Assembly: GCF_013177635.1 (NCBI RefSeq)
Contig: NZ_CP030944.1
Span: forward strand, 124,001-188,000
Direction: 5' to 3'
Source of the DNA: Arcobacter aquimarinus
GTDB taxonomy: Bacteria; Campylobacterota; Campylobacteria; Campylobacterales; Arcobacteraceae
DNA length: 64,000 bases
Shown piece by piece: positions 1 through 64,000 of the stretch. A program made the translations under genes and the position numbers. Within the stretch, counting starts at the first letter, position 1, and the number at the start of each line of letters is the position of its first letter. The notes under the pieces are model-generated. The model did not search any database. It had not been told where the DNA came from and was given only the letters and a program-made list of their open reading frames with translations.

Positions 1-556
1 CAGCAGCTTCATAAATTATTTCTTCTTCATTATTGTCTTTAATTGCAAAAGTAAATTCTCCAGATTCTTCTACTATTTTTTTTAGCATAGAATTTTCTTT
101 TCCTTGAAGAAGTTTTGCTGTATATGATTTCGTTGGGTCATCATTTTTTTTCTTTTGTATAGTGTGATATAAAGTATCAATAACTCCATAAGCTGCACTA
201 GTATTAACTTCTATTTCACTTATAGTTTCATTAGTTGTTAGATTTGTAAAAAAACAAGACTTTCTTCCTGTATGACATGCAACACCCTTTTGATTTACTT
301 TTAAAAGAATTGTGTCATTATCACAATCTAGTAGAATTTCTACAATTTCTTGAAGATGATTTGAACTTTCACCTTTTTTCCAAATTCTTTGTTTACTTCT
401 ACTGAAGTAGTGTGCATAATTTGTATTTATACTTAACTCTAAAGCTTCTTTATTCATATATGCAAGCATTAGAACTTCATTGGTTGTTGCATCTTGTGTA
501 ATTACTGGGATTAAATCATTCATCTTTACCCAGTCAATTTTATTTAATTGTTCCAT
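1..556 (-). CDS. hisIE: HisIE, bifunctional phosphoribosyl-AMP cyclohydrolase / phosphoribosyl-ATP pyrophosphatase (3' end cut by window)
   Basis: Catalyses the second and third steps of histidine biosynthesis in the cytoplasm. The visible 185 codons begin [17 protein letters not shown] at an ATG at 554-556. The HisI half carries the cyclohydrolase signature with its metal-binding cysteines ([10 protein letters not shown], then [13 protein letters not shown]). The HisE half follows ([11 protein letters not shown]..., [17 protein letters not shown]) and the frame runs open through base 1. The order HisI then HisE in one chain is the usual bacterial fusion. It starts 9 bases after the stop of the upstream small exported protein, so the two are probably co-transcribed. 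Identification is secure; the C-terminus lies outside the window. Confidence 0.95.
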
Positions 557-565
557 TAATTACCT

Positions 566-814
566 TTAAAACTTTGTTTTAATATCAATTCTAAATCCTT
601 CTATAGTCATTAGTTCAGGATTTAAGTCAATATCTATACCAAAATCATAATTATTTTTTTCATCTTCTTTTTTTTCTTTATATTTATTGATGTTTTCGTA
701 TTTTAAGCTTTGTTCATATTTCGTTTCGGGTTTTATTCTTAAAATCGATTCAATTTCACTTCCATTTAAATAGGAAATTAAGAAAAAATAGAAAATAAAA
801 AAAGATTTTTTCAT
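566..814 (-). CDS. Small exported protein of unknown function (82 aa)
   Basis: Not recognised. The N-terminus (MKKSFFIFYFFLISYLNGS) is a typical signal peptide with a predicted cut after the Gly-Ser region, leaving a charged, Lys/Glu-rich mature peptide of about 62 residues with no cysteine. It lies between the SPFH gene and hisIE on the same strand, only 9 bases before hisIE, so it is probably part of that transcript. The ribosome binding site is weak. The stop-free frame, signal peptide and operon position support a real gene; no function can be assigned. Confidence 0.6.
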   Translation of the reverse strand: MKKSFFIFYFFLISYLNGSEIESILRIKPETKYEQSLKYENINKYKEKKEDEKNNYDFGIDIDLNPELMTIEGFRIDIKTKF

Positions 815-854
815 AGATTTTCATTTTCAAGAAGTAGAAAATTCTACTTCTTTT

Positions 855-1928
855 TTATTGATTTATTGCTGCATCTCTTGATTTGTCTTTTGTGTCAACC
901 CAAATATTTGGAGTTGAACCACCAGGAGTTAAGAAAATTTTAGCATCTTTGTTTTCTCTAAGTGCTTCATTAAATTTACCTTGAACTTCAATTTGTTGCA
1001 TATGTAATAAATTAGGAGTTAAAGATTGAGCAATTTCTTTATTTGCTGCTGCTTGAGCTTTTGCTTCAATAGTTACAGCATCTGCTCTACCTTGTGCTTC
1101 AATTCTTCTAGCTTCAGCTTCTCCATTTGCAAGGGCTGCTCTTTTTTCAGCTTCTTGTTTTGCTCTTAAAACTTCGTATCTAACTCTTTCAGATTCTTGA
1201 TTTGCAATTTGAACTCTTTCAATTTGCTCTTTAATTTTTGCTGGAAGAACAATTTCTCTTAATTGAACTGATTCAATTGAAACTGGTTTCCCATCAAGTG
1301 ATTCAATTTGTGATCTAATTCCATTTTCAATCATAGTAGCAATTTCATTTCTTTTTGTTGGTAACTCTTCTGCATTAAATCCACCAACAACGTTTCTCAC
1401 AATATTTCTTACCACAGGATTTACAATTTTATCTTCCCAAGCTGATCCCCAAGTTGCAATAGTTGCAGGAGCACCAGATGCTGTTAATCTATATTGAACA
1501 GTAAGTTCAATAGAAACAGGTAATCCTCTTGCATCTAAAATATTAATTGCAGGATTACTTTTAATACTTTGGTCAAATCCAGTACTAGTTTCAATAGTAG
1601 CAAAATTCATAAGTCTAACTTTTGTATCAACTACTGTAACTTTTTGATATCCAGGAAGAATAAAGTGAAAACCTGGATTTAATGGTTGTTCATCATATTT
1701 TCCTAATGTTTGTTTGATTCCTACATTACCAGACTCAATTGTCATAAATGGTTTGAATAAAAATAAAGCTCCAATTATAATAATAACTAAATATAACATT
1801 CCTGCTTTTTTACCAAAATTTTTGAAAATTTCTGGTGTTTCAAAAGGTGGTTGGAAATTTCCACCATTTCCACCTCCTCCATTGTTTTGCTGTTGACGGT
1901 TTTTAAAATAGTCGTTGTCTATCGGCAT
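855..1928 (-). CDS. SPFH/prohibitin-family membrane protein
   Basis: A 357-residue protein with a Gln/Asn/Gly-rich cytoplasmic N-terminus (about residues 12-27), one transmembrane helix (about 43-62), an SPFH/band-7 domain (about 65-245) and a long Ala/Glu/Arg-rich C-terminal coiled coil of the prohibitin/HflK type. The family forms large membrane rings that organise lipid domains or control the FtsH protease; that role is known for relatives and only inferred here. It sits directly downstream of ilvE, an arrangement I also recall from Campylobacter. HflK/HflC normally come as a pair; here there is a single gene, so a prohibitin-like homo-oligomer is more likely. Confidence 0.88.
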   Translation of the reverse strand: MPIDNDYFKNRQQQNNGGGGNGGNFQPPFETPEIFKNFGKKAGMLYLVIIIIGALFLFKPFMTIESGNVGIKQTLGKYDEQPLNPGFHFILPGYQKVTVVDTKVRLMNFATIETSTGFDQSIKSNPAINILDARGLPVSIELTVQYRLTASGAPATIATWGSAWEDKIVNPVVRNIVRNVVGGFNAEELPTKRNEIATMIENGIRSQIESLDGKPVSIESVQLREIVLPAKIKEQIERVQIANQESERVRYEVLRAKQEAEKRAALANGEAEARRIEAQGRADAVTIEAKAQAAANKEIAQSLTPNLLHMQQIEVQGKFNEALRENKDAKIFLTPGGSTPNIWVDTKDKSRDAAINQ

Positions 1929-1974
1929 TTTTTTCCTTATTTAAAAATATAAAATTATTCAATAATAGTTAAGT

Positions 1975-2895
1975 TTAGTTAACGTAAGTTAAATACTTAA
2001 TATATTTCTCATTTTTCCCTGCAACTACATCAAAGTATGCTGATTGGATTTTTTCAGTAATTGGTCCTCTTGAACCACATCCTATAGTTCTTGCATCAAC
2101 ATCTCTAATTGGTGTAATTTCAGCAGCAGTTCCTGTGAAAAATGCTTCATCAGCTATATAAACTTCTTCTCTTGAAATTCTTCTTCTAACAACTTCAATT
2201 CCCATGTCATTAGCTAACTCAATAACTGTTGCTTGAGTAATTGATTCAAGTGAATTATCATTTGGAGGAGTAATTAATTTCCCATCTCTAACGATGAAGA
2301 AACAAGCTCCAGAAGCTTCTGCAATATAACCTTGGTCATCTCTTAATAATGCTTCATCATATCCTGCTTCAACTGCTTCAAATTTGGCCATTTGAGAGTT
2401 TAAGTAATTTGCAACAGCTTTTGCTTTTCCCATTCCTGAAGTATTAGGAGTTCTTGTAAATGAAGAGATTTTAACTCTAACACCTTTTTTAAGACCTTCT
2501 TCACCTAAATAAGCTCCCCATTCCCATGCAGAAACAGAAACTTTTACAGGTGCTTCTTTATGATAAAGTCCCATAACTCCATAACCTAGATAAACTAAAG
2601 GTCTAATGTATGCACCTTCAAATAATTCATTTTTTTGTAATAATTCAATTTGTGCTTTATTTAATTCTTCTAAAGAAAAAGGAACATTCATTAGTGTCAT
2701 TTTTGAAGAGTTTATTAATCTTTGTGTGTGTTCATTTAATTTAAAAATTGCACATCTCCCATCAACTGTTTTATAAGCTTTAGTACCTTCAATAGCACCA
2801 TTTCCATAATGTAAAGTATGACTTAAAACATGTACTTTTGCATCATGCCAATTTACAAATTCTCCATCCATCCATATATATTTTGCTTCAGTCAT
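1975..2895 (-). CDS. ilvE: Branched-chain amino acid aminotransferase
   Basis: A PLP-dependent class IV aminotransferase of 306 residues, the usual length, catalysing the last step of Ile, Leu and Val synthesis with glutamate as donor. The start MTEAKYIWMDGEFVNWHDAKVHVLSH and the LHYGNGAIEGTKAYK segment are typical. The lysine in GMGKAKAVANYLNSQ is in the region that contacts PLP, and the EASGACFFIVRDGKLITPP and AFFTGTAAEITPI motifs are characteristic of the fold. It lies upstream of the SPFH gene on the same strand with a gap of about 46 bases. The start ATG at 2893-2895 has a weak upstream ribosome site. Confidence 0.95.
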   Translation of the reverse strand: MTEAKYIWMDGEFVNWHDAKVHVLSHTLHYGNGAIEGTKAYKTVDGRCAIFKLNEHTQRLINSSKMTLMNVPFSLEELNKAQIELLQKNELFEGAYIRPLVYLGYGVMGLYHKEAPVKVSVSAWEWGAYLGEEGLKKGVRVKISSFTRTPNTSGMGKAKAVANYLNSQMAKFEAVEAGYDEALLRDDQGYIAEASGACFFIVRDGKLITPPNDNSLESITQATVIELANDMGIEVVRRRISREEVYIADEAFFTGTAAEITPIRDVDARTIGCGSRGPITEKIQSAYFDVVAGKNEKYIKYLTYVN

Positions 2896-2956
2896 TTTAT
2901 AAATTCCTAATGATTAGATTTTTTTAGCATTTATTTTATCTAAGATAATTAAAAAT

Positions 2957-2993
2957 AACTCTTAAATGAATTAAAATTAGAAATTTAAGAGTT
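2957..2993. terminator. Stem-loop in the ilvE / lipoprotein divergent gap
   Basis: An 11-base perfect inverted repeat (AACTCTTAAAT at 2957-2967, ATTTAAGAGTT at 2983-2993) followed on the + strand by TTTTATG. It looks like a rho-independent terminator, but no + strand gene ends upstream; on the - strand it lies ahead of ilvE. Its role is therefore unclear. Confidence 0.4.
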
Positions 2994-3041
2994 TTTTATG
3001 TATATTAATCTATAAATAAAATTTAAAAGGTAGTTACAAAA

Positions 3042-3656
3042 ATGTTTAAAAATATTTTATTATTATTTATGGTTTTAATTTTTATTGTAGGTTGTAGTGT
3101 TAATCAAGTTAACGTTAATAATTTATCCAAAGAAGATAAAAAAGTAGAAAGAGAAGCTATTTCTAAAGAGTTTTTAGATGAGATTTCATATATGTTATTT
3201 TTATTAAAAAACAATGATTTACCTACTTTAAATTCAAAATATATAAATCCCAAAATTGGTGTTTATGAAGTTTTTAAAAGTGATATTAGTAATAAAATAG
3301 TTTTTAGAAGAAGTATTCAAATAACTGAAATAAATGATATTATAGAAGATTTTAATATAAAACAAGAAACAGTTGATTTTAATTGCAGTCCAAATGATGA
3401 TGCTTATTATGGCTGGAATAAAGAAGGAACATTTTTATCAGTAAATATAAAACCTTATCTATCACAAATAATAGAACAAGAACATAAAATTTTGCCAAAT
3501 AAATATAAAGAAAATGAGTTAAAAAATGTAGAGTTGATTGAAAAAACAAGCTATGAATTAATTGTGACTAATAATGTGATTTTTTACTTAACAAAAATTG
3601 ATGGTAGATGGTATATTACATTGATTGATAATTTAAAAACTGATTGCAGTCAATAA
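3042..3656 (+). CDS. Putative lipoprotein of unknown function (204 aa)
   Basis: The N-terminus MFKNILLLFMVLIFIVGCSV has a lipoprotein signal with lipobox IVGC, so the mature protein should be lipid-anchored on Cys18. The rest is a soluble, Lys/Asn-rich domain ending in an IDGRWYITLIDN segment, which resembles the closing strand of small NTF2-like or DUF-type periplasmic domains; that is only a loose resemblance. An AAAGG ribosome site precedes the ATG. It is followed by a hairpin at 3657-3677 and then ribA. Function unknown. Confidence 0.75.
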   Translation: MFKNILLLFMVLIFIVGCSVNQVNVNNLSKEDKKVEREAISKEFLDEISYMLFLLKNNDLPTLNSKYINPKIGVYEVFKSDISNKIVFRRSIQITEINDIIEDFNIKQETVDFNCSPNDDAYYGWNKEGTFLSVNIKPYLSQIIEQEHKILPNKYKENELKNVELIEKTSYELIVTNNVIFYLTKIDGRWYITLIDNLKTDCSQ

Positions 3657-3677
3657 ATTTGCAACTAAGTTGCAAAT
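3657..3677 (+). terminator. Short hairpin after the lipoprotein gene
   Basis: ATTTGCAAC, loop TAA, GTTGCAAAT: a perfect 9-base stem immediately after the stop codon. It has no clear T tract, so termination strength is uncertain. Confidence 0.4.
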
Positions 3678-3721
3678 AAGAAATCTTAGATAAAATTCAT
3701 AAAAATTTTATGGAAAGAATT

Positions 3722-4297
3722 ATGAATATACAAATATCAAATATAGCAAAATTACCAACTAAATATGGAAAATTTAAAATAAAAGCATATAAACAAGAAA
3801 ATCAAGAGCATTTAGCAATTATGAGTGAAGATTTTGAAACACTTGATTCTCCTTACATAAGAATACATTCTGAATGTTTAACAGGAGACACTTTAGGAAG
3901 TTTGAAGTGCGATTGTCAAAATCAATTGGATTTATCTTTAAAATTTATCTCATTAAATGGTGGTTTAGTGATTTATCACAGACAAGAAGGAAGAAATATA
4001 GGTTTAGTAAATAAAGTAAATGCTTATGCTTTACAAGATTTAGGAAGAAATACTATTGAAGCAAATCTTGAATTAGGATTTAAAGAGGATGAAAGAGACT
4101 ATTCAATAGTAAAATATATATTTGAAGATTTAGGAATTAAAAAATTAAAATTAATAACAAATAATCCTAAAAAAATTGAATATGTTGAGAGTTTAGGAAT
4201 AAATATTGTGGAAAGAATTCCAGCTATTACAAAATCAAATAAGTATAATGAAGGTTATATATCAACAAAAAAAGAGCAAATGGGACATATGTTTTAA
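3722..4297 (+). CDS. ribA: GTP cyclohydrolase II
   Basis: Opens GTP to the first committed riboflavin precursor. The zinc-binding segment RIHSECLTGDTLGSLKCDCQ carries the three expected cysteines, and GGLVIYHRQEGRNIGL is the GTP-binding and catalytic loop; VESLGINIVERIP closes the domain. The 191-residue chain is a stand-alone cyclohydrolase with no fused RibB domain. I place the start at the ATG at 3722 because GGAAAGA at 3712-3718 is a good ribosome site for it; the in-frame ATG at 3710 would place that site inside the gene. The next gene follows after 15 bases. Confidence 0.93.
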   Translation: MNIQISNIAKLPTKYGKFKIKAYKQENQEHLAIMSEDFETLDSPYIRIHSECLTGDTLGSLKCDCQNQLDLSLKFISLNGGLVIYHRQEGRNIGLVNKVNAYALQDLGRNTIEANLELGFKEDERDYSIVKYIFEDLGIKKLKLITNNPKKIEYVESLGINIVERIPAITKSNKYNEGYISTKKEQMGHMF

Positions 4298-4312
4298 AAT
4301 AAAAGGTAAAAA

Positions 4313-4915
4313 ATGGATCAACAAGAGTTTTGGAATACAAAGTTTTCAAAAGCTGATTATTTTTATGGAATAAATCCAAATGAATTTTTAGCTTCAAATA
4401 TAGAAATATTAGAAAATCATAAAAAGCTTTTATGTTTAGGTGAAGGTGAAGGAAGAAATGCAATATTTTTTGCAAAAAATGGATTTGAAGTTACTGCAAT
4501 TGATGCTTCTAATTTAGGTTTAGAAAAACTTGAAAATAGGGCGAAAAAAGAGAATTTAAATATAAAAACTATTTGTATGGATTTGAATCATTGGCAAACA
4601 AATGATAAGTATGATGTTATCGTGGCTTCATATTTACATATGTATAAAAATGAAAGGGAAGATTTATTTAAAAAAATAGAAGATTCCTTGATCAAAAATG
4701 GTTACTTTATAGGTGAATTTTTTTCAACAAAACAGCTTACTTACAACAGTGGTGGACCTAAAGATTTGGATTTGCTTTATACAGTTGAAGATTTTAAAGA
4801 GCATTTTAATAATTGCCAAAAAGAGATAAAAGAAGAGATAGTTGTTTTAAATGAAGGAATAGGGCATCAAGGGGAAGCTTGTGTGATTAGAGTTATTATA
4901 AAAAAAATCTCTTAA
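4313..4915 (+). CDS. Class I SAM-dependent methyltransferase, TehB-like
   Basis: A 200-residue Rossmann methyltransferase. It begins with an acidic/aromatic segment (DQQEFWNTKFSKADYFYG), then SAM motif I as LCLGEGEGRNAIFFAKNG, motif II as VTAIDASNLGLEKL, and motif IV as YDVIVASYLHMY. This arrangement matches the TehB/tellurite-resistance and related small-molecule methyltransferases; the true substrate cannot be read from sequence. An AAGG ribosome site sits 6-9 bases before the ATG. It lies between ribA and metH on the same strand. Confidence 0.85.
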   Translation: MDQQEFWNTKFSKADYFYGINPNEFLASNIEILENHKKLLCLGEGEGRNAIFFAKNGFEVTAIDASNLGLEKLENRAKKENLNIKTICMDLNHWQTNDKYDVIVASYLHMYKNEREDLFKKIEDSLIKNGYFIGEFFSTKQLTYNSGGPKDLDLLYTVEDFKEHFNNCQKEIKEEIVVLNEGIGHQGEACVIRVIIKKIS

Positions 4916-4991
4916 CAGCTTTTTAACTACGATTTTAGTACACTATTCTAATAATAAATATAAAATAATTAATAGTACAAAAGAAGTATAT

Positions 4992-7900
4992 ATGTTAGAA
5001 ACAATAAAAAATTTGATTGAAAAAAAAGTTTTGATTATAGATGGCGCTATGGGAACACAGCTTCAATTAGCTCAAATAAAACCAGAAGAATGGTTATTTG
5101 AAGATAAAGATTTAGAAGGTTGTAATGAACTTTTAAATCTTACTGCTCCTCATGTTTTAGAAAAAATACATGATGATTATGCACTAGCAGGCGCTGATTT
5201 GATATGTACAAATACCTTTGGTTCAATGCCTTGGGTTTTAGATGAGTATGATATAGGTCATATGTCTTATGAATTATCACGTCTTGGAGCTAGTTTAGTA
5301 AAAAAATCTTGTGAAAAATATAGCACAAAAGAAAAACCTAGATTTGTTGTAGCTTCAATCGGTCCTGGAACAAAACTTCCATCACTTGGTCATATTAAAT
5401 ATGATGAGATGTATGAAGGTTATAAAATCATGGCTAAAGGATTAGTTGATGGTGGAACTGATATATTTTTACTTGAAACTTGTCAAGACCCACTTCAAAT
5501 AAAAGCAGCACTTCATGCCTTGAATGATACAGCACCTCATATTCCTATTATGGTATCTGTTACTATTGAGTTAAGTGGTACGATGTTAATAGGAACTGAT
5601 GCTATGACAATAGCAGCAATCATGGCACCTTTTAATATCTTATCTTTAGGGTTTAATTGTGGAACAGGACCTGTTCAAGTACATAAACATATTAAAACTT
5701 TAAGTCAAGTTTGTAAGTTTCCAATTTCAGTTCATGCAAATGCTGGACTTCCTCAAAACAGAGGTGGAAAGACTTATTATCCAATGCAACCAGAAGAGTT
5801 TACAAAACTTACAAAAGAGTTTTTACAAATCAATGGAGTTAGTTTTCTTGGTGGTTGTTGTGGAACAACACCTGCACATATAGAAGCTTTGGCAAATGCA
5901 GTTGAAAATGAGATTCCACTAAAGCCTTGTGGATTTTTGAAAGCTTCATTAGCTTCACTTTTTGGAACAGTTCCATTAAAACAAGAACCTGCTCCACTTT
6001 TAATTGGTGAGCGTTCAAATGCAACTGGAAGTAAAGCTTTTAGGGAGTTGTTAAAAGCAAATGATTATGAAGGAACTTTAAGTGTTGGTCAACAACAAGT
6101 ACGTGCAGGGGCACATGTAATTGATGTTTCTGTTGGATTCGCTGGACGTGATGAAAGAGAAGATATGGATGCGGTTACTGCTCTTTATTCTCAAAAAGTA
6201 TCACTTCCTTTGATGCCTGACTCTACTCAAATATATGCTTTAGAAGCAGCACTTAAGCAAATAGGTGGAAGAGCAATTATCAACTCTGTAAACCTTGAAG
6301 ATGGTGAAGAAAAATTTGATGCAGTTTGTAGCCTTGCTAAAAAATTTGGAGCAGCTTTAGTTTGTCTTGTAATTGACGAAATTGGAATGGCAAAAACAGT
6401 AGATAGAAAACTAGAAGTTGCGGAGCGAATCTATGATTTATGTGTAAATAGACATGGTTTTGACCCAAATGATTTAGTATTTGATATGCTTACATTTACA
6501 ATTGGAAGTGGAGATGATGAGTACAGAAATGCTGGAATTGACACCCTTGAAGCAATAAGAGAATTCCAAATTAGACACCCTGAAGTTGGAACTACCTTAG
6601 GTTTATCAAATATTTCTTTTGGATTAAGTACAGATGCTAGAATTTATTTAAATTCTATCTATCTTGACCATTGTGTAAAAGCTGGATTAACAAGTGCTAT
6701 TGTAAATGTAAAACATATTTTACCTCTAAATAAAATTAGTGATGAAGATAGAAAAGCTTGTGATAATTTGATTTTTAATATTTGGGAAAATGGTGCTGAT
6801 CCATTATTTGCTTTTATTGAACATTTTTCAAATGTTGGTGCGCAAGAAGAACAAAGTGATGAAGAGTATCAAAAACTTGAACCAATTGAAAAAGTAAAAA
6901 AACTTCTTCTTGATGGAGATAAAGATAGATTGATTCCTTTAGCTTTGGAGTTAAAAGATAATATTAGTCCAGAGATTATTGTAAATGAGTGGTTAATTGA
7001 TGGGATGAAAATTATTGGAGAGTTATTTGGTAGTGGGCAAATGCAGTTACCATTTGTTCTTCAAAGTGCTGAAACAATGAAGGCAACAGTTGATGCACTT
7101 AATCCATATTTACCAAAACAAGAAAAAGCAAGTGAAACAACACTTATTTTAGGAACTGTAAAAGGTGATGTTCACGATGTTGGTAAAAACTTAGTTGATA
7201 TAATTTTAAGTAACAATGGATTTAAAGTTGTAAATATTGGTATAAAAGCTGGTTTAGACTCTTTTGTTGAGAAACTTCAAGAGCATAACGCTCATGCGAT
7301 TGGAATGAGTGGATTACTTGTAAAATCAACAGCCGTTATGAAAGAAAACCTTGAAGAGTTACAAAAAATGGGAATAAAAGTTCCTGTACTTCTTGGAGGT
7401 GCGGCTTTAACTAAAAACTTTATTGATGAGTATTGCCGACCATATTATGATGGTCCGATTTTTTATTGTAGAGATGCTTTTGATGGTGTTGTTTCTATGC
7501 AAAGAATTGAAAAAGGTGATGAAAATAATACTGCACTTGCTGCTGATTTAATCCAAATTCATGATACAAGTGATAGAGTTGAAGAAGAGGTTGTTGAAAT
7601 TCCACCTTATGAAGAAATACCAATGCCCCAAAGTGGAAAATTTGTATTTCCTCCAATTTGGGATAGAATAGCTAGAACTGGTAAAAAATTAGATAAAGAG
7701 TTGATTTTTAAATGGATAAACCATAGGGTTTTATTTAGACAAAGATGGGGATACAAAAGAGGAAAACAAGATTCAGCTAAATTCTTACAATATGAAAAAG
7801 ATGTAATTGAACCAACTTATGAAGCTTTAAAAGCAGAGTTAGTTGATAAAGATATTTTTGACCCAATTGCTATTTATGCTTATTATCCTTGTATTTCTTT

Positions 7901-8471
7901 TGATAATAAACTTTATATTTTTGATAGAAAATATCTGTTTAATTCACTTGAAGAATCAAAAAATGTACCACCACTTGAAGAAGCTATAAAAGTTTTAGAA
8001 TTCCCTAGACAAAAAAGAAAACCATTTAGATGTATTCCTGATTTCTTTGCAAATGATAGACTTGATGTGGTTGCCTTTACACTTGCAAGTGCTGGACTTA
8101 AAATCTCTGATTATGAAAGAAGTTTATACGATAAAGGTGAGTTTACAAAATATTATCAAGTTCATGGACTTGGAGTTGAACTAGCTGAAGCTTTAGCTGA
8201 GGTTTTACATAAACAAATAAGACTTGATTTAGACATAGTGCCAAAAGAGGGACATACTTTAAATGATGTTCAAATGAAACAGTATGTAGGTTGTAGATAT
8301 TCTCCAGGATATGCTGCTTGTCCTGATTTAGCTATGAATAGAGATATTTTTGATTTATTAAATCCAGAAGAGTTTGGAATAGAATTATCTGAAACATTCC
8401 AAATGCATCCAGAACAAACAACTTGTGCAATAGTGGTTACTAATCCAGAAGCAAATTATTATAATATATAA
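4992..8471 (+). CDS. metH: Cobalamin-dependent methionine synthase
   Basis: Transfers methyl from methyltetrahydrofolate to homocysteine through cobalamin. The 1159-residue chain has all four modules. The homocysteine domain (about 1-310) contains zinc cysteines in FNCGTGP and GGCCGTTP. The pterin-binding domain (about 325-600) begins at GERSNATGSKAF. The cap/B12 domain has DVHDVGKN, with His728 as the lower cobalt ligand. The C-terminal AdoMet reactivation domain ends with RYSPGYAACPD. Length is slightly below the E. coli enzyme. No cobalamin or SAM riboswitch is evident in the 76-base leader. Together with LuxS nearby it closes the activated methyl cycle. Confidence 0.97.
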   Translation: MLETIKNLIEKKVLIIDGAMGTQLQLAQIKPEEWLFEDKDLEGCNELLNLTAPHVLEKIHDDYALAGADLICTNTFGSMPWVLDEYDIGHMSYELSRLGASLVKKSCEKYSTKEKPRFVVASIGPGTKLPSLGHIKYDEMYEGYKIMAKGLVDGGTDIFLLETCQDPLQIKAALHALNDTAPHIPIMVSVTIELSGTMLIGTDAMTIAAIMAPFNILSLGFNCGTGPVQVHKHIKTLSQVCKFPISVHANAGLPQNRGGKTYYPMQPEEFTKLTKEFLQINGVSFLGGCCGTTPAHIEALANAVENEIPLKPCGFLKASLASLFGTVPLKQEPAPLLIGERSNATGSKAFRELLKANDYEGTLSVGQQQVRAGAHVIDVSVGFAGRDEREDMDAVTALYSQKVSLPLMPDSTQIYALEAALKQIGGRAIINSVNLEDGEEKFDAVCSLAKKFGAALVCLVIDEIGMAKTVDRKLEVAERIYDLCVNRHGFDPNDLVFDMLTFTIGSGDDEYRNAGIDTLEAIREFQIRHPEVGTTLGLSNISFGLSTDARIYLNSIYLDHCVKAGLTSAIVNVKHILPLNKISDEDRKACDNLIFNIWENGADPLFAFIEHFSNVGAQEEQSDEEYQKLEPIEKVKKLLLDGDKDRLIPLALELKDNISPEIIVNEWLIDGMKIIGELFGSGQMQLPFVLQSAETMKATVDALNPYLPKQEKASETTLILGTVKGDVHDVGKNLVDIILSNNGFKVVNIGIKAGLDSFVEKLQEHNAHAIGMSGLLVKSTAVMKENLEELQKMGIKVPVLLGGAALTKNFIDEYCRPYYDGPIFYCRDAFDGVVSMQRIEKGDENNTALAADLIQIHDTSDRVEEEVVEIPPYEEIPMPQSGKFVFPPIWDRIARTGKKLDKELIFKWINHRVLFRQRWGYKRGKQDSAKFLQYEKDVIEPTYEALKAELVDKDIFDPIAIYAYYPCISFDNKLYIFDRKYLFNSLEESKNVPPLEEAIKVLEFPRQKRKPFRCIPDFFANDRLDVVAFTLASAGLKISDYERSLYDKGEFTKYYQVHGLGVELAEALAEVLHKQIRLDLDIVPKEGHTLNDVQMKQYVGCRYSPGYAACPDLAMNRDIFDLLNPEEFGIELSETFQMHPEQTTCAIVVTNPEANYYNI

Positions 8472-8474
8472 ATA

Positions 8475-8505
8475 AAAAAAGGTTAGGAAAAACCTAACCT
8501 TTTTT
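8475..8505. terminator. Bidirectional rho-independent terminator after metH
   Basis: AAAAAAGGTTAGG at 8475-8487, a 5-base A loop, and CCTAACCTTTTTT at 8493-8505: a 13-base perfect stem with A and T tails, serving metH from the left and the peroxiredoxin gene from the right. Confidence 0.9.
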
Positions 8506-8545
8506 CTGATAATTATAAGTGGATTTAAATATAAACAAAAAAATA

Positions 8546-9250
8546 TTAAGACATAATCTCTTCAACAGTGATATAATCACCAACTCTTCCCGTCATTTGT
8601 TCAACATCAGTGTTTACTGGAAGTGTTTTTTTACCTGGTACCCAACCTGCTGGACAAACTTCACCTGTTTTTTCTGCATGTTGCCAAGCTCTAACTTGTC
8701 TTAAGAATTCATGTACATTTCTTCCCACCATTGGAGCTTGAACTTCTTGAGCTACAACAACACCATCTGGATTGATTAAAAATCTTCCTCTTAACGCAAC
8801 ACCTTGCTCTTCAATCATAACGCCAAATGCTCTTGAAACAGCACCAGTTGGGTCTGCACCAATAGTAAGTTTTAATCCTTTTAATAAAGGTTCTGTTTCA
8901 ACGAATCTTTTATGAGAGAATTTTGTATCAGTTGATACAGCTAAAATTTCAACACCAAGTTCTTGAAATTCATCATATTTTGCATTCATAGCAGCAATTT
9001 CTGTTGGACAAACAAAAGTAAAATCAGCTGGGTAAAAACAAACTACATGCCATTTTCCTTTATAATCTTCACTACTTACGTTTGTATAGTGACCTGTTTT
9101 TGAATCATACGCATCCATTTTAAACTCTGGAACTTTTCTTAAAACTAAACTTGAACTCATATTTTTTTCCTTTTTTATTTCATTATTATTTTCATTTTTT
9201 ACAATATTTTTATTTTCTTCAATTGGTTTTGAACCTGTATCACAAGCCAT
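8546..9250 (-). CDS. 2-Cys peroxiredoxin (AhpC/Prx1 type)
   Basis: Reduces peroxides in the cytoplasm. The peroxidatic cysteine is in FTFVCPTE (Cys81) and the resolving cysteine in GEVCPAGW (Cys199); the YPADFTF and GRFLINPDG segments are standard for AhpC-type enzymes. Two starts are plausible. The ATG at 9250 has AAGGAG upstream and adds 30 polar residues (MACDTGSKPIEENK...). The internal ATG at 9160 (MSSSLVLRKV) has AAGGA upstream and gives the normal family length of about 204 residues. I give the longer frame; the shorter product, or both, may be made. The gene ends at a shared terminator with metH. Confidence 0.92.
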   Translation of the reverse strand: MACDTGSKPIEENKNIVKNENNNEIKKEKNMSSSLVLRKVPEFKMDAYDSKTGHYTNVSSEDYKGKWHVVCFYPADFTFVCPTEIAAMNAKYDEFQELGVEILAVSTDTKFSHKRFVETEPLLKGLKLTIGADPTGAVSRAFGVMIEEQGVALRGRFLINPDGVVVAQEVQAPMVGRNVHEFLRQVRAWQHAEKTGEVCPAGWVPGKKTLPVNTDVEQMTGRVGDYITVEEIMS

Positions 9251-9463
9251 ATTATTCTCCTTGTTTACAAAGGATAATCTTTTTCCTTTGATAAAAGAAT
9301 TCTACATTAATGGAAATAAAATTTAACTTAAATATAAAATAAATTTATAAATTTATGATAACTAAAACTTATAATAATAAATCAGACTACATAATTACAA
9401 GCATATTGTTATTTGATGTTATATATAATCCCAATTTATTTTATATATAACATAGGATTAATA

Positions 9464-10333
9464 TTGACAAATAGTGCAAAAGGTATTGCCTTAACATCAA
9501 CTGGTATATTAATAATGAGTTTAGAATCATTATTTATAAAGTTTACAAACATATCATCTTTTCTTTTTTCATTTTATATTGGAATATTTATGTTTGCTTC
9601 AATGGCTTCAACATTTTTATTTAAAGATTTTGATTATTTAAAAAAGGCTTTGAAAACATCTTTTCCATTTTTATTAATTTGTTCAACATTTATGGCTGTA
9701 TCAAATATATTTTTTATAACGGCTGTAAAAACAACAACTGTTGCAAATGTAGTTATTATTTTTAGTACTTCTGCACTTTTTTCTGCGTTAATTGGATATT
9801 TGATTTACAAAGAAAAAGTGAATAAAAACATCTATTATGCATCTTTTTTTATGTTTGTAGGATTATTTATAATATTTAACGATAAGTTAGAAATAGGAAG
9901 TGTAGAAGGTAATATATTTGCTTTATTATGTACTTTACTTTTTTCTGTTTCATTTGTTTTATTATCAAAATATAAAGATATGAATAGAGTGGTTTTAACA
10001 GCATTTAGTGGAGCTATTTTAAGTATCATTGCATATTTTTTCTGTGATGAATTAGCAATTGATTTTAAAACATTGATGATAGTAATGATTATGGGATTGT
10101 TAATAAGTCCAATTTCAAGAGTTTTATTAGGAACAGGTGCGAAATATATAAATGCTAGTGAAGTTAGTCTTTTGATGTTAATAGAGACAATAATGGCACC
10201 TATTTGGGTTTGGATATTTTTGGCTGAAGTTCCAAGTTCTTATACATTTATTGGAGGATTTATAATTATTTTAACTTTAATAATAAACTCTTTATATACT
10301 TTAAAACAAGAGAGAAAAAATCTCTCCTTATAG
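9464..10333 (+). CDS. EamA/DMT-family membrane transporter
   Basis: A multi-helix integral membrane protein with two repeated EamA halves (about ten helices), typical of drug/metabolite exporters; helix one is GILIMSLESLFIKF and the second half ends with a conserved FIGGFIIILTLI helix. I place the start at the TTG at 9464 (TNSAKGIALTSTG), because AGGA at 9454-9457 is correctly spaced. An upstream in-frame ATG at 9416 would add an extra hydrophobic segment and lacks a ribosome site. Substrate unknown. Divergent from the peroxiredoxin gene across a gap of about 213 bases. Confidence 0.85.
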   Translation: MTNSAKGIALTSTGILIMSLESLFIKFTNISSFLFSFYIGIFMFASMASTFLFKDFDYLKKALKTSFPFLLICSTFMAVSNIFFITAVKTTTVANVVIIFSTSALFSALIGYLIYKEKVNKNIYYASFFMFVGLFIIFNDKLEIGSVEGNIFALLCTLLFSVSFVLLSKYKDMNRVVLTAFSGAILSIIAYFFCDELAIDFKTLMIVMIMGLLISPISRVLLGTGAKYINASEVSLLMLIETIMAPIWVWIFLAEVPSSYTFIGGFIIILTLIINSLYTLKQERKNLSL

Positions 10334-10338
10334 TTTTA

Positions 10339-10755
10339 TTATCTTCTATCAAAACTAAATCTTCCCGCTCCAATGAACATTAAAGAAATAGAAGTTAAAA
10401 GATAAATCAAAGCAAGTTCAATAACAGGACCACCTGTCTTACCAAGAGTAAACAAGTCATTTCCATGTGCTAAAAATATAGCAAATACCATTGTTAGTGC
10501 AAAAAAGAAAGAAGAAACTCTAGTATATAAACCTATGATTATCAAAATTGGGAAAACAATTTCACCTAAATACACACCATAAGCTAGAAATTCAGGAAAT
10601 CCAGCTTTTACAACTAAACCTTTAATTCCAGCTATTCCATTTATTAGTTTGTGGTAACCATGAAATAACATAAGTGTAGCAATACTTACTCTTAGTATTA
10701 GTTTTCCAATATCTTCATTTAAAATGCGAGATAATAGATATTCAAAATTTCTCAT
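10339..10755 (-). CDS. DoxX-family membrane protein
   Basis: A 138-residue protein with four predicted helices: LILRVSIATLMLFHGYHKL, LAYGVYLGEIVFPILIIIG, SSFFFALTMVFAIFLA and IELALIYLLTSISLMFIGAG. The GRFSFDRR tail is typical of DoxX/YphA proteins, some of which act with thiol or thiosulfate redox systems; no specific role can be read here. It ends 5 bases after the convergent EamA gene and faces the alcohol dehydrogenase promoter. Confidence 0.85.
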   Translation of the reverse strand: MRNFEYLLSRILNEDIGKLILRVSIATLMLFHGYHKLINGIAGIKGLVVKAGFPEFLAYGVYLGEIVFPILIIIGLYTRVSSFFFALTMVFAIFLAHGNDLFTLGKTGGPVIELALIYLLTSISLMFIGAGRFSFDRR

Positions 10756-10806
10756 AATAATCCTTTATATTTTTTCAGATTGTAACTTTTTTATTATTAA
10801 ATTAAC

Positions 10807-10818
10807 TACTAATTAGTA
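10807..10818. promoter_or_regulatory. Perfect palindrome in the doxX/adh divergent gap (possible operator)
   Basis: TACTAATTAGTA, a 12-base perfect palindrome lying 42 bases ahead of a TATAAT box. Its position between two divergent genes fits a repressor or activator site; no binding protein can be named. Confidence 0.35.
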
Positions 10819-10859
10819 TTAAAATATATATTCATTGCAATCATTTAGAAATAATAATC

Positions 10860-10865
10860 TATAAT
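10860..10865 (+). promoter_or_regulatory. -10 element for the iron alcohol dehydrogenase
   Basis: A consensus TATAAT at 10860-10865, followed by AAGGA at 10885-10889 and a GTG start at 10896. A recognisable -35 is not obvious, which is common in Campylobacterota. Confidence 0.55.
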
Positions 10866-10895
10866 AATTAATAAATATCAAAAAAAGGATTTATC

Positions 10896-12029
10896 GTGAA
10901 ATATACATATTTTAATCCAACAGCTGTTGAGTTCGGAGAGGGAAAAATAGAGTCAATAGTTAATTATATTGATAAAAATCAAAAAATTTTAGTTGTTTAT
11001 GGTGGAGGAAGTATCAAAAGAAATGGAGTTTTTGAACAAGTTTCAAAAGTTTTAGAAGATTATACTTGGTTTGAGTTTAGTGGAGTTGAGCCAAATCCAT
11101 CGGTTGAAACACTAAATAAAGCAGTTGAATTTATAAAAGAGAATAAAATAGATTTTGTTTTAGCAGTTGGTGGTGGTTCGGTTATTGATGGAAGTAAATA
11201 TATAGTTGCAGCATCTGTTTATGAAGGTGATGGATGGGATTTTTTAGAAGGAAAAACTATAGAAAAAGCTCTTCCTTTAGGTGCTATTTTAACACTTCCT
11301 GCAACAGGGAGTGAATCAAATCCTACGGCTGTAATCTCAAAATATTCAACTAATGAAAAAAGATATTTTGCTTCACCTTTGGTTTTTCCAAAGTTTGCTG
11401 TTTTAGATTCAACAGTTATGAATAGTTTAGATGATAGACAATTAGCAAATGGTTTAGTTGATGCTTTTGTTCATACTTGTGAACAATATTTAACATATCC
11501 TAATAGCTCTCTTTTACATGATGGTTATGCACAAACTATTTTAAAAGGCTTACACACTTTAGCACAAGATTGGCAAAACAGAAGAACAGCTTTATGGCAA
11601 GAAAATCTTATGCTTTTAGCAAATCAGGCATTAAATGGATTTATAGGTTCAGGAGTTCCACAAGATTGGGCAACGCATATGATAGGACATGAGCTTACAG
11701 CATTTTATGGACTTGACCATGCAAGAAGTTTAGCAGTTGTTCAACCACATCTTTTAAGAGTTATGATAAAAGATAAACAAGAAAAATTAGTTCAAATGGG
11801 TAAAGAAGTTTTTGATATGCCACATAACTATGAAATGGTAATAGAAGCAATAGAATATATGTACCATAGTATAGGAGTTTCAACAAAACTAAAAGATTAC
11901 AATATCGATGATAAAGTAGTTGAAAATGTAACAAAAGCTTTAGAAAAACATGGAATGAGCAAAATAGGAGAAAGAGGAACTATCACTTTAGAAAAAGTGG
12001 CTCAAATTTTAGAATTATCAATGAAGTAG
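10896..12029 (+). CDS. Iron-containing alcohol dehydrogenase, YqhD/butanol dehydrogenase-like
   Basis: An NAD(P)H-dependent group III alcohol/aldehyde dehydrogenase of 377 residues. The nucleotide-binding N-terminal part contains VYGGGSIKRNGVF and LAVGGGSVIDGSKY. The C-terminal helical domain holds the metal ligands in GLVDAFVHTCEQ, THMIGHELTAFYG and GLDHARSLAVVQPH. It probably reduces aldehydes. The GTG start with AAGGA 7 bases upstream is preferred. It ends convergently with the sensor kinase and shares a hairpin with it. Confidence 0.93.
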   Translation: MKYTYFNPTAVEFGEGKIESIVNYIDKNQKILVVYGGGSIKRNGVFEQVSKVLEDYTWFEFSGVEPNPSVETLNKAVEFIKENKIDFVLAVGGGSVIDGSKYIVAASVYEGDGWDFLEGKTIEKALPLGAILTLPATGSESNPTAVISKYSTNEKRYFASPLVFPKFAVLDSTVMNSLDDRQLANGLVDAFVHTCEQYLTYPNSSLLHDGYAQTILKGLHTLAQDWQNRRTALWQENLMLLANQALNGFIGSGVPQDWATHMIGHELTAFYGLDHARSLAVVQPHLLRVMIKDKQEKLVQMGKEVFDMPHNYEMVIEAIEYMYHSIGVSTKLKDYNIDDKVVENVTKALEKHGMSKIGERGTITLEKVAQILELSMK

Positions 12030-12044
12030 TTTTAAGCTACTTCA
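12021..12044. terminator. Convergent hairpin over both stop codons
   Basis: ATGAAGTAG at 12021-12029 and CTACTTCAT at 12036-12044 form a 9-base stem containing the adh stop codon and the stop of the facing kinase gene, followed by TTTTCT on the + strand. Confidence 0.7.
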
Positions 12045-14599
12045 TTTTCTAAAGGAATAGAAATAGTAAAAATAGCTCCTTTATGGCTATTTTTATCAAA
12101 TTCAAAACTTGTATTTGAAGCTTTTAAAGAACTTTTTAGATGTTTTTCTACTAAAAGTTTACTCATATAAAGACCAATTCCTGTTCCATTAAATTGATGT
12201 TTAGTTGTAAAATATGGTTCAAATATTTTATCTATAATATTTTCATCAATTCCATTTGCATTATCTTTTACTTCAATAACAATATTATTATCTTGTTTTT
12301 GTGCATTTATTAAAATAATTCTATCTTCATCAGGTTTTTTTGATAGTTTTAAAGCATCTTTAGAATTTACTAAAATATTCATTAGAACTTGGACAAGTTC
12401 ATTTTCTAGTGATAAAAAGTTAATATCTTCTACTTTTTTTATAACTTTTATATTATGAGTATTAAAAGAGGGAGAAACTAAATCAAGAGTTCTGTTTATT
12501 AGTTCTTTTAGATTTATTTTATTTATAGTTTTTTCTTCACTAAAAAAGTTTCTAAAATCATCAATTGTATTTGAAAGATAAGTTGTTGATTGTTTTATAT
12601 GTTTTATTGATTGAAAAAACTCTTCATCACTTAATTGTTCTAACTCTTTTTTTATTTCTATTCCTGAAGCACAAACGCTTATTGTTGAAAGTGGTTGTCT
12701 CCATTGATGAGCTATATTTTCAAGCATTTCACCCATTGAAGCCATTCTTGATTGTTGGATTAAAATCCTATTTTTTTCTTCATTTTTATTTATTTCAATA
12801 GCCACTTTTTCCAAAAGTTCTTTATTGAGTTTTTTTAATAAGTATTCTCTATAAATTAAAACAAAAATTACAATAAAAATAAGTAAAACAACCAAAACTT
12901 TGTTTAAAAAAGTATAGTTAACCTCTTTTTGAAGATTAATTGAAATCCATTTATTTATGATTTCTTGTTTTTGTTGTTCACTTATATTTGAAATAGCTTT
13001 ATTTAAAATGGTTAAAAGTGTTAAATCATCATTTCTAACAGCAATTCCTAGTTTAAAAGTTTCATCAAATTTGGCACTAATTTTTAATTGTCCAATATAA
13101 TTATTTTGTATTTGGTAACCAACAGTTAGTAAACTTCCTATAAATCCATAAACTTTTTCTTTTTCTACTAAGCTAAGTCCTTCTTGTACATTTTGAACAT
13201 CTATAAAATTTATATCAGGAAATTTGATTTTTAATAGTTCAGCATAAGCATAATCTTTTACAATTGCTAGTTTTTTATTTCTTACATGGCTTAGGTCATT
13301 TATAAATGGTGTATCTATTTTTGAGGCTAAAACTAACGGTATATCCAAATAAGATTTTGTAAAATTAAGATAAGTTTCTCTTTGTGGAGTTGGCATAAGT
13401 AAAGAGAAGATATCACACTCTTTATTTTTTCCCTTTTCCATAGATTCACTCCAAGTTTTTGTAGGAACTAAAGAAATAGGAATTTGAATGTTTTCTTGGA
13501 TGATTTTTAAATAATCAGCAGAAATACCAATATGTTTACCATTTTCAATTTTTTCAAGAGGCATCCAATTTGGGTCAACACAAACACTAATTTTTTCTTT
13601 TTTATTTAGATATAATTTTTCTTCATTTGAAAGATATATAGTATTATTAAGATGGTCTGTGTAGATTAAATCATCAACATCAATATGATTTTCAAGTAAT
13701 CCCATAACTCTATAAGTATTGATGATTAAATTTATTCTTTCAGGAGTAATTGTTCCAATTTTTCCATGTTTATCATAAACTAATTTTTTCATCTCATTAG
13801 CTTCATATATTAAACTTTTTAAGGTTTTATTTTGAGGGTTATATTTTTCATAAATTAATTTTGCAACTTCATCAATATTTTCAAAAGCATATTCCCAACC
13901 TCTAATAGTTGCACTATAAAAATCTTTTACTAACTTAGGATTATTTAAAGCAAACTCTTTTGACGTGAAAATAATTCCTTCGTAAAAATCAAAACCATAA
14001 TCTTTAGGTGCAAATATTTTACTTTTATAACCTTTTTCTTTGAGTATAAAAGGTTCATTTGTAATATATGCAAGCATTAAATCAGTGTTTCTATTTATTA
14101 AGTTATCAACATTGAAACTATGCTCTTGTACTTTTAAATCATCAATTCTTACACCTTTACTATTTAACATTGATTTAAAAGTTGCAAATTTTTGCTGTTC
14201 TTGTGTAATCATCAAAGATTTGTTTTTCATATCTTCAACATAGTTTATATTTGAGTTTTCTAGGGCAAGTAAAATTAAAGGAGAAGATTGAAAAATAGAA
14301 CCTAATAAAACAATATCTTTTCCATTTGATTTATCAACTATCAAAGAGCTTGAACTTGTCCCAAAATCTGCATTTTTATTTAGAACTTCTTCAATAATAT
14401 TCATTGAAAGGTCATATTTTTTTAGTTCAACTTCAAGACCAATATCCTTATAAAAGCCTTTTTCGACAGCAACATAAAATCCTGCAAATTGAAATTGGTC
14501 AAGCCACATCAGTTGAATGGAAGTTTTTCTTAAAGGTTCTGCTTTTAGTGAAAAAAGAAAAAGAAAGAAAACAGAAATTGTAATTAATAATTTTTTTAT
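12032..14599 (-). CDS. Sensor histidine kinase with NMT1/THI5-like and PBPb-type solute-binding sensor domains
   Basis: Counting from the ATG at 14509: an NMT1/THI5-like domain (about 1-270, opening WLDQFQFAGFYVAVEKGFYKD), a second solute-binding domain of family-3 type (about 295-510), one membrane helix (about 525-545), a phospho-acceptor region with His601 in IAHQWRQPLS, and a HATPase domain (GTGIGLYMSKLL). The two binding domains should be periplasmic, yet the protein from 14509 has no signal peptide. The frame stays open upstream and encodes one (IKKLLITISVFFLFLFSLKA), but between the in-frame stop at 14633-14635 and 14509 there is no ATG, GTG or TTG. I suggest initiation near 14599 at an ATA behind AAAGG. 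No partner response regulator is adjacent. Confidence 0.83.
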   Translation of the reverse strand: MKKLLITISVFFLFLFSLKAEPLRKTSIQLMWLDQFQFAGFYVAVEKGFYKDIGLEVELKKYDLSMNIIEEVLNKNADFGTSSSSLIVDKSNGKDIVLLGSIFQSSPLILLALENSNINYVEDMKNKSLMITQEQQKFATFKSMLNSKGVRIDDLKVQEHSFNVDNLINRNTDLMLAYITNEPFILKEKGYKSKIFAPKDYGFDFYEGIIFTSKEFALNNPKLVKDFYSATIRGWEYAFENIDEVAKLIYEKYNPQNKTLKSLIYEANEMKKLVYDKHGKIGTITPERINLIINTYRVMGLLENHIDVDDLIYTDHLNNTIYLSNEEKLYLNKKEKISVCVDPNWMPLEKIENGKHIGISADYLKIIQENIQIPISLVPTKTWSESMEKGKNKECDIFSLLMPTPQRETYLNFTKSYLDIPLVLASKIDTPFINDLSHVRNKKLAIVKDYAYAELLKIKFPDINFIDVQNVQEGLSLVEKEKVYGFIGSLLTVGYQIQNNYIGQLKISAKFDETFKLGIAVRNDDLTLLTILNKAISNISEQQKQEIINKWISINLQKEVNYTFLNKVLVVLLIFIVIFVLIYREYLLKKLNKELLEKVAIEINKNEEKNRILIQQSRMASMGEMLENIAHQWRQPLSTISVCASGIEIKKELEQLSDEEFFQSIKHIKQSTTYLSNTIDDFRNFFSEEKTINKINLKELINRTLDLVSPSFNTHNIKVIKKVEDINFLSLENELVQVLMNILVNSKDALKLSKKPDEDRIILINAQKQDNNIVIEVKDNANGIDENIIDKIFEPYFTTKHQFNGTGIGLYMSKLLVEKHLKSSLKASNTSFEFDKNSHKGAIFTISIPLENEVA

Positions 14600-14680
14600 A
14601 AGATAACCTTTTAAATGCTTTTTAACGCAATATTATATCAAAGTAAGATAAAATATATTTAATTTATAAGAGGAAGATAT

Positions 14681-15178
14681 ATGTCTAAAGAAAAGAGTAT
14701 TAAAAGTAGTATATTAGAATATATTTATACTATTTCTAAGCAGCCAGTGTTATTAAAAGATTTATTAGTTGCTAATAGACAGCATAATGAAGGTATGCAT
14801 GTAGATCCAGCAAAACTAGGCTTTAGAATAAGATTAACAAGAGCATATTTTGTTTATATCTTGATTGTTTTAGCTATTTTAGTTCCAATTTCTCTTTTAA
14901 CTCATAAACCTTTAGCAAAAATTGACCCACATATTTCAATATTAGGTGCTATGATTATAACAGCAGCAATATTTATTGGGTTTAATTTTTTCAGAGATAA
15001 GATGAGAGATGTTATGACAAAAGAGCTTATCAAAAAAGGTTGGAAGTTACACTTTCCATTTTTTTCTTATGAAGAATATTCAAAGAAAATAGATAAAATT
15101 TTTGAAAATTCTATAAAAGATGAAATTTCAAAAAGAGATTTAGAAAAATATATTTTAGAAAAACTAACTAAAATTTAG
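14681..15178 (+). CDS. Membrane protein of unknown function (165 aa)
   Basis: Not recognised. A soluble N-terminal part of about 60 residues (ILEYIYTISKQPVLLKDLLVANRQ) is followed by two hydrophobic helices (about 61-78 and 88-107, with a short HKPLAKIDPH link) and a charged C-terminal part with Lys/Glu-rich helices. This hairpin topology places both ends on the same side, probably the cytoplasm. AGAGGAAG lies before the ATG. Convergent with dacA. Confidence 0.75.
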   Translation: MSKEKSIKSSILEYIYTISKQPVLLKDLLVANRQHNEGMHVDPAKLGFRIRLTRAYFVYILIVLAILVPISLLTHKPLAKIDPHISILGAMIITAAIFIGFNFFRDKMRDVMTKELIKKGWKLHFPFFSYEEYSKKIDKIFENSIKDEISKRDLEKYILEKLTKI

Positions 15179-15186
15179 TTAGTTTT
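15160..15186. terminator. Convergent palindromic terminator
   Basis: AAAACTAACTAAA (15160-15172) and TTTAGTTAGTTTT (15174-15186) are perfect 13-base complements separated by one base, covering the stop codons of both facing genes. Confidence 0.7.
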
Positions 15187-15997
15187 ACTTTTGTTTCATA
15201 ATTGTATCAAGAGCTAGTTTCGTATTTTCCCATCTATTTTGAGCATTTAACATAACAACTAAAATATCTTTTTTACCCTCTTTTGCTCTTGCAATTAAGC
15301 AAGGTCCTGCTTGATTTGTATAACCTGTTTTTACACCAACTATATATTTTTCTTTATCTAAAAGTTTGTTGCTAGTATGTATTTTATAAAGTTTTTTTGT
15401 ATTGATTGCTCTAAAAGAGTAAGAATTCATTTTTACAATTTTGTTAAAAGTTTTGTTTTTTATAGCATATTCTGTAAGTTTAAGTAAATCACTAGCAGTG
15501 CTTTTGTGATTTTTTGCATCAAATCCTGAAGGATTTTGGAAACTTGTATTTTTCATACCAAGTTTTTTTGCTTTTAGATTCATCATATTTACAAATTTTT
15601 GTCTGTTTCCATTTCCTAAATAAATGGCAATAGCATTAGCAGCATCATTTGCTGATTTGATTAAAGCTGCATTTACTAAATCTTTTAGGTAAAACTTTTC
15701 ACCGACTTTAAAATTCAAAATTGTAGGTTGAACTTTTTTCATTTCAGGAGTAATAGTTACAATACTATTCATCTTTCCACTTTCAATTGCAAGAATTGAA
15801 GTCATAATTTTTGTAAGACTCGCAGGGCTTATTTGTTGGTTTGCATCTTTACTAAAAATAAGTTTTTTAGTATTTAAATCTTTAACAATTATAGAATCTA
15901 AATCCTTTTGGATTTTTTGAAAGACTTTTGTTTCATTGTATGAAAATGCTAATGTTGGAATTAAAACTAGAAAGAGAAGTGAACTTAATAACTTCAT
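15185..15997 (-). CDS. dacA: D-alanyl-D-alanine carboxypeptidase (PBP5/6-like, class S11)
   Basis: Trims the terminal D-Ala of peptidoglycan stem peptides in the periplasm. A signal peptide (MKLLSSLLFLVLIPTLAFS) is followed by all three penicillin-binding motifs: S60-LTK, S115-AN and K223-TG. At 270 residues it ends soon after the catalytic domain and lacks the C-terminal beta domain and amphipathic membrane anchor of E. coli PBP5, so it may be free in the periplasm. It is also close to DacB/endopeptidase-type S11 enzymes, so exact specificity is uncertain. Confidence 0.9.
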   Translation of the reverse strand: MKLLSSLLFLVLIPTLAFSYNETKVFQKIQKDLDSIIVKDLNTKKLIFSKDANQQISPASLTKIMTSILAIESGKMNSIVTITPEMKKVQPTILNFKVGEKFYLKDLVNAALIKSANDAANAIAIYLGNGNRQKFVNMMNLKAKKLGMKNTSFQNPSGFDAKNHKSTASDLLKLTEYAIKNKTFNKIVKMNSYSFRAINTKKLYKIHTSNKLLDKEKYIVGVKTGYTNQAGPCLIARAKEGKKDILVVMLNAQNRWENTKLALDTIMKQK

Positions 15998-16086
15998 TGG
16001 TACCTACTATTTTGGGATGTGATTTATAAAAAAATCTTGGTTTGAATTATATAATAATTTACTCCTTTTTTATTAAAAAAAATAAA

Positions 16087-16836
16087 TTATTTATCATATA
16101 ATGCGCTTGCTTCTTTATTTCTTTGTTTTTTTAATTCCATATCTACATATTTTCCAATGATGTTTTGTTTAGTTTTTGAGGCTATTGTTATTTTTCTTTT
16201 TGTTGGTATATGTTGATATATAAAAAATTTAGCTTCATACATAGATAATCGTATAGAAGTTGCAACAGCATAAGAACTCATAATAAAATCATCTTTTGCA
16301 AGTTTATAAATATCATCAAAATACTCTTTTGTCCAAAGTTCAAAATTTACCTCACTTGAAAAAGCATCTTGAAAAACTATATCAAAAGAGTTTTCTTTTA
16401 GGGTTTTTATATATTTTCTAGCATCACCTATAAAGAGTTCTATTTTTATTTTTTCATCTTCGTATTTGTTGTTTTTTGCAATTGATTTTATAATGTGTTT
16501 TATATCTTCAAACTCTTTTGGAAACTCAAAATTTTCTAAAGACTTTACTAAGTTTCCATCAAGTTCTGGCGAATAAAAGTTTAGTTTTACGTCAAGATTA
16601 TTTTTGATTACATAATAAATAGTTGAAAAAGTGTTATATCCAATCCCGAAACAAATATCTAAAATAGTAAGCTCTTTTTTGTTTTGATGATAAGTAAAAG
16701 CTGGAATTATGTGTTTTGTAAGAGCTTCGTTTATAGCACCATCATCAGGATTGTGATAGTGCTGATTATATAGTTTTGAAAATAGGGTGTTTGAACCATC
16801 TTTTGTGGTAACCATTGAGTTTTGATTATCTTGCAA
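16087..16836 (-). CDS. mnmD: tRNA wobble-uridine methyltransferase MnmD (MnmC N-terminal domain type)
   Basis: A 249-residue SAM methyltransferase lacking the FAD oxidase half of E. coli MnmC. SAM motif I is ILDICFGIGYNTF; the family-specific block is FQDAFSSEVNFELWTKEYFDDI; the end of the domain contains MSSYAVATSIRLSMYEAKFF. The usual start for this group (TKDGSNTLFSKLYNQHYHN) is present. It would methylate the 5-aminomethyl group on tRNA wobble U. It is the third gene in a luxS operon, 9 bases after the preceding gene. I am confident of the family; the stand-alone name MnmD is inferred from the missing C-terminal domain. Confidence 0.85.
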   Translation of the reverse strand: MQDNQNSMVTTKDGSNTLFSKLYNQHYHNPDDGAINEALTKHIIPAFTYHQNKKELTILDICFGIGYNTFSTIYYVIKNNLDVKLNFYSPELDGNLVKSLENFEFPKEFEDIKHIIKSIAKNNKYEDEKIKIELFIGDARKYIKTLKENSFDIVFQDAFSSEVNFELWTKEYFDDIYKLAKDDFIMSSYAVATSIRLSMYEAKFFIYQHIPTKRKITIASKTKQNIIGKYVDMELKKQRNKEASALYDK

Positions 16837-16845
16837 TTTTATTCT

Positions 16846-17289
16846 TTATAGACCATTGTCCCAATGGTGCATTTTTTTTGCTGTAAAAATATGAAAATCA
16901 TCAAAAAGTTCGATACAGTTCGGTGCTTGAAATCCAATATTTTCTAAAAGTTCTAAAATCTCATATTTATTATCATTTGAGATTTTTTCAAGTATTATGA
17001 TATTTCCTGAGTTTTCCAAAGCTTTATACATTAGCTTTAAAATCATCTCTTGATTAGAACAATATGAGAGAATATCTCCTAAAACTACATATTCAAACTC
17101 TCTTGCTGTTGCTTTTAGTTTGGCAGAGTTTTCATCAATAAAAGGAATATATTTTATATTCCCATTATTTTGAACTTTTATCTCTTCAAGAGTGTTATTT
17201 ATAAGTTCCAAAGAGTTATTTATATGTAAAATAGCTATATTTGGATAATCAGTAAATAACTCTTTGAAAAGTGAAAGTTTTTTTTTCAC
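16846..17289 (-). CDS. Methyltransferase-like protein lacking the SAM-binding glycine motif (147 aa)
   Basis: Resembles the second half of a class I methyltransferase fold: EFEYVVLGDILSYCSNQEMILKLMYKALENSGNIIILEK corresponds to motif IV and the strand after it. The N-terminal part has an LHINNSLELINNTLEE segment but no GxGxG-type motif I. It is therefore either a degenerate methyltransferase or a partner of one. It sits between luxS (4-base gap) and mnmD (9-base gap) and is surely in the same operon. Function not assigned. Confidence 0.7.
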   Translation of the reverse strand: MKKKLSLFKELFTDYPNIAILHINNSLELINNTLEEIKVQNNGNIKYIPFIDENSAKLKATAREFEYVVLGDILSYCSNQEMILKLMYKALENSGNIIILEKISNDNKYEILELLENIGFQAPNCIELFDDFHIFTAKKMHHWDNGL

Positions 17290-17293
17290 TTTT

Positions 17294-17809
17294 TTAGTTA
17301 CCTAAAGCTTTTAATTTTTCTTCAGATAAATATAACTCTTCATTTGACATAACACCAATTTTAGAAGATAAGATATCACGTGCTATATCTTTTGCTTCAT
17401 CTAAAGAGTGCATTGCACATGTTCCACATTGGTAAATATTTAGTTCTGGAATATCATTTTGTTCTTTTACTTCAAGTACATCTTTCATAGCTTTTTCCCA
17501 AGCATTTGCTACTGTTGATTCATCAGGAGTTCCTATTAAACTCATATAAAAACCTGTTCTACAACCCATTGGTGAAACATCGATGATTTCAACTGTATCA
17601 GAGTTTAAATGATTTCTAATAAATCCTGCAAATAGATGTTCTAAAGTGTGGATACCTTTTTCACTTAACATCTTTTCATTTGGTACACAAAATCTTAAAT
17701 CAAATACTGTAATATTATCACCTTTTGGTGTTTTCATCTTTTTTGCTACTCGCACAGCAGGTGCTGGCATAATAGTGTGGTCAACTCTAAAACTATCTAA
17801 TAATGGCAT
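17294..17809 (-). CDS. luxS: S-ribosylhomocysteine lyase
   Basis: Cleaves S-ribosylhomocysteine to homocysteine and DPD, the autoinducer-2 precursor. The metal site H54-TLEH58 and C128 ([11 protein letters not shown]) and the catalytic C83 in [10 protein letters not shown] are all present; length (171) is normal. Homocysteine released here is the substrate of MetH encoded at 4992-8471. Two methyltransferase-fold genes follow closely. The start [14 protein letters not shown] is standard. Confidence 0.97.
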
Positions 17810-17872
17810 AATAATTTCCTTAAAATTTATAAAAATAATGGAAAATTATAGCTAAAGAAAAGTAAAGGGGTA

Positions 17873-18268
17873 TTAAATCGTAGATTTATAATTTTCAAGT
17901 AGTTCTTTTAGATATTTAGTAGCTTTTACTTTTTGAAAATATGTAAACATAATAATAGGAATAATCCCTAAACCATAAGTAAAGGCAATAGCAAGGACAA
18001 TAAAAATAGTCAAAATCAAAGTATCTTGTAATTCTGCTGTGATGATGGCTTGTGATGTTTTCTCTTTTTTATTTGTTGAAGTTGTGATATTTAGTTTATA
18101 TCTTAGAAATGAACCTAATTGTAACTTTTCAATATCTAAACTATCTTTTTCTATTTTTATTTCATAATTTTTGTTTTTTAAAAACTGCTTTTTGAAAAAC
18201 TCAAATAGATTTGAATTTCCCTCTTTTAGATTTAAATTTTCGTGAAACTCCACATCAAACATACCCAT
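17873..18268 (-). CDS. Membrane protein of unknown function (131 aa)
   Basis: Not recognised. A hydrophilic N-terminal domain of about 90 residues (containing LQLGSFLRYKLNITTSTNKKEKTSQAI) is followed by one long or two short hydrophobic helices (TLILTIFIVLAIAFTYGLGI and IIMFTYFQ) and a short KATKYLKELLENYKS tail. It lies alone between luxS and the divergent ATPase gene. Confidence 0.65.
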   Translation of the reverse strand: MGMFDVEFHENLNLKEGNSNLFEFFKKQFLKNKNYEIKIEKDSLDIEKLQLGSFLRYKLNITTSTNKKEKTSQAIITAELQDTLILTIFIVLAIAFTYGLGIIPIIMFTYFQKVKATKYLKELLENYKSTI

Positions 18269-18432
18269 AAATAGCCTTTTTTATTTTGAGTATAACAAAA
18301 AAAGTGAAATGAATAAAATGTTATTTGTATATAAAATAATCTATTGTATAAAAAAGATAGGAATAAGAAAAAGAGAAAATAAATAATATTTTAACTAAGA
18401 TTAGTAATAAAATTATTTATAAAGAGTTTTTG

Positions 18433-20001
18433 ATGGAATTGGTTTATTTGTGGCTTGAAGAGTATAAAAATATAGAGAAACAAGGGTTTAATTTTTCTCC
18501 TAGGTTTGGGTGTGAATATGATGAAAAAAAGAATAAATTAGAAATTATTGATAAAGAAAAAACGGGTGAATTTTATCCTAAGAATTTTTTTGGTGATAAT
18601 ATAAATGTTACTGCTATTGTTGGAGAAAATGGGAGTGGGAAAAGTAGTTTACTGCTAGGAATTACCAATGATAAAATTTTAATAAAAAAAGATGAAGAGT
18701 TTTTTACTAATGATTTTAAAAGTAATAAGTATAATTTTAAAGAGATTAATAGAGAAAAAGATTATGATATTGTTTACTTAGATTACGATTTGATTAAATT
18801 ACATGAAGTAAAAGATTTTTGGGGTTATGCCTCTCAAAATATATATGATAAAAACTTATATAGAAAAATTGAAAATGCTTTTGGATGGGATTCAAATTTC
18901 AATATAGAAAAATTTAGAGAACATTTTTTTAATATTATTATTGACCAAATAGATTCTTTTGCTTTAAATATATTTTTTTACAATCCATTAAAAATAATTT
19001 TTGCTGATTATTTACATTCTATAACTGGTGAAGAAAAATTTGAACATATAAATAAACTTATAAAAGAAGTAGAAAAAAGTAATTTTACAAAAGAAAAGTT
19101 TTTAGTTTTTTTATATTCAAATATAAGTATGAAAGTTCCTCCTGATGTTCAGAAGGTAGATTTAATTCCTGAATTACTAAAAATTGAAAATGATATTATT
19201 GAAAATGCACATCATTATAAACTAGATAATATTGATGAAATTTATGAATTTTTAGAAGAATTAAATAATCATGAATTACTAATTGAAGAATTCAAAAGTA
19301 TATATAAAAAACACAAAAAAGCATTTTTAAAATTAATTGAAATAGGTTACTTAAGAATTGATTTTGAAGATGAAATTACTAGAAAGTATTTTGATTTAAG
19401 TTTTGGAGAAAGAAAACTTTTTACTGAAATGTTAATGATATTTGATGCAATAAGAAAAAATAATAGAAATGATATTTTAGTAGTTTTAGATGAACCTGAT
19501 TTAACACTTCATCCTGATTGGCAAAAAAAATATATAAATGAAATGATTAAATTACTATTAACTTTTTCAGACAAGAAATTTCATTTAATAATAACTTCCC
19601 ACTCCCCATTCATTCTTTCAGACCTACCAAAAGAAAATATAATATTCCTAGAAAAAGGAAAACAAGTTTATCCTTTTGAAGATGGAAAACAAACATTTGG
19701 AGCAAATATTCACACCTTACTTTCTCATGGATTTTTTATGAAAGATGGACTTATGGGTGAGTTTGCAAAAAGTAAGATAAATAATCTAATAGAAAATTTA
19801 AAAGATAGGAATTACAACCATTCAAATAAAGAAAAAGAGGAAATTCTCTCTGCTATAAAGATTATTGGAGAAGAATTTTTAAAAACAAAACTTTTAAATA
19901 TGTTTTATAAAAAGTATGATGATGATTTTATAAAAAAACAACGAAAAGAAGATTTACTTATTCAACAAGAAAAAATAAAAAAAGAGTTGGAAAATTTATG
20001 A
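18433..20001 (+). CDS. AAA/ABC-type ATPase of a Septu-like defence module (PtuA-like)
   Basis: Counting from the ATG at 18433: Walker A GENGSGKS at 64-71, ABC-type signature LSFGERKL at 322-329, Walker B with D353-E354 in LVVLDEPDLTLHPDW, and a switch histidine H390 in TSHSPF. A long helical insert of about 240 residues separates Walker A from the signature, as in SMC/RecF/OLD-like ATPases. The stop overlaps the start of an HNH nuclease gene. An ATPase followed by an overlapping HNH gene is the arrangement of Septu (PtuA-PtuB), also found as the effector of retron Ec78; no reverse transcriptase is present here. Assignment to Septu is inference; a different ATPase-nuclease family is possible. 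Confidence 0.78.
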   Translation: MELVYLWLEEYKNIEKQGFNFSPRFGCEYDEKKNKLEIIDKEKTGEFYPKNFFGDNINVTAIVGENGSGKSSLLLGITNDKILIKKDEEFFTNDFKSNKYNFKEINREKDYDIVYLDYDLIKLHEVKDFWGYASQNIYDKNLYRKIENAFGWDSNFNIEKFREHFFNIIIDQIDSFALNIFFYNPLKIIFADYLHSITGEEKFEHINKLIKEVEKSNFTKEKFLVFLYSNISMKVPPDVQKVDLIPELLKIENDIIENAHHYKLDNIDEIYEFLEELNNHELLIEEFKSIYKKHKKAFLKLIEIGYLRIDFEDEITRKYFDLSFGERKLFTEMLMIFDAIRKNNRNDILVVLDEPDLTLHPDWQKKYINEMIKLLLTFSDKKFHLIITSHSPFILSDLPKENIIFLEKGKQVYPFEDGKQTFGANIHTLLSHGFFMKDGLMGEFAKSKINNLIENLKDRNYNHSNKEKEEILSAIKIIGEEFLKTKLLNMFYKKYDDDFIKKQRKEDLLIQQEKIKKELENL

Positions 20002-20933
20002 TAAAAATTCCATATCCATCTCAATATGATTTAGATAATTATTTTGATGAGATAAAGACTGAACTTTTAAAGAGAATTAGATATATAAAATCTCAAAAAA
20101 ATATTAGTATTGATGATAAAAAATTTCGAGTTACAAATAAAATAAAGAAAATACTTGTATGGCTAGAAATTGAGAATAATTTAAAAAAATTAATCCAGTT
20201 AAAGCCAAATGATATGATTTGTTTAATAAAAGATATGTATAAAAAATTTCCTAAATCACATTATAAAAAAGAAAGTTTAAATAGAATCTTTTATAGAATT
20301 TTTGTTGATTATGGTTATGATAAAATAGATAAGTTAAAATTCATTCAGAAAATTAATCTTGGAAGTTGTCCTTATTGTAATAGAAATTATATTTTTTCTA
20401 TAAATAAAAAAGGTTCTGTTAAACCAGAAATTGACCATTTTTATCCAAAATCTATTTATCCTTATTTAGCAGTCTCATATTTCAATTTAATACCATCTTG
20501 TCCTACTTGTAATGGATTTGGTGTTAAAGAAGCAAAAGATACATTTTATGTTTATCCTATTTCAAATCCATATGAATTAAATGAAAATGATTTTAGATTT
20601 TCAATTAGTCCTGAAAGTATTGATTTTTTTAATGTTGAAAATAAAAAATATGATTTTAATAGCTTTGAAATTGAGTTATACGGTAATAAAGCAAATTTAG
20701 AAATCTTTAAATTAGAAGAACTTTATAAACAACATAAAGATATAGTTCTTGAACTTTTGATTAAGAAAGCTTATTATCCAAAAAGTTACATTAATGAATT
20801 AAAAGGTTTTGGATTTAGTGAGGATGAAGTTTATAGATATTTATTTAGTAATTATCTAAAAGAAGAAGACTTACACAAACGCCCACTTTCAAAACTAATA
20901 AAAGATATAAGTGAAGAGTTAGATTTGATATAA
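19998..20933 (+). CDS. HNH endonuclease of a Septu-like defence module (PtuB-like)
   Basis: A 311-residue protein with a zinc-supported HNH core: CxxC at C124/C127 (CPYCNRNY), the catalytic pair D146-H147 (EIDHFYPKS), N163 (YFNLIPSC) and a second CxxC at C168/C171 (CPTCNG). The CPYC...EIDHFYPK...NLIPSC layout is the PtuB/HNH-type found beside AAA ATPases. The ATG overlaps the last codon of the ATPase gene, so the two are translationally coupled. The N-terminal 115 and C-terminal 140 residues are helical with no motif I recognise. A 10-base terminator stem covers its stop codon. Confidence 0.8.
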   Translation: MIKIPYPSQYDLDNYFDEIKTELLKRIRYIKSQKNISIDDKKFRVTNKIKKILVWLEIENNLKKLIQLKPNDMICLIKDMYKKFPKSHYKKESLNRIFYRIFVDYGYDKIDKLKFIQKINLGSCPYCNRNYIFSINKKGSVKPEIDHFYPKSIYPYLAVSYFNLIPSCPTCNGFGVKEAKDTFYVYPISNPYELNENDFRFSISPESIDFFNVENKKYDFNSFEIELYGNKANLEIFKLEELYKQHKDIVLELLIKKAYYPKSYINELKGFGFSEDEVYRYLFSNYLKEEDLHKRPLSKLIKDISEELDLI

Positions 20934-20951
20934 AATCAAATCTAGCTTTTT
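20920..20951 (+). terminator. Terminator of the ATPase-HNH operon
   Basis: TAGATTTGAT (20920-20929), loop ATAAA, ATCAAATCTA (20935-20944), then GCTTTTT. The perfect 10-base stem spans the stop codon. Confidence 0.75.
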
Positions 20952-20956
20952 ATATC

Positions 20957-21499
20957 TTAAAGCCCAAAAGTTACCAAAAGTTCTGAATCTTCGATTTTTA
21001 CATCTTTTACAAAAGAGCCTTTGAAAGATGATTTATCGATTTTATAAACGGGAATCGTATTAAAAATATTATCAACGATAGGTTTTATATTTGCTACAAC
21101 ATTATCTAAGATTGTTTTATCGATATTTAGATTTGTCATTTTTAATTCATTTAGTTCAATATCTTTTAGATAAATTGCTGATTTTTCTTTATCAAAATAT
21201 GGTATTCCACTAAAAGTTAACGTTCCATTTGAGTTTGGTATAAAAATAGCAGAGATATTTAGATTTATATTTGCACTTAGTCTATTTGTTCCATCTTTTA
21301 TAAACAGATGAGGTTTTAAAAGTTCGATATTTGCAACTACAAAATCTTGTCTTATTGGGAACTCTTGTGAAAAGTTGTTTAGTTCGCTTTCTTGAACTTT
21401 TAAAGTCAATCCATCACCATCAAATTTTTTTATACAAGCAGTAAAAAATATAAGTGAAAATAAAACCAATAGTAAATGAAATTTTTTTTGAATGTACAT
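20957..21499 (-). CDS. DUF1439/YceB-like lipoprotein
   Basis: The N-terminus (LLLVLFSLIFFTACIKKF) is a lipoprotein signal with lipobox FTAC. The mature domain has alternating beta strands (VANIELLKPHLFI, LSANINLNISAIFIP, GTLTFSGIPYFDKEKSAIYLKDIELN) and ends with a pair of helices, as in the YceB/DUF1439 tubular lipid-binding-like fold. The family's role is not firmly known. It is convergent with the nuclease gene and divergent from the lipid transporter genes, so a link to envelope lipid transport is possible but unproved. Confidence 0.75.
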   Translation of the reverse strand: MYIQKKFHLLLVLFSLIFFTACIKKFDGDGLTLKVQESELNNFSQEFPIRQDFVVANIELLKPHLFIKDGTNRLSANINLNISAIFIPNSNGTLTFSGIPYFDKEKSAIYLKDIELNELKMTNLNIDKTILDNVVANIKPIVDNIFNTIPVYKIDKSSFKGSFVKDVKIEDSELLVTFGL

Positions 21500-21599
21500 T
21501 TTTTGCCTTTAAAATTTTAATGAAATAATACTAAGATAAATAAAAAGTTGGCTTTTTTATTATTTGACTTAAAATAAACATTGGGATAAAATCATTTCT

Positions 21600-22709
21600 A
21601 TGAATACTTATTTTGAAATAAAAAATTTACAAAACAATACTTTTGAACTTTTGTTATTTGATATTTGGACAAAAGAAAATTTAAATAAAATTATACAAAA
21701 TTTAGAAAAAATGCAGATACCAAAAAACGCATCTTTGGTTGTAGATTTTGAAAATCTAAAAGAGTGTGATAGTAGTGCTGTTATATATTTGATTTCATTT
21801 GTAAAAAGATTTTCAAAAGATTCAGTATTTTTGAAAAATAGCCAAAACTATCAAAAAATTTATACTTTTTATGAAAAACATTATCAAGATAGTTTTGATG
21901 AAATAGAAAATAAAAACCAATTTATAGAAAACATAGGAAGAAAAACCTATGAATTTTACAAAGGAAGTAAAGCTTTTATTGATTTTATTGGAAAAGTTTT
22001 TTATTTTTTTATTCACTCTTTATTTAATCCAACAAAAATAAGATTTAAAGCTACACTAAAATATATAGAAACATCAGCTTTAAATGCACTTTTAATTGTG
22101 GCGGTTACCTCTTTTTTGGTGGGAGTGGTTATTGCTTATCAAGGAGCAGTTCAACTAGAAAAATTTGGAGCAAATATTTTTGTAGTTGAAATGATAGCTA
22201 TTACAATGTTTAGAGAAATTGCGCCACTTGTTACAGCTATAGTAATAGCAGGAAGAAGTGCTAGTGCATATACAGCTGAAATCGGTGCTATGAAAATAAC
22301 AGAAGAGATAGATGCTATGAGAACTATGAATTTTGAACCAACACTTTTTTTGACTCTTCCTAGAATTTTTGCTTTATGTATATCTTTGCCTTTGTTGGTA
22401 TTTTTTGCTGATGTTGTGGGAGTTTTTGGAGGAATGGTTATTGCTTATACTCATTTGGATGTCTCTTTTTTAGAGTTTATTACAAGATTACACAATGAAG
22501 TTGCTCTAAAACATTTTGTTTTAGGGATTTTTAAAGCTGTTTTTTTTGGTTTTGCTATTGCAATAATTGGTTGTTATAGAGGTTTTCAAGTACAAAATAA
22601 CACTACAAGCATAGGAAAATTTACAACAATAAGTGTTGTAAATGCTATTTTTGTTGTGATTTTAATTGATGCAGTTTTCTCTGTAATATTTACTCAAATG
22701 GGAATATAA
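21600..22709 (+). CDS. MlaE-type ABC permease with N-terminal STAS-like domain
   Basis: A 369-residue permease of the phospholipid/MCE transporter family. The first 90 residues resemble a STAS domain (NASLVVDFENLKECDSSAVIYLISF), followed by the MlaE membrane domain with an EIGAMKITEEIDAMRTM cytoplasmic loop that contacts the ATPase. First of four adjacent genes coding for an MCE transporter; I recall a matching iamB-iamA locus in Campylobacter jejuni. It would move phospholipids between the inner and outer membrane; direction cannot be inferred. Confidence 0.92.
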   Translation: MNTYFEIKNLQNNTFELLLFDIWTKENLNKIIQNLEKMQIPKNASLVVDFENLKECDSSAVIYLISFVKRFSKDSVFLKNSQNYQKIYTFYEKHYQDSFDEIENKNQFIENIGRKTYEFYKGSKAFIDFIGKVFYFFIHSLFNPTKIRFKATLKYIETSALNALLIVAVTSFLVGVVIAYQGAVQLEKFGANIFVVEMIAITMFREIAPLVTAIVIAGRSASAYTAEIGAMKITEEIDAMRTMNFEPTLFLTLPRIFALCISLPLLVFFADVVGVFGGMVIAYTHLDVSFLEFITRLHNEVALKHFVLGIFKAVFFGFAIAIIGCYRGFQVQNNTTSIGKFTTISVVNAIFVVILIDAVFSVIFTQMGI

Positions 22710-23447
22710 ATGTCGATTATAAAAGTAGAAAACCTAAGTACAGCTTTTGGGGATAATTTAGTTCATAATAATATCTCTTTTGAGGTAAATAAAGGTGAGA
22801 TTTTTGGAGTTTTAGGTGGAAGTGGCTCAGGAAAAAGTGTATTAGTAAAACAAATAGTGATGCTAAATGAGATTCAAAAAGGTACAATAAAAATCTTTGA
22901 TAAGGATATTTCAAAACTTTCTCTTGATGAAACCAAAGAGATAAAACTAAACTTTTCATATCTTTTTCAGTTCGGAGCTTTATACTCTTTTTTGAATGTG
23001 ATAGAAAATATAAGTGTTATGCTAAAAGAGTACACAAACTTACCAAAAGATTTGATAGAAAAGATAGCATATACAAATCTTGATATTGTAGGACTTCCAA
23101 AAAGAGTAGCAAAACTTTATCCTTCTGAATTAAGTGGTGGAATGAAAAAAAGAGTAGCTTTAGCAAGAAGTCTTGCTATGCAACCAAAGATTTTGTTTTT
23201 GGATGAACCAACAAGTGGATTAGACCCTGCTAGTACACAACAGATAAATGAACTATTACTTTATTTAAAAAATAGTTTAGATATGACAACAGTTATTATA
23301 ACTCACGATTTAGAGACTATAAAAACTGTGCTTGATAGATTTATAATTATCAAAAAAGATAAAATTTTTGATGGAAATATATCAAAAGCTATGAATTCAG
23401 ATGATGAGTTTATAAAAGATTTTTTAACAAATAAAAAGGCTATGTAA
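22710..23447 (+). CDS. MlaF-type ABC transporter ATPase
   Basis: A 245-residue ATPase starting directly after the permease stop. Walker A is GGSGSGKSVLV, the signature is LSGGMKKRVALARSLA (typical of MlaF), Walker B is ILFLDEPTSGLDP and the switch histidine is in VIITHDLETI. It powers the MCE transporter with the permease before it and the MCE protein after it. Confidence 0.93.
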   Translation: MSIIKVENLSTAFGDNLVHNNISFEVNKGEIFGVLGGSGSGKSVLVKQIVMLNEIQKGTIKIFDKDISKLSLDETKEIKLNFSYLFQFGALYSFLNVIENISVMLKEYTNLPKDLIEKIAYTNLDIVGLPKRVAKLYPSELSGGMKKRVALARSLAMQPKILFLDEPTSGLDPASTQQINELLLYLKNSLDMTTVIITHDLETIKTVLDRFIIIKKDKIFDGNISKAMNSDDEFIKDFLTNKKAM

Positions 23448-24349
23448 TGGATACTAAAATTAATTTTTTCAAAATAGGAATATTTGTTTCAACTTTTTTT
23501 GTTCTTCTTGTTTTTGCAATATTTTGGTTAGGAAAATATGGATTAGAAGATAAAAAATATGATGAATATTCTATCTTTTTTTCTGAATCAATTTCGGGAT
23601 TAAATATAGGTTCTTCTATAAAATTTATGGGATTTGAAGTGGGAACTGTAAAAACAATAAAGATAAATCCAACAAATTCAGAAGAGATACAAATAGATAT
23701 TCAAATTCAAAAAGGTACACCTATTAAAGAAGATAATTATGCAATTTTAGGAAATCTTGGAATTACTGGACTTAAATATATTGAGTTAAAAGGTGGAAGT
23801 AACAATTCAAATCTTTTGAGTGAAAATGAAAATGGAATAAAAGTTATAAAATCAAGAACATCCGCTTTGACGACTTTTGTGGATTCAACTGAAGATATTA
23901 CAAAAGAGATAATGATTTTATTATCTCAAATAAAAAAAGTTTTAAATGATGAAAATGTTTCAAAATTCTCTTCTCTTTTATCAAAAAGTGAAAGAAGTAT
24001 GGAAAATATAGAACAATTTTCTAGTTATTTAGTAAAAAATGAAGAAAAAATTGATGAGGTTTTAAAATCAATAAATGAACTCACAAAAAAAGGTGGAAGT
24101 TCTTTTGATGCGATGAAAAATACAGCAAATAATTTTACTAATTTATCAAATGAGTTAAAGAACGAGTTAGACAAGGGAACATTTGATTTTAAAGGTATGA
24201 CACAAGAAAGCTTAGATAATCTAAATAGAGTTTTAAATGGTTTAGAAAATAGTTTGATACAAACCCAAAATCTAATAAATAACATCAATGAAAGTCCAAG
24301 TGATTTAATACTAAAACAAAAAAATATAAAATATGGACCAGGAGAATAA
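23447..24349 (+). CDS. MlaD-type MCE substrate-binding protein
   Basis: A 300-residue protein with one N-terminal membrane helix (about 7-25), a single MCE domain (about 38-120: FFSESISGLNIGSSIKFMGFEVGTVKTI, GNLGITGLKYIEL) and a long helical C-terminal part that should extend into the periplasm. MCE proteins form hexameric rings that pass lipids. Its ATG overlaps the stop of the ATPase gene. Confidence 0.92.
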   Translation: MDTKINFFKIGIFVSTFFVLLVFAIFWLGKYGLEDKKYDEYSIFFSESISGLNIGSSIKFMGFEVGTVKTIKINPTNSEEIQIDIQIQKGTPIKEDNYAILGNLGITGLKYIELKGGSNNSNLLSENENGIKVIKSRTSALTTFVDSTEDITKEIMILLSQIKKVLNDENVSKFSSLLSKSERSMENIEQFSSYLVKNEEKIDEVLKSINELTKKGGSSFDAMKNTANNFTNLSNELKNELDKGTFDFKGMTQESLDNLNRVLNGLENSLIQTQNLINNINESPSDLILKQKNIKYGPGE

Positions 24350-24350
24350 G

Positions 24351-24956
24351 ATGAAACAAAATAAAATCATATTTACATTTAAAAACACTCTTTTAGTTTT
24401 TATAATTTGCTCATTTTTTGTAGGATGTAATTTAAAACAAAATAGTATTGATATAAATCATTATGCTATTTTATTTAAAGCAAAAGAGTTAAATGAAAAT
24501 AAGAAGTTAAATAATATTTTTATAGAAGAGCCAAATATAAATAGAAGTTTCAATTCAAATTCGATTTTTTATACTACAAAACCATTTTTATTTGAAGAGT
24601 ATGCAAAAAATAAATGGATAAATCTTCCAAGTAGTATGATTTATAATCAACTTATTGATTCATTTAATACAAGTAAGATTTTTGCAAATGTAATTTCAAG
24701 AGATTCAAAAATAGAGCATAGATATAGATTAAAAAGTGAAATAATAAAACTTTATCATAGTTTTGAAGAAGATAAATCATACGCTATTTTAAAAGTAAAG
24801 TTTGATTTGATTGAAGATAAAAAGATTATAAAATCATTTACTTATGATAAAAAGATATTATCTAATTCAAATAACCCTTATGGTTTTGTAGAGTCTATAA
24901 ATAAAGGATTTGAAGAGAGTATAAATGATTTGTTATTTAATATTTCTAAAATCTAA
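24351..24956 (+). CDS. Lipoprotein partner of the MCE transporter (PqiC/ABC auxiliary-like)
   Basis: A lipoprotein with signal and lipobox FVGC, followed by a domain with the pattern of ABC-type transport auxiliary lipoproteins (HYAILFKA..., FEEYAKNKWINLPSSMIYNQLIDSFNTSKIFANVIS...). Such proteins accompany MCE systems and may form the outer-membrane end. I choose the ATG at 24351 because AGGAG at 24339-24343 is well placed; an ATG at 24333 would lie inside the previous gene. It ends 4 bases past the stop of the convergent AbrB-like gene. Confidence 0.8.
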   Translation: MKQNKIIFTFKNTLLVFIICSFFVGCNLKQNSIDINHYAILFKAKELNENKKLNNIFIEEPNINRSFNSNSIFYTTKPFLFEEYAKNKWINLPSSMIYNQLIDSFNTSKIFANVISRDSKIEHRYRLKSEIIKLYHSFEEDKSYAILKVKFDLIEDKKIIKSFTYDKKILSNSNNPYGFVESINKGFEESINDLLFNISKI

Positions 24957-26002
24957 TCTTTGAATTTTTTTGCAATAATTGGAGCAATATTCATAACAAT
25001 AAAAAGTCTTACTATATGATGTAAAGTTATATAAGGAAGATTTGCTCCTACTAAAATAGCAATTAGATTTATTTCAGATTGCCCACCTGGTCCAAAAGCC
25101 AAAAGAGTTGAAACAATTGGAAAATTAAATAAATAATAACTAATCAATACAAATAGTGTACATAAAATTATCAAAATAATAAAATGTCCAAAAGTTGAAA
25201 AGAGAGTTTTTACAATAGTTTTTAATTCCACACCTTTAAATGTAAAACCTATAATTGTTCCAAATACAACTTGTACAAATTTTAAAAATTCATCTGGAAC
25301 AATAGTTGTTATAAGTCCTGTTGAATGTACAAATATACTTATAATCATAGGACCAATAAGTAAAGCAGCAGTTACTTTATATCTTTTAGCAACAATAGCT
25401 CCTATATATCCTAATATTAAAAGAATAAAAAATTCAAATAGATTTATTTCTAAAATAGGTGTAGTAATTAGTTTATTTCCACTAATATCTATATCAAAGC
25501 CATATTGAATTATCAATGGAATAGAAATGACCACAAAAAAAAGTCTTGAACTTTGCATAAGAGTTATTTTTGTAATGTTTGCTTTAATCTCTTCTCCTAT
25601 TATTACCATTTCTATAACACCACCTGGCATAGAGCCTAAATATGAAGTTTTAATATCATATTTTAAAAGTTTGTGATAATAATAAGTTCCTAAGACTATT
25701 GTTAAAATGGTAAAAGGAATTACAAGTAATAAACTAAAAAAATAAACACCTATATAATCTAAAATTTCAGGAGTAAAGGCACTTCCTATTGTAAGACCAA
25801 TTAAAATCCGTGCAGGAGGAGAAAAAGTCTTTGGACTAATAATGGGTATTTTTTCAAATCTCATAGCAATTGTAGTTGCAAAAATTGAGCCTAAAAGCCA
25901 AGGAAGAGGTAAATGTAAATATATAAATAATACTGAACCACAAGTTCCAATAAATAGTGCAAGTAACATTTGTAAAAGTGATTTATAATTTATATTTATC
26001 AT
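24953..26002 (-). CDS. AbrB-family (AbrB duplication) membrane protein
   Basis: A 349-residue integral membrane protein of about ten helices with the repeated glycine- and proline-rich GxMPGGVIEM (first half) and FGPGGQSEINLIAI (second half) motifs of the AbrB/AmoA-like permease family. Despite the name these are not DNA-binding proteins; their substrate is not established, although small organic compounds have been suggested. It is 9 bases downstream of an HxlR regulator gene, with which it probably forms an operon. Confidence 0.85.
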   Translation of the reverse strand: MININYKSLLQMLLALFIGTCGSVLFIYLHLPLPWLLGSIFATTIAMRFEKIPIISPKTFSPPARILIGLTIGSAFTPEILDYIGVYFFSLLLVIPFTILTIVLGTYYYHKLLKYDIKTSYLGSMPGGVIEMVIIGEEIKANITKITLMQSSRLFFVVISIPLIIQYGFDIDISGNKLITTPILEINLFEFFILLILGYIGAIVAKRYKVTAALLIGPMIISIFVHSTGLITTIVPDEFLKFVQVVFGTIIGFTFKGVELKTIVKTLFSTFGHFIILIILCTLFVLISYYLFNFPIVSTLLAFGPGGQSEINLIAILVGANLPYITLHHIVRLFIVMNIAPIIAKKFKD

Positions 26003-26011
26003 TCTAAAAAT

Positions 26012-26356
26012 TTATATACATTGGCAAAGTTCAGGTTTATCTTTTGAACCCCATTCACACATAGAATTTAATATTGGAATCAAAGATTTACCTTTTTCAG
26101 AAAGACTATATTCTACTTTTGGAGGAATAGAAGGATATTCTTTTCTTATAATCAATTTATCTTGTTCTAGTTCTTTTAGCTGAGAACTAAGCATTTTATA
26201 TGTAATTGAGCCAATTTTTCTTTGTAATTCGTTGTATCTTATTATTTTATATTCATCTAATAAATATAAAATCACCATTTTCCATTTACCTGAAATTAGA
26301 GATAAGGTATATCCAAAAGGTGTGTCTATTAGGGGTTGGAATTCTCTTTTTTTCAT
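26012..26356 (-). CDS. HxlR-family winged-helix transcription regulator
   Basis: A 114-residue regulator with the HxlR layout: TLSLISGKWKMVILYLL, YNELQRKIGSITYKMLSSQLKELEQDKLIIRKEYPSIPPKVEYSLSEKG in order. The conserved N-terminal Cys-Pro of many redox-sensing relatives is replaced by Thr-Pro; instead two cysteines sit at the very end (ELCQCI) and one in SMCEWG. It is divergent from a flavodoxin-fold reductase and upstream of the AbrB-like gene, and likely controls one or both. Confidence 0.9.
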   Translation of the reverse strand: MKKREFQPLIDTPFGYTLSLISGKWKMVILYLLDEYKIIRYNELQRKIGSITYKMLSSQLKELEQDKLIIRKEYPSIPPKVEYSLSEKGKSLIPILNSMCEWGSKDKPELCQCI

Positions 26357-26377
26357 TTTACACTTTCATTTTCGATA

Positions 26378-26400
26378 GTATATTACATAAATGTACATAC
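26378..26400. promoter_or_regulatory. Inverted repeat, candidate HxlR operator
   Basis: GTATATTACAT (26378-26388), AA, ATGTACATAC (26391-26400): a near-perfect inverted repeat with one extra base, lying 22 bases upstream of the HxlR start and about 60 bases before the divergent reductase gene. Confidence 0.5.
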
Positions 26401-26459
26401 TTACATTATATTTTTAATTTGACTACAATTCTATCAAAATATATTAAAAGGATTTAAAT

Positions 26460-26984
26460 ATGAAGAAAATATTATTAAATTTGGTTCATCCAGATATTAA
26501 TCAATCAGTAGTAAATAAAAGATTATTGGATGGAATAAAAGATTTAGAAAATATAACAATCAATAATTTGTATCAAAAGTATCCTGATTTTAAAATAGAT
26601 GCAAAAGTTGAACAAAAATTACTTGAAGAAAATGATATTATTCTTTTTCAATTTCCTATGTATTGGTTTAGTTCACCTGCTCTTTTAAAAGAGTGGTTTG
26701 ATGTAGTTTTAGAGGCTGGATTTGCTTATGGTGGAAGTTATAAATTAGCAGATAAATCTTTTGCTGTTGCAGTTAGTTGTGGTGGTTCAAAAGAAGCATT
26801 TAGTGAGACAGGAAAAGAGAAAAAAATAGTGGAAGAGTTTTTATATCCTTTTGAAATTACAGCAAATTACGTAAAAATGAATTATAGAAAACCTTATATT
26901 ACTTATGATGCTGAAGCAGGATTAAGTGAAGAAACTTTAAATTTATATGTAAAAGAGTATGTAAAATATATAAAAGAGCTGTGA
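26460..26984 (+). CDS. NAD(P)H dehydrogenase (quinone)-like flavoprotein, KefF/MdaB type
   Basis: A 174-residue flavodoxin-fold reductase. The N-terminal segment KILLNLVHPDINQSVVNKRLL is the FMN/FAD phosphate-binding region, LLEENDIILFQFPMYWFSSPALLKEWFDVVLEAGFAYG is the family core, and AVAVSCGGSKEAFS contacts the flavin. Such enzymes reduce quinones by two electrons. Divergent from the HxlR regulator, a classic pairing for stress-induced reductases. AAAGG precedes the ATG. Confidence 0.9.
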   Translation: MKKILLNLVHPDINQSVVNKRLLDGIKDLENITINNLYQKYPDFKIDAKVEQKLLEENDIILFQFPMYWFSSPALLKEWFDVVLEAGFAYGGSYKLADKSFAVAVSCGGSKEAFSETGKEKKIVEEFLYPFEITANYVKMNYRKPYITYDAEAGLSEETLNLYVKEYVKYIKEL

Positions 26985-27010
26985 TTTTTAATTAAAAGTT
27001 TTAAAGTTGA

Positions 27011-27045
27011 TTGCTACTCTAGATTAAAAAATCTAGAGTAAGCAA
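27011..27045. terminator. Long convergent hairpin
   Basis: TTGCTACTCTAGATT (27011-27025), AAAA, then AATCTAGAGTAAGCAA (27030-27045): a 15-base stem with a single bulged A, between two convergent genes. T tracts are poor, so it may be a 3'-end protector rather than a simple terminator. Confidence 0.65.
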
Positions 27046-27052
27046 GAAGAAA

Positions 27053-28021
27053 TTACATTCTAATTTCTTCTCTTTTTTGTAAGAATGCCCATCTTTCATC
27101 AATTCTTTTTTGCCATTCATCAATTAAATATTCATATTCAGGTTTGAATAAGTGTTTAAATCTAGGTTGAGCTCCTAAATAATCTCTTACAGGAATAATG
27201 TTTTTTGGTCTATAAGTGATATTTAATTCTCTTCCATCAATGATTTCATATAATGGGAATACAAGTGAATCAACTGCTAAATCAGAAACTTCAATAGTTT
27301 GATTTGGAGCAAATTTCCATTCAGTTGTACAAGCTGACATTGCATTTATAAATACAGGACCATGAGTATCAAATCCTCTTTGGATTTTTTTAACCATGTC
27401 TTTCCATTTATTTGGAGCAACTTGAGCAACATAAGGTGCACCATGAGCTGCCATAATAGATACGATATCTTTTTTCTGTCTTTTTTCACCATAAGAATGG
27501 CTTCCCGCTGGTGCAGTTGTTGTACTTGAACCAATTGGAGTAGATGAACTTCTTTGACCTCCTGTATTTGCATAAACTTCGTTGTCTAAACAAACATACA
27601 TAAAGTCATGTCCTCTTTCAAAACATCCAGAAATCCATTGGAATCCAATATCATAAGTAGAACCATCTCCACCAAATGTTACAAATTTTGGTTGAGGAGT
27701 ATCAGCACTTATTCTTCCTTTGTTTCTTAAAGCTTTGTTCATTGTCTCAACTCCTGCCATTGCTGTTGATGAGTTTTCAAATCCGATATGAATCCAAGAA
27801 CAATCCCAAGAAGTATGAGGATAAATAGCTGTACAAACTTCTAAACAACCAGTTGAAGCAGATACTACTAAGTTATCATTTGTTGCATTTAAAACTTCTC
27901 TTACAATAATTGAGTGAGCACAACCTGGACATAAAAGGTGTGAACCTTCAAATCTTTCTGCTGCTGTTGAGAAACTTTTTAAGTTTTTAATCTCTTTTTG
28001 TGTATTTACTAATGTACTCAT
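27053..28021 (-). CDS. porB: Pyruvate:ferredoxin/flavodoxin oxidoreductase, beta subunit
   Basis: The thiamine diphosphate subunit. Cys31 and Cys34 (CPGCAH), Cys59 (STGCLEVC) and a later cysteine in SACTTEW are the expected [4Fe-4S] ligands. The TPP/Mg motif is GGDGSTYDIGFQWISG, ending in EVYANTGGQRS. 322 residues, normal. Last gene of the porC-porD-porA-porB operon, overlapping porA by 4 bases. The complex converts pyruvate and CoA to acetyl-CoA and CO2 and reduces a ferredoxin or flavodoxin. Confidence 0.95.
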   Translation of the reverse strand: MSTLVNTQKEIKNLKSFSTAAERFEGSHLLCPGCAHSIIVREVLNATNDNLVVSASTGCLEVCTAIYPHTSWDCSWIHIGFENSSTAMAGVETMNKALRNKGRISADTPQPKFVTFGGDGSTYDIGFQWISGCFERGHDFMYVCLDNEVYANTGGQRSSSTPIGSSTTTAPAGSHSYGEKRQKKDIVSIMAAHGAPYVAQVAPNKWKDMVKKIQRGFDTHGPVFINAMSACTTEWKFAPNQTIEVSDLAVDSLVFPLYEIIDGRELNITYRPKNIIPVRDYLGAQPRFKHLFKPEYEYLIDEWQKRIDERWAFLQKREEIRM

Positions 28022-29259
28022 TTTTGTACTCCTTGAGCATCATAGAAGCTAAGTTCTGGACCTCTAACTCCTACAAATCTTTGAATTTTACCAGCTAATT
28101 TACCTTCTTTAGCCTCTTTGTCTAAAGTTCTATAAATATTTTTAAGTACAGAAACAGTCATATCTCTTCCACCTAATCCATAAATTAAGTTAGATACTAT
28201 AGGTCTATTTTGTGTATTTATTAATGCACCTGAAATTTCATTAAATAATGTTCCAACAGTTCCACCAGGAGCACTTCTATCCATACAAGCAATTGCTTTT
28301 ACACCTTGTAATGCTTCAGCTACTTCTTCAAGAGGGAATGGTCTAAATACTCTTGGAGCTACAACCCCTGCGTTTATACCTTCTGCTTTTAACTCTTCAA
28401 TAGCGACCATAGCTGTTTCATAAGTAGTTCCTAAACAAACTATAGCAATATCAGCATTTTCCATATTATAAGTTTCAACAAGTTTATATTCTCTTCCTGT
28501 TAACTCTTTAAATTGAGCAAAAGTTTCTAATATAACTTTTTTAGAAGCCATTAAAGCTGCGTGTTGTTTTGCTTTATGTTCAAAGTGCCAATCTTGCTCT
28601 GTTTGAACTCCATGAGTAACTGGTTTATCGAAGTTCAATAAAGCATTTACTTGTAAATATTCACCAACAAAATTACAAGCAACTTCATCAGGAAGTGGTG
28701 TAACATTTTGTGCAGTGTGAGATGTCATAAATCCATCTTGATTAGAAATAACTGGCAATCTAACTGCTGGATGCTCAGAAATCTTAAATGACATTAAAGT
28801 CATATCATAAGCTTCTTGAGGATTAAATGCATCAAGTGATATCCAGCCTGAATCTCTTGTAAGATATAAATCTGAGTGGTCACCATTTACATTTAAAGGT
28901 GCTGCTAATGCTCTATTTACTAAACATAAAACAACAGGAATTCTCATTCCAGATGCTTGGTATAAAACCTCAATCATTAGGGCTAATCCTTGAGATGAAG
29001 TTGCAGTTGCAACTCTTCCACCAGCAGCTCCAGCTCCAACACAAGCAGACATTGCAGCATGTTCAGATTCAACCATAATTACTTCACCATCAATATAACC
29101 ATTTGCATGGAACATTGCATAGTTTTCAACTGTAGCAGTTGAAGGAGTAATAGGATATGCAGCAACAACGTCAACATCAGCTTGTCTTAAAGCCTGAGCA
29201 TTTGCCATATTCCCATCCCAAACTTCAACTGTTTTTAATTCCATAACTTTTTTATTCAT
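28018..29259 (-). CDS. porA: Pyruvate:ferredoxin/flavodoxin oxidoreductase, alpha subunit
   Basis: A 413-residue subunit carrying the pyrimidine-binding and transketolase C-terminal-like domains. Segments DVVAAYPITPSTATVE, GRVATATSSQGLALMIEVLYQASGMRIP, NGDHSDLYLTRDSGWI and KAIACMDRSAPGG are characteristic. Its stop overlaps porB and its start overlaps the porD stop by one base, so the operon is translationally coupled. Confidence 0.95.
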   Translation of the reverse strand: MNKKVMELKTVEVWDGNMANAQALRQADVDVVAAYPITPSTATVENYAMFHANGYIDGEVIMVESEHAAMSACVGAGAAGGRVATATSSQGLALMIEVLYQASGMRIPVVLCLVNRALAAPLNVNGDHSDLYLTRDSGWISLDAFNPQEAYDMTLMSFKISEHPAVRLPVISNQDGFMTSHTAQNVTPLPDEVACNFVGEYLQVNALLNFDKPVTHGVQTEQDWHFEHKAKQHAALMASKKVILETFAQFKELTGREYKLVETYNMENADIAIVCLGTTYETAMVAIEELKAEGINAGVVAPRVFRPFPLEEVAEALQGVKAIACMDRSAPGGTVGTLFNEISGALINTQNRPIVSNLIYGLGGRDMTVSVLKNIYRTLDKEAKEGKLAGKIQRFVGVRGPELSFYDAQGVQK

Positions 29260-29669
29260 TATTCACCCTTTTTTTGTTTCACTGGCCATTGAGATAAGGC
29301 TTCTTCAACAGTAACAAATTCATTAAACATTAACAATGATTTTGGATTAGTAGGACAAACACTTACACATAATCCACAACCTTTACAGTGTTCATAATCT
29401 ACACCTTTCATCTCTTTATTTCTAGCAATAATAGATGTATCTGGGCAGAATATCCAACAGTTTTGACAGTCAATACAAGTTTCACTGTTCCAAACTGGTT
29501 TAATAACTCTCCAATCTCCAACACTCATACTTTTTGAACTTGTTTCAGAATATTTTCTATCTTCTGGTTGGATTTCAGCTATGTTATAATCTATACTTCC
29601 ATCAAATGTATAAAGAGCAGCACCAGGTACTAACTCATCCCATCCCATTTCACTAATTGGTTTATTCAT
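29259..29669 (-). CDS. porD: Pyruvate:ferredoxin/flavodoxin oxidoreductase, delta (2[4Fe-4S]) subunit
   Basis: A 136-residue ferredoxin-like subunit. Two cluster motifs are present: CIDCQNCWIFCPDTS and CKGCGLCVSVCPTNP. The N-terminal 60 residues before the first motif are an extension that packs on the other subunits in relatives. It relays electrons from the beta subunit to the external carrier. Confidence 0.94.
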   Translation of the reverse strand: MNKPISEMGWDELVPGAALYTFDGSIDYNIAEIQPEDRKYSETSSKSMSVGDWRVIKPVWNSETCIDCQNCWIFCPDTSIIARNKEMKGVDYEHCKGCGLCVSVCPTNPKSLLMFNEFVTVEEALSQWPVKQKKGE

Positions 29670-29679
29670 TTTATATCCT

Positions 29680-30243
29680 TTAGTTCACTTCGTCATAAGC
29701 TCTTTGGATAGCTACCATATTTGCTTCAATCAAATTAGGTGGTAACTTCTTTAGAACACTCTTCATTTTATCTTTAAAATATTCTAACTCATACATTCCG
29801 CTAACTTTCATAAATGCACCAAGCATTGGTGTATTTGGAATAGCTTTTCCAATAGTTTCTCTTGCAATTAAAAAACAATCAAGTATAAAAACTCTATCTT
29901 TTATATCTTTTAATTTAGGAACTAATGAAATTAATTCATCTTTGCTAAGGTGAGTAGTAATAATATATTTTGTTGTATCTTTACCATTAGCAGTAATATC
30001 ATCAGTTAGTGCAAGACCTGGATCTAGTATAAAAACAAAATCAGGACACATATATTTTTCGTGATTTAAAATAGGTTTATCATCAATTCTATTATAAGCA
30101 GTCATAGACGCACCTCTTTTAGCTGAACCATAGAATGCAAAAGCTTGAACTTGTTTACCAGATTCAGCAACAATAGATCCAAGACCTTTCGCACCAGTTA
30201 CAGCACCTTGACCTGCACGGCTATGCCATCTAATCTCTAACAT
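29680..30243 (-). CDS. porC: Pyruvate:ferredoxin/flavodoxin oxidoreductase, gamma subunit
   Basis: A 187-residue gamma subunit that begins MLEIRWHSRAGQGAVTGAKGL, the family hallmark, and contains FAFYGSAKRGASMTAYNRI. First gene of the operon. The order gamma-delta-alpha-beta is the one I recall from Helicobacter pylori; it differs from the single-chain enzyme of Campylobacter jejuni. The gap upstream (30244-30393, about 150 bases) should hold the operon promoter. Confidence 0.94.
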   Translation of the reverse strand: MLEIRWHSRAGQGAVTGAKGLGSIVAESGKQVQAFAFYGSAKRGASMTAYNRIDDKPILNHEKYMCPDFVFILDPGLALTDDITANGKDTTKYIITTHLSKDELISLVPKLKDIKDRVFILDCFLIARETIGKAIPNTPMLGAFMKVSGMYELEYFKDKMKSVLKKLPPNLIEANMVAIQRAYDEVN

Positions 30244-30393
30244 AGAGGCTCCTTAGTTAATATTAAATTTGACTTAAAAAATTTAATTAGTCTGTGACAT
30301 TATAGATAATTTTAGCTTAAATGAACTTTTATTTTAAAATTTGTGTCGTAATCAAAAAGAAATTATTTGGTTTATTGTTGAAAAATGGGACTT

Positions 30394-31041
30394 TTATGCC
30401 AAATGCCGAACTGCTTCTAAAGAATTTTTCTTTATAAATGGAGTATATTTTCTAAGTTCCTCTTCTTCTCCATAACCACATAAAACTCCAATTGAGTTTA
30501 TATTTGCTTCATTTGCTGCTATTAAATCAAGTTTTGTATCTCCAATCATCCAAACATCATGAACATTTTTATCATAGTTCATTTGTTTAAGTGTTACTAA
30601 AATTGGTTCAGGATGTGGTTTTGGATTTTCAACATTCTCTCTTCCTGTTACTATCTCGAAAAATTGTGAAATATTAAAATGATCTAATAAAGGCATCGTA
30701 TACATTCTCGTTTTTGTAGTTACTACGCTTACTCTTGCTATTTTTGATGCAAGTTCTACAGCTTCAAAAGCATTTTCAAGTAGTGTAGTTTGCTCTTTTG
30801 AGATTATTTTATATCTACTTTTATATGCATCCACAAAATCCCATACTTTTGACTCTTCTATACCTAGATGTTTATACATAATATCAAGAGGATATCCTAT
30901 TAAATCTTTTATGTTTTTGTCATTTCCTTTAAAATCAAATTGTAATTCTTTAAAAGAGTGTTTAAAAGTTGAAATAATTGCATCGGTTGAATCTATAAGT
31001 GTTCCATCTAAATCAAAAAGTATAATTTTATCTTTACTCAT
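30394..31041 (-). CDS. HAD-superfamily phosphatase, phosphoglycolate phosphatase-like
   Basis: A 215-residue HAD hydrolase. Motif I is LFDLDGTLIDSTDA with both catalytic aspartates, motif II is SVVTTKTR, and motifs III/IV are PKPHPEPILVTLKQ and WMIGDTKLDLIAANEA. The cap insertion is of the alpha-helical C1 type found in Gph and PpaX. Substrate could be phosphoglycolate or another small phosphate ester. Start 14 bases after the stop of the peptide-binding protein gene's neighbour region on the same strand. Confidence 0.87.
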   Translation of the reverse strand: MSKDKIILFDLDGTLIDSTDAIISTFKHSFKELQFDFKGNDKNIKDLIGYPLDIMYKHLGIEESKVWDFVDAYKSRYKIISKEQTTLLENAFEAVELASKIARVSVVTTKTRMYTMPLLDHFNISQFFEIVTGRENVENPKPHPEPILVTLKQMNYDKNVHDVWMIGDTKLDLIAANEANINSIGVLCGYGEEEELRKYTPFIKKNSLEAVRHLA

Positions 31042-31055
31042 TTTTATCCTTATTT

Positions 31056-32558
31056 TTAATCTTTAATAACCCAATCTTTTTGGTTATGCATAATCCCTAT
31101 AAAAGAGGGTTCTATATTTTCTATTTTTTTATTAACTACAGTGATACCATCTGGAATATATAAAAATAAATATGGTAAATCATCACTAATTATTTTAAAT
31201 ATCTCCTTATAAATAGTTCCAAGTTCTTCTCTGTTTACTGTATGAATTCCTTTTTCAATTAACTCATCTACTTTTTTATTTTCATAACCTACAAGATTAA
31301 AACCTCCAAGTTTAGAACTAGAACTGTGCCAAAGAGGATAGGCATCAGGCATTAAAGCTAAAGACCAACCAAGTAAAACAGCTTCAAAATTTCTTGGATG
31401 AACAACTGTATTTAAAAATGCTTGCCATTCCATAACTCTTATTTTCATAACAACACCAGCTCGTTGTAGTTGATGTTGTAAAATTAAAGCTGTATTTATT
31501 CTTATATCATTTCCTGTATTTGTTACTATTTCAAAAGTAAAAGGATTTTTCTCATCATAACCTGCTTCTTTTAATAACTCTTTTGCTTTTTCTATGTTTT
31601 GAATTATTGGTTTTACCTCTTCATTATAAGCAAATGAATCTGGTAAAAAAGGACCATTGCAAACTTTTCCATAACCAAAAAATAAAATATCAACTAATTC
31701 TTGTCTATTTATTGCTAAAGATAAGGCTTCTCTTACTTTTTTATCTTTAAATTTCTCATCTTTTAGATTAAAACCTAAATAGGTAAATGAAAATGAAGGT
31801 TTTTGAATTATTTTATAGCTATTTTTAAAATTTTCATCTATTTGTCTATCTATTTGAATAGGAGTTAATCCTCCAATATCAAGTTTGTTTTGCTTTAAAT
31901 ATAAAAAAGAAGTATTTGCATCAGGCAGAAATTTATATAAAATTTTGTCAATTTTTGGAACTCCTTCAAAGTAGTTTTCATTTGCAATAAGTTCTATATC
32001 TTGTCCCGTTTTAAACTCTTTTAATTTATAAGAACCTGTTCCTATTGGATTTTTATTGAATGAACTTGTCATTAAATCTTTTTCATCTTTTAAAATATGA
32101 TAAGGTAGAATTCCTACCATCCAAATTTCTAAAGCTTTAAAATATGGTTGATTATAAACAACCTCAATAGTAAACTCATCTAAGGCTTTTACACTTTTTA
32201 CTTCTTTAAAGTTTGATTTTATTGAATTAAATACTTTTGGATTTATGATTTGTTCATAAGTAAAAATTACATCTTTTGATGTGAATTTTGTCCCATCATG
32301 CCATAAAACATCTTCTTTTAATTTTATTATTAATTTTGAAGGTGTTTCAAAATAGTAAGATTTTGCTAAATCAACAGTAGGGTTTCCATTTTTATCATAT
32401 TTAAAAAGACCATTAAATAACCAATCAGAGATTTCACTACTAGCACTATCATTTGCTAATATTGGATTTAATCTACTAGGACTTGAACTCATAGATAAAT
32501 TTAATGTTGAAGCTGTTAAATATGTAAATAATAATAAGTAAAAAGTTAAAAATTTCAT
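31056..32558 (-). CDS. Peptide/nickel-type ABC transporter substrate-binding protein (SBP family 5)
   Basis: An exported solute-binding protein of about 500 residues. The start at 32558 (MKFLTFYLLLFTYLTAS) gives a signal peptide; a longer frame beginning at 32663 would run back through the rpsI terminator and is unlikely. Family-5 features are WHDGTKFTSKDVIFTYEQI, NPIGTGSYKL, KKVREALSLAINRQELVD and WQAFLNTVVHPRNFEAVLLGWS. The cargo (peptide, nickel or other) is unknown. No permease or ATPase gene is adjacent; the next gene downstream is the HAD phosphatase. Confidence 0.88.
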   Translation of the reverse strand: MKFLTFYLLLFTYLTASTLNLSMSSSPSRLNPILANDSASSEISDWLFNGLFKYDKNGNPTVDLAKSYYFETPSKLIIKLKEDVLWHDGTKFTSKDVIFTYEQIINPKVFNSIKSNFKEVKSVKALDEFTIEVVYNQPYFKALEIWMVGILPYHILKDEKDLMTSSFNKNPIGTGSYKLKEFKTGQDIELIANENYFEGVPKIDKILYKFLPDANTSFLYLKQNKLDIGGLTPIQIDRQIDENFKNSYKIIQKPSFSFTYLGFNLKDEKFKDKKVREALSLAINRQELVDILFFGYGKVCNGPFLPDSFAYNEEVKPIIQNIEKAKELLKEAGYDEKNPFTFEIVTNTGNDIRINTALILQHQLQRAGVVMKIRVMEWQAFLNTVVHPRNFEAVLLGWSLALMPDAYPLWHSSSSKLGGFNLVGYENKKVDELIEKGIHTVNREELGTIYKEIFKIISDDLPYLFLYIPDGITVVNKKIENIEPSFIGIMHNQKDWVIKD

Positions 32559-32593
32559 AAGATATTGTATAGTTTTTTTATAAAAAAAGGCAT

Positions 32594-32625
32594 AAAAAAA
32601 GGAGCAACTCTTGTCGCTCCTTTTT
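32594..32625 (-). terminator. Terminator of the rplM-rpsI operon
   Basis: On the - strand GGAGCGAC, loop AAGA, GTTGCTCC, then seven T: an 8-base stem with one G-U pair, followed by a T tract. It separates rpsI from the downstream substrate-binding protein gene. Confidence 0.85.
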
Positions 32626-32663
32626 GAGAAATAGTAAGAAATATACTCTTTTGAAAATTCCAA

Positions 32664-33053
32664 TTATCTTTTTGAGAATTGAGAAGATTTTCTTGCTTTT
32701 TTCTTTCCGAATTTCTTTCTTTCAACAGATCTTGAATCTCTTGTTAATAAACCATGAGGTTTTAAGATAGTTCTGAATTGCTCATCAAAAGCAACTAATG
32801 CTCTTGAAATACCATGTCTAGCAGCATCAGCTTGTGCAGAATATCCTCCACCTAAAGTTTTAACAACGATATTTACTGAAGTTTCTTGTTTAGCAACATT
32901 TAATGGTTGCATTACTCTTTTTTTGATAGATTCATGTCCACCTAACCATGCATCTAAAGATAGACCATTGATTGTTAGTTGACCATTACCATTTTCTAGC
33001 CATACTTTTGCTATAGCAGATTTTCTTCTTCCAGTTGCATATACTTTTGCCAT
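32664..33053 (-). CDS. rpsI: 30S ribosomal protein S9
   Basis: 129 residues; begins [19 protein letters not shown] and ends [10 protein letters not shown], the conserved basic tail that reaches the P-site tRNA. Follows rplM by 5 bases, the standard L13-S9 operon. Confidence 0.97.
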
Positions 33054-33058
33054 TACTA

Positions 33059-33478
33059 TTATCCTTTAATTTGCGCAGTATGAGGGTGTTCACTTCCTGC
33101 ATATACTTTTAATTTTTTTAACATAGCTTTACCAAGAGTAGTTTTTGGAAGCATACCTCTAGTAGCTAATTTGTATAGTTTCTCTGGATTCTTTTCAAAC
33201 ATTTCAGACATTTTGTGAGTTTTTGTACTACCAAAGTAACCTGAGTGAGTGAAGTAATTTTTTTCTTCTAATTTTTTACCAGAAAATTTTGCTTTTGATG
33301 CATTTATAATTACAACAAAATCTCCACAGTCAACATTTGGTGTGAAGCAAGGTTTATTCTTACCTCTTAAGATAGTAGCAACTTCTGTAATTATTCTTCC
33401 GAATACTTTACCTTCTGCATCTACTACTACCCAATCTCTTTCGATTTCGTTAGCTTTTGCCATTTGAGTAAATTTCAT
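33059..33478 (-). CDS. rplM: 50S ribosomal protein L13
   Basis: 139 residues with DRDW-like start ([17 protein letters not shown]), [25 protein letters not shown], and the [27 protein letters not shown] block. Leader lies in the 75-base gap after the histidine kinase gene. Confidence 0.97.
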
Positions 33479-33553
33479 TTATTTTCTCCGCTTTTTTAAT
33501 GAGGTGGAATAATAGTGCAATAATACTTTAGAATAGCTTAAATTAAGTATTTC

Positions 33554-34939
33554 TTAATATTTTATAGAGAATTTAGACCATTTTTTAAATTCTGAAGTTA
33601 TTTCAAGTCTAAAATTATGTAAATTGAGTATTGATTGAACAATAAAAAGTCCTAATCCTAAAGAGTTATTCCATCCATTATTTGAAATACGATAGAATTT
33701 TTTATTTATTTTTTCTAATTCTTTTTCTTCTATTCCTATTCCTTTATCTAAAATATCAATAGAATTTAATGAAATATTTATGATTACTTCATGTTCTGAA
33801 TATTTTAAAGCATTTTCTATAAGATTAGTAATTGCTAATGAAATAAGTGTTTCATCAACTTTTAAAATTAAATCTTCACCGGTGATTTCAATTTCTCTAT
33901 TTTTATATTTATCTTTTAAATCACTGACACAATTTTCAATAATTTTTTTCATAGAACAAGGAAGAAGAAGTAACTCTTGTTTTCCTTCTTCAAGTTTTAA
34001 AGTAAGTCTTAATTTATCAATTATTTGAGACATTTTATTTGAGTTAGAGTATATTTTATTTAAAAATTTTATTTTCATAGCTTCAGGAATTTGACTATCA
34101 TTTAAAATTGTTTCACTATATCCTGAAATGATTGCTATTGGATTTTTAAATTCGTGAGAAATTGCAGAAATAATTTCATCTTTTTGTCTATTTGAAATTT
34201 TTAATTTTGCAGTTTGTTTTGCTTTTTGTTTTTCTCTTTTTGAGAGTTTTGTGGCTACTTTGTTTAAAAGTTTTGTTATTTTGTGAAATTCATAAGTGTA
34301 AGTAGATTCTATAGTATTTAAATTTTTCTTATTTGAAAGTTGTGTTAAAAAATCCAAAATAGAATCTGTTTCCTTTTTTATTTGCAAACTGATAAAATAA
34401 GTTGCTAAAAAAGCAATAATTAAAAAAAACGTCATATATATAAAAATTTCAAGGGTTAATTTAACAAAACTATCAGTAATTTTGTTTGTATAATCAGCCA
34501 TTCTAATATAATAAATTTTTTCATTTATAATTATCTTTTTTGCAACATATAACAAATCTTTTTTGATAGTATCTGATTTTCTTGTATCTTTTCCTAATCC
34601 AATATTATTTGCTTCTATTATTTCCGGTCTATTTGCATGATTTTTGATAAATTCTATATCTTTATCACTTTCAGCAATTACGTTACCAACATCATCAATA
34701 ATTGTTATTCTTAGATTTAGTTGTTCATGTAAATCTTTTGTAATAGTTTTTAGATTATTTAAATTTGGTATTTCTTTTAATACAATAGATAAAGAGTCAA
34801 TATTTTGAATAAGATTTTTTTCAATTTGTTTTAGATAAAGATTCTTTGCCCAAAAATATGTAACTAGTGTTAATGTTATTAAAATTGCTATAAATATTGA
34901 GATATAAGTTCTAAGAAATAATTGATGAATTTTTAACAA
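33554..34939 (-). CDS. Sensor histidine kinase, PhoR-like position
   Basis: A 461-residue membrane kinase. Two helices (about 11-30 and 165-190) flank a periplasmic sensor of about 130 residues. The phospho-acceptor box is ISAISHEFKNPIAIISGYSE, the N box NLIENALKYS, and the G boxes DKGIGIEE and LGLGLFIVQS. Its start overlaps the response regulator stop by 7 bases. As the last gene of a pst-phoU cluster it is likely the phosphate sensor (PhoR-type); that is inferred from location. Confidence 0.88.
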   Translation of the reverse strand: MLKIHQLFLRTYISIFIAILITLTLVTYFWAKNLYLKQIEKNLIQNIDSLSIVLKEIPNLNNLKTITKDLHEQLNLRITIIDDVGNVIAESDKDIEFIKNHANRPEIIEANNIGLGKDTRKSDTIKKDLLYVAKKIIINEKIYYIRMADYTNKITDSFVKLTLEIFIYMTFFLIIAFLATYFISLQIKKETDSILDFLTQLSNKKNLNTIESTYTYEFHKITKLLNKVATKLSKREKQKAKQTAKLKISNRQKDEIISAISHEFKNPIAIISGYSETILNDSQIPEAMKIKFLNKIYSNSNKMSQIIDKLRLTLKLEEGKQELLLLPCSMKKIIENCVSDLKDKYKNREIEITGEDLILKVDETLISLAITNLIENALKYSEHEVIINISLNSIDILDKGIGIEEKELEKINKKFYRISNNGWNNSLGLGLFIVQSILNLHNFRLEITSEFKKWSKFSIKY

Positions 34940-35607
34940 AAAATATAACCTTCTCCCCTAATAGAACGAATATACTCTTTTTTCCCATCAGGATCAATTT
35001 TAGCTTTTAATCTTTTAATTGCAACGTTTACAGTTTTCTCTTTTTTCTCAAAAGAGTCTTGCCAAACTTTGTTTAATAGATGTTCTCTAGTCATTAAAAT
35101 ATCTTTATTTTTAATAAATTCTAGAAGTAAATCATGCTCAAGATGAGTTAATTCAATCTCTTTATCCTCAATATAAAATTTTTTATTTGAAGATTTATAT
35201 ACAATATCTTTTACTTTTAAAATATCAATCTCTTTTGAAGTTCTTTTTATTACAGCCTTTACTCTTGCACATAATTCTTTTAAATTAAAAGGTTTTGTAA
35301 TATAATCATCAGCGTGAGAATTAAAACCTTCAAGAATATCTTCATCATTATCTTTTGCAGTTACATAAATAACAGGATTAGTAAATCCTAGTTTTTTAAT
35401 TTCATTTATAAATGCACTTCCTTCGATTCCTGGAAGATTCCTATCCATTAAAATTAAATCTATTTCTTCTTCTTCTAAAACTTTTCTAACATTTTTATCA
35501 ATAGTTAAAAAACCAATAGTTTCATACCCTTCTTTTTGTAAGGTATATTCAAGAAGTTCTAAAATATCTTCTTCATCTTCTATAATTAGAATTAGTTTAT
35601 TATTCAT
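34933..35607 (-). CDS. OmpR/PhoB-family response regulator
   Basis: A 224-residue regulator. The receiver domain has the acidic pocket (IIEDEED), phospho-acceptor D55 in LILMDRNLPG and the lysine in VTAKDND. The C-terminal winged helix contains ELTHLEHDLLLEFIKNKDILMTREHLLNKVW and RGEGYIF. It overlaps both its kinase and the PsiE-like gene. Probably the phosphate regulator acting on the repeats upstream of pstS and pstC. Confidence 0.9.
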   Translation of the reverse strand: MNNKLILIIEDEEDILELLEYTLQKEGYETIGFLTIDKNVRKVLEEEEIDLILMDRNLPGIEGSAFINEIKKLGFTNPVIYVTAKDNDEDILEGFNSHADDYITKPFNLKELCARVKAVIKRTSKEIDILKVKDIVYKSSNKKFYIEDKEIELTHLEHDLLLEFIKNKDILMTREHLLNKVWQDSFEKKEKTVNVAIKRLKAKIDPDGKKEYIRSIRGEGYIFC

Positions 35608-36049
35608 CTTGATTTGACTCTTTAGTAGTTACAACTTTTTTATTTGGTCTTCCATCCTCATATTCAATAACAGTATCTTGAGAAACTTTTATAATACCAG
35701 GTGAAAATTTGATAGCTAGAATCCTAAAAATAAAGAATACAAAAATAACAATCAATAAGAATGTAATATCAAAATAATCCCTTGATTTATTTGTACTTAA
35801 AATAATAACTTCACGGATTAAAAAAATGATAAAAATATCGATGATGTATCTTAATCGAAGAGTTTCTCTTTTTATAAAATCAGAAACCATTTTAACAACT
35901 TCCATAATAACAATAAACTCTAACATAAGAATAATTGCTTTATAGAACTCTTTACCTGAAGCGATTATTCCTATAAAAATAATCGCTGCTGCTAAAACTT
36001 CAAAATTTGAACTGAAGTAATCTTTTATTTTATTAATAGCTTTTTTCAT
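35600..36049 (-). CDS. PsiE-like phosphate-starvation membrane protein
   Basis: A 149-residue protein with four hydrophobic helices: FEVLAAAIIFIGIIASG, ILMLEFIVIMEVVKMV, IDIFIIFLIREVIIL and FLLIVIFVFFIFRILAI. The RETLRLRYIIDIFIIFLIRE segment fits the phosphate-starvation-inducible PsiE family, and the location inside the pst operon agrees. Molecular function of PsiE is unknown. Ends in a soluble Lys/Glu-rich tail. Confidence 0.8.
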   Translation of the reverse strand: MKKAINKIKDYFSSNFEVLAAAIIFIGIIASGKEFYKAIILMLEFIVIMEVVKMVSDFIKRETLRLRYIIDIFIIFLIREVIILSTNKSRDYFDITFLLIVIFVFFIFRILAIKFSPGIIKVSQDTVIEYEDGRPNKKVVTTKESNQDE

Positions 36050-36070
36050 AAGGCAAGTATATCATAAAGA

Positions 36071-36739
36071 TTATGATTGTACTATATCTCCTCCAACTTG
36101 TGCGAACTGTAGAAGATTTGCTATAGAAACAGCTCTATCAGCTATTTTTTCTAATCTTCTTAGGCTACTTAATAAATCAAAATATTCTTTTGATAAATCA
36201 AGATTTTTTGTAATTAATTTTAATATATTTTTTTCAATCATTAAATATAAATCATCAGTTTTACTCTCTTCAACAATAACTCTATGATATTTTTCTTCAA
36301 TATGTTTAGGGTCAATTTCATCAATAATACTCGTTGCAGTTTGTAAAGATAAAAGAGCAGATTTTAATAAAGGAATAGTGTATTCTAAAATCATACTTGT
36401 ATTTAAATCATCACTATAAGATTTTTTGAACATTTTTGCAAAATCTTTTGTATTTGAACCTGTTCTTACAAGTTCATTAGTGATTTTTAAAAATGAAACT
36501 AATTGTCTTAAGTCTTTAGCTTCAGGTGAATATAAAGCTAAAGTTGTAACTATGATATTGTCAATCTCATTTGATTTAAGTAATAATTTTTTTTCTGTTA
36601 TTTCAACGTCTTTTAGATTTTCAATCTTTTTTTCAACTAGTGCTTGTTGACAAATTTCTAAAGATTCAACTACTTCTAAACCAATTTTTTGAATCTCTTC
36701 TTTGATACTTTTTAGTTTTGTTTCATAAGGCTTTAACAT
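36071..36739 (-). CDS. phoU: PhoU-family phosphate regulator
   Basis: A 222-residue all-helical protein with two PhoU repeats (EEIQKIGLEVVESLEICQQAL...; LRQLVSFLKITNELVRTGSNTKDFAKM; SLRRLEKIADRAVSIANLLQF). PhoU couples the Pst transporter to the sensor kinase and down-regulates uptake. Its start overlaps the pstB stop by one base. Confidence 0.92.
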   Translation of the reverse strand: MLKPYETKLKSIKEEIQKIGLEVVESLEICQQALVEKKIENLKDVEITEKKLLLKSNEIDNIIVTTLALYSPEAKDLRQLVSFLKITNELVRTGSNTKDFAKMFKKSYSDDLNTSMILEYTIPLLKSALLSLQTATSIIDEIDPKHIEEKYHRVIVEESKTDDLYLMIEKNILKLITKNLDLSKEYFDLLSSLRRLEKIADRAVSIANLLQFAQVGGDIVQS

Positions 36740-37512
36740 TATCCAAATCTCCCTGTAATATAATCTTCTGTTTTTTTATTGTGTGGATTAACAAAAATAG
36801 TTTCTGTTACATCATATTCTATTAATTTCCCTAAATGGAAAAAGGCTGTATAATCAGCAACTCTTGCTGCTTGTTGCATATTGTGAGTTACTGTAATAAT
36901 TGTGTAATCTTGTTTTAATTCAAGCATTAAAGCTTCAATTTTTTCCGTACTAATTGGGTCAAGTGCAGATGTTGGTTCATCCATTAAAATAACTTCTGGT
37001 TTAATTGCAATTGTTCTTGCAATACAAAGTCTTTGTTGTTGACCTCCTGAAAGTGAAGTTCCAGGTTGATTTAATTTATCTTTTACCTCATTCCAAAGTC
37101 CTGATTTAATTAAAGAAGATTCAACTAATTCATCACACTCTTTACCTTTTCTTACAATTCCATGTTTTAATGGTGCATAAGCTACATTGTCATATATTGA
37201 TTTTGGAAAAGGATTTGGTTGTTGAAAAACCATACCAACTTTTTTTCTAACACTTACTTCATCAACATCTTTATCATAGATATTTTTATTGTCAATTATA
37301 ATTTGACCATCAATTTTTACTATTGGAATTAAATCATTCATTCTATTTATACATCTTAAAAATGTTGATTTACCACAACCAGATGGTCCAATTAATGCTG
37401 TTATTTTATTTTCATATAAACTAGCTGTTATATCAAAAAGAGCTTGATTTGAACCATAAAAAAGGTTTAAGCCTTTTACATCAATTTTTGTTTTATTTTC
37501 ATTATTTATCAT
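36739..37512 (-). CDS. pstB: Phosphate ABC transporter ATPase
   Basis: 257 residues; Walker [20 protein letters not shown], signature [16 protein letters not shown], Walker [16 protein letters not shown], switch [14 protein letters not shown], and the PstB-specific [18 protein letters not shown]. Located between pstA and phoU. Confidence 0.97.
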
Positions 37513-37521
37513 TTTTTTCCC

Positions 37522-38709
37522 TTACCACTTAACTTCAAATCTTTTTCTTAAATAAATTGCTATTGCATTTAATGAAATTAATATTGTTAATAACACCATA
37601 ATTCCAGCAGCAGTTTTTTCTATATACATACCTTCTGGCATTCCCGCCCAAGTAAATAATTGTGCAGGCATAACAGTTGCTGCTTGAGTAACCATTGTTG
37701 GAGCATCAGGAATAAAGGCAATCATACCAATGATGATTAAAGGAGCTGTTTCTCCCATAGCTTGTGCTAAACCAATAATAGAACCTGTTAAAACTCCTGG
37801 AAATGCTAAAGGTAAAACGTGATCTCGTGTCACTTGAATTTTATTTAACCCTAAACCATATCCCGCTTGTCTTATACTATCTGGAACTGCTCTTAGTGCT
37901 GCTCTTGAACTTACAATAATAATTGGTAAAGTCATAAGAGCAAGAGTTAAACCTCCAACTAAAGGTGAACTTCTAGGCATTCCAAAAAGATTAATAAATA
38001 TTGCTAGACCTAAAAGACCGAATAATATTGAAGGAATAGCTGCAAGGTTATTTATGTTTATTTCAATAAATCTTGTAAATTTATTGTCCCCTGCAAACTC
38101 TTCAAGATAAATAGCTGTCATAACTCCAATTGGAAATGCAACAGCCATTGTAATCACTAAAGTTAATATTGAACCAATTACAGCTGAATAAAGTCCTGCA
38201 TATTCAGGAATCTTTGAATCACCGTTTGTAAAGAAAATTGAATTAAATTTTCTTTCAATTAGTCCTTGAGCATTTAATTCTTCAATAAAAGCTATTTCTT
38301 TATCTTTTAGCTTGTAATGGTGACCTTTTAAATACTGATCAACTTGGTCATCTGCTAATACTAAAGTTGTTGTTGTAGTGTTCATTAAAGCTGGATTTTC
38401 TTGAACTAATTTTTGAAGATCTCTTAACCAAGCTCTAGAAACAATATTTCTATACTCTTTTGGTACAGCAAATCTTGTATCTTCTAGAGTTTTTTCGTTG
38501 TATGTAACATCTACTTTTATATAAGCAACATTAAAAGCAGGAATACCTTTACTAATAATATCAAATAAGAAAAATGCTAAAAATGCTATAGAGAAAATTA
38601 ATGAAGTTAATGTAAACTTCTTAAATCTTTTTGCACTAGCATGTCTTGATTTTAAATTCGGATCGTAAAATGGATTATGTTGTTTAGTTTTCTTTTTATT
38701 TTTAATCAT
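37522..38709 (-). CDS. pstA: Phosphate ABC transporter permease PstA, long form
   Basis: A 395-residue permease, longer than the usual 280-300. The extra part is a periplasmic insert of about 110 residues after the first helix (about 55-165: YIKVDVTYNEKTLEDTRFAVPKEY...), matching the DUF3333-containing PstA variant. The membrane domain has the permease EAA-type loop (RQAGYGLGLNKIQVTRDHVLPLAFPGVLTG). Overlaps pstC by 4 bases. Confidence 0.93.
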   Translation of the reverse strand: MIKNKKKTKQHNPFYDPNLKSRHASAKRFKKFTLTSLIFSIAFLAFFLFDIISKGIPAFNVAYIKVDVTYNEKTLEDTRFAVPKEYRNIVSRAWLRDLQKLVQENPALMNTTTTTLVLADDQVDQYLKGHHYKLKDKEIAFIEELNAQGLIERKFNSIFFTNGDSKIPEYAGLYSAVIGSILTLVITMAVAFPIGVMTAIYLEEFAGDNKFTRFIEININNLAAIPSILFGLLGLAIFINLFGMPRSSPLVGGLTLALMTLPIIIVSSRAALRAVPDSIRQAGYGLGLNKIQVTRDHVLPLAFPGVLTGSIIGLAQAMGETAPLIIIGMIAFIPDAPTMVTQAATVMPAQLFTWAGMPEGMYIEKTAAGIMVLLTILISLNAIAIYLRKRFEVKW

Positions 38710-39635
38710 AATGTATTCACTTTATATTTTTCTTTAAATTTTCTAATTAGAGATAATGAAATCATGTTAAGCACTAATGTAACTATAAATAGCACTAACC
38801 CTAAAGCAAATGCTGAAAGTGTTTCAGGTGAATTAAATTCAAAATCTCCAACTAATGAGTTTACAATTGTAACAGTAACGGTAGTCATATCTTCAAGTGG
38901 ATTCCATGAAAGATTTGGTCTTAATCCTGCTGCCATAACAACAATCATAGTTTCTCCTAAGGCTTTAGATAAACCTAGTAATGATGCTGAAATAATTCCT
39001 GGCATAGCTGAAGGTAAAACTATGTTTTTAATTACTTCACCATGCGTCATACCAAGTCCAAATGCTGCTTTTCTTTGACTATCAGGAACTGATTTAATAA
39101 CATCATCTGAAAGCGATGAAATAACTGGGATAATCATAATACCCATTACAATTCCAGAAGCTAAAGCTGAGTTAAATGTAGCTTCAAGACCTACGGTCTC
39201 TGCTGCTTTTACAACTAAAGGAGCAACAGTAATAGCAGCAAAGAATCCATATACAACAGTTGGAATACCCGCTAAAACTTCTAAAATTGGTTTTAAATAA
39301 TCTCTAACAGTAGGACTTGCATATTCACTCATATAAATAGCACTACCAAGTCCAATAGGAATTGCAACACCAAGTGCAATTACAGTAATTACAAATGTCC
39401 CTGCAAAAATTGGTAAAGCACCAAATTGACTACCAATAACTCCTGGTGACCATGTAGTTCCCGTTAGGAAATACCAGAAACTTCTTAATTGGAAAAATTC
39501 TATTGCTTCAAATAAAATAGAAAATAAAATCCCAAAAGTTGTTAAAATAGAGATTGCAGCTGCACTAATCAATGCAAATTTGATTAGTTTTTCATTTAGC
39601 TCTCTTTGTCTTTTTCTTGATTCAAAAGTGCTCAA
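38706..39635 (-). CDS. pstC: Phosphate ABC transporter permease PstC
   Basis: 309 residues with six helices and the permease loop RKAAFGLGMTHGEVIKNIVLPSAMPGI. The gene starts with TTG at 39633-39635, preceded by AAAGG. The 206-base gap between pstS and pstC contains its own regulatory repeat and two stem-loops, so pstC may be transcribed separately from pstS. Confidence 0.94.
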   Translation of the reverse strand: MSTFESRKRQRELNEKLIKFALISAAAISILTTFGILFSILFEAIEFFQLRSFWYFLTGTTWSPGVIGSQFGALPIFAGTFVITVIALGVAIPIGLGSAIYMSEYASPTVRDYLKPILEVLAGIPTVVYGFFAAITVAPLVVKAAETVGLEATFNSALASGIVMGIMIIPVISSLSDDVIKSVPDSQRKAAFGLGMTHGEVIKNIVLPSAMPGIISASLLGLSKALGETMIVVMAAGLRPNLSWNPLEDMTTVTVTIVNSLVGDFEFNSPETLSAFALGLVLFIVTLVLNMISLSLIRKFKEKYKVNTL

Positions 39636-39677
39636 TACTTTAACCTTTGTGTTAAATTTTTTATAATTTTAAATAAA

Positions 39678-39701
39678 ATTGATTACATCATGGTTACATA
39701 T
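39678..39701 (-). promoter_or_regulatory. Pho-box-like direct repeat upstream of pstC
   Basis: On the + strand ATTGATTACA-TCA-TGGTTAC, containing TGATTAC and TGGTTAC in the same orientation 11 bases apart, as expected for a PhoB/OmpR-type dimer. It starts 43 bases upstream of pstC. The same sequence stands 44 bases upstream of pstS. Confidence 0.65.
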
Positions 39702-39735
39702 AAAATGAGACAGGGAAGTTAGATATATAAATTTC

Positions 39736-39787
39736 AGTTTTAAGTTTTTATCTCTTTGTTCGCGTTAACAGATAAAAACTTAAAACT
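39736..39787. repeat. 18-base perfect inverted repeat between pstS and pstC
   Basis: AGTTTTAAGTTTTTATCT (39736-39753) and AGATAAAAACTTAAAACT (39770-39787) with a 16-base loop containing TTCGCGTTAAC. The stem is longer than a usual terminator and may act as a transcription attenuator, RNA processing site or protector of the pstS message. Confidence 0.75.
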
Positions 39788-39797
39788 AAAATTGAAC

Positions 39798-39832
39798 AAA
39801 TAAAGAGAAGGCAAGCCATCCTCTCTTTATTT
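39798..39832 (-). terminator. Terminator-like stem-loop just after pstS
   Basis: AAATAAAGAGA (39798-39808) pairs with TCTCTTTATTT (39822-39832), extended by GG/CC pairs inside; it lies 10 bases after the pstS stop. Confidence 0.7.
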
Positions 39833-39841
39833 AAATTTTAA

Positions 39842-40897
39842 TTAATGTTTTAATTGCTCAATAGTTAATTTTTCATTATTCATAACTTTAGTTCTTGCAA
39901 TTTCTCTTGTTTTGTCATCTAAAGTAATTAATCCGATTTCTCCTAAGATTCCATCTTTACCAATCATTTTTTCAGACATAAATAAATTTGTAAATTCTTT
40001 TAAAGCAGGCACTTCTTTATTGTGTGCATTTTTGATATAAAAATACATAGATCTAGCAACTGGATATTTCCCTGTTGAAATAGTATCAGCTGTTGGAGCT
40101 ATACTATCAATTGTAATTCCCATAACTTTATCTTTATTTTCTTCTAAAAATGAATATCCAAAGATACCAATTGCAGCTTCATTTTTAGTAAGTTTTTGAA
40201 CGATTAAGTTATCATTTTCACCTGATTCTACATAAGCTCCATCAGTTCTAATAACAGAATAAGCTTTATATTTTTTATTCGCTTTTTCATCTGCTTTATA
40301 TAAATTAGTATAAACTGGCATTTTTTCAAATACAGATTGTAAAACTAACTCTTCAAATGAGTCTCTTGTTCCTGAAGATTTTGGAGGACCATAAACAGTA
40401 ATTTCTCTATTTGGTAATGATGCATCAATGTCTGACCATTTTTTATATGGATTTTTAATTAATGTTTTTCCATCAGCACTTGGTACTTCTTCTGCTACAG
40501 CTAAAGCTAATTGTGCTTTTGTAACATTAAATCCAGCAACTTTTGCAGATTGTGCAATAGCAATTCCATCAAATCCAATTAATGCTTCAGTTATATCTTT
40601 AACACCATTTTCTTCACACATTTTTAATTCTTTATCTTTCATTCTTCTTGAAGCATTTGTAATATCAGGCGTATTTAAATCAACACCAGCACAAAATAGT
40701 TTCATTCCTCCACCTGTTCCTGTTGATTCTACAACTGGAGTTGGGAATTTTGTAGTTGCACCAAACTCTTCAGCTACAGAAGATGAAAAAGGGTAAACAG
40801 TTGATGAACCTACGATTTTGATTTGTTCTCTTGCAGTTAAAGTTGTTGCTAATAAAGCACTTGCAATTAAGGCCATTGATGTTTTTTTGAATGTCAT
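39842..40897 (-). CDS. pstS: Phosphate-binding periplasmic protein
   Basis: A 351-residue phosphate-binding protein with a signal peptide (MTFKKTSMALIASALLATTLTA). The phosphate-binding segments are IVGSSTVYPFSSSVAEEFG, STGTGGGMKLFCAG, NASRRMKDKE and GPPKSSGTRDSFEELV. An ATCGGAGA ribosome site precedes the ATG. It is the first gene of the pst cluster, with a candidate Pho box at 40941-40965. Confidence 0.96.
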   Translation of the reverse strand: MTFKKTSMALIASALLATTLTAREQIKIVGSSTVYPFSSSVAEEFGATTKFPTPVVESTGTGGGMKLFCAGVDLNTPDITNASRRMKDKELKMCEENGVKDITEALIGFDGIAIAQSAKVAGFNVTKAQLALAVAEEVPSADGKTLIKNPYKKWSDIDASLPNREITVYGPPKSSGTRDSFEELVLQSVFEKMPVYTNLYKADEKANKKYKAYSVIRTDGAYVESGENDNLIVQKLTKNEAAIGIFGYSFLEENKDKVMGITIDSIAPTADTISTGKYPVARSMYFYIKNAHNKEVPALKEFTNLFMSEKMIGKDGILGEIGLITLDDKTREIARTKVMNNEKLTIEQLKH

Positions 40898-40940
40898 TAT
40901 TTTCTCCGATAATTTTATTTACCGTGAAAGTTTAATAACT

Positions 40941-40965
40941 ATTGATTACAATTTGGTTACTATAG
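40941..40965 (-). promoter_or_regulatory. Pho-box-like direct repeat upstream of pstS
   Basis: On the + strand ATTGATTACA-ATT-TGGTTAC-TATAG. TGATTAC and TGGTTAC are repeated 11 bases apart; a weaker third unit (TTAATAACTAT) precedes them in phase. 17 of the 20 bases of the core match the copy before pstC, at almost the same distance from the start codon. Confidence 0.65.
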
Positions 40966-40973
40966 ATTTATAT

Positions 40974-41156
40974 TTAATGTTTTGTAAATTTTTTTTCAAA
41001 CTCTTTGTAACTTCTTACAAAAAGTTCATCACAATCATTTGGTTTGTAAATGACAGCTTTAATCCAAATATTATCTTCTTGTAGCTTACAAAAGTTTAGG
41101 GGAGTATAAAGTTTTTTATTTTTGTAGTGAATATATATTTTATTAAGTTCAATCAT
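40974..41156 (-). CDS. Small DUF1653-like protein (60 aa)
   Basis: A compact 60-residue protein: YIHYKNKKLYTPLNFCKLQ, IWIKAVIYKP and LFVRSYKEFEKKF follow the pattern of DUF1653 (YRHYKGK...Y, VVYR.L, WVRP.EMF). The match is by eye. It lies 20 bases downstream of prfA on the same strand and stops before the pstS promoter, so it probably belongs to the rpsT-prfA transcript. Function unknown. Confidence 0.65.
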   Translation of the reverse strand: MIELNKIYIHYKNKKLYTPLNFCKLQEDNIWIKAVIYKPNDCDELFVRSYKEFEKKFTKH

Positions 41157-41176
41157 AATTTAAAAAAGCTAATGGA

Positions 41177-42244
41177 TTATAGTCCATTAGCTTCGATAAG
41201 TTTTGATTGATGATCAGCAATAAGAGGATCAATCACTTCATCAAACAAACCATCATTCATGATGTAGTCAAGTCTGTACAGAGTTAAGTTAATTCTATGA
41301 TCACTGATTCTATTTTGTGGATAGTTATAAGTTCTAATTCTTCCACTTCTATCACCAGTTCCTACTTGCTCTTTTCTTGTAGCACCTTCAGCTTCCATCT
41401 TTTTTTGCATCTCGACTTCATAAAGTTTTGCCTTTAAAACTTTCATAGCTCTGTCTTTATTTTTGTGTTGAGATTTTTGGTCTTGATTTGTTACAACGAT
41501 TCCAGATGGAATATGAGTGATTCTAACAGCCGAGTCTGTAGTATTTACAGATTGACCACCATTTCCACTGGCTCTCATAACATCAATTTTTAAATCATTT
41601 GGATCTATTTCTACTTCAACATCGTCAACTTCAGGCATAACAGCAACAGTAATGGCAGAAGTATGAACTCTACCTTGAGATTCAGTAGCAGGAACCCTTT
41701 GAACCCTATGTGTACCACCTTCAAATTTTAATTTTGAATATACGTGGTCACCTTTTACTAGAATTACAATTTCTTTGTAACCCCCAGATTCACTCTCACT
41801 TGAACTCATGATTTCAACTTTCCAATCATTGTTCTCTGCATATCTTAAGTAACCCCTAAATAAATCACCTACAAATATTGCAGCTTCATCACCACCTGTA
41901 CCAGCTCTTAGTTCCAAATAGATGTTTTTGTCATCATTTGGATCTTTTGGAATCATTAAAAACTTTATTTCATCTTCAAGTACTGGTTTTTTCGTTTCTA
42001 ATTCTTTTAGTTCTTCTTTTGCTAAATCACCTAATTCAGGATCATCAAGCATCATTTTATTTTCATCAATATTTTCTATTAACTTAATATATTCTCTAGC
42101 CTTAGAAACAATTGGTTGAATGCTTGACTGTTCTTTAGAAAGTTCAGTCATTCGTTTTATATCATTAGTGATATCAGGAGCCATTAATAAGTTATTAATT
42201 TCTTCGTATCTATTAATGAATGGTTGAAGTTTATCTTTTAACAT
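41177..42244 (-). CDS. prfA: Peptide chain release factor 1
   Basis: 355 residues, normal for RF1. The catalytic GGQ loop is in [21 protein letters not shown]; the N-terminal domain ([19 protein letters not shown]) and [30 protein letters not shown] are RF1-specific. Recognises UAA and UAG stop codons. Downstream of rpsT by 16 bases. Confidence 0.96.
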
Positions 42245-42260
42245 ATATATTTAATTCAAA

Positions 42261-42521
42261 TTATATAGCGTTAACTTTTACTTGTAATCTACTTACTTTT
42301 CTAGCAGCTGTACCTTTTTTTAAGATACCTTTAGAAACGCAGTGGTGTAAGTATTTGTTTGCAGTTTTCATAGCCTCAACAGCTTTTTCTTTATCAACAC
42401 CTTCAATAGCTGCTAATACATTTTTAGTAACATTTTTGATTCTTGTTTTGTAAAATCTGTTTCTTTCAGTTTTAATTTTCGTTTGTCTAGCTCTTTTTTC
42501 GCAAGATTTATGATTTGCCAT
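42261..42521 (-). CDS. rpsT: 30S ribosomal protein S20
   Basis: 86 residues, starting [26 protein letters not shown] and ending with [12 protein letters not shown], the standard basic helical S20 protein. AGAGG precedes the ATG. Divergent from glmM. Confidence 0.96.
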
Positions 42522-42603
42522 TTTTTTAACCTCTTTATAAAAATTTTAAGGGTAGAATATTACCTAAAGTAACTTAAATAGAGTTTAATTTTAGGAAGAT
42601 TTA

Positions 42604-43938
42604 ATGAAACTATTCGGAACTGATGGTGTTAGAGGAAAAGCAGGTGATTTTTTAGATGCGATAACTGTATTAAAGCTAGCTAAAGCTGCAGGTATATATT
42701 TTAGAAAGCATTCTACTACAAAAAGGATTCTTGTTGGAAAAGATACAAGAAGAAGTGGTTATATGATTGAAAATGCCTTAGTTAGTGGCTTAACAGCTGT
42801 TGGCTATAATGTAATTCAAATAGGTCCAATGCCAACTCCTGCAATTGCATATTTAACAGAGAGTATGAGATGTGATGCTGGTATTATGATTAGTGCTTCT
42901 CACAATCCCTTTGAAGATAATGGAATAAAGTTTTTTGATAATCATGGAAATAAATTAAGTGTAGCATGTGAAAAAGCTATCGAAGAAATTTTCAATGATG
43001 ACGATTTAATGACTAGTGAACAAGTAACAGGAAGAGAAATAGGTTCATCTAAAAGAATAGATGATGTTATTGGAAGATATATTGTTTCTATTAAAAGTTC
43101 ATTTCCTAAAGATTTAACTTTAAGTGGATTAAGAATAGTGCTTGATTGTGCAAATGGTGCTGCTTATAAGGTTGGCCCAACTATTCTAGAAGAATTAGGA
43201 GCAGACGTTATAACAATAAATAATAAGCCAAATGGTTTTAATATAAATGATAATTGTGGAGCAATGCATCCTGAAACTGTTGCCAAATTAGTAAAAGAGT
43301 ATAGAGCTGATATTGGACTTGCTTTAGATGGTGATGCTGATAGATTAGTTGTTGTTGATGAAAAGGGTGAAATAGTTGATGGAGATAAACTAATAGGGGC
43401 ATTATGTAGTTTTTTAAATAATGAAAAATTATTAAAAGGAAATGCTTGTGTTGCTACTGTTATGTCAAATAAAGCCCTTGAAGATTATTTAGCTAAACAA
43501 AAAATCGAGTTATTTAGGTCTGATGTGGGTGATAAATATGTTCTTGAAGTTATGAAAGAAAAAGGTATCAATTTTGGTGGGGAACAAAGTGGGCATATTA
43601 TTTTTTCTGATGTTGCAAAAACAGGAGATGGACTAGCTTCTGCACTTCAAGTTTTAGCATTAGTTATAAAATCAGGTAAAAAAGCAAGTGAAGTTTTAAA
43701 TCCATTTAGTTTATATCCTCAAATTTTACATAATATGAAAGTAACAGAAAAAATACCATTAAATCAGATAAAGGGTTTAGATGAGATATTAAAACCTATC
43801 AGAGAAAAAGGTATGAGAGATTTGATTAGATATTCAGGGACTGAAAATAAAATTAGATTGTTACTTGAAGGAAAAAATAAGAAAGATGTTGAAGATGGAA
43901 TGCAAACATTAATTTCATTTTTTAAAAAGGCATTATGA
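42604..43938 (+). CDS. glmM: Phosphoglucosamine mutase
   Basis: Converts glucosamine-6-P to glucosamine-1-P for cell wall precursors. 444 residues with the start [14 protein letters not shown], phosphoserine S99 in [17 protein letters not shown], metal site [11 protein letters not shown], substrate loop [11 protein letters not shown] and phosphate-binding loop [13 protein letters not shown]. Overlaps lspA by 4 bases. Confidence 0.97.
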
Positions 43939-44408
43939 AAAAAAATTTAAAAATAGCAACAACAATTTTTATTGTTGTTTTTATAATAGATCAAATAGTT
44001 AAATATGGTTTTGCAAATTTAGGCTGGGATGTTAATGGTCCTTATATGTCTTTAAAATTAGCATATAACTATGGAGTTGCTTTTTCAATGTTTTCTTTTC
44101 TAGCAGAATACTTAAAATATATTCAACTTTTTATGGTTTTTGCGGGAACGGTTTATTTGTTTATGAACAAGGATGTTTTTAAAGAATATTATATTCCCAT
44201 AGCTTTACTTTATGCAGGAGGTTTGTCTAATATTTTAGATAGATTTACTTATGAAGGAGTTGTTGATTATTTTTATTGGCATTATGGATTTGAATTTGCA
44301 ATATTTAACATAGCAGATGTGATGATAAATATTGCTGTTGCAATAATTATTTATAAACAAATTAAGCAATCAAGAGAAGAAAAAAAAGAAAAAGCAAAAA
44401 ATAATTAG
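43935..44408 (+). CDS. lspA: Lipoprotein signal peptidase (signal peptidase II)
   Basis: Cleaves the signal of prolipoproteins in the inner membrane. 157 residues with four helices; the two catalytic aspartates are in [10 protein letters not shown] and [13 protein letters not shown], and [16 protein letters not shown] is a family motif. Several of its likely clients (lipobox proteins) are encoded in this window. Coupled to glmM. Confidence 0.95.
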
Positions 44409-44472
44409 TTTTGTAGCTTAAAATAAATTTAGCTATAATCCAATAAATTTTAGAAAATAATAGGAATATTTT

Positions 44473-45753
44473 ATGGGTCAAACAATAACAGAAAAGATTT
44501 TTAGTGAACATGTAGGTAAAAAAGTTTTTGCAGGAGAAATCGTAAGAAGTCCAATTGATATGGTTATTGGAAATGATATTACTACTCCAATTTCAATTAA
44601 AGCTTTTGAAGATGGTGGTTTTGAAAAACTTGCTAATCCGGATGGTTTTGCAATTGTTTTAGACCATTTTATTCCAGCAAAAGACATAGCAAGTGCAAAT
44701 CAAGCAAAAATTTCAAGAGACTTTGCAATGAAACACAATTTGAAAAATTTCTTTGATGAAAAAGATATGGGAATTGAACATGCCCTTTTACCAGAAAAAG
44801 GTTTAGTATTACCAGGAGATGTAATTATTGGTGCAGATTCACATACCTGTACACATGGTGCATTAGGTGCATTCTCTACAGGTATGGGTTCAACTGATAT
44901 CTCTTTTGGAATGATTACAGGTGGTAACTGGTTTAAAGTTCCTGAATCAATCAAAGTTGTATTTAAAGGTAAACCAGCGCCATTTGTAACTGGGAAAGAT
45001 TTAATTTTAGAAATTATTAGAATTTTAGGTGTTGATGGAGCTTTATATAAAGCTTTAGAATTCACTGGTGATACAATTGCTTACTTATCAATGGATGATA
45101 GATTTTCTTTATGTAACATGGCTATTGAAGCTGGAGCCAAAAATGGAATTGTTGCATATGATGAAATTACAAAAGAATTTTTAGATAAAGTAGGTGAAGC
45201 AAATGGTGGTTTAAGAGCAGAACCTAAAATTCACTATTCAGATGATGATGCAAATTATTGTCAAATAATTGAAATTGATGTTGAAAAATTAGAACCAGTT
45301 ATCGCATATCCATTCTTACCATCAAATGGTCACTCAGTTTCTCAAGCCGTTAGTGATAATATCAGAGTTGACCAAGTATTTATAGGTTCTTGTACAAATG
45401 GAAGATTAAGTGACTTTAAAATTGCAGCTGAAATCTTAAAAGATAAAAAAGTAGCAAGACATGTGAGGCTTATTTTAACTCCAGGAACACAAAAAATTCT
45501 TAGAGAAGCTACAAAATTAGGATATATTGATACTTTAGTTGATGCAGGTGGAGTTGTTTCAAATCCAACTTGTGGAGCTTGTTTAGGTGGATATATGGGA
45601 ATTTTAGGAGATAATGAAGTTTGTATCTCTACAACTAATAGAAATTTTGTAGGAAGAATGGGTTCAAGAAGCTCAAAAATATACTTAGCAAATAGTGCAG
45701 TTGCAGCAGCATCAGCGATTTCAGGTTATATAACAGACCCAAGAAGTTTATAA
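44473..45753 (+). CDS. leuC: 3-isopropylmalate dehydratase large subunit
   Basis: Aconitase-family [4Fe-4S] enzyme of leucine synthesis. 426 residues. Cluster cysteines are in FIGSCTNGR and SNPTCGACLGGYMG; GADSHTCTHGALGAFSTGMGSTD and HSVSQAV are substrate/cluster motifs. The length corresponds to the shorter bacterial/archaeal type. leuD is not next to it; mobA starts at its stop codon (TAATG overlap). Homoaconitase-like specificity cannot be excluded. Confidence 0.9.
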   Translation: MGQTITEKIFSEHVGKKVFAGEIVRSPIDMVIGNDITTPISIKAFEDGGFEKLANPDGFAIVLDHFIPAKDIASANQAKISRDFAMKHNLKNFFDEKDMGIEHALLPEKGLVLPGDVIIGADSHTCTHGALGAFSTGMGSTDISFGMITGGNWFKVPESIKVVFKGKPAPFVTGKDLILEIIRILGVDGALYKALEFTGDTIAYLSMDDRFSLCNMAIEAGAKNGIVAYDEITKEFLDKVGEANGGLRAEPKIHYSDDDANYCQIIEIDVEKLEPVIAYPFLPSNGHSVSQAVSDNIRVDQVFIGSCTNGRLSDFKIAAEILKDKKVARHVRLILTPGTQKILREATKLGYIDTLVDAGGVVSNPTCGACLGGYMGILGDNEVCISTTNRNFVGRMGSRSSKIYLANSAVAAASAISGYITDPRSL

Positions 45754-46343
45754 TGATAGATATACCATGCGTGATTCTTTGCGGTGGTAAAAGCTCAAGA
45801 ATGAAAGAAGATAAAACTCTTCTTCCTTTCTTTAACTCAAATTCTCTAGCTCAATTTCAATACCATAGATTAAAGTTGTACTTTCAAAATATTTACATTT
45901 CATCAAAAAATGACAAGTTTGATTTTATAGATAAAAATTATCTTATATTAGATGAAAATAAAGAAATTTTTTCACCAATTTTAGCTCTTGATACCATTTT
46001 TAAGAAATTTTTCAATCAAAAGATATTTATTATAACTGTTGATTCTCCTTTTGTTAGTATAGAATCAATTAGAGCACTAATTGAAAATTCTAAAGATGTT
46101 GATATTTGCGTAGCAAAAACAGAAGATAAAGTACATAATTTATGTGGAATATTTGATTCAAATATAAGTTTAACTATTAAAAATATGATTAATCAAGATA
46201 TACATAAAATAAATTATTTGATAAAACAAAATAAATTTAAAATTATAGAATTTCCTAATAATGATGAATTTATGAATATTAACACTCCAGATGACTATAA
46301 AAAATCTTTAATTTGTATAAATAAAATTTATAATTCTAATTAA
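45753..46343 (+). CDS. mobA: Molybdenum cofactor guanylyltransferase
   Basis: 196 residues. The GTP-binding loop CVILCGGKSSRMKEDKTLLPF and the IITVDSPFVS (Mg site) segment identify MobA, which adds GMP to molybdopterin for bis-MGD enzymes. Its ATG shares a base with the leuC stop. The C-terminal part is Asn/Lys-rich and less conserved. Confidence 0.9.
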   Translation: MIDIPCVILCGGKSSRMKEDKTLLPFFNSNSLAQFQYHRLKLYFQNIYISSKNDKFDFIDKNYLILDENKEIFSPILALDTIFKKFFNQKIFIITVDSPFVSIESIRALIENSKDVDICVAKTEDKVHNLCGIFDSNISLTIKNMINQDIHKINYLIKQNKFKIIEFPNNDEFMNINTPDDYKKSLICINKIYNSN

Positions 46344-46428
46344 TAATAATATACAATTTATAAGTGGCTTATTATCTCTTTTTTGTTATTCTAGTACTAT
46401 AGTTTTTACAAAAATAAAGGAATTTAAA

Positions 46429-47898
46429 ATGGTAAAAAATGAGCTAGAAAAAGCACTAGAAATTGTTGATTCAGAAATAAAAAAAGCAGGTATTTCAAGA
46501 AGAGATGCATTTAAGTTAGCAGGATTAGGAACAGCAGCTTATCTTGCAAATGGTGGAACTGATGCAAATGCTGCAACAGAAGCTAAAGCAAGTGAAGCTA
46601 CTGGAAAAATATTGATAATTGGAGGAGGATTAGCAGGTATTTCAACTGCTGCTAGATTAGTTAATACTTTATCAAATCCTGATATTACAATAGTTGAACC
46701 AAATCCTAAATCAGTAACTTATCAACCAGGAACAACATTAATTGCTTCAGGTGTTTATACTAAAGAAGATGTTGATTATGACACAAAAGATTTTTTACCT
46801 AAAGGTGTGACTTTATTAAAAGATAGAGCTGTAGAATTTAATCCTGAAGCAAACAAAGTTGAATTAGCATCAGGTGAAACATTGACTTATGATTTTTTAG
46901 TTGTTGCAGCAGGTGTTACTCTTGATTTTGGTTCAATCAAAGGTTTAGAAGAAATAGGGGATGCATATACATCTGAAGATGCTTCTAAAATATTAAAAGT
47001 ATTTGGTGATTCAGGAATAACTTCTGTTTATAATATTGATTCATCAGTTGCAATGTGGGAACAAACTCAGAAATTTATACAAAAAGCTAAAGATGGACAA
47101 AAAGTAAAAGGTATATTTACTGATCCAAATACTGCTATAAAATGTGGTGGAGCTCCTAAAAAAGTTATGTATTTAATGAATTCAAGGTTAAATGAAGCAA
47201 AAGCAAGAGCAAATGCAGAACTGTCATTTTATGCAGATAGTAATAAACTATTTGGAGTAAAAGAGTATGCTGATGCAATTGAAAAACAATTTATAGAAAG
47301 AGATATGAAATGGAATTTTAATCATAATTTAATTGGAGTAGATATTGCTAAAAAAATTGCTATATTTGATAAACATTGGCAAGAAAAAGGTGAGTATGAT
47401 AAAGATTTAGAAGAGTATGAGATGGTAACTAAACATCAAAATGTAGAAGTACCATTTGATTTTTTACATATTACACCTCCACAAAAAGCACCTGATGTAA
47501 TTGGAAAATCAGCAATTGGTTCAGCAAAAGGTTGGGTTCCTGTAAATAAAGAAACTTTACAACATGTTAAGTATAAAAATATTTTCTCTTTGGGTGATGT
47601 TGCAGCTGTTCCTATGGGTAAAACAGGTGGGACAGTAAGAAAACAGTATAAAGTATTGGTTGATAATTTAATAGCAGTTATGGAAGGTAAAGAGCCTACA
47701 TCTAAATTTGATGGTTATACAGTTTGCCCTTTAATTACAGATATTGGAAAAGTTATGCTTGCAGAATTTAATTGGACAGCAAAACCAACTCCATCTTTCC
47801 CCCTTGACCCAACACAAGAGAGATATATTTGGTGGTTATTAAAAGTATATTTACTTAAGCCAATGACTCAATACGGAATGTTAAGCGGAAAAGCATAG
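46429..47898 (+). CDS. Sulfide:quinone oxidoreductase-family flavoprotein with Tat-like signal
   Basis: 489 residues. The N-terminus has a twin-arginine motif (ISRRDAFKLAGLG, R24-R25) preceded by an unusually long charged stretch. The FAD-binding GGGLAG is at 65-70 and the second FAD segment is NIFSLGDVAAVPMGKTGG. Only two cysteines exist, C239 (AIKCGGAPKK) and C433 (TVCPLIT), corresponding to the redox pair of SQR/flavocytochrome c sulfide dehydrogenase. The C-terminal amphipathic region would bind the membrane. It probably oxidises sulfide to sulfane sulfur outside the cytoplasm. The two following genes appear to be its partners. Confidence 0.85.
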   Translation: MVKNELEKALEIVDSEIKKAGISRRDAFKLAGLGTAAYLANGGTDANAATEAKASEATGKILIIGGGLAGISTAARLVNTLSNPDITIVEPNPKSVTYQPGTTLIASGVYTKEDVDYDTKDFLPKGVTLLKDRAVEFNPEANKVELASGETLTYDFLVVAAGVTLDFGSIKGLEEIGDAYTSEDASKILKVFGDSGITSVYNIDSSVAMWEQTQKFIQKAKDGQKVKGIFTDPNTAIKCGGAPKKVMYLMNSRLNEAKARANAELSFYADSNKLFGVKEYADAIEKQFIERDMKWNFNHNLIGVDIAKKIAIFDKHWQEKGEYDKDLEEYEMVTKHQNVEVPFDFLHITPPQKAPDVIGKSAIGSAKGWVPVNKETLQHVKYKNIFSLGDVAAVPMGKTGGTVRKQYKVLVDNLIAVMEGKEPTSKFDGYTVCPLITDIGKVMLAEFNWTAKPTPSFPLDPTQERYIWWLLKVYLLKPMTQYGMLSGKA

Positions 47899-47906
47899 AG
47901 TTTATT

Positions 47907-48146
47907 TTGAAAAAAGAGTTTTTTATTTTTATAATGATAATTGTTGTTTTGACAATAGTTTTTCATTATAAAGAGTTGTTGGAATATCCAATTCAACACG
48001 TAAAAAACTTTCCTAATTCAGGAACTTATGGATTAGGAATTTTTCATCCATTAGTTTTTGGTGCTTTTGTATATATTATGCTTTTAATACCAAGAGCAAT
48101 ATTCAAACTTTTAAAAGGAAATAGTCATGAAGAAAATATTAAGTAG
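47907..48146 (+). CDS. Small membrane protein between SQR and rhodanese genes (79 aa)
   Basis: Not recognised. Two hydrophobic helices (FFIFIMIIVVLTIVFHY and LVFGAFVYIMLLIPRAIFKL) flank a short loop with HVKNFPNSGTYGLGIFHP. It starts with TTG 9 bases after the SQR gene and overlaps the rhodanese gene by 20 bases, so it is translated as part of that operon. It could anchor or supply electrons for SQR; that is only location-based. Confidence 0.7.
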   Translation: MKKEFFIFIMIIVVLTIVFHYKELLEYPIQHVKNFPNSGTYGLGIFHPLVFGAFVYIMLLIPRAIFKLLKGNSHEENIK

Positions 48147-49305
48147 TTTTGTAGTTGCAACATTGTTAACAATAAGTCAATCTTATGCACAAGAAAATAA
48201 AGTTACACCAGAAATTGCACAGTTAATCAAAAAATATAATTTAGAGCAAGTAGGTTTTGATTATGTAGAGAAAAAAGTAGGTATTGGATTTAGAGGTGAT
48301 GCTGAAGCTATTTTAATTGATGCAAGACCAGCTGTTAAATATGAAAAAGGTACAATTCCTTCTAGTTTAAATATTACAGATACAGATTTTGAAAATGGAT
48401 ATAAACAGATAGTAGATTTAGCGAAAGATAAAGAATTGATTGTTTATTGTGCAGGGTATAATTGTGAGAAAAGTCCAATTGTTGCTCAAAAATTAAAAGA
48501 AAAAGGGCATAAAAATATAAAATTGTATTCAGCAGGTGAACCTGAATGGTCTAAAAAAAGTTATTTAGAAATCGGTACAAATGTTGTAAAAGCATATCAA
48601 GAAAATAATAGTGCTTTACTAGTAGATGCAAGACCACAAATTAAGTTTTTTCAAGAAACAATTCCAGGAAGTATTTCAATTCCTGATACTAATTTAGATA
48701 AGTTAATAGGAAGATTTCCTATTGATAAGAATGAAAAAATAGTTACTTTTTGTGCAGGATTTTCTTGTGAAAAATCAAATATAGTAGCAAATAAATTATA
48801 CACTTTAGGTTATAAAAATGTTTCAGTTTATGCAGGTGGAGTTCCAGCTTGGAAAGAGGCAGGATTAGCTACAACGGCTAGTTCTAAAGTTAAAACTGAA
48901 GTTGCAGTAAAAGAAAAAAAAGAATTTACTCCAAATGGAGCTAAATTAGGTGAAGATGAAGGTAGTGTGGATGGTGAATGGTTAAAAGCGTTAATATTAG
49001 AAGATAAAGTTCCTGAATATGTTCAAATTGTGAATGTTTTAAGCGCAAAAGATTTTAAGAAAGGGCATATAAAAGGTTCTATAAATATTGAAGCAGAAAA
49101 ATTTAGTGCAAAAGAGTTATTTGAAAAACTTCCAAAAGGGAAAACAATTATTTTTAACTGTACAGCAGGTTCAAGATCTATTGAGGCTTGGAGTAAATTA
49201 AAAAAAGGAAATGTTGATATTTCTGATATTTTATATTTTGATGCTAATATAAATTGTGAAGGTGAAAAGTGTAAAATAGAGGTAAATGAACCTTTAGGAG
49301 CTTAA
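48127..49305 (+). CDS. Periplasmic triple-rhodanese sulfurtransferase
   Basis: 392 residues with a signal peptide (KKILSSFVVATLLTISQSYA) and three rhodanese domains (about 45-150, 150-255, 275-390). The active-site loops are VYCAGYNCEKS, TFCAGFSCEKS and FNCTAGSRS; the first two are near copies and each has two cysteines, the third is of a different type. All have a catalytic cysteine. Placed after SQR it probably accepts or relays sulfane sulfur. AAGGA precedes the ATG. Ends at a strong terminator. Confidence 0.88.
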   Translation: MKKILSSFVVATLLTISQSYAQENKVTPEIAQLIKKYNLEQVGFDYVEKKVGIGFRGDAEAILIDARPAVKYEKGTIPSSLNITDTDFENGYKQIVDLAKDKELIVYCAGYNCEKSPIVAQKLKEKGHKNIKLYSAGEPEWSKKSYLEIGTNVVKAYQENNSALLVDARPQIKFFQETIPGSISIPDTNLDKLIGRFPIDKNEKIVTFCAGFSCEKSNIVANKLYTLGYKNVSVYAGGVPAWKEAGLATTASSKVKTEVAVKEKKEFTPNGAKLGEDEGSVDGEWLKALILEDKVPEYVQIVNVLSAKDFKKGHIKGSINIEAEKFSAKELFEKLPKGKTIIFNCTAGSRSIEAWSKLKKGNVDISDILYFDANINCEGEKCKIEVNEPLGA

Positions 49306-49310
49306 GAAAT

Positions 49311-49346
49311 AAAAAAAGGGAGAAAGTTTGACTTTCTCCCTTTTTT
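49311..49346. terminator. Bidirectional terminator between rhodanese and rplT genes
   Basis: AAAAAAGGGAGAAAGT (49312-49327), loop TTG, ACTTTCTCCCTTTTTT (49331-49346): a 16-base perfect stem with A and T tails, suitable for both directions. Confidence 0.9.
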
Positions 49347-49364
49347 AATGTAATGTTTGCAAAT

Positions 49365-49721
49365 TTATTTTAGTGCGGCTTTAGCAGTTACCACTAAAGA
49401 TGCAAATGCAGCAGAATCATTCATAGCCATATCAGCTAAGATTTTTCTATCTAATTCTAAACCAGACAATCTTAATCCATTCATGAATCTTGAATAATTA
49501 ATATCATTTAATCTACAAGCTGCATTGATTCTTATAATCCATAATTTTCTGATATCTCTTTTTTTCTGTCTTCTATCTCTGAAAGCATAAACTAAAGATC
49601 TTTCTAATTGTTCTTTAGCTTTTCTAAAGTGTTTTCTTCTACCACTAAAGAATCCTCTAGCAGCTTTTAATACCTTTTTATGTCTTCTTCTTCTTACAAA
49701 ACCAGTTTTTACTCTAGGCAT
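49365..49721 (-). CDS. rplT: 50S ribosomal protein L20
   Basis: 118 residues starting [24 protein letters not shown], with the ARVN-equivalent [19 protein letters not shown] block. Last gene of thrS-infC-rpmI-rplT. Confidence 0.97.
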
Positions 49722-49757
49722 ATATATTTCCTTTCTTTACCATTATTTCTAATAAGG

Positions 49758-49796
49758 TGTCAGTATACTTACTGAACTTTTCCATCATTTGATGGA
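49758..49796 (-). promoter_or_regulatory. Two hairpins in the rpmI-rplT gap
   Basis: TCAGTA-TACT-TACTGA (49758-49773) and TCCATCA-TT-TGATGGA (49781-49796). Either could slow ribosomes or polymerase or bind L20; nothing in the sequence decides. Confidence 0.4.
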
Positions 49797-49824
49797 GGGA
49801 CAAAATTACTTTTATTTTTAGTAA

Positions 49825-50022
49825 TTACGCTTTACACAACGCTACAAGAATTCTACCAGCATCTGTACTATGCACAGTTTTTGGTCCTCTTAAGTTTCTT
49901 TTTCTTTTTTGAGTCATTTTAGTTAAGATGTGGCTTCTAAAAGCTGAACCTCTTTTAATTGACCCATTTTTCTTCACTTTAAATCTTTTTAAAGCGCCAC
50001 TAACACTTTTCATTTTTGGCAT
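49825..50022 (-). CDS. rpmI: 50S ribosomal protein L35
   Basis: 65 residues, [26 protein letters not shown] use the ATG at 50022 because AAGGAGG lies just upstream; an ATG at 50055 would add 11 residues absent from the family. Confidence 0.96.
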
Positions 50023-50127
50023 TGAAGAATCCTCCTTATAAATTTGCAATTTCATTAATTTTATGAAAAAGTTTTGGATTTTACTGAAATTTTGTTTAGT
50101 TTAAGTTTAAATGAAAGTTAATTATAG

Positions 50128-50153
50128 AATAAAGAAGAAGAATCTTCTTTATT
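50128..50153 (-). terminator. Stem-loop between infC and rpmI
   Basis: AATAAAGAAGA (50128-50138), loop AGAA, TCTTCTTTATT (50143-50153): an 11-base stem one base after the infC stop. The rpmI leader follows, so it may be an attenuator rather than a full stop. Confidence 0.6.
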
Positions 50154-50681
50154 TTAATCTTTTTTAGGAAGAGCCATAAGGTTTACATATCTTCCTTCAA
50201 GTTTTGGTTCTTTATCCATAACGGCAATATCTTCTAACATTGGCCAGATTTTTTTAAGTACATCTATACCCGATTGAGGATTAGCCATTTCTCTACCTTT
50301 TAAGAAGACTCTGAATTTAACATGATTTCCATCTTCTAAAAATTCTCTTGCATGTTTTACTTTATAGCTAATGTCATTTTCTGCAATTTTAACAGATAAT
50401 TTTATTTCTTTTATAACTATAACTTTTTGATTTTTCTTAGCTTCTTTTTTCTTTTTTTCTTGTTGATATCTAAATTTACCATAATCCATAATTTTTGCAA
50501 CTGGAGGTTTTCCATCAGGAGCAATTAATACTAAATCTAAGCCCATTTCATCAGCAAGTTTAAGAGCATCTGCTGTGCTTATAATTCCATGATTAGTTCC
50601 ATCATCAGTTGTACATCTAACCTCTTTAGCTGTAATCATTTCATTCATGATTACATCGTCTTTTCTTTTGTCTTTACTCAA
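50154..50681 (-). CDS. infC: Translation initiation factor IF-3
   Basis: 175 residues. The N-terminal domain ([24 protein letters not shown]) and the linker [23 protein letters not shown] are typical. It starts with TTG overlapping the thrS stop (TTGA), with GGGAG upstream. Non-ATG starts are a known feature of infC self-control in other bacteria; here it is TTG rather than ATT. Confidence 0.95.
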
Positions 50682-52486
50682 ATTTTGCTCCCGCTTATGA
50701 TTTCATTTAGCATTGATATAAATTCATCTTTGCTCATATTTGACTGCTCTCTAGTTCTTCTATTTCTTAATGCAATAGTTTTATTAGCAACTTCTTCATC
50801 TCCAATTACTACAATCATTGGAACTCTTTGTTTTTCAGCCATTCTAATTCTTTTATTCAAACTCTCATTCATGTTATAAATTTCAGAATCCATGTCATTT
50901 TCTATAAGCATTTTCTGTAGTTCTTTAGCATATTCAAGATGTGAATCAGCAATAGGAACAAAAATAACTTGAGTTGGTGCAATAACAAAAGGAAATTCTC
51001 CTGCACAATGTTCTGTTAAAATCCCAATAAATCTTTCAAATGAACCAAGAATTGCTCTATGAATCATAACTGGTTGTTCTTTTTCACCTTTTTCATTAAT
51101 ATACTCAACATTAAATCTAGAAGGTAAGTTCATATCTACTTGAACTGTTCCACATTGCCATTTTCTTCCAATTGCATCTAAAATTTTGATATCAATTTTT
51201 GGACCATAGAATGCTCCTCCACCTTCATCAATACCATATTGGATATTTTTTTCATCCAATGCATCCATAATACCTTTTGTAGTTTTTTCCCAGAAGATAT
51301 CATCACCAATTGCTTTTTCAGGTTTTGTAGAAACTTCTATTTCATATTTAAAATCAAACATTTTAAGTAAAGAATCAACAAATTCTAATACTTCAAATAT
51401 CACTTCTTTTATCTGATTTTGTGTACAAAATATATGTGAATCATCTTGAGTAAATTCTCTTACTCTAAATAATCCATGCATTGCTCCACTCATTTCATGT
51501 CTATGAACTACACCATATTCAAAAAGTTTTTTAGGTAAATCTTTATACGAAACTAGACTATTTTTAAAGATTTGAATATGTCCAACACAGTTCATAGGTT
51601 TTATTCCATATTCTTGTTCATCAATAGTAGTAAAATACATATTTTCTTTGTAGTTCGCATAGTGACCAGAGATTTTCCACATTTCAGCTTTTAAAATTTC
51701 AGGACCACGAACAGGTTCATATCCCCTAACTCTATGAGCTTTGTATAAAAGATGCTCAAGTTTACTTCTAAGTCTTGCACCATTTGGTAACCACATAGGA
51801 AGACCAGCACCTACATCATCATTAAATGTAAAAAGTTCAAGTTCAGTTCCAAGTTTTCTGTGGTCTCTTTTTTTAGCTTCTTCAATCATTCTTGTATAAT
51901 CAAATAATGCTTGTTTATCGAAAAATGCAATACCATAAATTCTAGTAATCATCTCGTTTTTTTCATCCCCACCAAGATATGCGCCAGCAACACGTGTGAG
52001 TTTAAAACTTCTAATCATTCTAGTATTTGGTAAATGAGGACCTCTACATAAATCTTCAAAATCACCTTGTCTATATATTGTTAAAGTATCATCTTTGATA
52101 TTTTTTAGAACAGCTTGTTTTAATTCATCATTTTTGAATTTCTCAAAAAACTCTTCTTTAGTGGTTTCATGTCTAGTAATAGGAAGTTTTCTATCAGCTA
52201 ATTCTTTCATTTTCTTTTCAATAGTAGGTAAATCTTCATCTGAAATTTTACTTTCTACTTTAAAATCATAGTAAAAACCTTCTTTTACAACAGGTCCAAC
52301 GAAGAATTTTGCTTCAGGATAAAGTTCTTTAATAGCTTGAGCCATTAAGTGAGCACAAGAGTGTCTTAAAATATCTAAAGATTCTTTTGAATCATCAGCT
52401 TTTATTTCATCTCCTTGGATATTTAAAGCCATAGCAGTCTGAAGGTCATATACTTGACCATCTTTTAATATACCAATAGGTTCCAA
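50678..52486 (-). CDS. thrS: Threonyl-tRNA synthetase
   Basis: 602 residues. The editing-domain HSCAH motif (about residue 43), catalytic motif 2 ([28 protein letters not shown]) and zinc ligands (KPMNCVGH and two later histidines) are present, and an anticodon-binding domain closes the chain. Only about 40 residues precede HSCAH, so the usual N-terminal TGS domain is largely missing. It starts with TTG behind AAAGGA. First gene of the thrS-infC-rpmI-rplT operon. Confidence 0.96.
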
Positions 52487-52596
52487 TAATTTCCTTTTTT
52501 TCTTAATTATTTATTAAATTGAAATTATTTTACCTCAAAACGACTTAAACTTAATTAGATATAAGATAATTTATAGAATTTTTGTTACAATTAGAG

Positions 52597-53112
52597 ATGA
52601 TTTTAAATATATCAAAAATAAAAACAGAAGCTTTATTATTGTTTTGTAAGGATTTGATTTTATCTTATCAAAATAATTTAAATGAAAATAGTTTTGAGAT
52701 AGATAAAGAGATTATAGAAGAATTTAACAATATTAGTAATGATATGTTAAAGCAGATTTCAAATGTTACTTTACCAAATCAGTACTATTTACAAAATAGA
52801 AAACATTATAAAATAAAATCTATTTTAGATGCTTATAATTTCATAAATAATGAAATATCTACAAATTTAAAAAAGAATGAAGAATTTAATCCTTCAATGT
52901 TATATTTCTCACTTTTAGCACTTTGGTTTAAAGAGTTAAATAAAGAGTCACATTCAAAAGAGTATATATATTTTATTTTGTATCCTTATAGTTTCGTATA
53001 TGACAAATTATTAGTAAAAATGCAAAATCAAGATTTTAAAAGATTAAATATAAAAATGATTGAATTAGCAGAAAAGATAATATATAAGTTTGATAGTTAT
53101 AATTTAAAATAA
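52597..53112 (+). CDS. Helical protein of unknown function (171 aa)
   Basis: Not recognised. No signal peptide, membrane helix or cysteine motif beyond a single early Cys in LLLFCKDLILSYQ. It is rich in Asn, Lys, Leu and Glu and looks wholly helical. I use the ATG at 52597; a TTG 15 bases upstream is the alternative. It is divergent from thrS and convergent with the cytochrome-like gene. Confidence 0.65.
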   Translation: MILNISKIKTEALLLFCKDLILSYQNNLNENSFEIDKEIIEEFNNISNDMLKQISNVTLPNQYYLQNRKHYKIKSILDAYNFINNEISTNLKKNEEFNPSMLYFSLLALWFKELNKESHSKEYIYFILYPYSFVYDKLLVKMQNQDFKRLNIKMIELAEKIIYKFDSYNLK

Positions 53113-53136
53113 AGAGAGAAAATTCTCTTTATTTTA
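53105..53136. terminator. Convergent bidirectional terminator
   Basis: TAAAATAAAGAGA (53105-53117), loop GAAAAT, TCTCTTTATTTTA (53124-53136): a perfect 13-base stem overlapping the stop codon of the upstream gene. Confidence 0.8.
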
Positions 53137-53144
53137 AGATTTTA

Positions 53145-53465
53145 TTAGCAAGAAGGAACATTTCCCGAATCACTAGCGAAGTCAACTGAAAAATCAAAAA
53201 TATGTTCCATAACTGATTCTTTTAATTCACCTGCTTTTACATTTGGACAAATTTTTATAATTTCTTCTTCAAATTTACCATCTGTTTTAATTTGTTTCCA
53301 CTCTGCTTGAGTGTGTTTAACTGCAAACTTTGCACCAGTCATACCGCAAGGCTCTTTTAATAATTTATTAAAAAGTTTTTGACCTTTAACCGAATCAGCT
53401 GATAAAGAAGTTGTTGCTAAACCTAAAGCTAAAGAACCAGCTACAATAATTTTTAATAATTTCAT
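53145..53465 (-). CDS. Exported cytochrome-c-like protein without a heme motif (106 aa)
   Basis: A signal peptide (MKLLKIIVAGSLALGLATTSLSA) is followed by about 83 residues with three cysteines: KEPCGMTGAKFAVKH, IKICPNVK and the terminal VPSC. The KGQKLFNKLLKEPC start resembles the first helix of small c-type cytochromes, yet no CxxCH exists, so heme attachment is unlikely. I recall similar proteins in other Campylobacterota sometimes named cytochrome c. Function unknown. Confidence 0.75.
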   Translation of the reverse strand: MKLLKIIVAGSLALGLATTSLSADSVKGQKLFNKLLKEPCGMTGAKFAVKHTQAEWKQIKTDGKFEEEIIKICPNVKAGELKESVMEHIFDFSVDFASDSGNVPSC

Positions 53466-53556
53466 ATTATACTCCTAATGAAAAATTAGGTACAATTATA
53501 TCTAATGTATATAAAAAACCTCTTAGTTGATTTTAAGAGTATAAAGTGAAGTAATT

Positions 53557-54885
53557 GTGAAATATTTTTTATTAAAACAAATAGTACAATATTTGTCTTT
53601 GAATGCCCAATTTATAAGAACTATTAGAAGAATTGACAACAATTTAATTATAATAGAATTTAATGATAGAAATATAGTTTATTTTGATGTTTCTAAAGGA
53701 AATGCAACTATATTTAAACATAAAAAGATTTTATCTTCTAAAAAAGATTTTAATGCTCCTTTTGATGTAAATTTACAAAAAAGATTTAATAATTCTAAAA
53801 TAGAAAATATTGAACTTTACAATGATGATAAAATTATTAATATAAAGGTTAATTCCTCATCTTCTTATAAAAAGCTTACAACAATTTTACAACTTGAATT
53901 TACAGGAAAACATACTAATATTATTATTTTAGATGAAAATAGGGTAGTTATTGAAGCATTAAGACATATTGATGAATTTTCTTCTAGTAGAGTTGTAAAG
54001 GTTGGACAAAAGTTAGATGAAGTTCCAAAACAAAGTTTTGTACCAAAAATAGATGAAGTTTCTAATATTGAAGAGTACTTATATGAGATTTACGAACAAA
54101 GAGAAAAAGAGAATCTTGAAAATGTAAAAAAACAAAAAATTTCTCAAATTGAGAAAAAGGCTAAAAAGTTAGAATCTACAATTAATTCTTTACCTAAAAA
54201 AGAGGAATTAGAGTTAGAATCAAATATGCTTTATGAAAAAGCTAATTTGATTCTTTCAAATCTACATAATATTAAACCTTATCAAAAAGTTTTAAAAGTT
54301 TATAATTATGAAGGAAATGAAGTAGAAATTGATTTAGAAGAAAAAGCTTCCGCTTCAAAATATTCAAATGAATTATTTAAAAAAGCAAAAAGAGCAAAAC
54401 AAAAAGCTTCAAATATTTCTTTAGAAAAGGACAATTTAGATGAGAAGTTGGATTTCTTATTAAGGTTAATTAATAATATTAGAAATGCTATTTCTATCGA
54501 AGAATGCGAGTTTTTATTACCTAAAAAAGAGAGAAATCAAATAAAAACAAAAAAAGCTCAGATTTATGAAAGTTTCTTTTTTGAAGGCTTTAAAATAATG
54601 CTTGGAACTAGTCAAAGAGAAAATATATATTTATTAGAAAACTCAAAAGCTAGTGACTTCTGGTTTCATTTAAAAGATAGACCTTCATGTCATGTAATAG
54701 TTCAAAATACAAAAAAAGAGTTACCTTCTTCTGTGATAAACCAAGCCGCAAGTTTATGTGCTAAATTCTCTGTTGATTATGTTGGTGTTTATGAAGTAGA
54801 TTATACACAAAGAAGAAATGTGAAAATTCAATCAGGGGCGAATGTGTTATATAATCCATATAATACAGTGGTTGTGAAGATTTAA
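53557..54885 (+). CDS. NFACT-family protein (RqcH/fibronectin-binding-like)
   Basis: 442 residues. NFACT-N domain at the N-terminus (FEFT-like LQLEFTGKHTNIIILDENRVVIEALRHIDE), a coiled-coil region (about 180-320) and an NFACT-R domain near the end (LLENSKASDFWFHLKDRPSCHVIVQN). Relatives act in ribosome-associated quality control, adding Ala tails to stalled peptides; whether this shorter protein does so is inference. It starts with a GTG at 53557. Confidence 0.87.
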   Translation: MKYFLLKQIVQYLSLNAQFIRTIRRIDNNLIIIEFNDRNIVYFDVSKGNATIFKHKKILSSKKDFNAPFDVNLQKRFNNSKIENIELYNDDKIINIKVNSSSSYKKLTTILQLEFTGKHTNIIILDENRVVIEALRHIDEFSSSRVVKVGQKLDEVPKQSFVPKIDEVSNIEEYLYEIYEQREKENLENVKKQKISQIEKKAKKLESTINSLPKKEELELESNMLYEKANLILSNLHNIKPYQKVLKVYNYEGNEVEIDLEEKASASKYSNELFKKAKRAKQKASNISLEKDNLDEKLDFLLRLINNIRNAISIEECEFLLPKKERNQIKTKKAQIYESFFFEGFKIMLGTSQRENIYLLENSKASDFWFHLKDRPSCHVIVQNTKKELPSSVINQAASLCAKFSVDYVGVYEVDYTQRRNVKIQSGANVLYNPYNTVVVKI

Positions 54886-54983
54886 AGAAGTTTTTCTAAA
54901 TGATAGTAAATTTACATGATTATACTTGAGATTAATAATTAGAAAAAGTATTTTTACTTTTTTTTATTAAAAAATGAAAAAAA

Positions 54984-55015
54984 GAGTCATTTGTGAGTCA
55001 TTTCAATTGTATAAT
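54984..55015 (+). promoter_or_regulatory. Tandem GAGTCATTT repeats before a -10 box
   Basis: GAGTCATTT at 54984-54992 and 54995-55003 (11-base period), followed by TATAAT at 55010-55015. The repeat takes the place of the -35 element, as for an OmpR-type activator site. Confidence 0.55.
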
Positions 55016-55045
55016 TCAAATAATTTATTTAGAAGAGGAGAAAAT

Positions 55046-55588
55046 GTGAAGGTAATTCTAAAAGTGGGATTAATAACAATTTTAGGGCTAGGATTCTTTA
55101 GTGGATGTAGCAGTAAGAATGAATTAGCAGTTGTAGATGATTTGACAAATAAAGAAGTAAAAATTAAATCGTCAACACCTTTTTCTGAAGATGCATTTAT
55201 TAAAGCATCTATAAAAGAAGAGTGTGATATTCAGAAACAATTAGCAGATTATACAAAAAAGTATTCAAATGATAATTCAGTTGCTATTCAGATTGATGAT
55301 AATGCAAATAAAGATAATAGTGAGTATTTTTTAGATCTTAAAATTATTGATGCAATTAGTGAGGGAAATGCTTTTTTAGGACATAATAAAAGAACAAGAA
55401 TTGCAGGTGATTTATATAAAAATGGTAATAAGATAGCAACTTTTAAGGGGCAAAGACATTCAAGAGGTGGATTTGGAGCAGGATTTAAAGGTTCTTGTAC
55501 AGTATTAGAAAGAACAGTACAAGCTTTAGGAGAAGATGTTAGTGAATGGATAAGATATCCTAAAAATGGTTCAATGTTAGGTGAATAA
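55046..55588 (+). CDS. Putative lipoprotein (181 aa)
   Basis: The GTG at 55046, preceded by AGAGGAG, gives the signal KVILKVGLITILGLGFFSGC with a lipobox SGC. A longer frame from 54974 would cover the promoter and is rejected. The mature domain ends with a segment (FKGQRHSRGGFGAGFKGSCTVLERTVQALGEDVSEWI) that looks like a small beta-sheet outer-membrane or periplasmic lipoprotein; I do not recognise the family. Probably monocistronic with a regulated promoter. Confidence 0.8.
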   Translation: MKVILKVGLITILGLGFFSGCSSKNELAVVDDLTNKEVKIKSSTPFSEDAFIKASIKEECDIQKQLADYTKKYSNDNSVAIQIDDNANKDNSEYFLDLKIIDAISEGNAFLGHNKRTRIAGDLYKNGNKIATFKGQRHSRGGFGAGFKGSCTVLERTVQALGEDVSEWIRYPKNGSMLGE

Positions 55589-55610
55589 TAATTATTAAAT
55601 TATTTTAATG

Positions 55611-55616
55611 TATAAT
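55611..55616 (+). promoter_or_regulatory. -10 element for the second lipoprotein
   Basis: Consensus TATAAT at 55611-55616, 33 bases before the ATG at 55650 and followed by AAAGGAGA. Confidence 0.5.
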
Positions 55617-55649
55617 CTAATTTAAATTTAAAAACAAAGGAGACGAAAG

Positions 55650-56228
55650 ATGAAAAAAGGTTTAAATTTACTTTTAACACTAGTGGTTACAGTAATTGGT
55701 GTTTTATTTTTAACAGGTTGTGGTCCAATGAAGGAGCCAACTCCTTCAATGCAAGGTACTATGTATACTCAAGTTAATATGTGGGAAGAAAAAGGCAAAA
55801 TAATTGCAACTAATTACCAAAGAGGAAGATTAATTCCTGTAAATAGTTTAGTTACAATTAATGGATACTCATCAAAATCTATCAGTTTTACAATCAATGG
55901 TGAATCTACACCTTTAGAAGTTGTTAATGTAGAAAAATTTACTAAATTACCTGTTGAGGGATTATCTTCAAGATTATTCTCAAAATCAAAAGTTGATTTA
56001 TCAAAATTTTCTAAAAAAGCAAGAGAAGCAATTGAATATGGTAATGTTGAAAATGGAATGACTAAATCGGAGGTTTTAATATCAAGAGGTTTCCCACCTG
56101 CGCATGTTACTCCTAATACACAAAGTAATTTATGGAAGTATTGGCAAAATAGATGGGTTACAAGAAATGTAGAATTTAAAAATAATAAAGTTTCTGGTTT
56201 AGCTGGATGGGGAACAGGTAATAATTAA
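55650..56228 (+). CDS. Lipoprotein with a BamE/SmpA-like C-terminal part (192 aa)
   Basis: The signal MKKGLNLLLTLVVTVIGVLFLTGC has lipobox LTGC. The C-terminal half (VENGMTKSEVLISRGFPPAHVTPNTQSNLW..., VEFKNNKVSGL) follows the two-helix, three-strand pattern of BamE/SmpA/OmlA lipoproteins, which stabilise envelope complexes. The N-terminal 100 residues include QVNMWEEKGKIIATNYQRGRLIPVNS, which I cannot place. AAAGGAGA precedes the ATG. Confidence 0.78.
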   Translation: MKKGLNLLLTLVVTVIGVLFLTGCGPMKEPTPSMQGTMYTQVNMWEEKGKIIATNYQRGRLIPVNSLVTINGYSSKSISFTINGESTPLEVVNVEKFTKLPVEGLSSRLFSKSKVDLSKFSKKAREAIEYGNVENGMTKSEVLISRGFPPAHVTPNTQSNLWKYWQNRWVTRNVEFKNNKVSGLAGWGTGNN

Positions 56229-56240
56229 TAATTATAAATA

Positions 56241-56280
56241 TAAGAACAATGTAAAGTTTTATTTTCATTGTTCTTAGTTT
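56241..56280 (+). terminator. Terminator before the DAR cluster
   Basis: TAAGAACAATG (56241-56251) pairs with CATTGTTCTTA (56266-56276), followed by GTTT. This 11-base stem separates the lipoprotein gene from the dar-like operon. Confidence 0.7.
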
Positions 56281-56343
56281 ATTAATTATTAACAGAAATA
56301 ATGATATTCTAAATACGTTAAATCTATTCTACAGGCATCAAAT

Positions 56344-57291
56344 TTGAATCAAAAAAAAATTTTAGTAATTTCTTATTCCCAAACAGGTCAATTAACTAGT
56401 TTGGTAAATAGTTTTACAAAGCCATTACAAAATAATCCTGATATTAAATTATTTTATAAAAATATTCAACCTATAAAACCTTATCCTTTTCCATGGGATT
56501 TTATGACATTTATGGATACTTTTCCTGAATCAGTACATTTAGAACCTTGTGAAATTGAAAAGTTTGATGAAGATGAAAATGACTATGATTTAATTATTTT
56601 ATCTTATCAAGTATGGTTTTTATCACCTTCTATCCCTGTAACATCATTTTTAAAATCTGATTGGGCTAAAAAGAAATTAAAAAATAAACCAGTTATCACT
56701 CTTATTGGTTGTAGAAATATGTGGGTAATGGCTCAAGAGAAAATGAAACAATTATTATTAGATATTGATGCAAAATTAATTGATAATGTTGTTTTAATTG
56801 ACAAGGGTAATTCATTAGAAACTTTTATTACAACTCCTAGATGGATGTTAACAGGAAAAAAAGATTCAATTTTTGGATTAAGTACAGCAGGAATTGATGA
56901 AAATGAAATTAAAAAATCTGAAAGATTCGGTAAAGCTTTAGTTAAAGCATTAAAAGAAAATAAAGAAAAAGAGAATAGAAGTTTATTAAAAGGATTGAAA
57001 GCTGTTGAAGTAGATATTAAACTTATAAAAAGTGAGAAAATAGCTACAAAGAGCTTCAAAATTTGGGGTGCTTTAATTAGAAAATTAGGGAAACCAGGTG
57101 CTTTAAAAAGAAAACCAGTTGTATTGTTGTATTTAATATTTTTATTACTTATTATTGTTACTGTAGTTCCATTAAATATGATAATTCAAACAATATTAAG
57201 AGCAATAAATAAAGACTCAATAAATAAACAAAAAGAGTTTTATGAATTACCTTCTGGTAATAGCGATGAAAGAATAAAGGAATTTTTGTAA
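56344..57291 (+). CDS. darA: DarA-like flavoprotein (dialkylresorcinol aromatase/condensing family)
   Basis: 315 residues with a flavodoxin-like N-terminus (KKILVISYSQTGQLTSLVNSF, with the SYSQTGQ phosphate-binding loop) and a C-terminal membrane helix (about 260-285, VVLLYLIFLLLIIVTVVPL). The segment IKPYPFPWDFMTFMDTFPES and the YQVWFLSPSIPVTSFL region are those of proteins named dialkylresorcinol condensing enzyme; published work on relatives assigns DarA oxidation of a cyclohexanedione to the resorcinol ring. It starts with TTG at 56344; the ribosome site is weak. darB follows with no gap. First gene of four overlapping + strand genes. Confidence 0.82.
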   Translation: MNQKKILVISYSQTGQLTSLVNSFTKPLQNNPDIKLFYKNIQPIKPYPFPWDFMTFMDTFPESVHLEPCEIEKFDEDENDYDLIILSYQVWFLSPSIPVTSFLKSDWAKKKLKNKPVITLIGCRNMWVMAQEKMKQLLLDIDAKLIDNVVLIDKGNSLETFITTPRWMLTGKKDSIFGLSTAGIDENEIKKSERFGKALVKALKENKEKENRSLLKGLKAVEVDIKLIKSEKIATKSFKIWGALIRKLGKPGALKRKPVVLLYLIFLLLIIVTVVPLNMIIQTILRAINKDSINKQKEFYELPSGNSDERIKEFL

Positions 57292-58437
57292 ATGATAAAT
57301 GTATATATAAATGATATTCAAAAATTTATGCCAAATGAACCTGTAGAAAATAAAGATATTGAGGAGTATTTGGGATATATTGGTGGGAAAAAATCAAAAG
57401 CAAAAAATATTGTTTTAAGAAGTAATGGGATTAAAAGAAGATTTTATGTTTTAGAGAAAGAGACACAAAAACCCTTATTTACAAATGCACAATTATGTTC
57501 AAATGCAATAAAAAAACTTGTTAATGAAAAATTTTCATTAAATGATATTGAGTGTTTGGCTTGTGGAACAACATCACCTGATCAATTAATGCCTGGGCAT
57601 ACTTTGATGGTTCAAGGAGAATTAGGTATTTCTAATATTGAAACTATTTCTGCTTCAGGAATTTGTCTTAGTGGAATTAATGCTTTGAAATATATTTATT
57701 ATGGTATAAAAGCTGGAGAGATTAAAAAAGCTATATCATGTGGTTCTGAAGCTTCTTCTCCAATCTTAAGTGCGAGAAATTTTACTGAAGAATCAAATCA
57801 TCAATTAGAAGAATTGGAAAAAAATGCAGGAATTGCATTTGAAAAAGATTTTTTAAGATGGATGCTTTCAGATGGTGCTGGAGCTATGAGAGTTGAAAAT
57901 AAACCTAATGAAAATAAATTATCTTTAAAAATCGAATTTATTGAAGTATTATCGTATGCAGGGGAAATGCCAGTTTGTATGTATAGTGGTTTAGAAATTC
58001 AAGAAGATAAAAGTATAAAATCTTGGAGAGCCTTTGAGCAAAAAGAGGTTATGGAAAAATCCCTTTTAAGTGTAAGACAAGATGTGAAACTTTTAAATGA
58101 GAATATAATTGAATATACTGTGACAAAACCAGTGATTGAAATTGTAAAAAGAAAAAATATTAAAGTTGATGATTATGATTATTTTTTACCCCACTACTCT
58201 TCTACATATTTTAGAGATAAAGTATATGAAGGATTAAAAAGAGCAAATTTTGAGATACCTTATGAAAAATGGTTCACAAATTTAGTAACTCATGGAAATA
58301 CAGGAAGTGCATCAATGTATATAATGCTTGAAGAGTTGTTTAATAGTGGAAAATTACAAAAAGGTCAAAAAATTCTTTGTTATATTCCTGAAAGTGGAAG
58401 ATTCTCAACAGCATTTATGTCTTTAGAAGTAGTATAA
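57292..58437 (+). CDS. darB: DarB-like 3-oxoacyl-ACP synthase III
   Basis: 381 residues with the KAS III fold. The active-site cysteine is C125 in SASGICLSGINALKY; the catalytic histidine and asparagine are in FLPHYSSTYF and VTHGNTGSAS. The N-terminus (EYLGYIGGKKSKAKNIVLRSNGIKRRFY) is of the DarB type rather than FabH. It would join two acyl chains head to head and cyclise them. Its stop overlaps the next start (TAATG). Confidence 0.88.
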   Translation: MINVYINDIQKFMPNEPVENKDIEEYLGYIGGKKSKAKNIVLRSNGIKRRFYVLEKETQKPLFTNAQLCSNAIKKLVNEKFSLNDIECLACGTTSPDQLMPGHTLMVQGELGISNIETISASGICLSGINALKYIYYGIKAGEIKKAISCGSEASSPILSARNFTEESNHQLEELEKNAGIAFEKDFLRWMLSDGAGAMRVENKPNENKLSLKIEFIEVLSYAGEMPVCMYSGLEIQEDKSIKSWRAFEQKEVMEKSLLSVRQDVKLLNENIIEYTVTKPVIEIVKRKNIKVDDYDYFLPHYSSTYFRDKVYEGLKRANFEIPYEKWFTNLVTHGNTGSASMYIMLEELFNSGKLQKGQKILCYIPESGRFSTAFMSLEVV

Positions 58438-58832
58438 TGAAAAAAATTGAGGTACCACAAGAAAAAAACTCTACATTAGATGGACAAAGAAAAGTAATGT
58501 ATGGACTAAATGAAAGTGGAGAATTTCAAAGAATAAATTATGCTAGTAATGTTGAAGAATTTGCAACGATTACAGCAGTAGAAGAATATAAAGAATTAGA
58601 AAAAGAGTGTTTAGAAGAGATTAAAAATAATATTTCTTCTCCTATTAAATATTTTATGTATAAAAATAGAATGGATTTACCAACTTTATCAAATGCAGTT
58701 AGTATGTTTTCTTTTAGAGTAAAAAGACATTTAAAAATGAAGCATTTTAGAAATTTGAATGATAAGATTTTACAAAAATATGCAATAGCATTTAGTATTA
58801 ATATAGAAGAATTAAAGGATTTTAATTTATGA
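58437..58832 (+). CDS. Small HTH-like protein in the DAR operon (131 aa)
   Basis: The first 65 residues are charged and without known motif (LDGQRKVMYGLNESGEFQRIN). The last 60 residues follow the XRE/Cro helix pattern: IKYFMYKNRMDLPTLSNAVSM, RVKRHLKMKHFRNLNDKILQKYA, IAFSINIEEL. It may be a DNA-binding regulator or a structural adaptor that borrowed the fold. Overlaps darB by one base and the BtrH-like gene by 4. Confidence 0.75.
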   Translation: MKKIEVPQEKNSTLDGQRKVMYGLNESGEFQRINYASNVEEFATITAVEEYKELEKECLEEIKNNISSPIKYFMYKNRMDLPTLSNAVSMFSFRVKRHLKMKHFRNLNDKILQKYAIAFSINIEELKDFNL

Positions 58833-59821
58833 TTAATGAATTTACACATTCCCAATTTGCTCATTGTGAAAGCGGTGTAGTTTCAACTTTATTAAGTCAT
58901 TATGGTTTAAAAGTTAGTGAACCAATGGCATTTGGTATGACTAGCACTTTATCTTTTGTTTTTCTTCCTATTATTAAATTAAATAATATGCCTTTAATTG
59001 CATATAGAGATTTACCTAAAAATATTGTTAAAAATATTGAAAAGATTTTGGGTATAAAGGTTTTTAAAAAACAGTATAAAGATATTTTAGAGGCTAATAT
59101 TGAATTAACAAGATTAGTCGAAGAAGAAAATAAGCTTGTTGGTTTACAAACTTCAGTATTTTATTTACCTTATATGCCAGAAAATATGAGATTTCATTTT
59201 AATGCTCATAATCTTTTAGTTTATGGAAAAGATGGAAAAAATTTTAAAATTTCGGATCCTGTTTTTGAAGATGTAGTTGAATGCAGTGAAAAAGATTTAA
59301 CTAAAGCTAGATTTGCAAAAGGAGTATTTGCTCCTAAAGGCTTTATTTATTATCCAACATATATTCCTAAAAATATTGATTTTAGTGTTATTCTAAGAAA
59401 ATCTATTAAAAAAAATGCTAAATCTATGCTCACTCCTTTCCCATACGCAGGGATAAAAGGAATGAAAAAATTAGCAAAAGCGATTGAAAAATTACAAAAT
59501 AAAAAAGATGAAAGATATATTAAAAATTATTTAACTCATATTGTAAGAATGCAAGAAGAAATAGGAACAGGTGGAGGAGGTTTTAGATTCTTATATGCAG
59601 CATTTTTACAAGAATCAAAAGAATTTGGTTTAGATAATAAAAAACTTCAAAAAGCAAGTGAATTGATAGTTGAATCGGGAGATACACTTAGACTTTTTGC
59701 TTTAAAATGTGTTGAATCTGCAAAAAAAATTGAGAAATTTAATGCTAAAGAGATTTCAGAAGTTTTAATAAAAGCTTCTACCCTAGAAGAAGAAGCTTTC
59801 AAAATTTTAAAAACTATTTAG
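58829..59821 (+). CDS. BtrH-like acyl-processing protein (BtrH_N, DUF4872-like)
   Basis: 330 residues. The N-terminal half has a papain-like layout with C13 in FAHCESGVVSTLLSHYG, and a HNLLVYGKDGKNFKISDPVFE segment that can supply His and Asp of a catalytic triad. In butirosin synthesis BtrH transfers an ACP-bound side chain to the drug; here it may release or move an ACP-bound acyl chain. The helical C-terminal half fits the DUF4872 part. Ends 8 bases inside the 3' end of the convergent CLF-like gene. Confidence 0.83.
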   Translation: MINEFTHSQFAHCESGVVSTLLSHYGLKVSEPMAFGMTSTLSFVFLPIIKLNNMPLIAYRDLPKNIVKNIEKILGIKVFKKQYKDILEANIELTRLVEEENKLVGLQTSVFYLPYMPENMRFHFNAHNLLVYGKDGKNFKISDPVFEDVVECSEKDLTKARFAKGVFAPKGFIYYPTYIPKNIDFSVILRKSIKKNAKSMLTPFPYAGIKGMKKLAKAIEKLQNKKDERYIKNYLTHIVRMQEEIGTGGGGFRFLYAAFLQESKEFGLDNKKLQKASELIVESGDTLRLFALKCVESAKKIEKFNAKEISEVLIKASTLEEEAFKILKTI

Positions 59822-60668
59822 TATTTGTAAAATAGAATAAATAGGCTCTTTTTTTAGAGTCTAAGCTTATATAAATTGAAGAATTTTTATTTTCATTTAA
59901 AATATCAATAATATCAGATGCACTAGTTGTTCCATAAAAATTATCTTGATTTTTAAAGATTAAATTTTTATTTATTTCTAATTCACTTTGATATTTTTTA
60001 GCATATTGATTTAATCCTACGTTATCGTAATCAAGAGTTTGAAGATGTTTATTTAGTTCTTGGATATTTGTAAAAAAATCAAAAGATTCTATTTTTGCTA
60101 TTGAGTTTTCTTTTTCATCATTTATATAAATCCATGATGAACCATCTTTTGAAATAAAATTCTCTAAATTATGAATTATTGAATTATGATTACAGATATT
60201 TTCTACTGATTCATCAACTCCACCAATCAAAATATCTTTTATATCTTTTGTAGTAAACTCAAAATATGCTAATTCAAAAGCTTTTTCAAATGATAAATCT
60301 TCAGATGAAATATTTACATTATTTCCTAAAGTATTTAAAGCTTGTGCTACAAGAAAACCAGTATTATTTGTATTAACATTTAAGAAATCAAATGGCATTA
60401 ACATAGAATCTTCATCATTAATTTGTTCTAAAACTTTCACCAAATCTTCGACACAACCATATTCACTAGCTATATAAATAGATAAGTTTTCTTTATATTT
60501 TATATCTTTTAGACAATTTAATGCTCCATAAATTGACATAATATTAAATTTAGAATTTCTTCGTAAATTTAATTTACAAATACTTTTTAGTTCATCTCTA
60601 TAAAATTTTGCAGGTTGATTTTCATTTATTTGTTTAAATATACTTTTAATATACATATTATTTCTCAT
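59814..60668 (-). CDS. Ketosynthase-like protein without active-site cysteine (chain-length-factor-like)
   Basis: 284 residues of thiolase/KS fold: LSIYIASEYGCVEDLVKVLEQI, then FLNVNTNNTGFLVAQALNTLG, in which the nucleophilic cysteine of a KS is absent. GGVDESVENI and YGTTSASDIIDILN correspond to later KS strands. It is shorter than a full KS (about 400). It overlaps the active KS by 11 bases, as chain-length factors do with their KS partner in type II and aryl-polyene systems. Confidence 0.75.
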   Translation of the reverse strand: MRNNMYIKSIFKQINENQPAKFYRDELKSICKLNLRRNSKFNIMSIYGALNCLKDIKYKENLSIYIASEYGCVEDLVKVLEQINDEDSMLMPFDFLNVNTNNTGFLVAQALNTLGNNVNISSEDLSFEKAFELAYFEFTTKDIKDILIGGVDESVENICNHNSIIHNLENFISKDGSSWIYINDEKENSIAKIESFDFFTNIQELNKHLQTLDYDNVGLNQYAKKYQSELEINKNLIFKNQDNFYGTTSASDIIDILNENKNSSIYISLDSKKRAYLFYFTNTK

Positions 60669-61806
60669 TACTTAATATTATTGAAGTATTACTTCCTCCA
60701 AATCCAATAAAATGGAAAAGAATAGTTGCATGATTTATTTTTTTATTTTCTAGTAAAGGAGTAAAACTTACATCTTTATATTTTTCATTAAAATTGATAG
60801 TTTTAGGTAAAAAATTGTTTTTAATTGTCTCGCATAACAAAACAATTTCATTTGTTCCACAAGCTCCAAGTGTATGTCCAATATAAGGTTTTAAAATTAC
60901 TACATCGGTTTTTTGATTATATTTTTTGAATAATTTATCTATCGCTGTTACTTCTGATAAGTTAGAGTTTTCACTTCCTGTTGCATGAGCTTTTAAACAG
61001 GTTAAATTACTAATCTGCAAATTTGCTTTTTCTAAAGCTTGTTCCATACACGAAAGAGTTATTTCTCCATTTGGATTTGAACTTGTAACTGAATAACTAT
61101 CAAAACTGTTATTTGAAGATAAAATTTCGAAATCATTCTCTCTTTTTTTCAAAGGTTCTAAAATAACAGCAGAACAGGCTTCTCCTAAAATTAAGCCATC
61201 ACTATTGATATCAAAAGGTTTATATTCTCCTGATGGACTTAATAACATTAATGATTGAAATCCTCTAAAAGTGGTATAATTGAAAAACTCAAAACCAACA
61301 ACTAAAGCTTTTTTTATTTTATTTTGTTTAATTAAATCATTTGCATAACATATAGAGTTTACACTAGATGTACAGGCTGTTTGTACAATTGTACTATTAT
61401 ATTTTGAATTAATTAGTGTTTCAATAAAATTACCAATTTCTCCATAACCGATATTTTTAATAGCATATTCTGTAGAATCTTTTTTATGTTTTAAATGTTG
61501 TTCTTCAACTATTGATATAGACATAGAAGTTGAACCTAAAAATATATGTAAATCTTGTGCTTCTTCTTTTGTAAGTTTTGCATCTTCAATTGCTTTTAGA
61601 ACAACTTCTTCTAAAATAGAGTAAAATTTCTCTTTATGGGAATTAAAATTTTTTTTAATTCTAAAATATTTTATATCTTCGTAGTTATTCTTTAAATATT
61701 CAGAATAATTATTATCATTTATAGTTTTAATATTTTCTATTGCTTCTTGTTTATTATTTCCAAGTGCGGAAATAATCGAATTTCCTGTAATATAAACCTT
61801 ATTCAT
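60658..61806 (-). CDS. 3-oxoacyl-ACP synthase (KS, FabF-like)
   Basis: 382 residues with the full catalytic triad C145 (VQTACTSSVNSI), H274 (KAHATGSENS) and H311 (IGHTLGACGTNE). The GFGGSNTSIIL end is typical. It would elongate an acyl chain on the adjacent ACP with the CLF-like partner. Overlaps ACP by 8 bases. Confidence 0.88.
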   Translation of the reverse strand: MNKVYITGNSIISALGNNKQEAIENIKTINDNNYSEYLKNNYEDIKYFRIKKNFNSHKEKFYSILEEVVLKAIEDAKLTKEEAQDLHIFLGSTSMSISIVEEQHLKHKKDSTEYAIKNIGYGEIGNFIETLINSKYNSTIVQTACTSSVNSICYANDLIKQNKIKKALVVGFEFFNYTTFRGFQSLMLLSPSGEYKPFDINSDGLILGEACSAVILEPLKKRENDFEILSSNNSFDSYSVTSSNPNGEITLSCMEQALEKANLQISNLTCLKAHATGSENSNLSEVTAIDKLFKKYNQKTDVVILKPYIGHTLGACGTNEIVLLCETIKNNFLPKTINFNEKYKDVSFTPLLENKKINHATILFHFIGFGGSNTSIILSNEK

Positions 61807-62056
61807 TATTGGATTCTATATAATCAGCTAGAGTATTTATTGAAACCATTATTTTTCGTAATTCTTTACTATCTGTAGTTTTTAATCCATATTTTTTATG
61901 TAAGGCCATTGATATTTGAAGTGCATCCATAGAATCTAGTTCTAAAATAGACTCAGGACCAAATAACAATTCATCATCTTTTATATCTTCAATTTCACAC
62001 TCTTTTTCACATTCTTCAATAATTAACTGTTTTAATTCATATTTTAATTGTGACAC
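61799..62056 (-). CDS. Acyl carrier protein
   Basis: 85 residues. The phosphopantetheine serine is S42 in ESILELDSMDALQISMALHK, and an acidic helix surrounds it. The dedicated location beside KS and DarB-type genes suggests a secondary-metabolism carrier distinct from fatty-acid AcpP. It overlaps the permease gene by one base. Confidence 0.9.
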   Translation of the reverse strand: MSQLKYELKQLIIEECEKECEIEDIKDDELLFGPESILELDSMDALQISMALHKKYGLKTTDSKELRKIMVSINTLADYIESNNE

Positions 62057-63219
62057 TAATTTCTACCTTTCTTTAATAATATATATGCCAATAATATAGA
62101 TATTGTAGCAAATAGTAATAAATATAACAAATAAATTTTTATATCATTAAAATTTCCACCTCTAACAAAAATTTCTAATAATCCCTCTAATCCCCAAGAC
62201 ATAGGGGAATAAGAAGTTATATTTTGCATAAATTCAGGCATTACAAATTTAGGAACCATTATTCCTCCTAATGCTGCAAAAATTATATTTATTACTCCTC
62301 CTATTGAAGTAGCTTCTTCAGTTGTTTTACTGATATTTGCAATAAATAAAGCAAAACAAATAGCTGCAATAGAAATTGCACTACTCATGCAAAATATGAG
62401 TAAATAATTCCCATTTATTACTAATGAATCCCCACCAAATATAGGGATAATATAAATACCTATTAAAATCATAATAATTACTTGAATTTGATTTATTATA
62501 AAGTAAGGTATGATTTTACTTGCTAATATAGGAAATAAAGATACATTAATACTTCTAATTCGTGAAATAGTTCCAAAATTTTTTTCATTTATGAAGGTAT
62601 TTGAAATTGGAATTAAAATAAAAAACATCGAAAAAACAAGCCAAGAAGGAACACTTTGTTGTACAGAATTTGCTTTTGTTTCTATTTTATCATTTTTGTA
62701 AATATATGAATTATTTATCTTATTGTTTAATTCAGATAAAACTTTTGCATCAATTTTTGATTTTATAAAATAATCTTTCATAATTGTTTTTGAGATAATC
62801 TCAACAATAGAGTTTTTTAGAATATGAAAATGTTCTTTGTTTATATCTGCTTTACTAAAACTTTGAATTTGGAAATTCTCTTCGTTTGAATTTATTTTAT
62901 TTTTAAAATCACTATCTAGCTTTACAATAAAATCATATTTTTTATCATAAATTAAAGTTTTTATTGATTCATCGCTAGTTAAATAAGCAGTAAAATAAGA
63001 GCTATTATTTAACTCTTTTATGAAAGTTTTAATATCTAAATTTTCTTTTGCAATAATTGCAACTTTTAATTTCACATCAAATGAATCTGAGTAAGTATTT
63101 TTCAAAGCTAAAGACATAATTAAAATAAAAACAGCTGGCATTACAAATAATACAAGAAGAGCGTGTATATCTCTAAAAATTAAAAGAAATTCTTTTTTCA
63201 AAATATATCTAAACATCAA
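62056..63219 (-). CDS. ABC-2 type transporter permease
   Basis: 387 residues. One N-terminal helix (FRDIHALLVLFVMPAVFILIMSLAL), a periplasmic domain of about 150 residues and then five helices, ending with YLLLFATISILLAYILL. This is the ABC2 membrane layout of NatB/YhiH-type exporters. Coupled with the ATPase gene (4-base overlap). Likely exports or positions the cluster product. Confidence 0.88.
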   Translation of the reverse strand: MMFRYILKKEFLLIFRDIHALLVLFVMPAVFILIMSLALKNTYSDSFDVKLKVAIIAKENLDIKTFIKELNNSSYFTAYLTSDESIKTLIYDKKYDFIVKLDSDFKNKINSNEENFQIQSFSKADINKEHFHILKNSIVEIISKTIMKDYFIKSKIDAKVLSELNNKINNSYIYKNDKIETKANSVQQSVPSWLVFSMFFILIPISNTFINEKNFGTISRIRSINVSLFPILASKIIPYFIINQIQVIIMILIGIYIIPIFGGDSLVINGNYLLIFCMSSAISIAAICFALFIANISKTTEEATSIGGVINIIFAALGGIMVPKFVMPEFMQNITSYSPMSWGLEGLLEIFVRGGNFNDIKIYLLYLLLFATISILLAYILLKKGRN

Positions 63220-64000
63220 TCTCTAAGCTCTTTTTTTGTAATTGATAAAAACATATTTTCAAGATTTTTATCTGCAAAATTTATATTAACTATTTTTTCA
63301 TTTTCATTTTTTAATTTTATGATTGTATCTGAAAAGCTATTATAAGAATTTGATATATCAATTTCAATAGTTTGATTTTCTGTTTGTATTGAAATGGTAG
63401 ATTTCATTTGTGTTAGATTTTCTTTTGTATCTTGAAGTATGATTTTTTTGTTATCTAAAATAGCAATTTCATCACATAAAAATTCTATTTCTTCCATATA
63501 GTGTGAAGTATAAACAATCGTTGTATCTTCTGTTTTATTTAGATTCTTAATCATTTCTAAAATATATTTTCTTGATTGAGGATCAATTCCTACTGTTGGT
63601 TCATCAAAATAGATAATTTTAGGAGAATTTAATAATCCTATTGCTATATTTAATCTTCTTTTTACACCACCTGAATATGTAAAAGCTTTTTTATTTACAA
63701 ATTTTTGTAAAGAAGTAACTTCAATACAATAATTAATTTGTTGTTTTAGTTTTTCACCTTTTAATCCATATAAAGCACCAAAAAACTCTAAATTTTCATA
63801 ACTTGTAAGATTTGGATAAAATGCATAAGTTTGAGGAATATATGAAGATATATTTTTTATTTCATTTGAGTTTTTTTCTAAATTAAAACCATAAATTTCA
63901 ATATTTCCTGAATCTTTTTTGATAAGTTGATTTAGTATAGAAACAAGTGTAGTTTTTCCGGCACCATTTGCTCCTAAAAGACCAAAAATAGAACCAGAGT
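63216..64000 (-). CDS. ABC transporter ATP-binding protein (5' end cut by window)
   Basis: The frame is open from base 64000 to the stop at 63216, about 261 codons. Walker A (LLGANGAGKTTLV), signature (YSGGVKRRLNIAIGL), Walker B (IIYFDEPTVGIDP) and switch (VYTSHYMEEIEFL) are all visible. About 30 N-terminal residues lie outside. ATG at 63554 is internal and not a real start. Partner of the ABC-2 permease. Confidence 0.93.
   Translation of the reverse strand, partial: SGSIFGLLGANGAGKTTLVSILNQLIKKDSGNIEIYGFNLEKNSNEIKNISSYIPQTYAFYPNLTSYENLEFFGALYGLKGEKLKQQINYCIEVTSLQKFVNKKAFTYSGGVKRRLNIAIGLLNSPKIIYFDEPTVGIDPQSRKYILEMIKNLNKTEDTTIVYTSHYMEEIEFLCDEIAILDNKKIILQDTKENLTQMKSTISIQTENQTIEIDISNSYNSFSDTIIKLKNENEKIVNINFADKNLENMFLSITKKELRD

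Follow-up and report, generated by a model that had tools for sequence, protein, structure and literature searches.

Paired variant Pho boxes before pstS and pstC point to separate promoters and to a wider predicted phosphate regulon in Arcobacteraceae

In the stretch of 64,000 nucleotides analysed here (the window, G000:C1:124001-188000 of a 2.52-Mb Aliarcobacter-like genome, with Aliarcobacter loci as its nearest named matches), two variant Pho boxes stand in front of the phosphate uptake genes pstS and pstC. We propose, with a probability of about 0.87, that one PhosR-like regulator would use them to switch pstS and the genes from pstC onward separately, and that the same regulator would also control genes of lipid and c-di-GMP metabolism. 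The observed basis of this proposal is the sequence of the two sites, their position, their conservation and their dependence on gene arrangement.

The initial annotation had drawn attention to two 20-mers, ATTGATTACAATTTGGTTAC at 40941-40960 and ATTGATTACATCATGGTTAC at 39678-39697, which are indeed identical at 17 of 20 positions, and to a TGATTAC/TGGTTAC repeat within them, whose 11-base period is real at both sites. The distance to the start codon that it gave, 43-44 bases, holds for pstS (43 bases; ATG at 40897) and is about one base too long for pstC (42 bases; TTG at 39635). Since both genes are encoded on the minus strand, the sites are to be read as the reverse complements GTAACCAAATTGTAATCA (40943-40960) and GTAACCATGATGTAATCA (39680-39697). 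On the coding strand, both are of the type GTAACCA-N4-GTAATCA, with GTAACCA/GTAATCA half-sites 11 bp apart, and a -10-like hexamer follows after a spacer of exactly 8 bases: TAAACT (40929-40934) for pstS and TAAAAT (39666-39671) for pstC. The putative pstS promoter thus delimited spans 40929-40960 and the putative second promoter, that of pstC, 39666-39697, both on the minus strand. Pairs of ordinary sigma-70 -35 and -10 elements were not found above the level of shuffled sequences at either site.

The genes concerned form a cluster on the minus strand. An open reading frame at 39842-40897 encodes the phosphate-binding protein PstS (Pfam PBP_like_2; the NCBIfam PstS-family model scores below its cutoff). 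It is followed by pstC with a TTG start (38706-39635; TIGR02138, 281.7 bits), pstA (37522-38709; TIGR00974, 219.4 bits) and pstB (36739-37512; TIGR00972, 396.8 bits), all above cutoff, by phoU (36071-36739; Pfam PhoU, with the NCBIfam PhoU model below cutoff) and by a psiE-like phosphate-starvation gene (35600-36049; Pfam PsiE, 29.3 bits, above cutoff). The response regulator that the initial annotation had placed in the cluster is present at 34933-35607, behind these genes and before the gene of a sensor kinase (33554-34939), and is the proposed reader of both boxes. It is an OmpR/PhoB-family protein with Response_reg and Trans_reg_C domains, whose best NCBIfam model is PhoB (TIGR02154) with 170.7 bits, below the curated cutoff of 296.2, and we therefore file it as PhosR-like and not as PhoB. 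The kinase, termed PhosS-like here, combines HisKA and HATPase domains with a single-Cache-like sensor; a domain search found no PAS domain in it, and its best NCBIfam model, PhoR, reaches 130.4 bits against a curated cutoff of 334.2. The pair thus differs from E. coli PhoB-PhoR in the sub-cutoff score of its regulator and in the sensor type of its kinase.

Comparison with about 100 related genomes indicates how the two boxes depend on the arrangement of the genes. The pstS box is kept throughout the examined Arcobacteraceae, at -55 to -65. Many family loci carry a gene with EAL, CBS and GGDEF domains between pstS and pstC, and all 57 loci of this kind have a pstC box, at -59 to -64 in 56 of them and at -83 in one. 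Where the EAL gene is absent, the box is found in 8 of 10 loci with a pstS-pstC gap of at least 100 nt and in none of the six in which the gap is below 100 nt and the genes nearly abut. Over all loci in which pstC is separated from pstS, its box lies at -57 to -64, with the one exception at -83. In the two wide-gap loci without a pstC box, L212 and L213, the pst genes have diverged (56-57% identity in pstS and 63% in pstC). That the pstC box tracks the separation of the two genes is the pattern expected of a promoter that restarts transcription. The proposal of the initial annotation, a Pho-box-like operator before both genes that gives pstC a promoter of its own, is hence the best-supported reading, with a pstS box at fixed distance and a pstC box that follows gene separation. 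Judged by its distribution, the duplicated box is an old, family-wide feature, ancestral in Arcobacteraceae and not peculiar to this genome.

An origin of the two repeats by chance or codon constraint has a negligible probability, and we regard this explanation as already refuted by conservation. It could draw on the loosely defined motif, as an 18-mer with three mismatches allowed occurs five times in the window against 2.64 expected and is not rarer than chance. However, the full 32-base pattern of box and -10 element, GTAAYCANNNTGTAAYCA-N8-TANANT, gave two matches in the window and none in 100 dinucleotide shuffles, the same number of matches across the 2.52-Mb genome, and 37 matches over 41 genomes against none for the reversed-pattern control; both sites, moreover, are intergenic and conserved in position. 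The box alone occurs genome-wide with zero mismatches only at the pstS and pstC sites. A scoring matrix built from 35 pstS sites in Arcobacteraceae and neighbours, a set that includes pstS sites and excludes the pstC, EAL, olsF and phosphoesterase sites, ranked the pstS site top in the window (42.3) and the pstC site second (25.9), the next best scoring 3.9. In 60 Mb of simulated background of the same dinucleotide make-up, no score of at least 20 was seen and a score of 15 arose 0.083 times per Mb. The genome scan itself was made by patterns rather than with the full matrix, so that weak regulon members could be missed. Genome-wide, sites with two mismatches were not commoner than those of the reversed control (14 vs 16; 27 vs 24), and only intergenic sites with conservation support were therefore retained. 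A third near-match of the box with one mismatch (G000:C1:1487624) lies within a coding region and was rejected, and the remaining intergenic candidates score low (-0.1 for a pyruvate-kinase-like and 7.9 for a PIN-domain-like gene). Occurrence of the motif widely at non-phosphate genes had been named at the outset as the observation that would speak against a Pho operator; in the scan, strong intergenic sites stood only before phosphate-type genes.

Two further explanations accept the sites and question their present role or their reader. The pstC site could be a decaying relic from the time when the EAL gene separated pstS and pstC, with pstC now read through from pstS. This would agree with the loss of the EAL gene from the gap here and in the sister genome G019, while most of the genus has it there, with the persistence of the EAL leader hairpin in the gap, and with the lower score of the pstC site compared with the pstS site. 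We nevertheless consider it unlikely, as the site is intact in this genome and in G019 (26.6) as well as in other EAL-less loci with gaps of at least 137 nt (L037, L040, L048, L052, L054 and L172), and is missing only where pstC nearly abuts pstS; the gap, and not the EAL gene, therefore predicts the site. Less probable still is binding of the repeats by an OmpR-family regulator other than the one encoded at 34933-35607. Direct repeats of about 10-11 bp are common among regulators of this family, the assignment to 34933-35607 comes from gene neighbourhood, and the methylotroph-type gammaproteobacterial loci L044 and L046, with a similar PstC, have a TGTCA-type repeat upstream of pstS. However, across the family this regulator is found together with the box, the pst genes and phoU, and L220 and L222, which are without pstS and pstCAB, keep the box before a cluster of the EAL gene, phoU, psiE and the regulator. 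The reader of both boxes is thus most likely the PhosR-like regulator encoded in the cluster, as far as binding can be predicted from gene order and conservation.

Two groups of loci show other fates of the cluster. In L220, L222, L225 and L228 (genomes G048, G047, G095 and G097), some or all pst transporter genes are lost while the EAL gene, phoU, psiE and the PhosR-like regulator are kept; the box is retained in L220, L222 and L225, and none was found in L228. In L044, L045, L046, L050 and L055, titled as methylotroph or symbiont gammaproteobacteria, PstC is 77-80% identical to that of the window, and the TGTCA-type repeat upstream of pstS is seen in L050 and L055 as well as in L044 and L046. 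This suggests that the transporter genes were transferred and that the box was adapted to the regulator present locally.

The textbook E. coli Pho box is CTGTCATAAAACTGTCAT, and in the phoA layout 10 nt separate the equivalent half-site from the -10 element. The sites described here align with this box position by position, in the same orientation and register (TGTAAYC here, TGTCATA there), and share with the textbook layout the location upstream of pstS and the 10-nt distance to the -10 element. In contrast, the core is TGTAA throughout the family where E. coli has TGTCA, and a second box stands before pstC. The claim of the initial annotation that the sequence differs from the E. coli Pho box is therefore correct for the core, whereas the sites are not far off in architecture. 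Two direct half-sites 11 bp apart are present at both sites and conserved in the family, and both boxes occupy the -35 position of phosphate-starvation genes, pstS and pstC, with a fixed spacing to the -10 element (8 nt after the 7-mer). The E. coli-type box consists of two 11-nt direct repeats, each with seven better-conserved and four less-conserved bases, and its consensus varies between species (PMC4415409). On these sequence features, we class the sites as a variant Pho box rather than as a different kind of site.

A two-component system of the same bacterial order, PhosS-PhosR (Cj0889-Cj0890) of Campylobacter jejuni, offers a further comparison. Its pho box, reportedly described by Wosten et al. 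in 2006, is said to read GTTTCNAAAANGTTTC with a repeat of about 11 bp, as here, against GTAAC/GTAAT in the present sites, a comparison that we treat as a lead. When phosphate is low, PhosS-PhosR activates the genes for its uptake (PMC9449129, PMC3197622), and the regulator and kinase of the window appear to fit this system.

Beyond the pst cluster, the pattern scans of the genome yielded three further intergenic sites with conserved context, before olsF, before a phosphoesterase-patatin gene pair and before the EAL gene. The olsF site (G000:C1:471145, 471145-471176; score 15.2) precedes a gene at L256:1914-3626 whose product passes the NCBIfam model NF052615 for the bifunctional ornithine lipid synthase OlsF (809.3 bits, cutoff 620, residues 1-568). 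Boxes scoring at least 10 precede olsF in 28 of 33 loci, and in the family olsF-search set they lie at -49 to -57, L270 being a low-scoring outlier. The second of these sites (G000:C1:2433509, 2433509-2433540; score 20.6) stands before a calcineurin-like phosphoesterase (metallophosphoesterase) gene followed by a patatin-type lipase gene (L257:2048-3545). Here, 22 of 32 loci have boxes scoring at least 10, and the position is -38 or -39 in every family locus (about 30 species). The phosphoesterase belongs to the calcineurin-like fold family by Pfam, with weak similarity to LpxH. At the -38 site, the -10 box ends six bases before the ATG, and the mRNA may therefore be leaderless. Chance would produce a score of 15 about 0.4 times per genome, and the case for the olsF and EAL sites of this genome is therefore made by conservation and not by score. 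We conclude that the targets of this regulator very probably include olsF, the metallophosphoesterase-patatin pair and the relocated EAL-CBS-GGDEF gene, and the boxes suggest the outline of a Pho regulon covering phosphate uptake, lipid replacement and c-di-GMP turnover. In Vibrio cholerae, olsF is under PhoB control, and its product forms ornithine lipid, which lacks phosphorus, when phosphate is low (PMC12186959), comparable to olsF behind a Pho-like box here. The plcP clusters of marine bacteria likewise carry Pho boxes (PMC4796936); the phosphoesterase described here also lies behind a box, but is followed by a patatin gene and is at most a putative PlcP. No description of such a regulon in Arcobacter was found in the literature searched.

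The EAL-CBS-GGDEF gene occurs as one copy in 73 of 104 Arcobacteraceae genomes, mostly between pstS and pstC (e.g. L031:4204-5934), a position in which no copy is preceded by a separate box. In this genome and in G019, it is found about 1.3 Mb from the pstS-pstC gap, with a box at -82; in this genome the gene lies at L164:3731-5467 (G000:C1:1506230 region) and the box at G000:C1:1506148, with a score of 15.1. Other EAL genes outside pst have boxes scoring 13.1 (G088), 11.4 (G065) and 8.8 (G061), and no box was found at those of G118, G119 and G032. In L212, L213, L220 and L222, the EAL gene directly follows prfA and the box lies at -153 to -174; this box is best read as the old pstS box, presumably kept after the loss of pstS. 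Relocation of the genus's own EAL gene within this genome is not favoured, since the tree groups this copy with the genera g33 and g19 (100/98 support), away from its own genus. A foreign copy was thus probably acquired in place of the resident one, which was lost. The protein keeps the motifs VEALLRN, DDFG, IKLD and AEGVET, and GGDDF replaces GGDEF; with intact EAL motifs and this altered cyclase motif, we expect a phosphodiesterase acting like RapA. RapA of Pseudomonas fluorescens is a Pho-regulated c-di-GMP phosphodiesterase, and low phosphate depletes c-di-GMP and releases the biofilm (PMC3032545). Both genes would thus encode a c-di-GMP phosphodiesterase under a Pho box, in the present case as predicted from motifs, but the domain order here is EAL-CBS-GGDEF and the gene usually lies inside the pst operon.

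Two hairpins on the minus strand fill the space between pstS and the pstC box. They came from folding, as a terminator scan with a G+C rule found none, and the fold of the gap containing both has an energy of -39.7 kcal/mol (z -8.6). Just after pstS lies a terminator-like hairpin (39797-39833) with a 14-bp stem and no long T-run behind it here; most relatives have a similar hairpin after pstS. The second is a long covarying hairpin (39730-39793) with a 24-bp outer stem and the conserved tip CUGUUnnCGCGAACnAAG, of which GCGAA is almost invariant. It has relatives in 42 loci (e.g. L031:4116-4185, L214:5159-5228 and L254:2911-2980). In an alignment of 39 sequences, each of the 21 modelled pairs has changed on both sides, and 92.9% of cells are paired against 70.2% after shuffling and 46-47% when the partner is slid by one base. 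The covariation score of 0.680 compares with 0.257 for shuffled alignments and was reached in none of 500 shuffles. An Rfam search that included the c-di-GMP riboswitches placed the hairpin in no family at cutoff, the best hits being sub-threshold microRNA models. A dispersed repeat was rejected, as the genome contains the exact tip sequence only once and the covariance model, searched against the DNA examined, matches this locus only, apart from the hairpin's own complement.

In relatives, the long hairpin is usually part of the EAL-CBS-GGDEF leader, and it accompanies this gene in rearranged loci. A strict tie to the gene is not fully upheld, as the hairpin persists, still paired, between pstS and pstC without an EAL gene in G000, G019 and L037. 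The G000 and G019 copies differ by three or more compensatory changes (pairs 12-68, 14-66 and 15-65 of alignment A1), which suggests that the hairpin may still work there. It is most likely a cis-acting control or processing element, an assignment to which we give even odds. We are equally divided on a more specific proposal, in which it would represent a new Arcobacteraceae RNA class, with a stem maintained by compensatory changes and an invariant GCGAA tip, that adjusts the c-di-GMP gene, and in this genome also pstS/pstC, behind a Pho-box promoter, as part of a regulon tying together phosphate uptake, ornithine-lipid replacement and c-di-GMP turnover. Intergenic regions of Arcobacter sp. 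L were examined by Stav et al., and most remaining motifs were left unnamed (PMC6429828), so that the hairpin may have been seen before.

Based on these observations, we propose the following hypothetical mechanism, in which binding, low-phosphate induction and independent levels are what we infer from sequence and gene arrangement. Each box, made of two TGTAA-type half-sites 11 bp apart, would replace the -35 element 10 bp upstream of the -10 element, and a phosphorylated dimer of the PhosR-like regulator would bind it head to tail and recruit RNA polymerase at low phosphate. The first box would fire pstS, whose transcript would then meet the terminator-like hairpin, and the second would restart transcription for pstC-pstA-pstB-phoU-psiE-phosR-phosS. 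The binding protein on the one hand, and the membrane machinery with the regulator on the other, would thereby obey one inducing signal at independent levels. The ancestral layout would have held the EAL-CBS-GGDEF gene in the pstS-pstC gap, and this lineage would have lost the gene and kept the second promoter.

Some Arcobacteraceae are found in water and have been associated with disease in humans and animals. Knowledge of Pho control is extensive for E. coli and thin for Campylobacterota, and a defined box, checked against family-wide gene rearrangements, provides a concrete, testable phosphate regulon for this family. The relocated EAL gene, with a box at its new location, amounts to a natural experiment that supports functional control, and the covarying hairpin may represent a new RNA element. 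The regulon predicts that, on phosphate exhaustion, these bacteria would swap phospholipids for ornithine lipids and alter their c-di-GMP.
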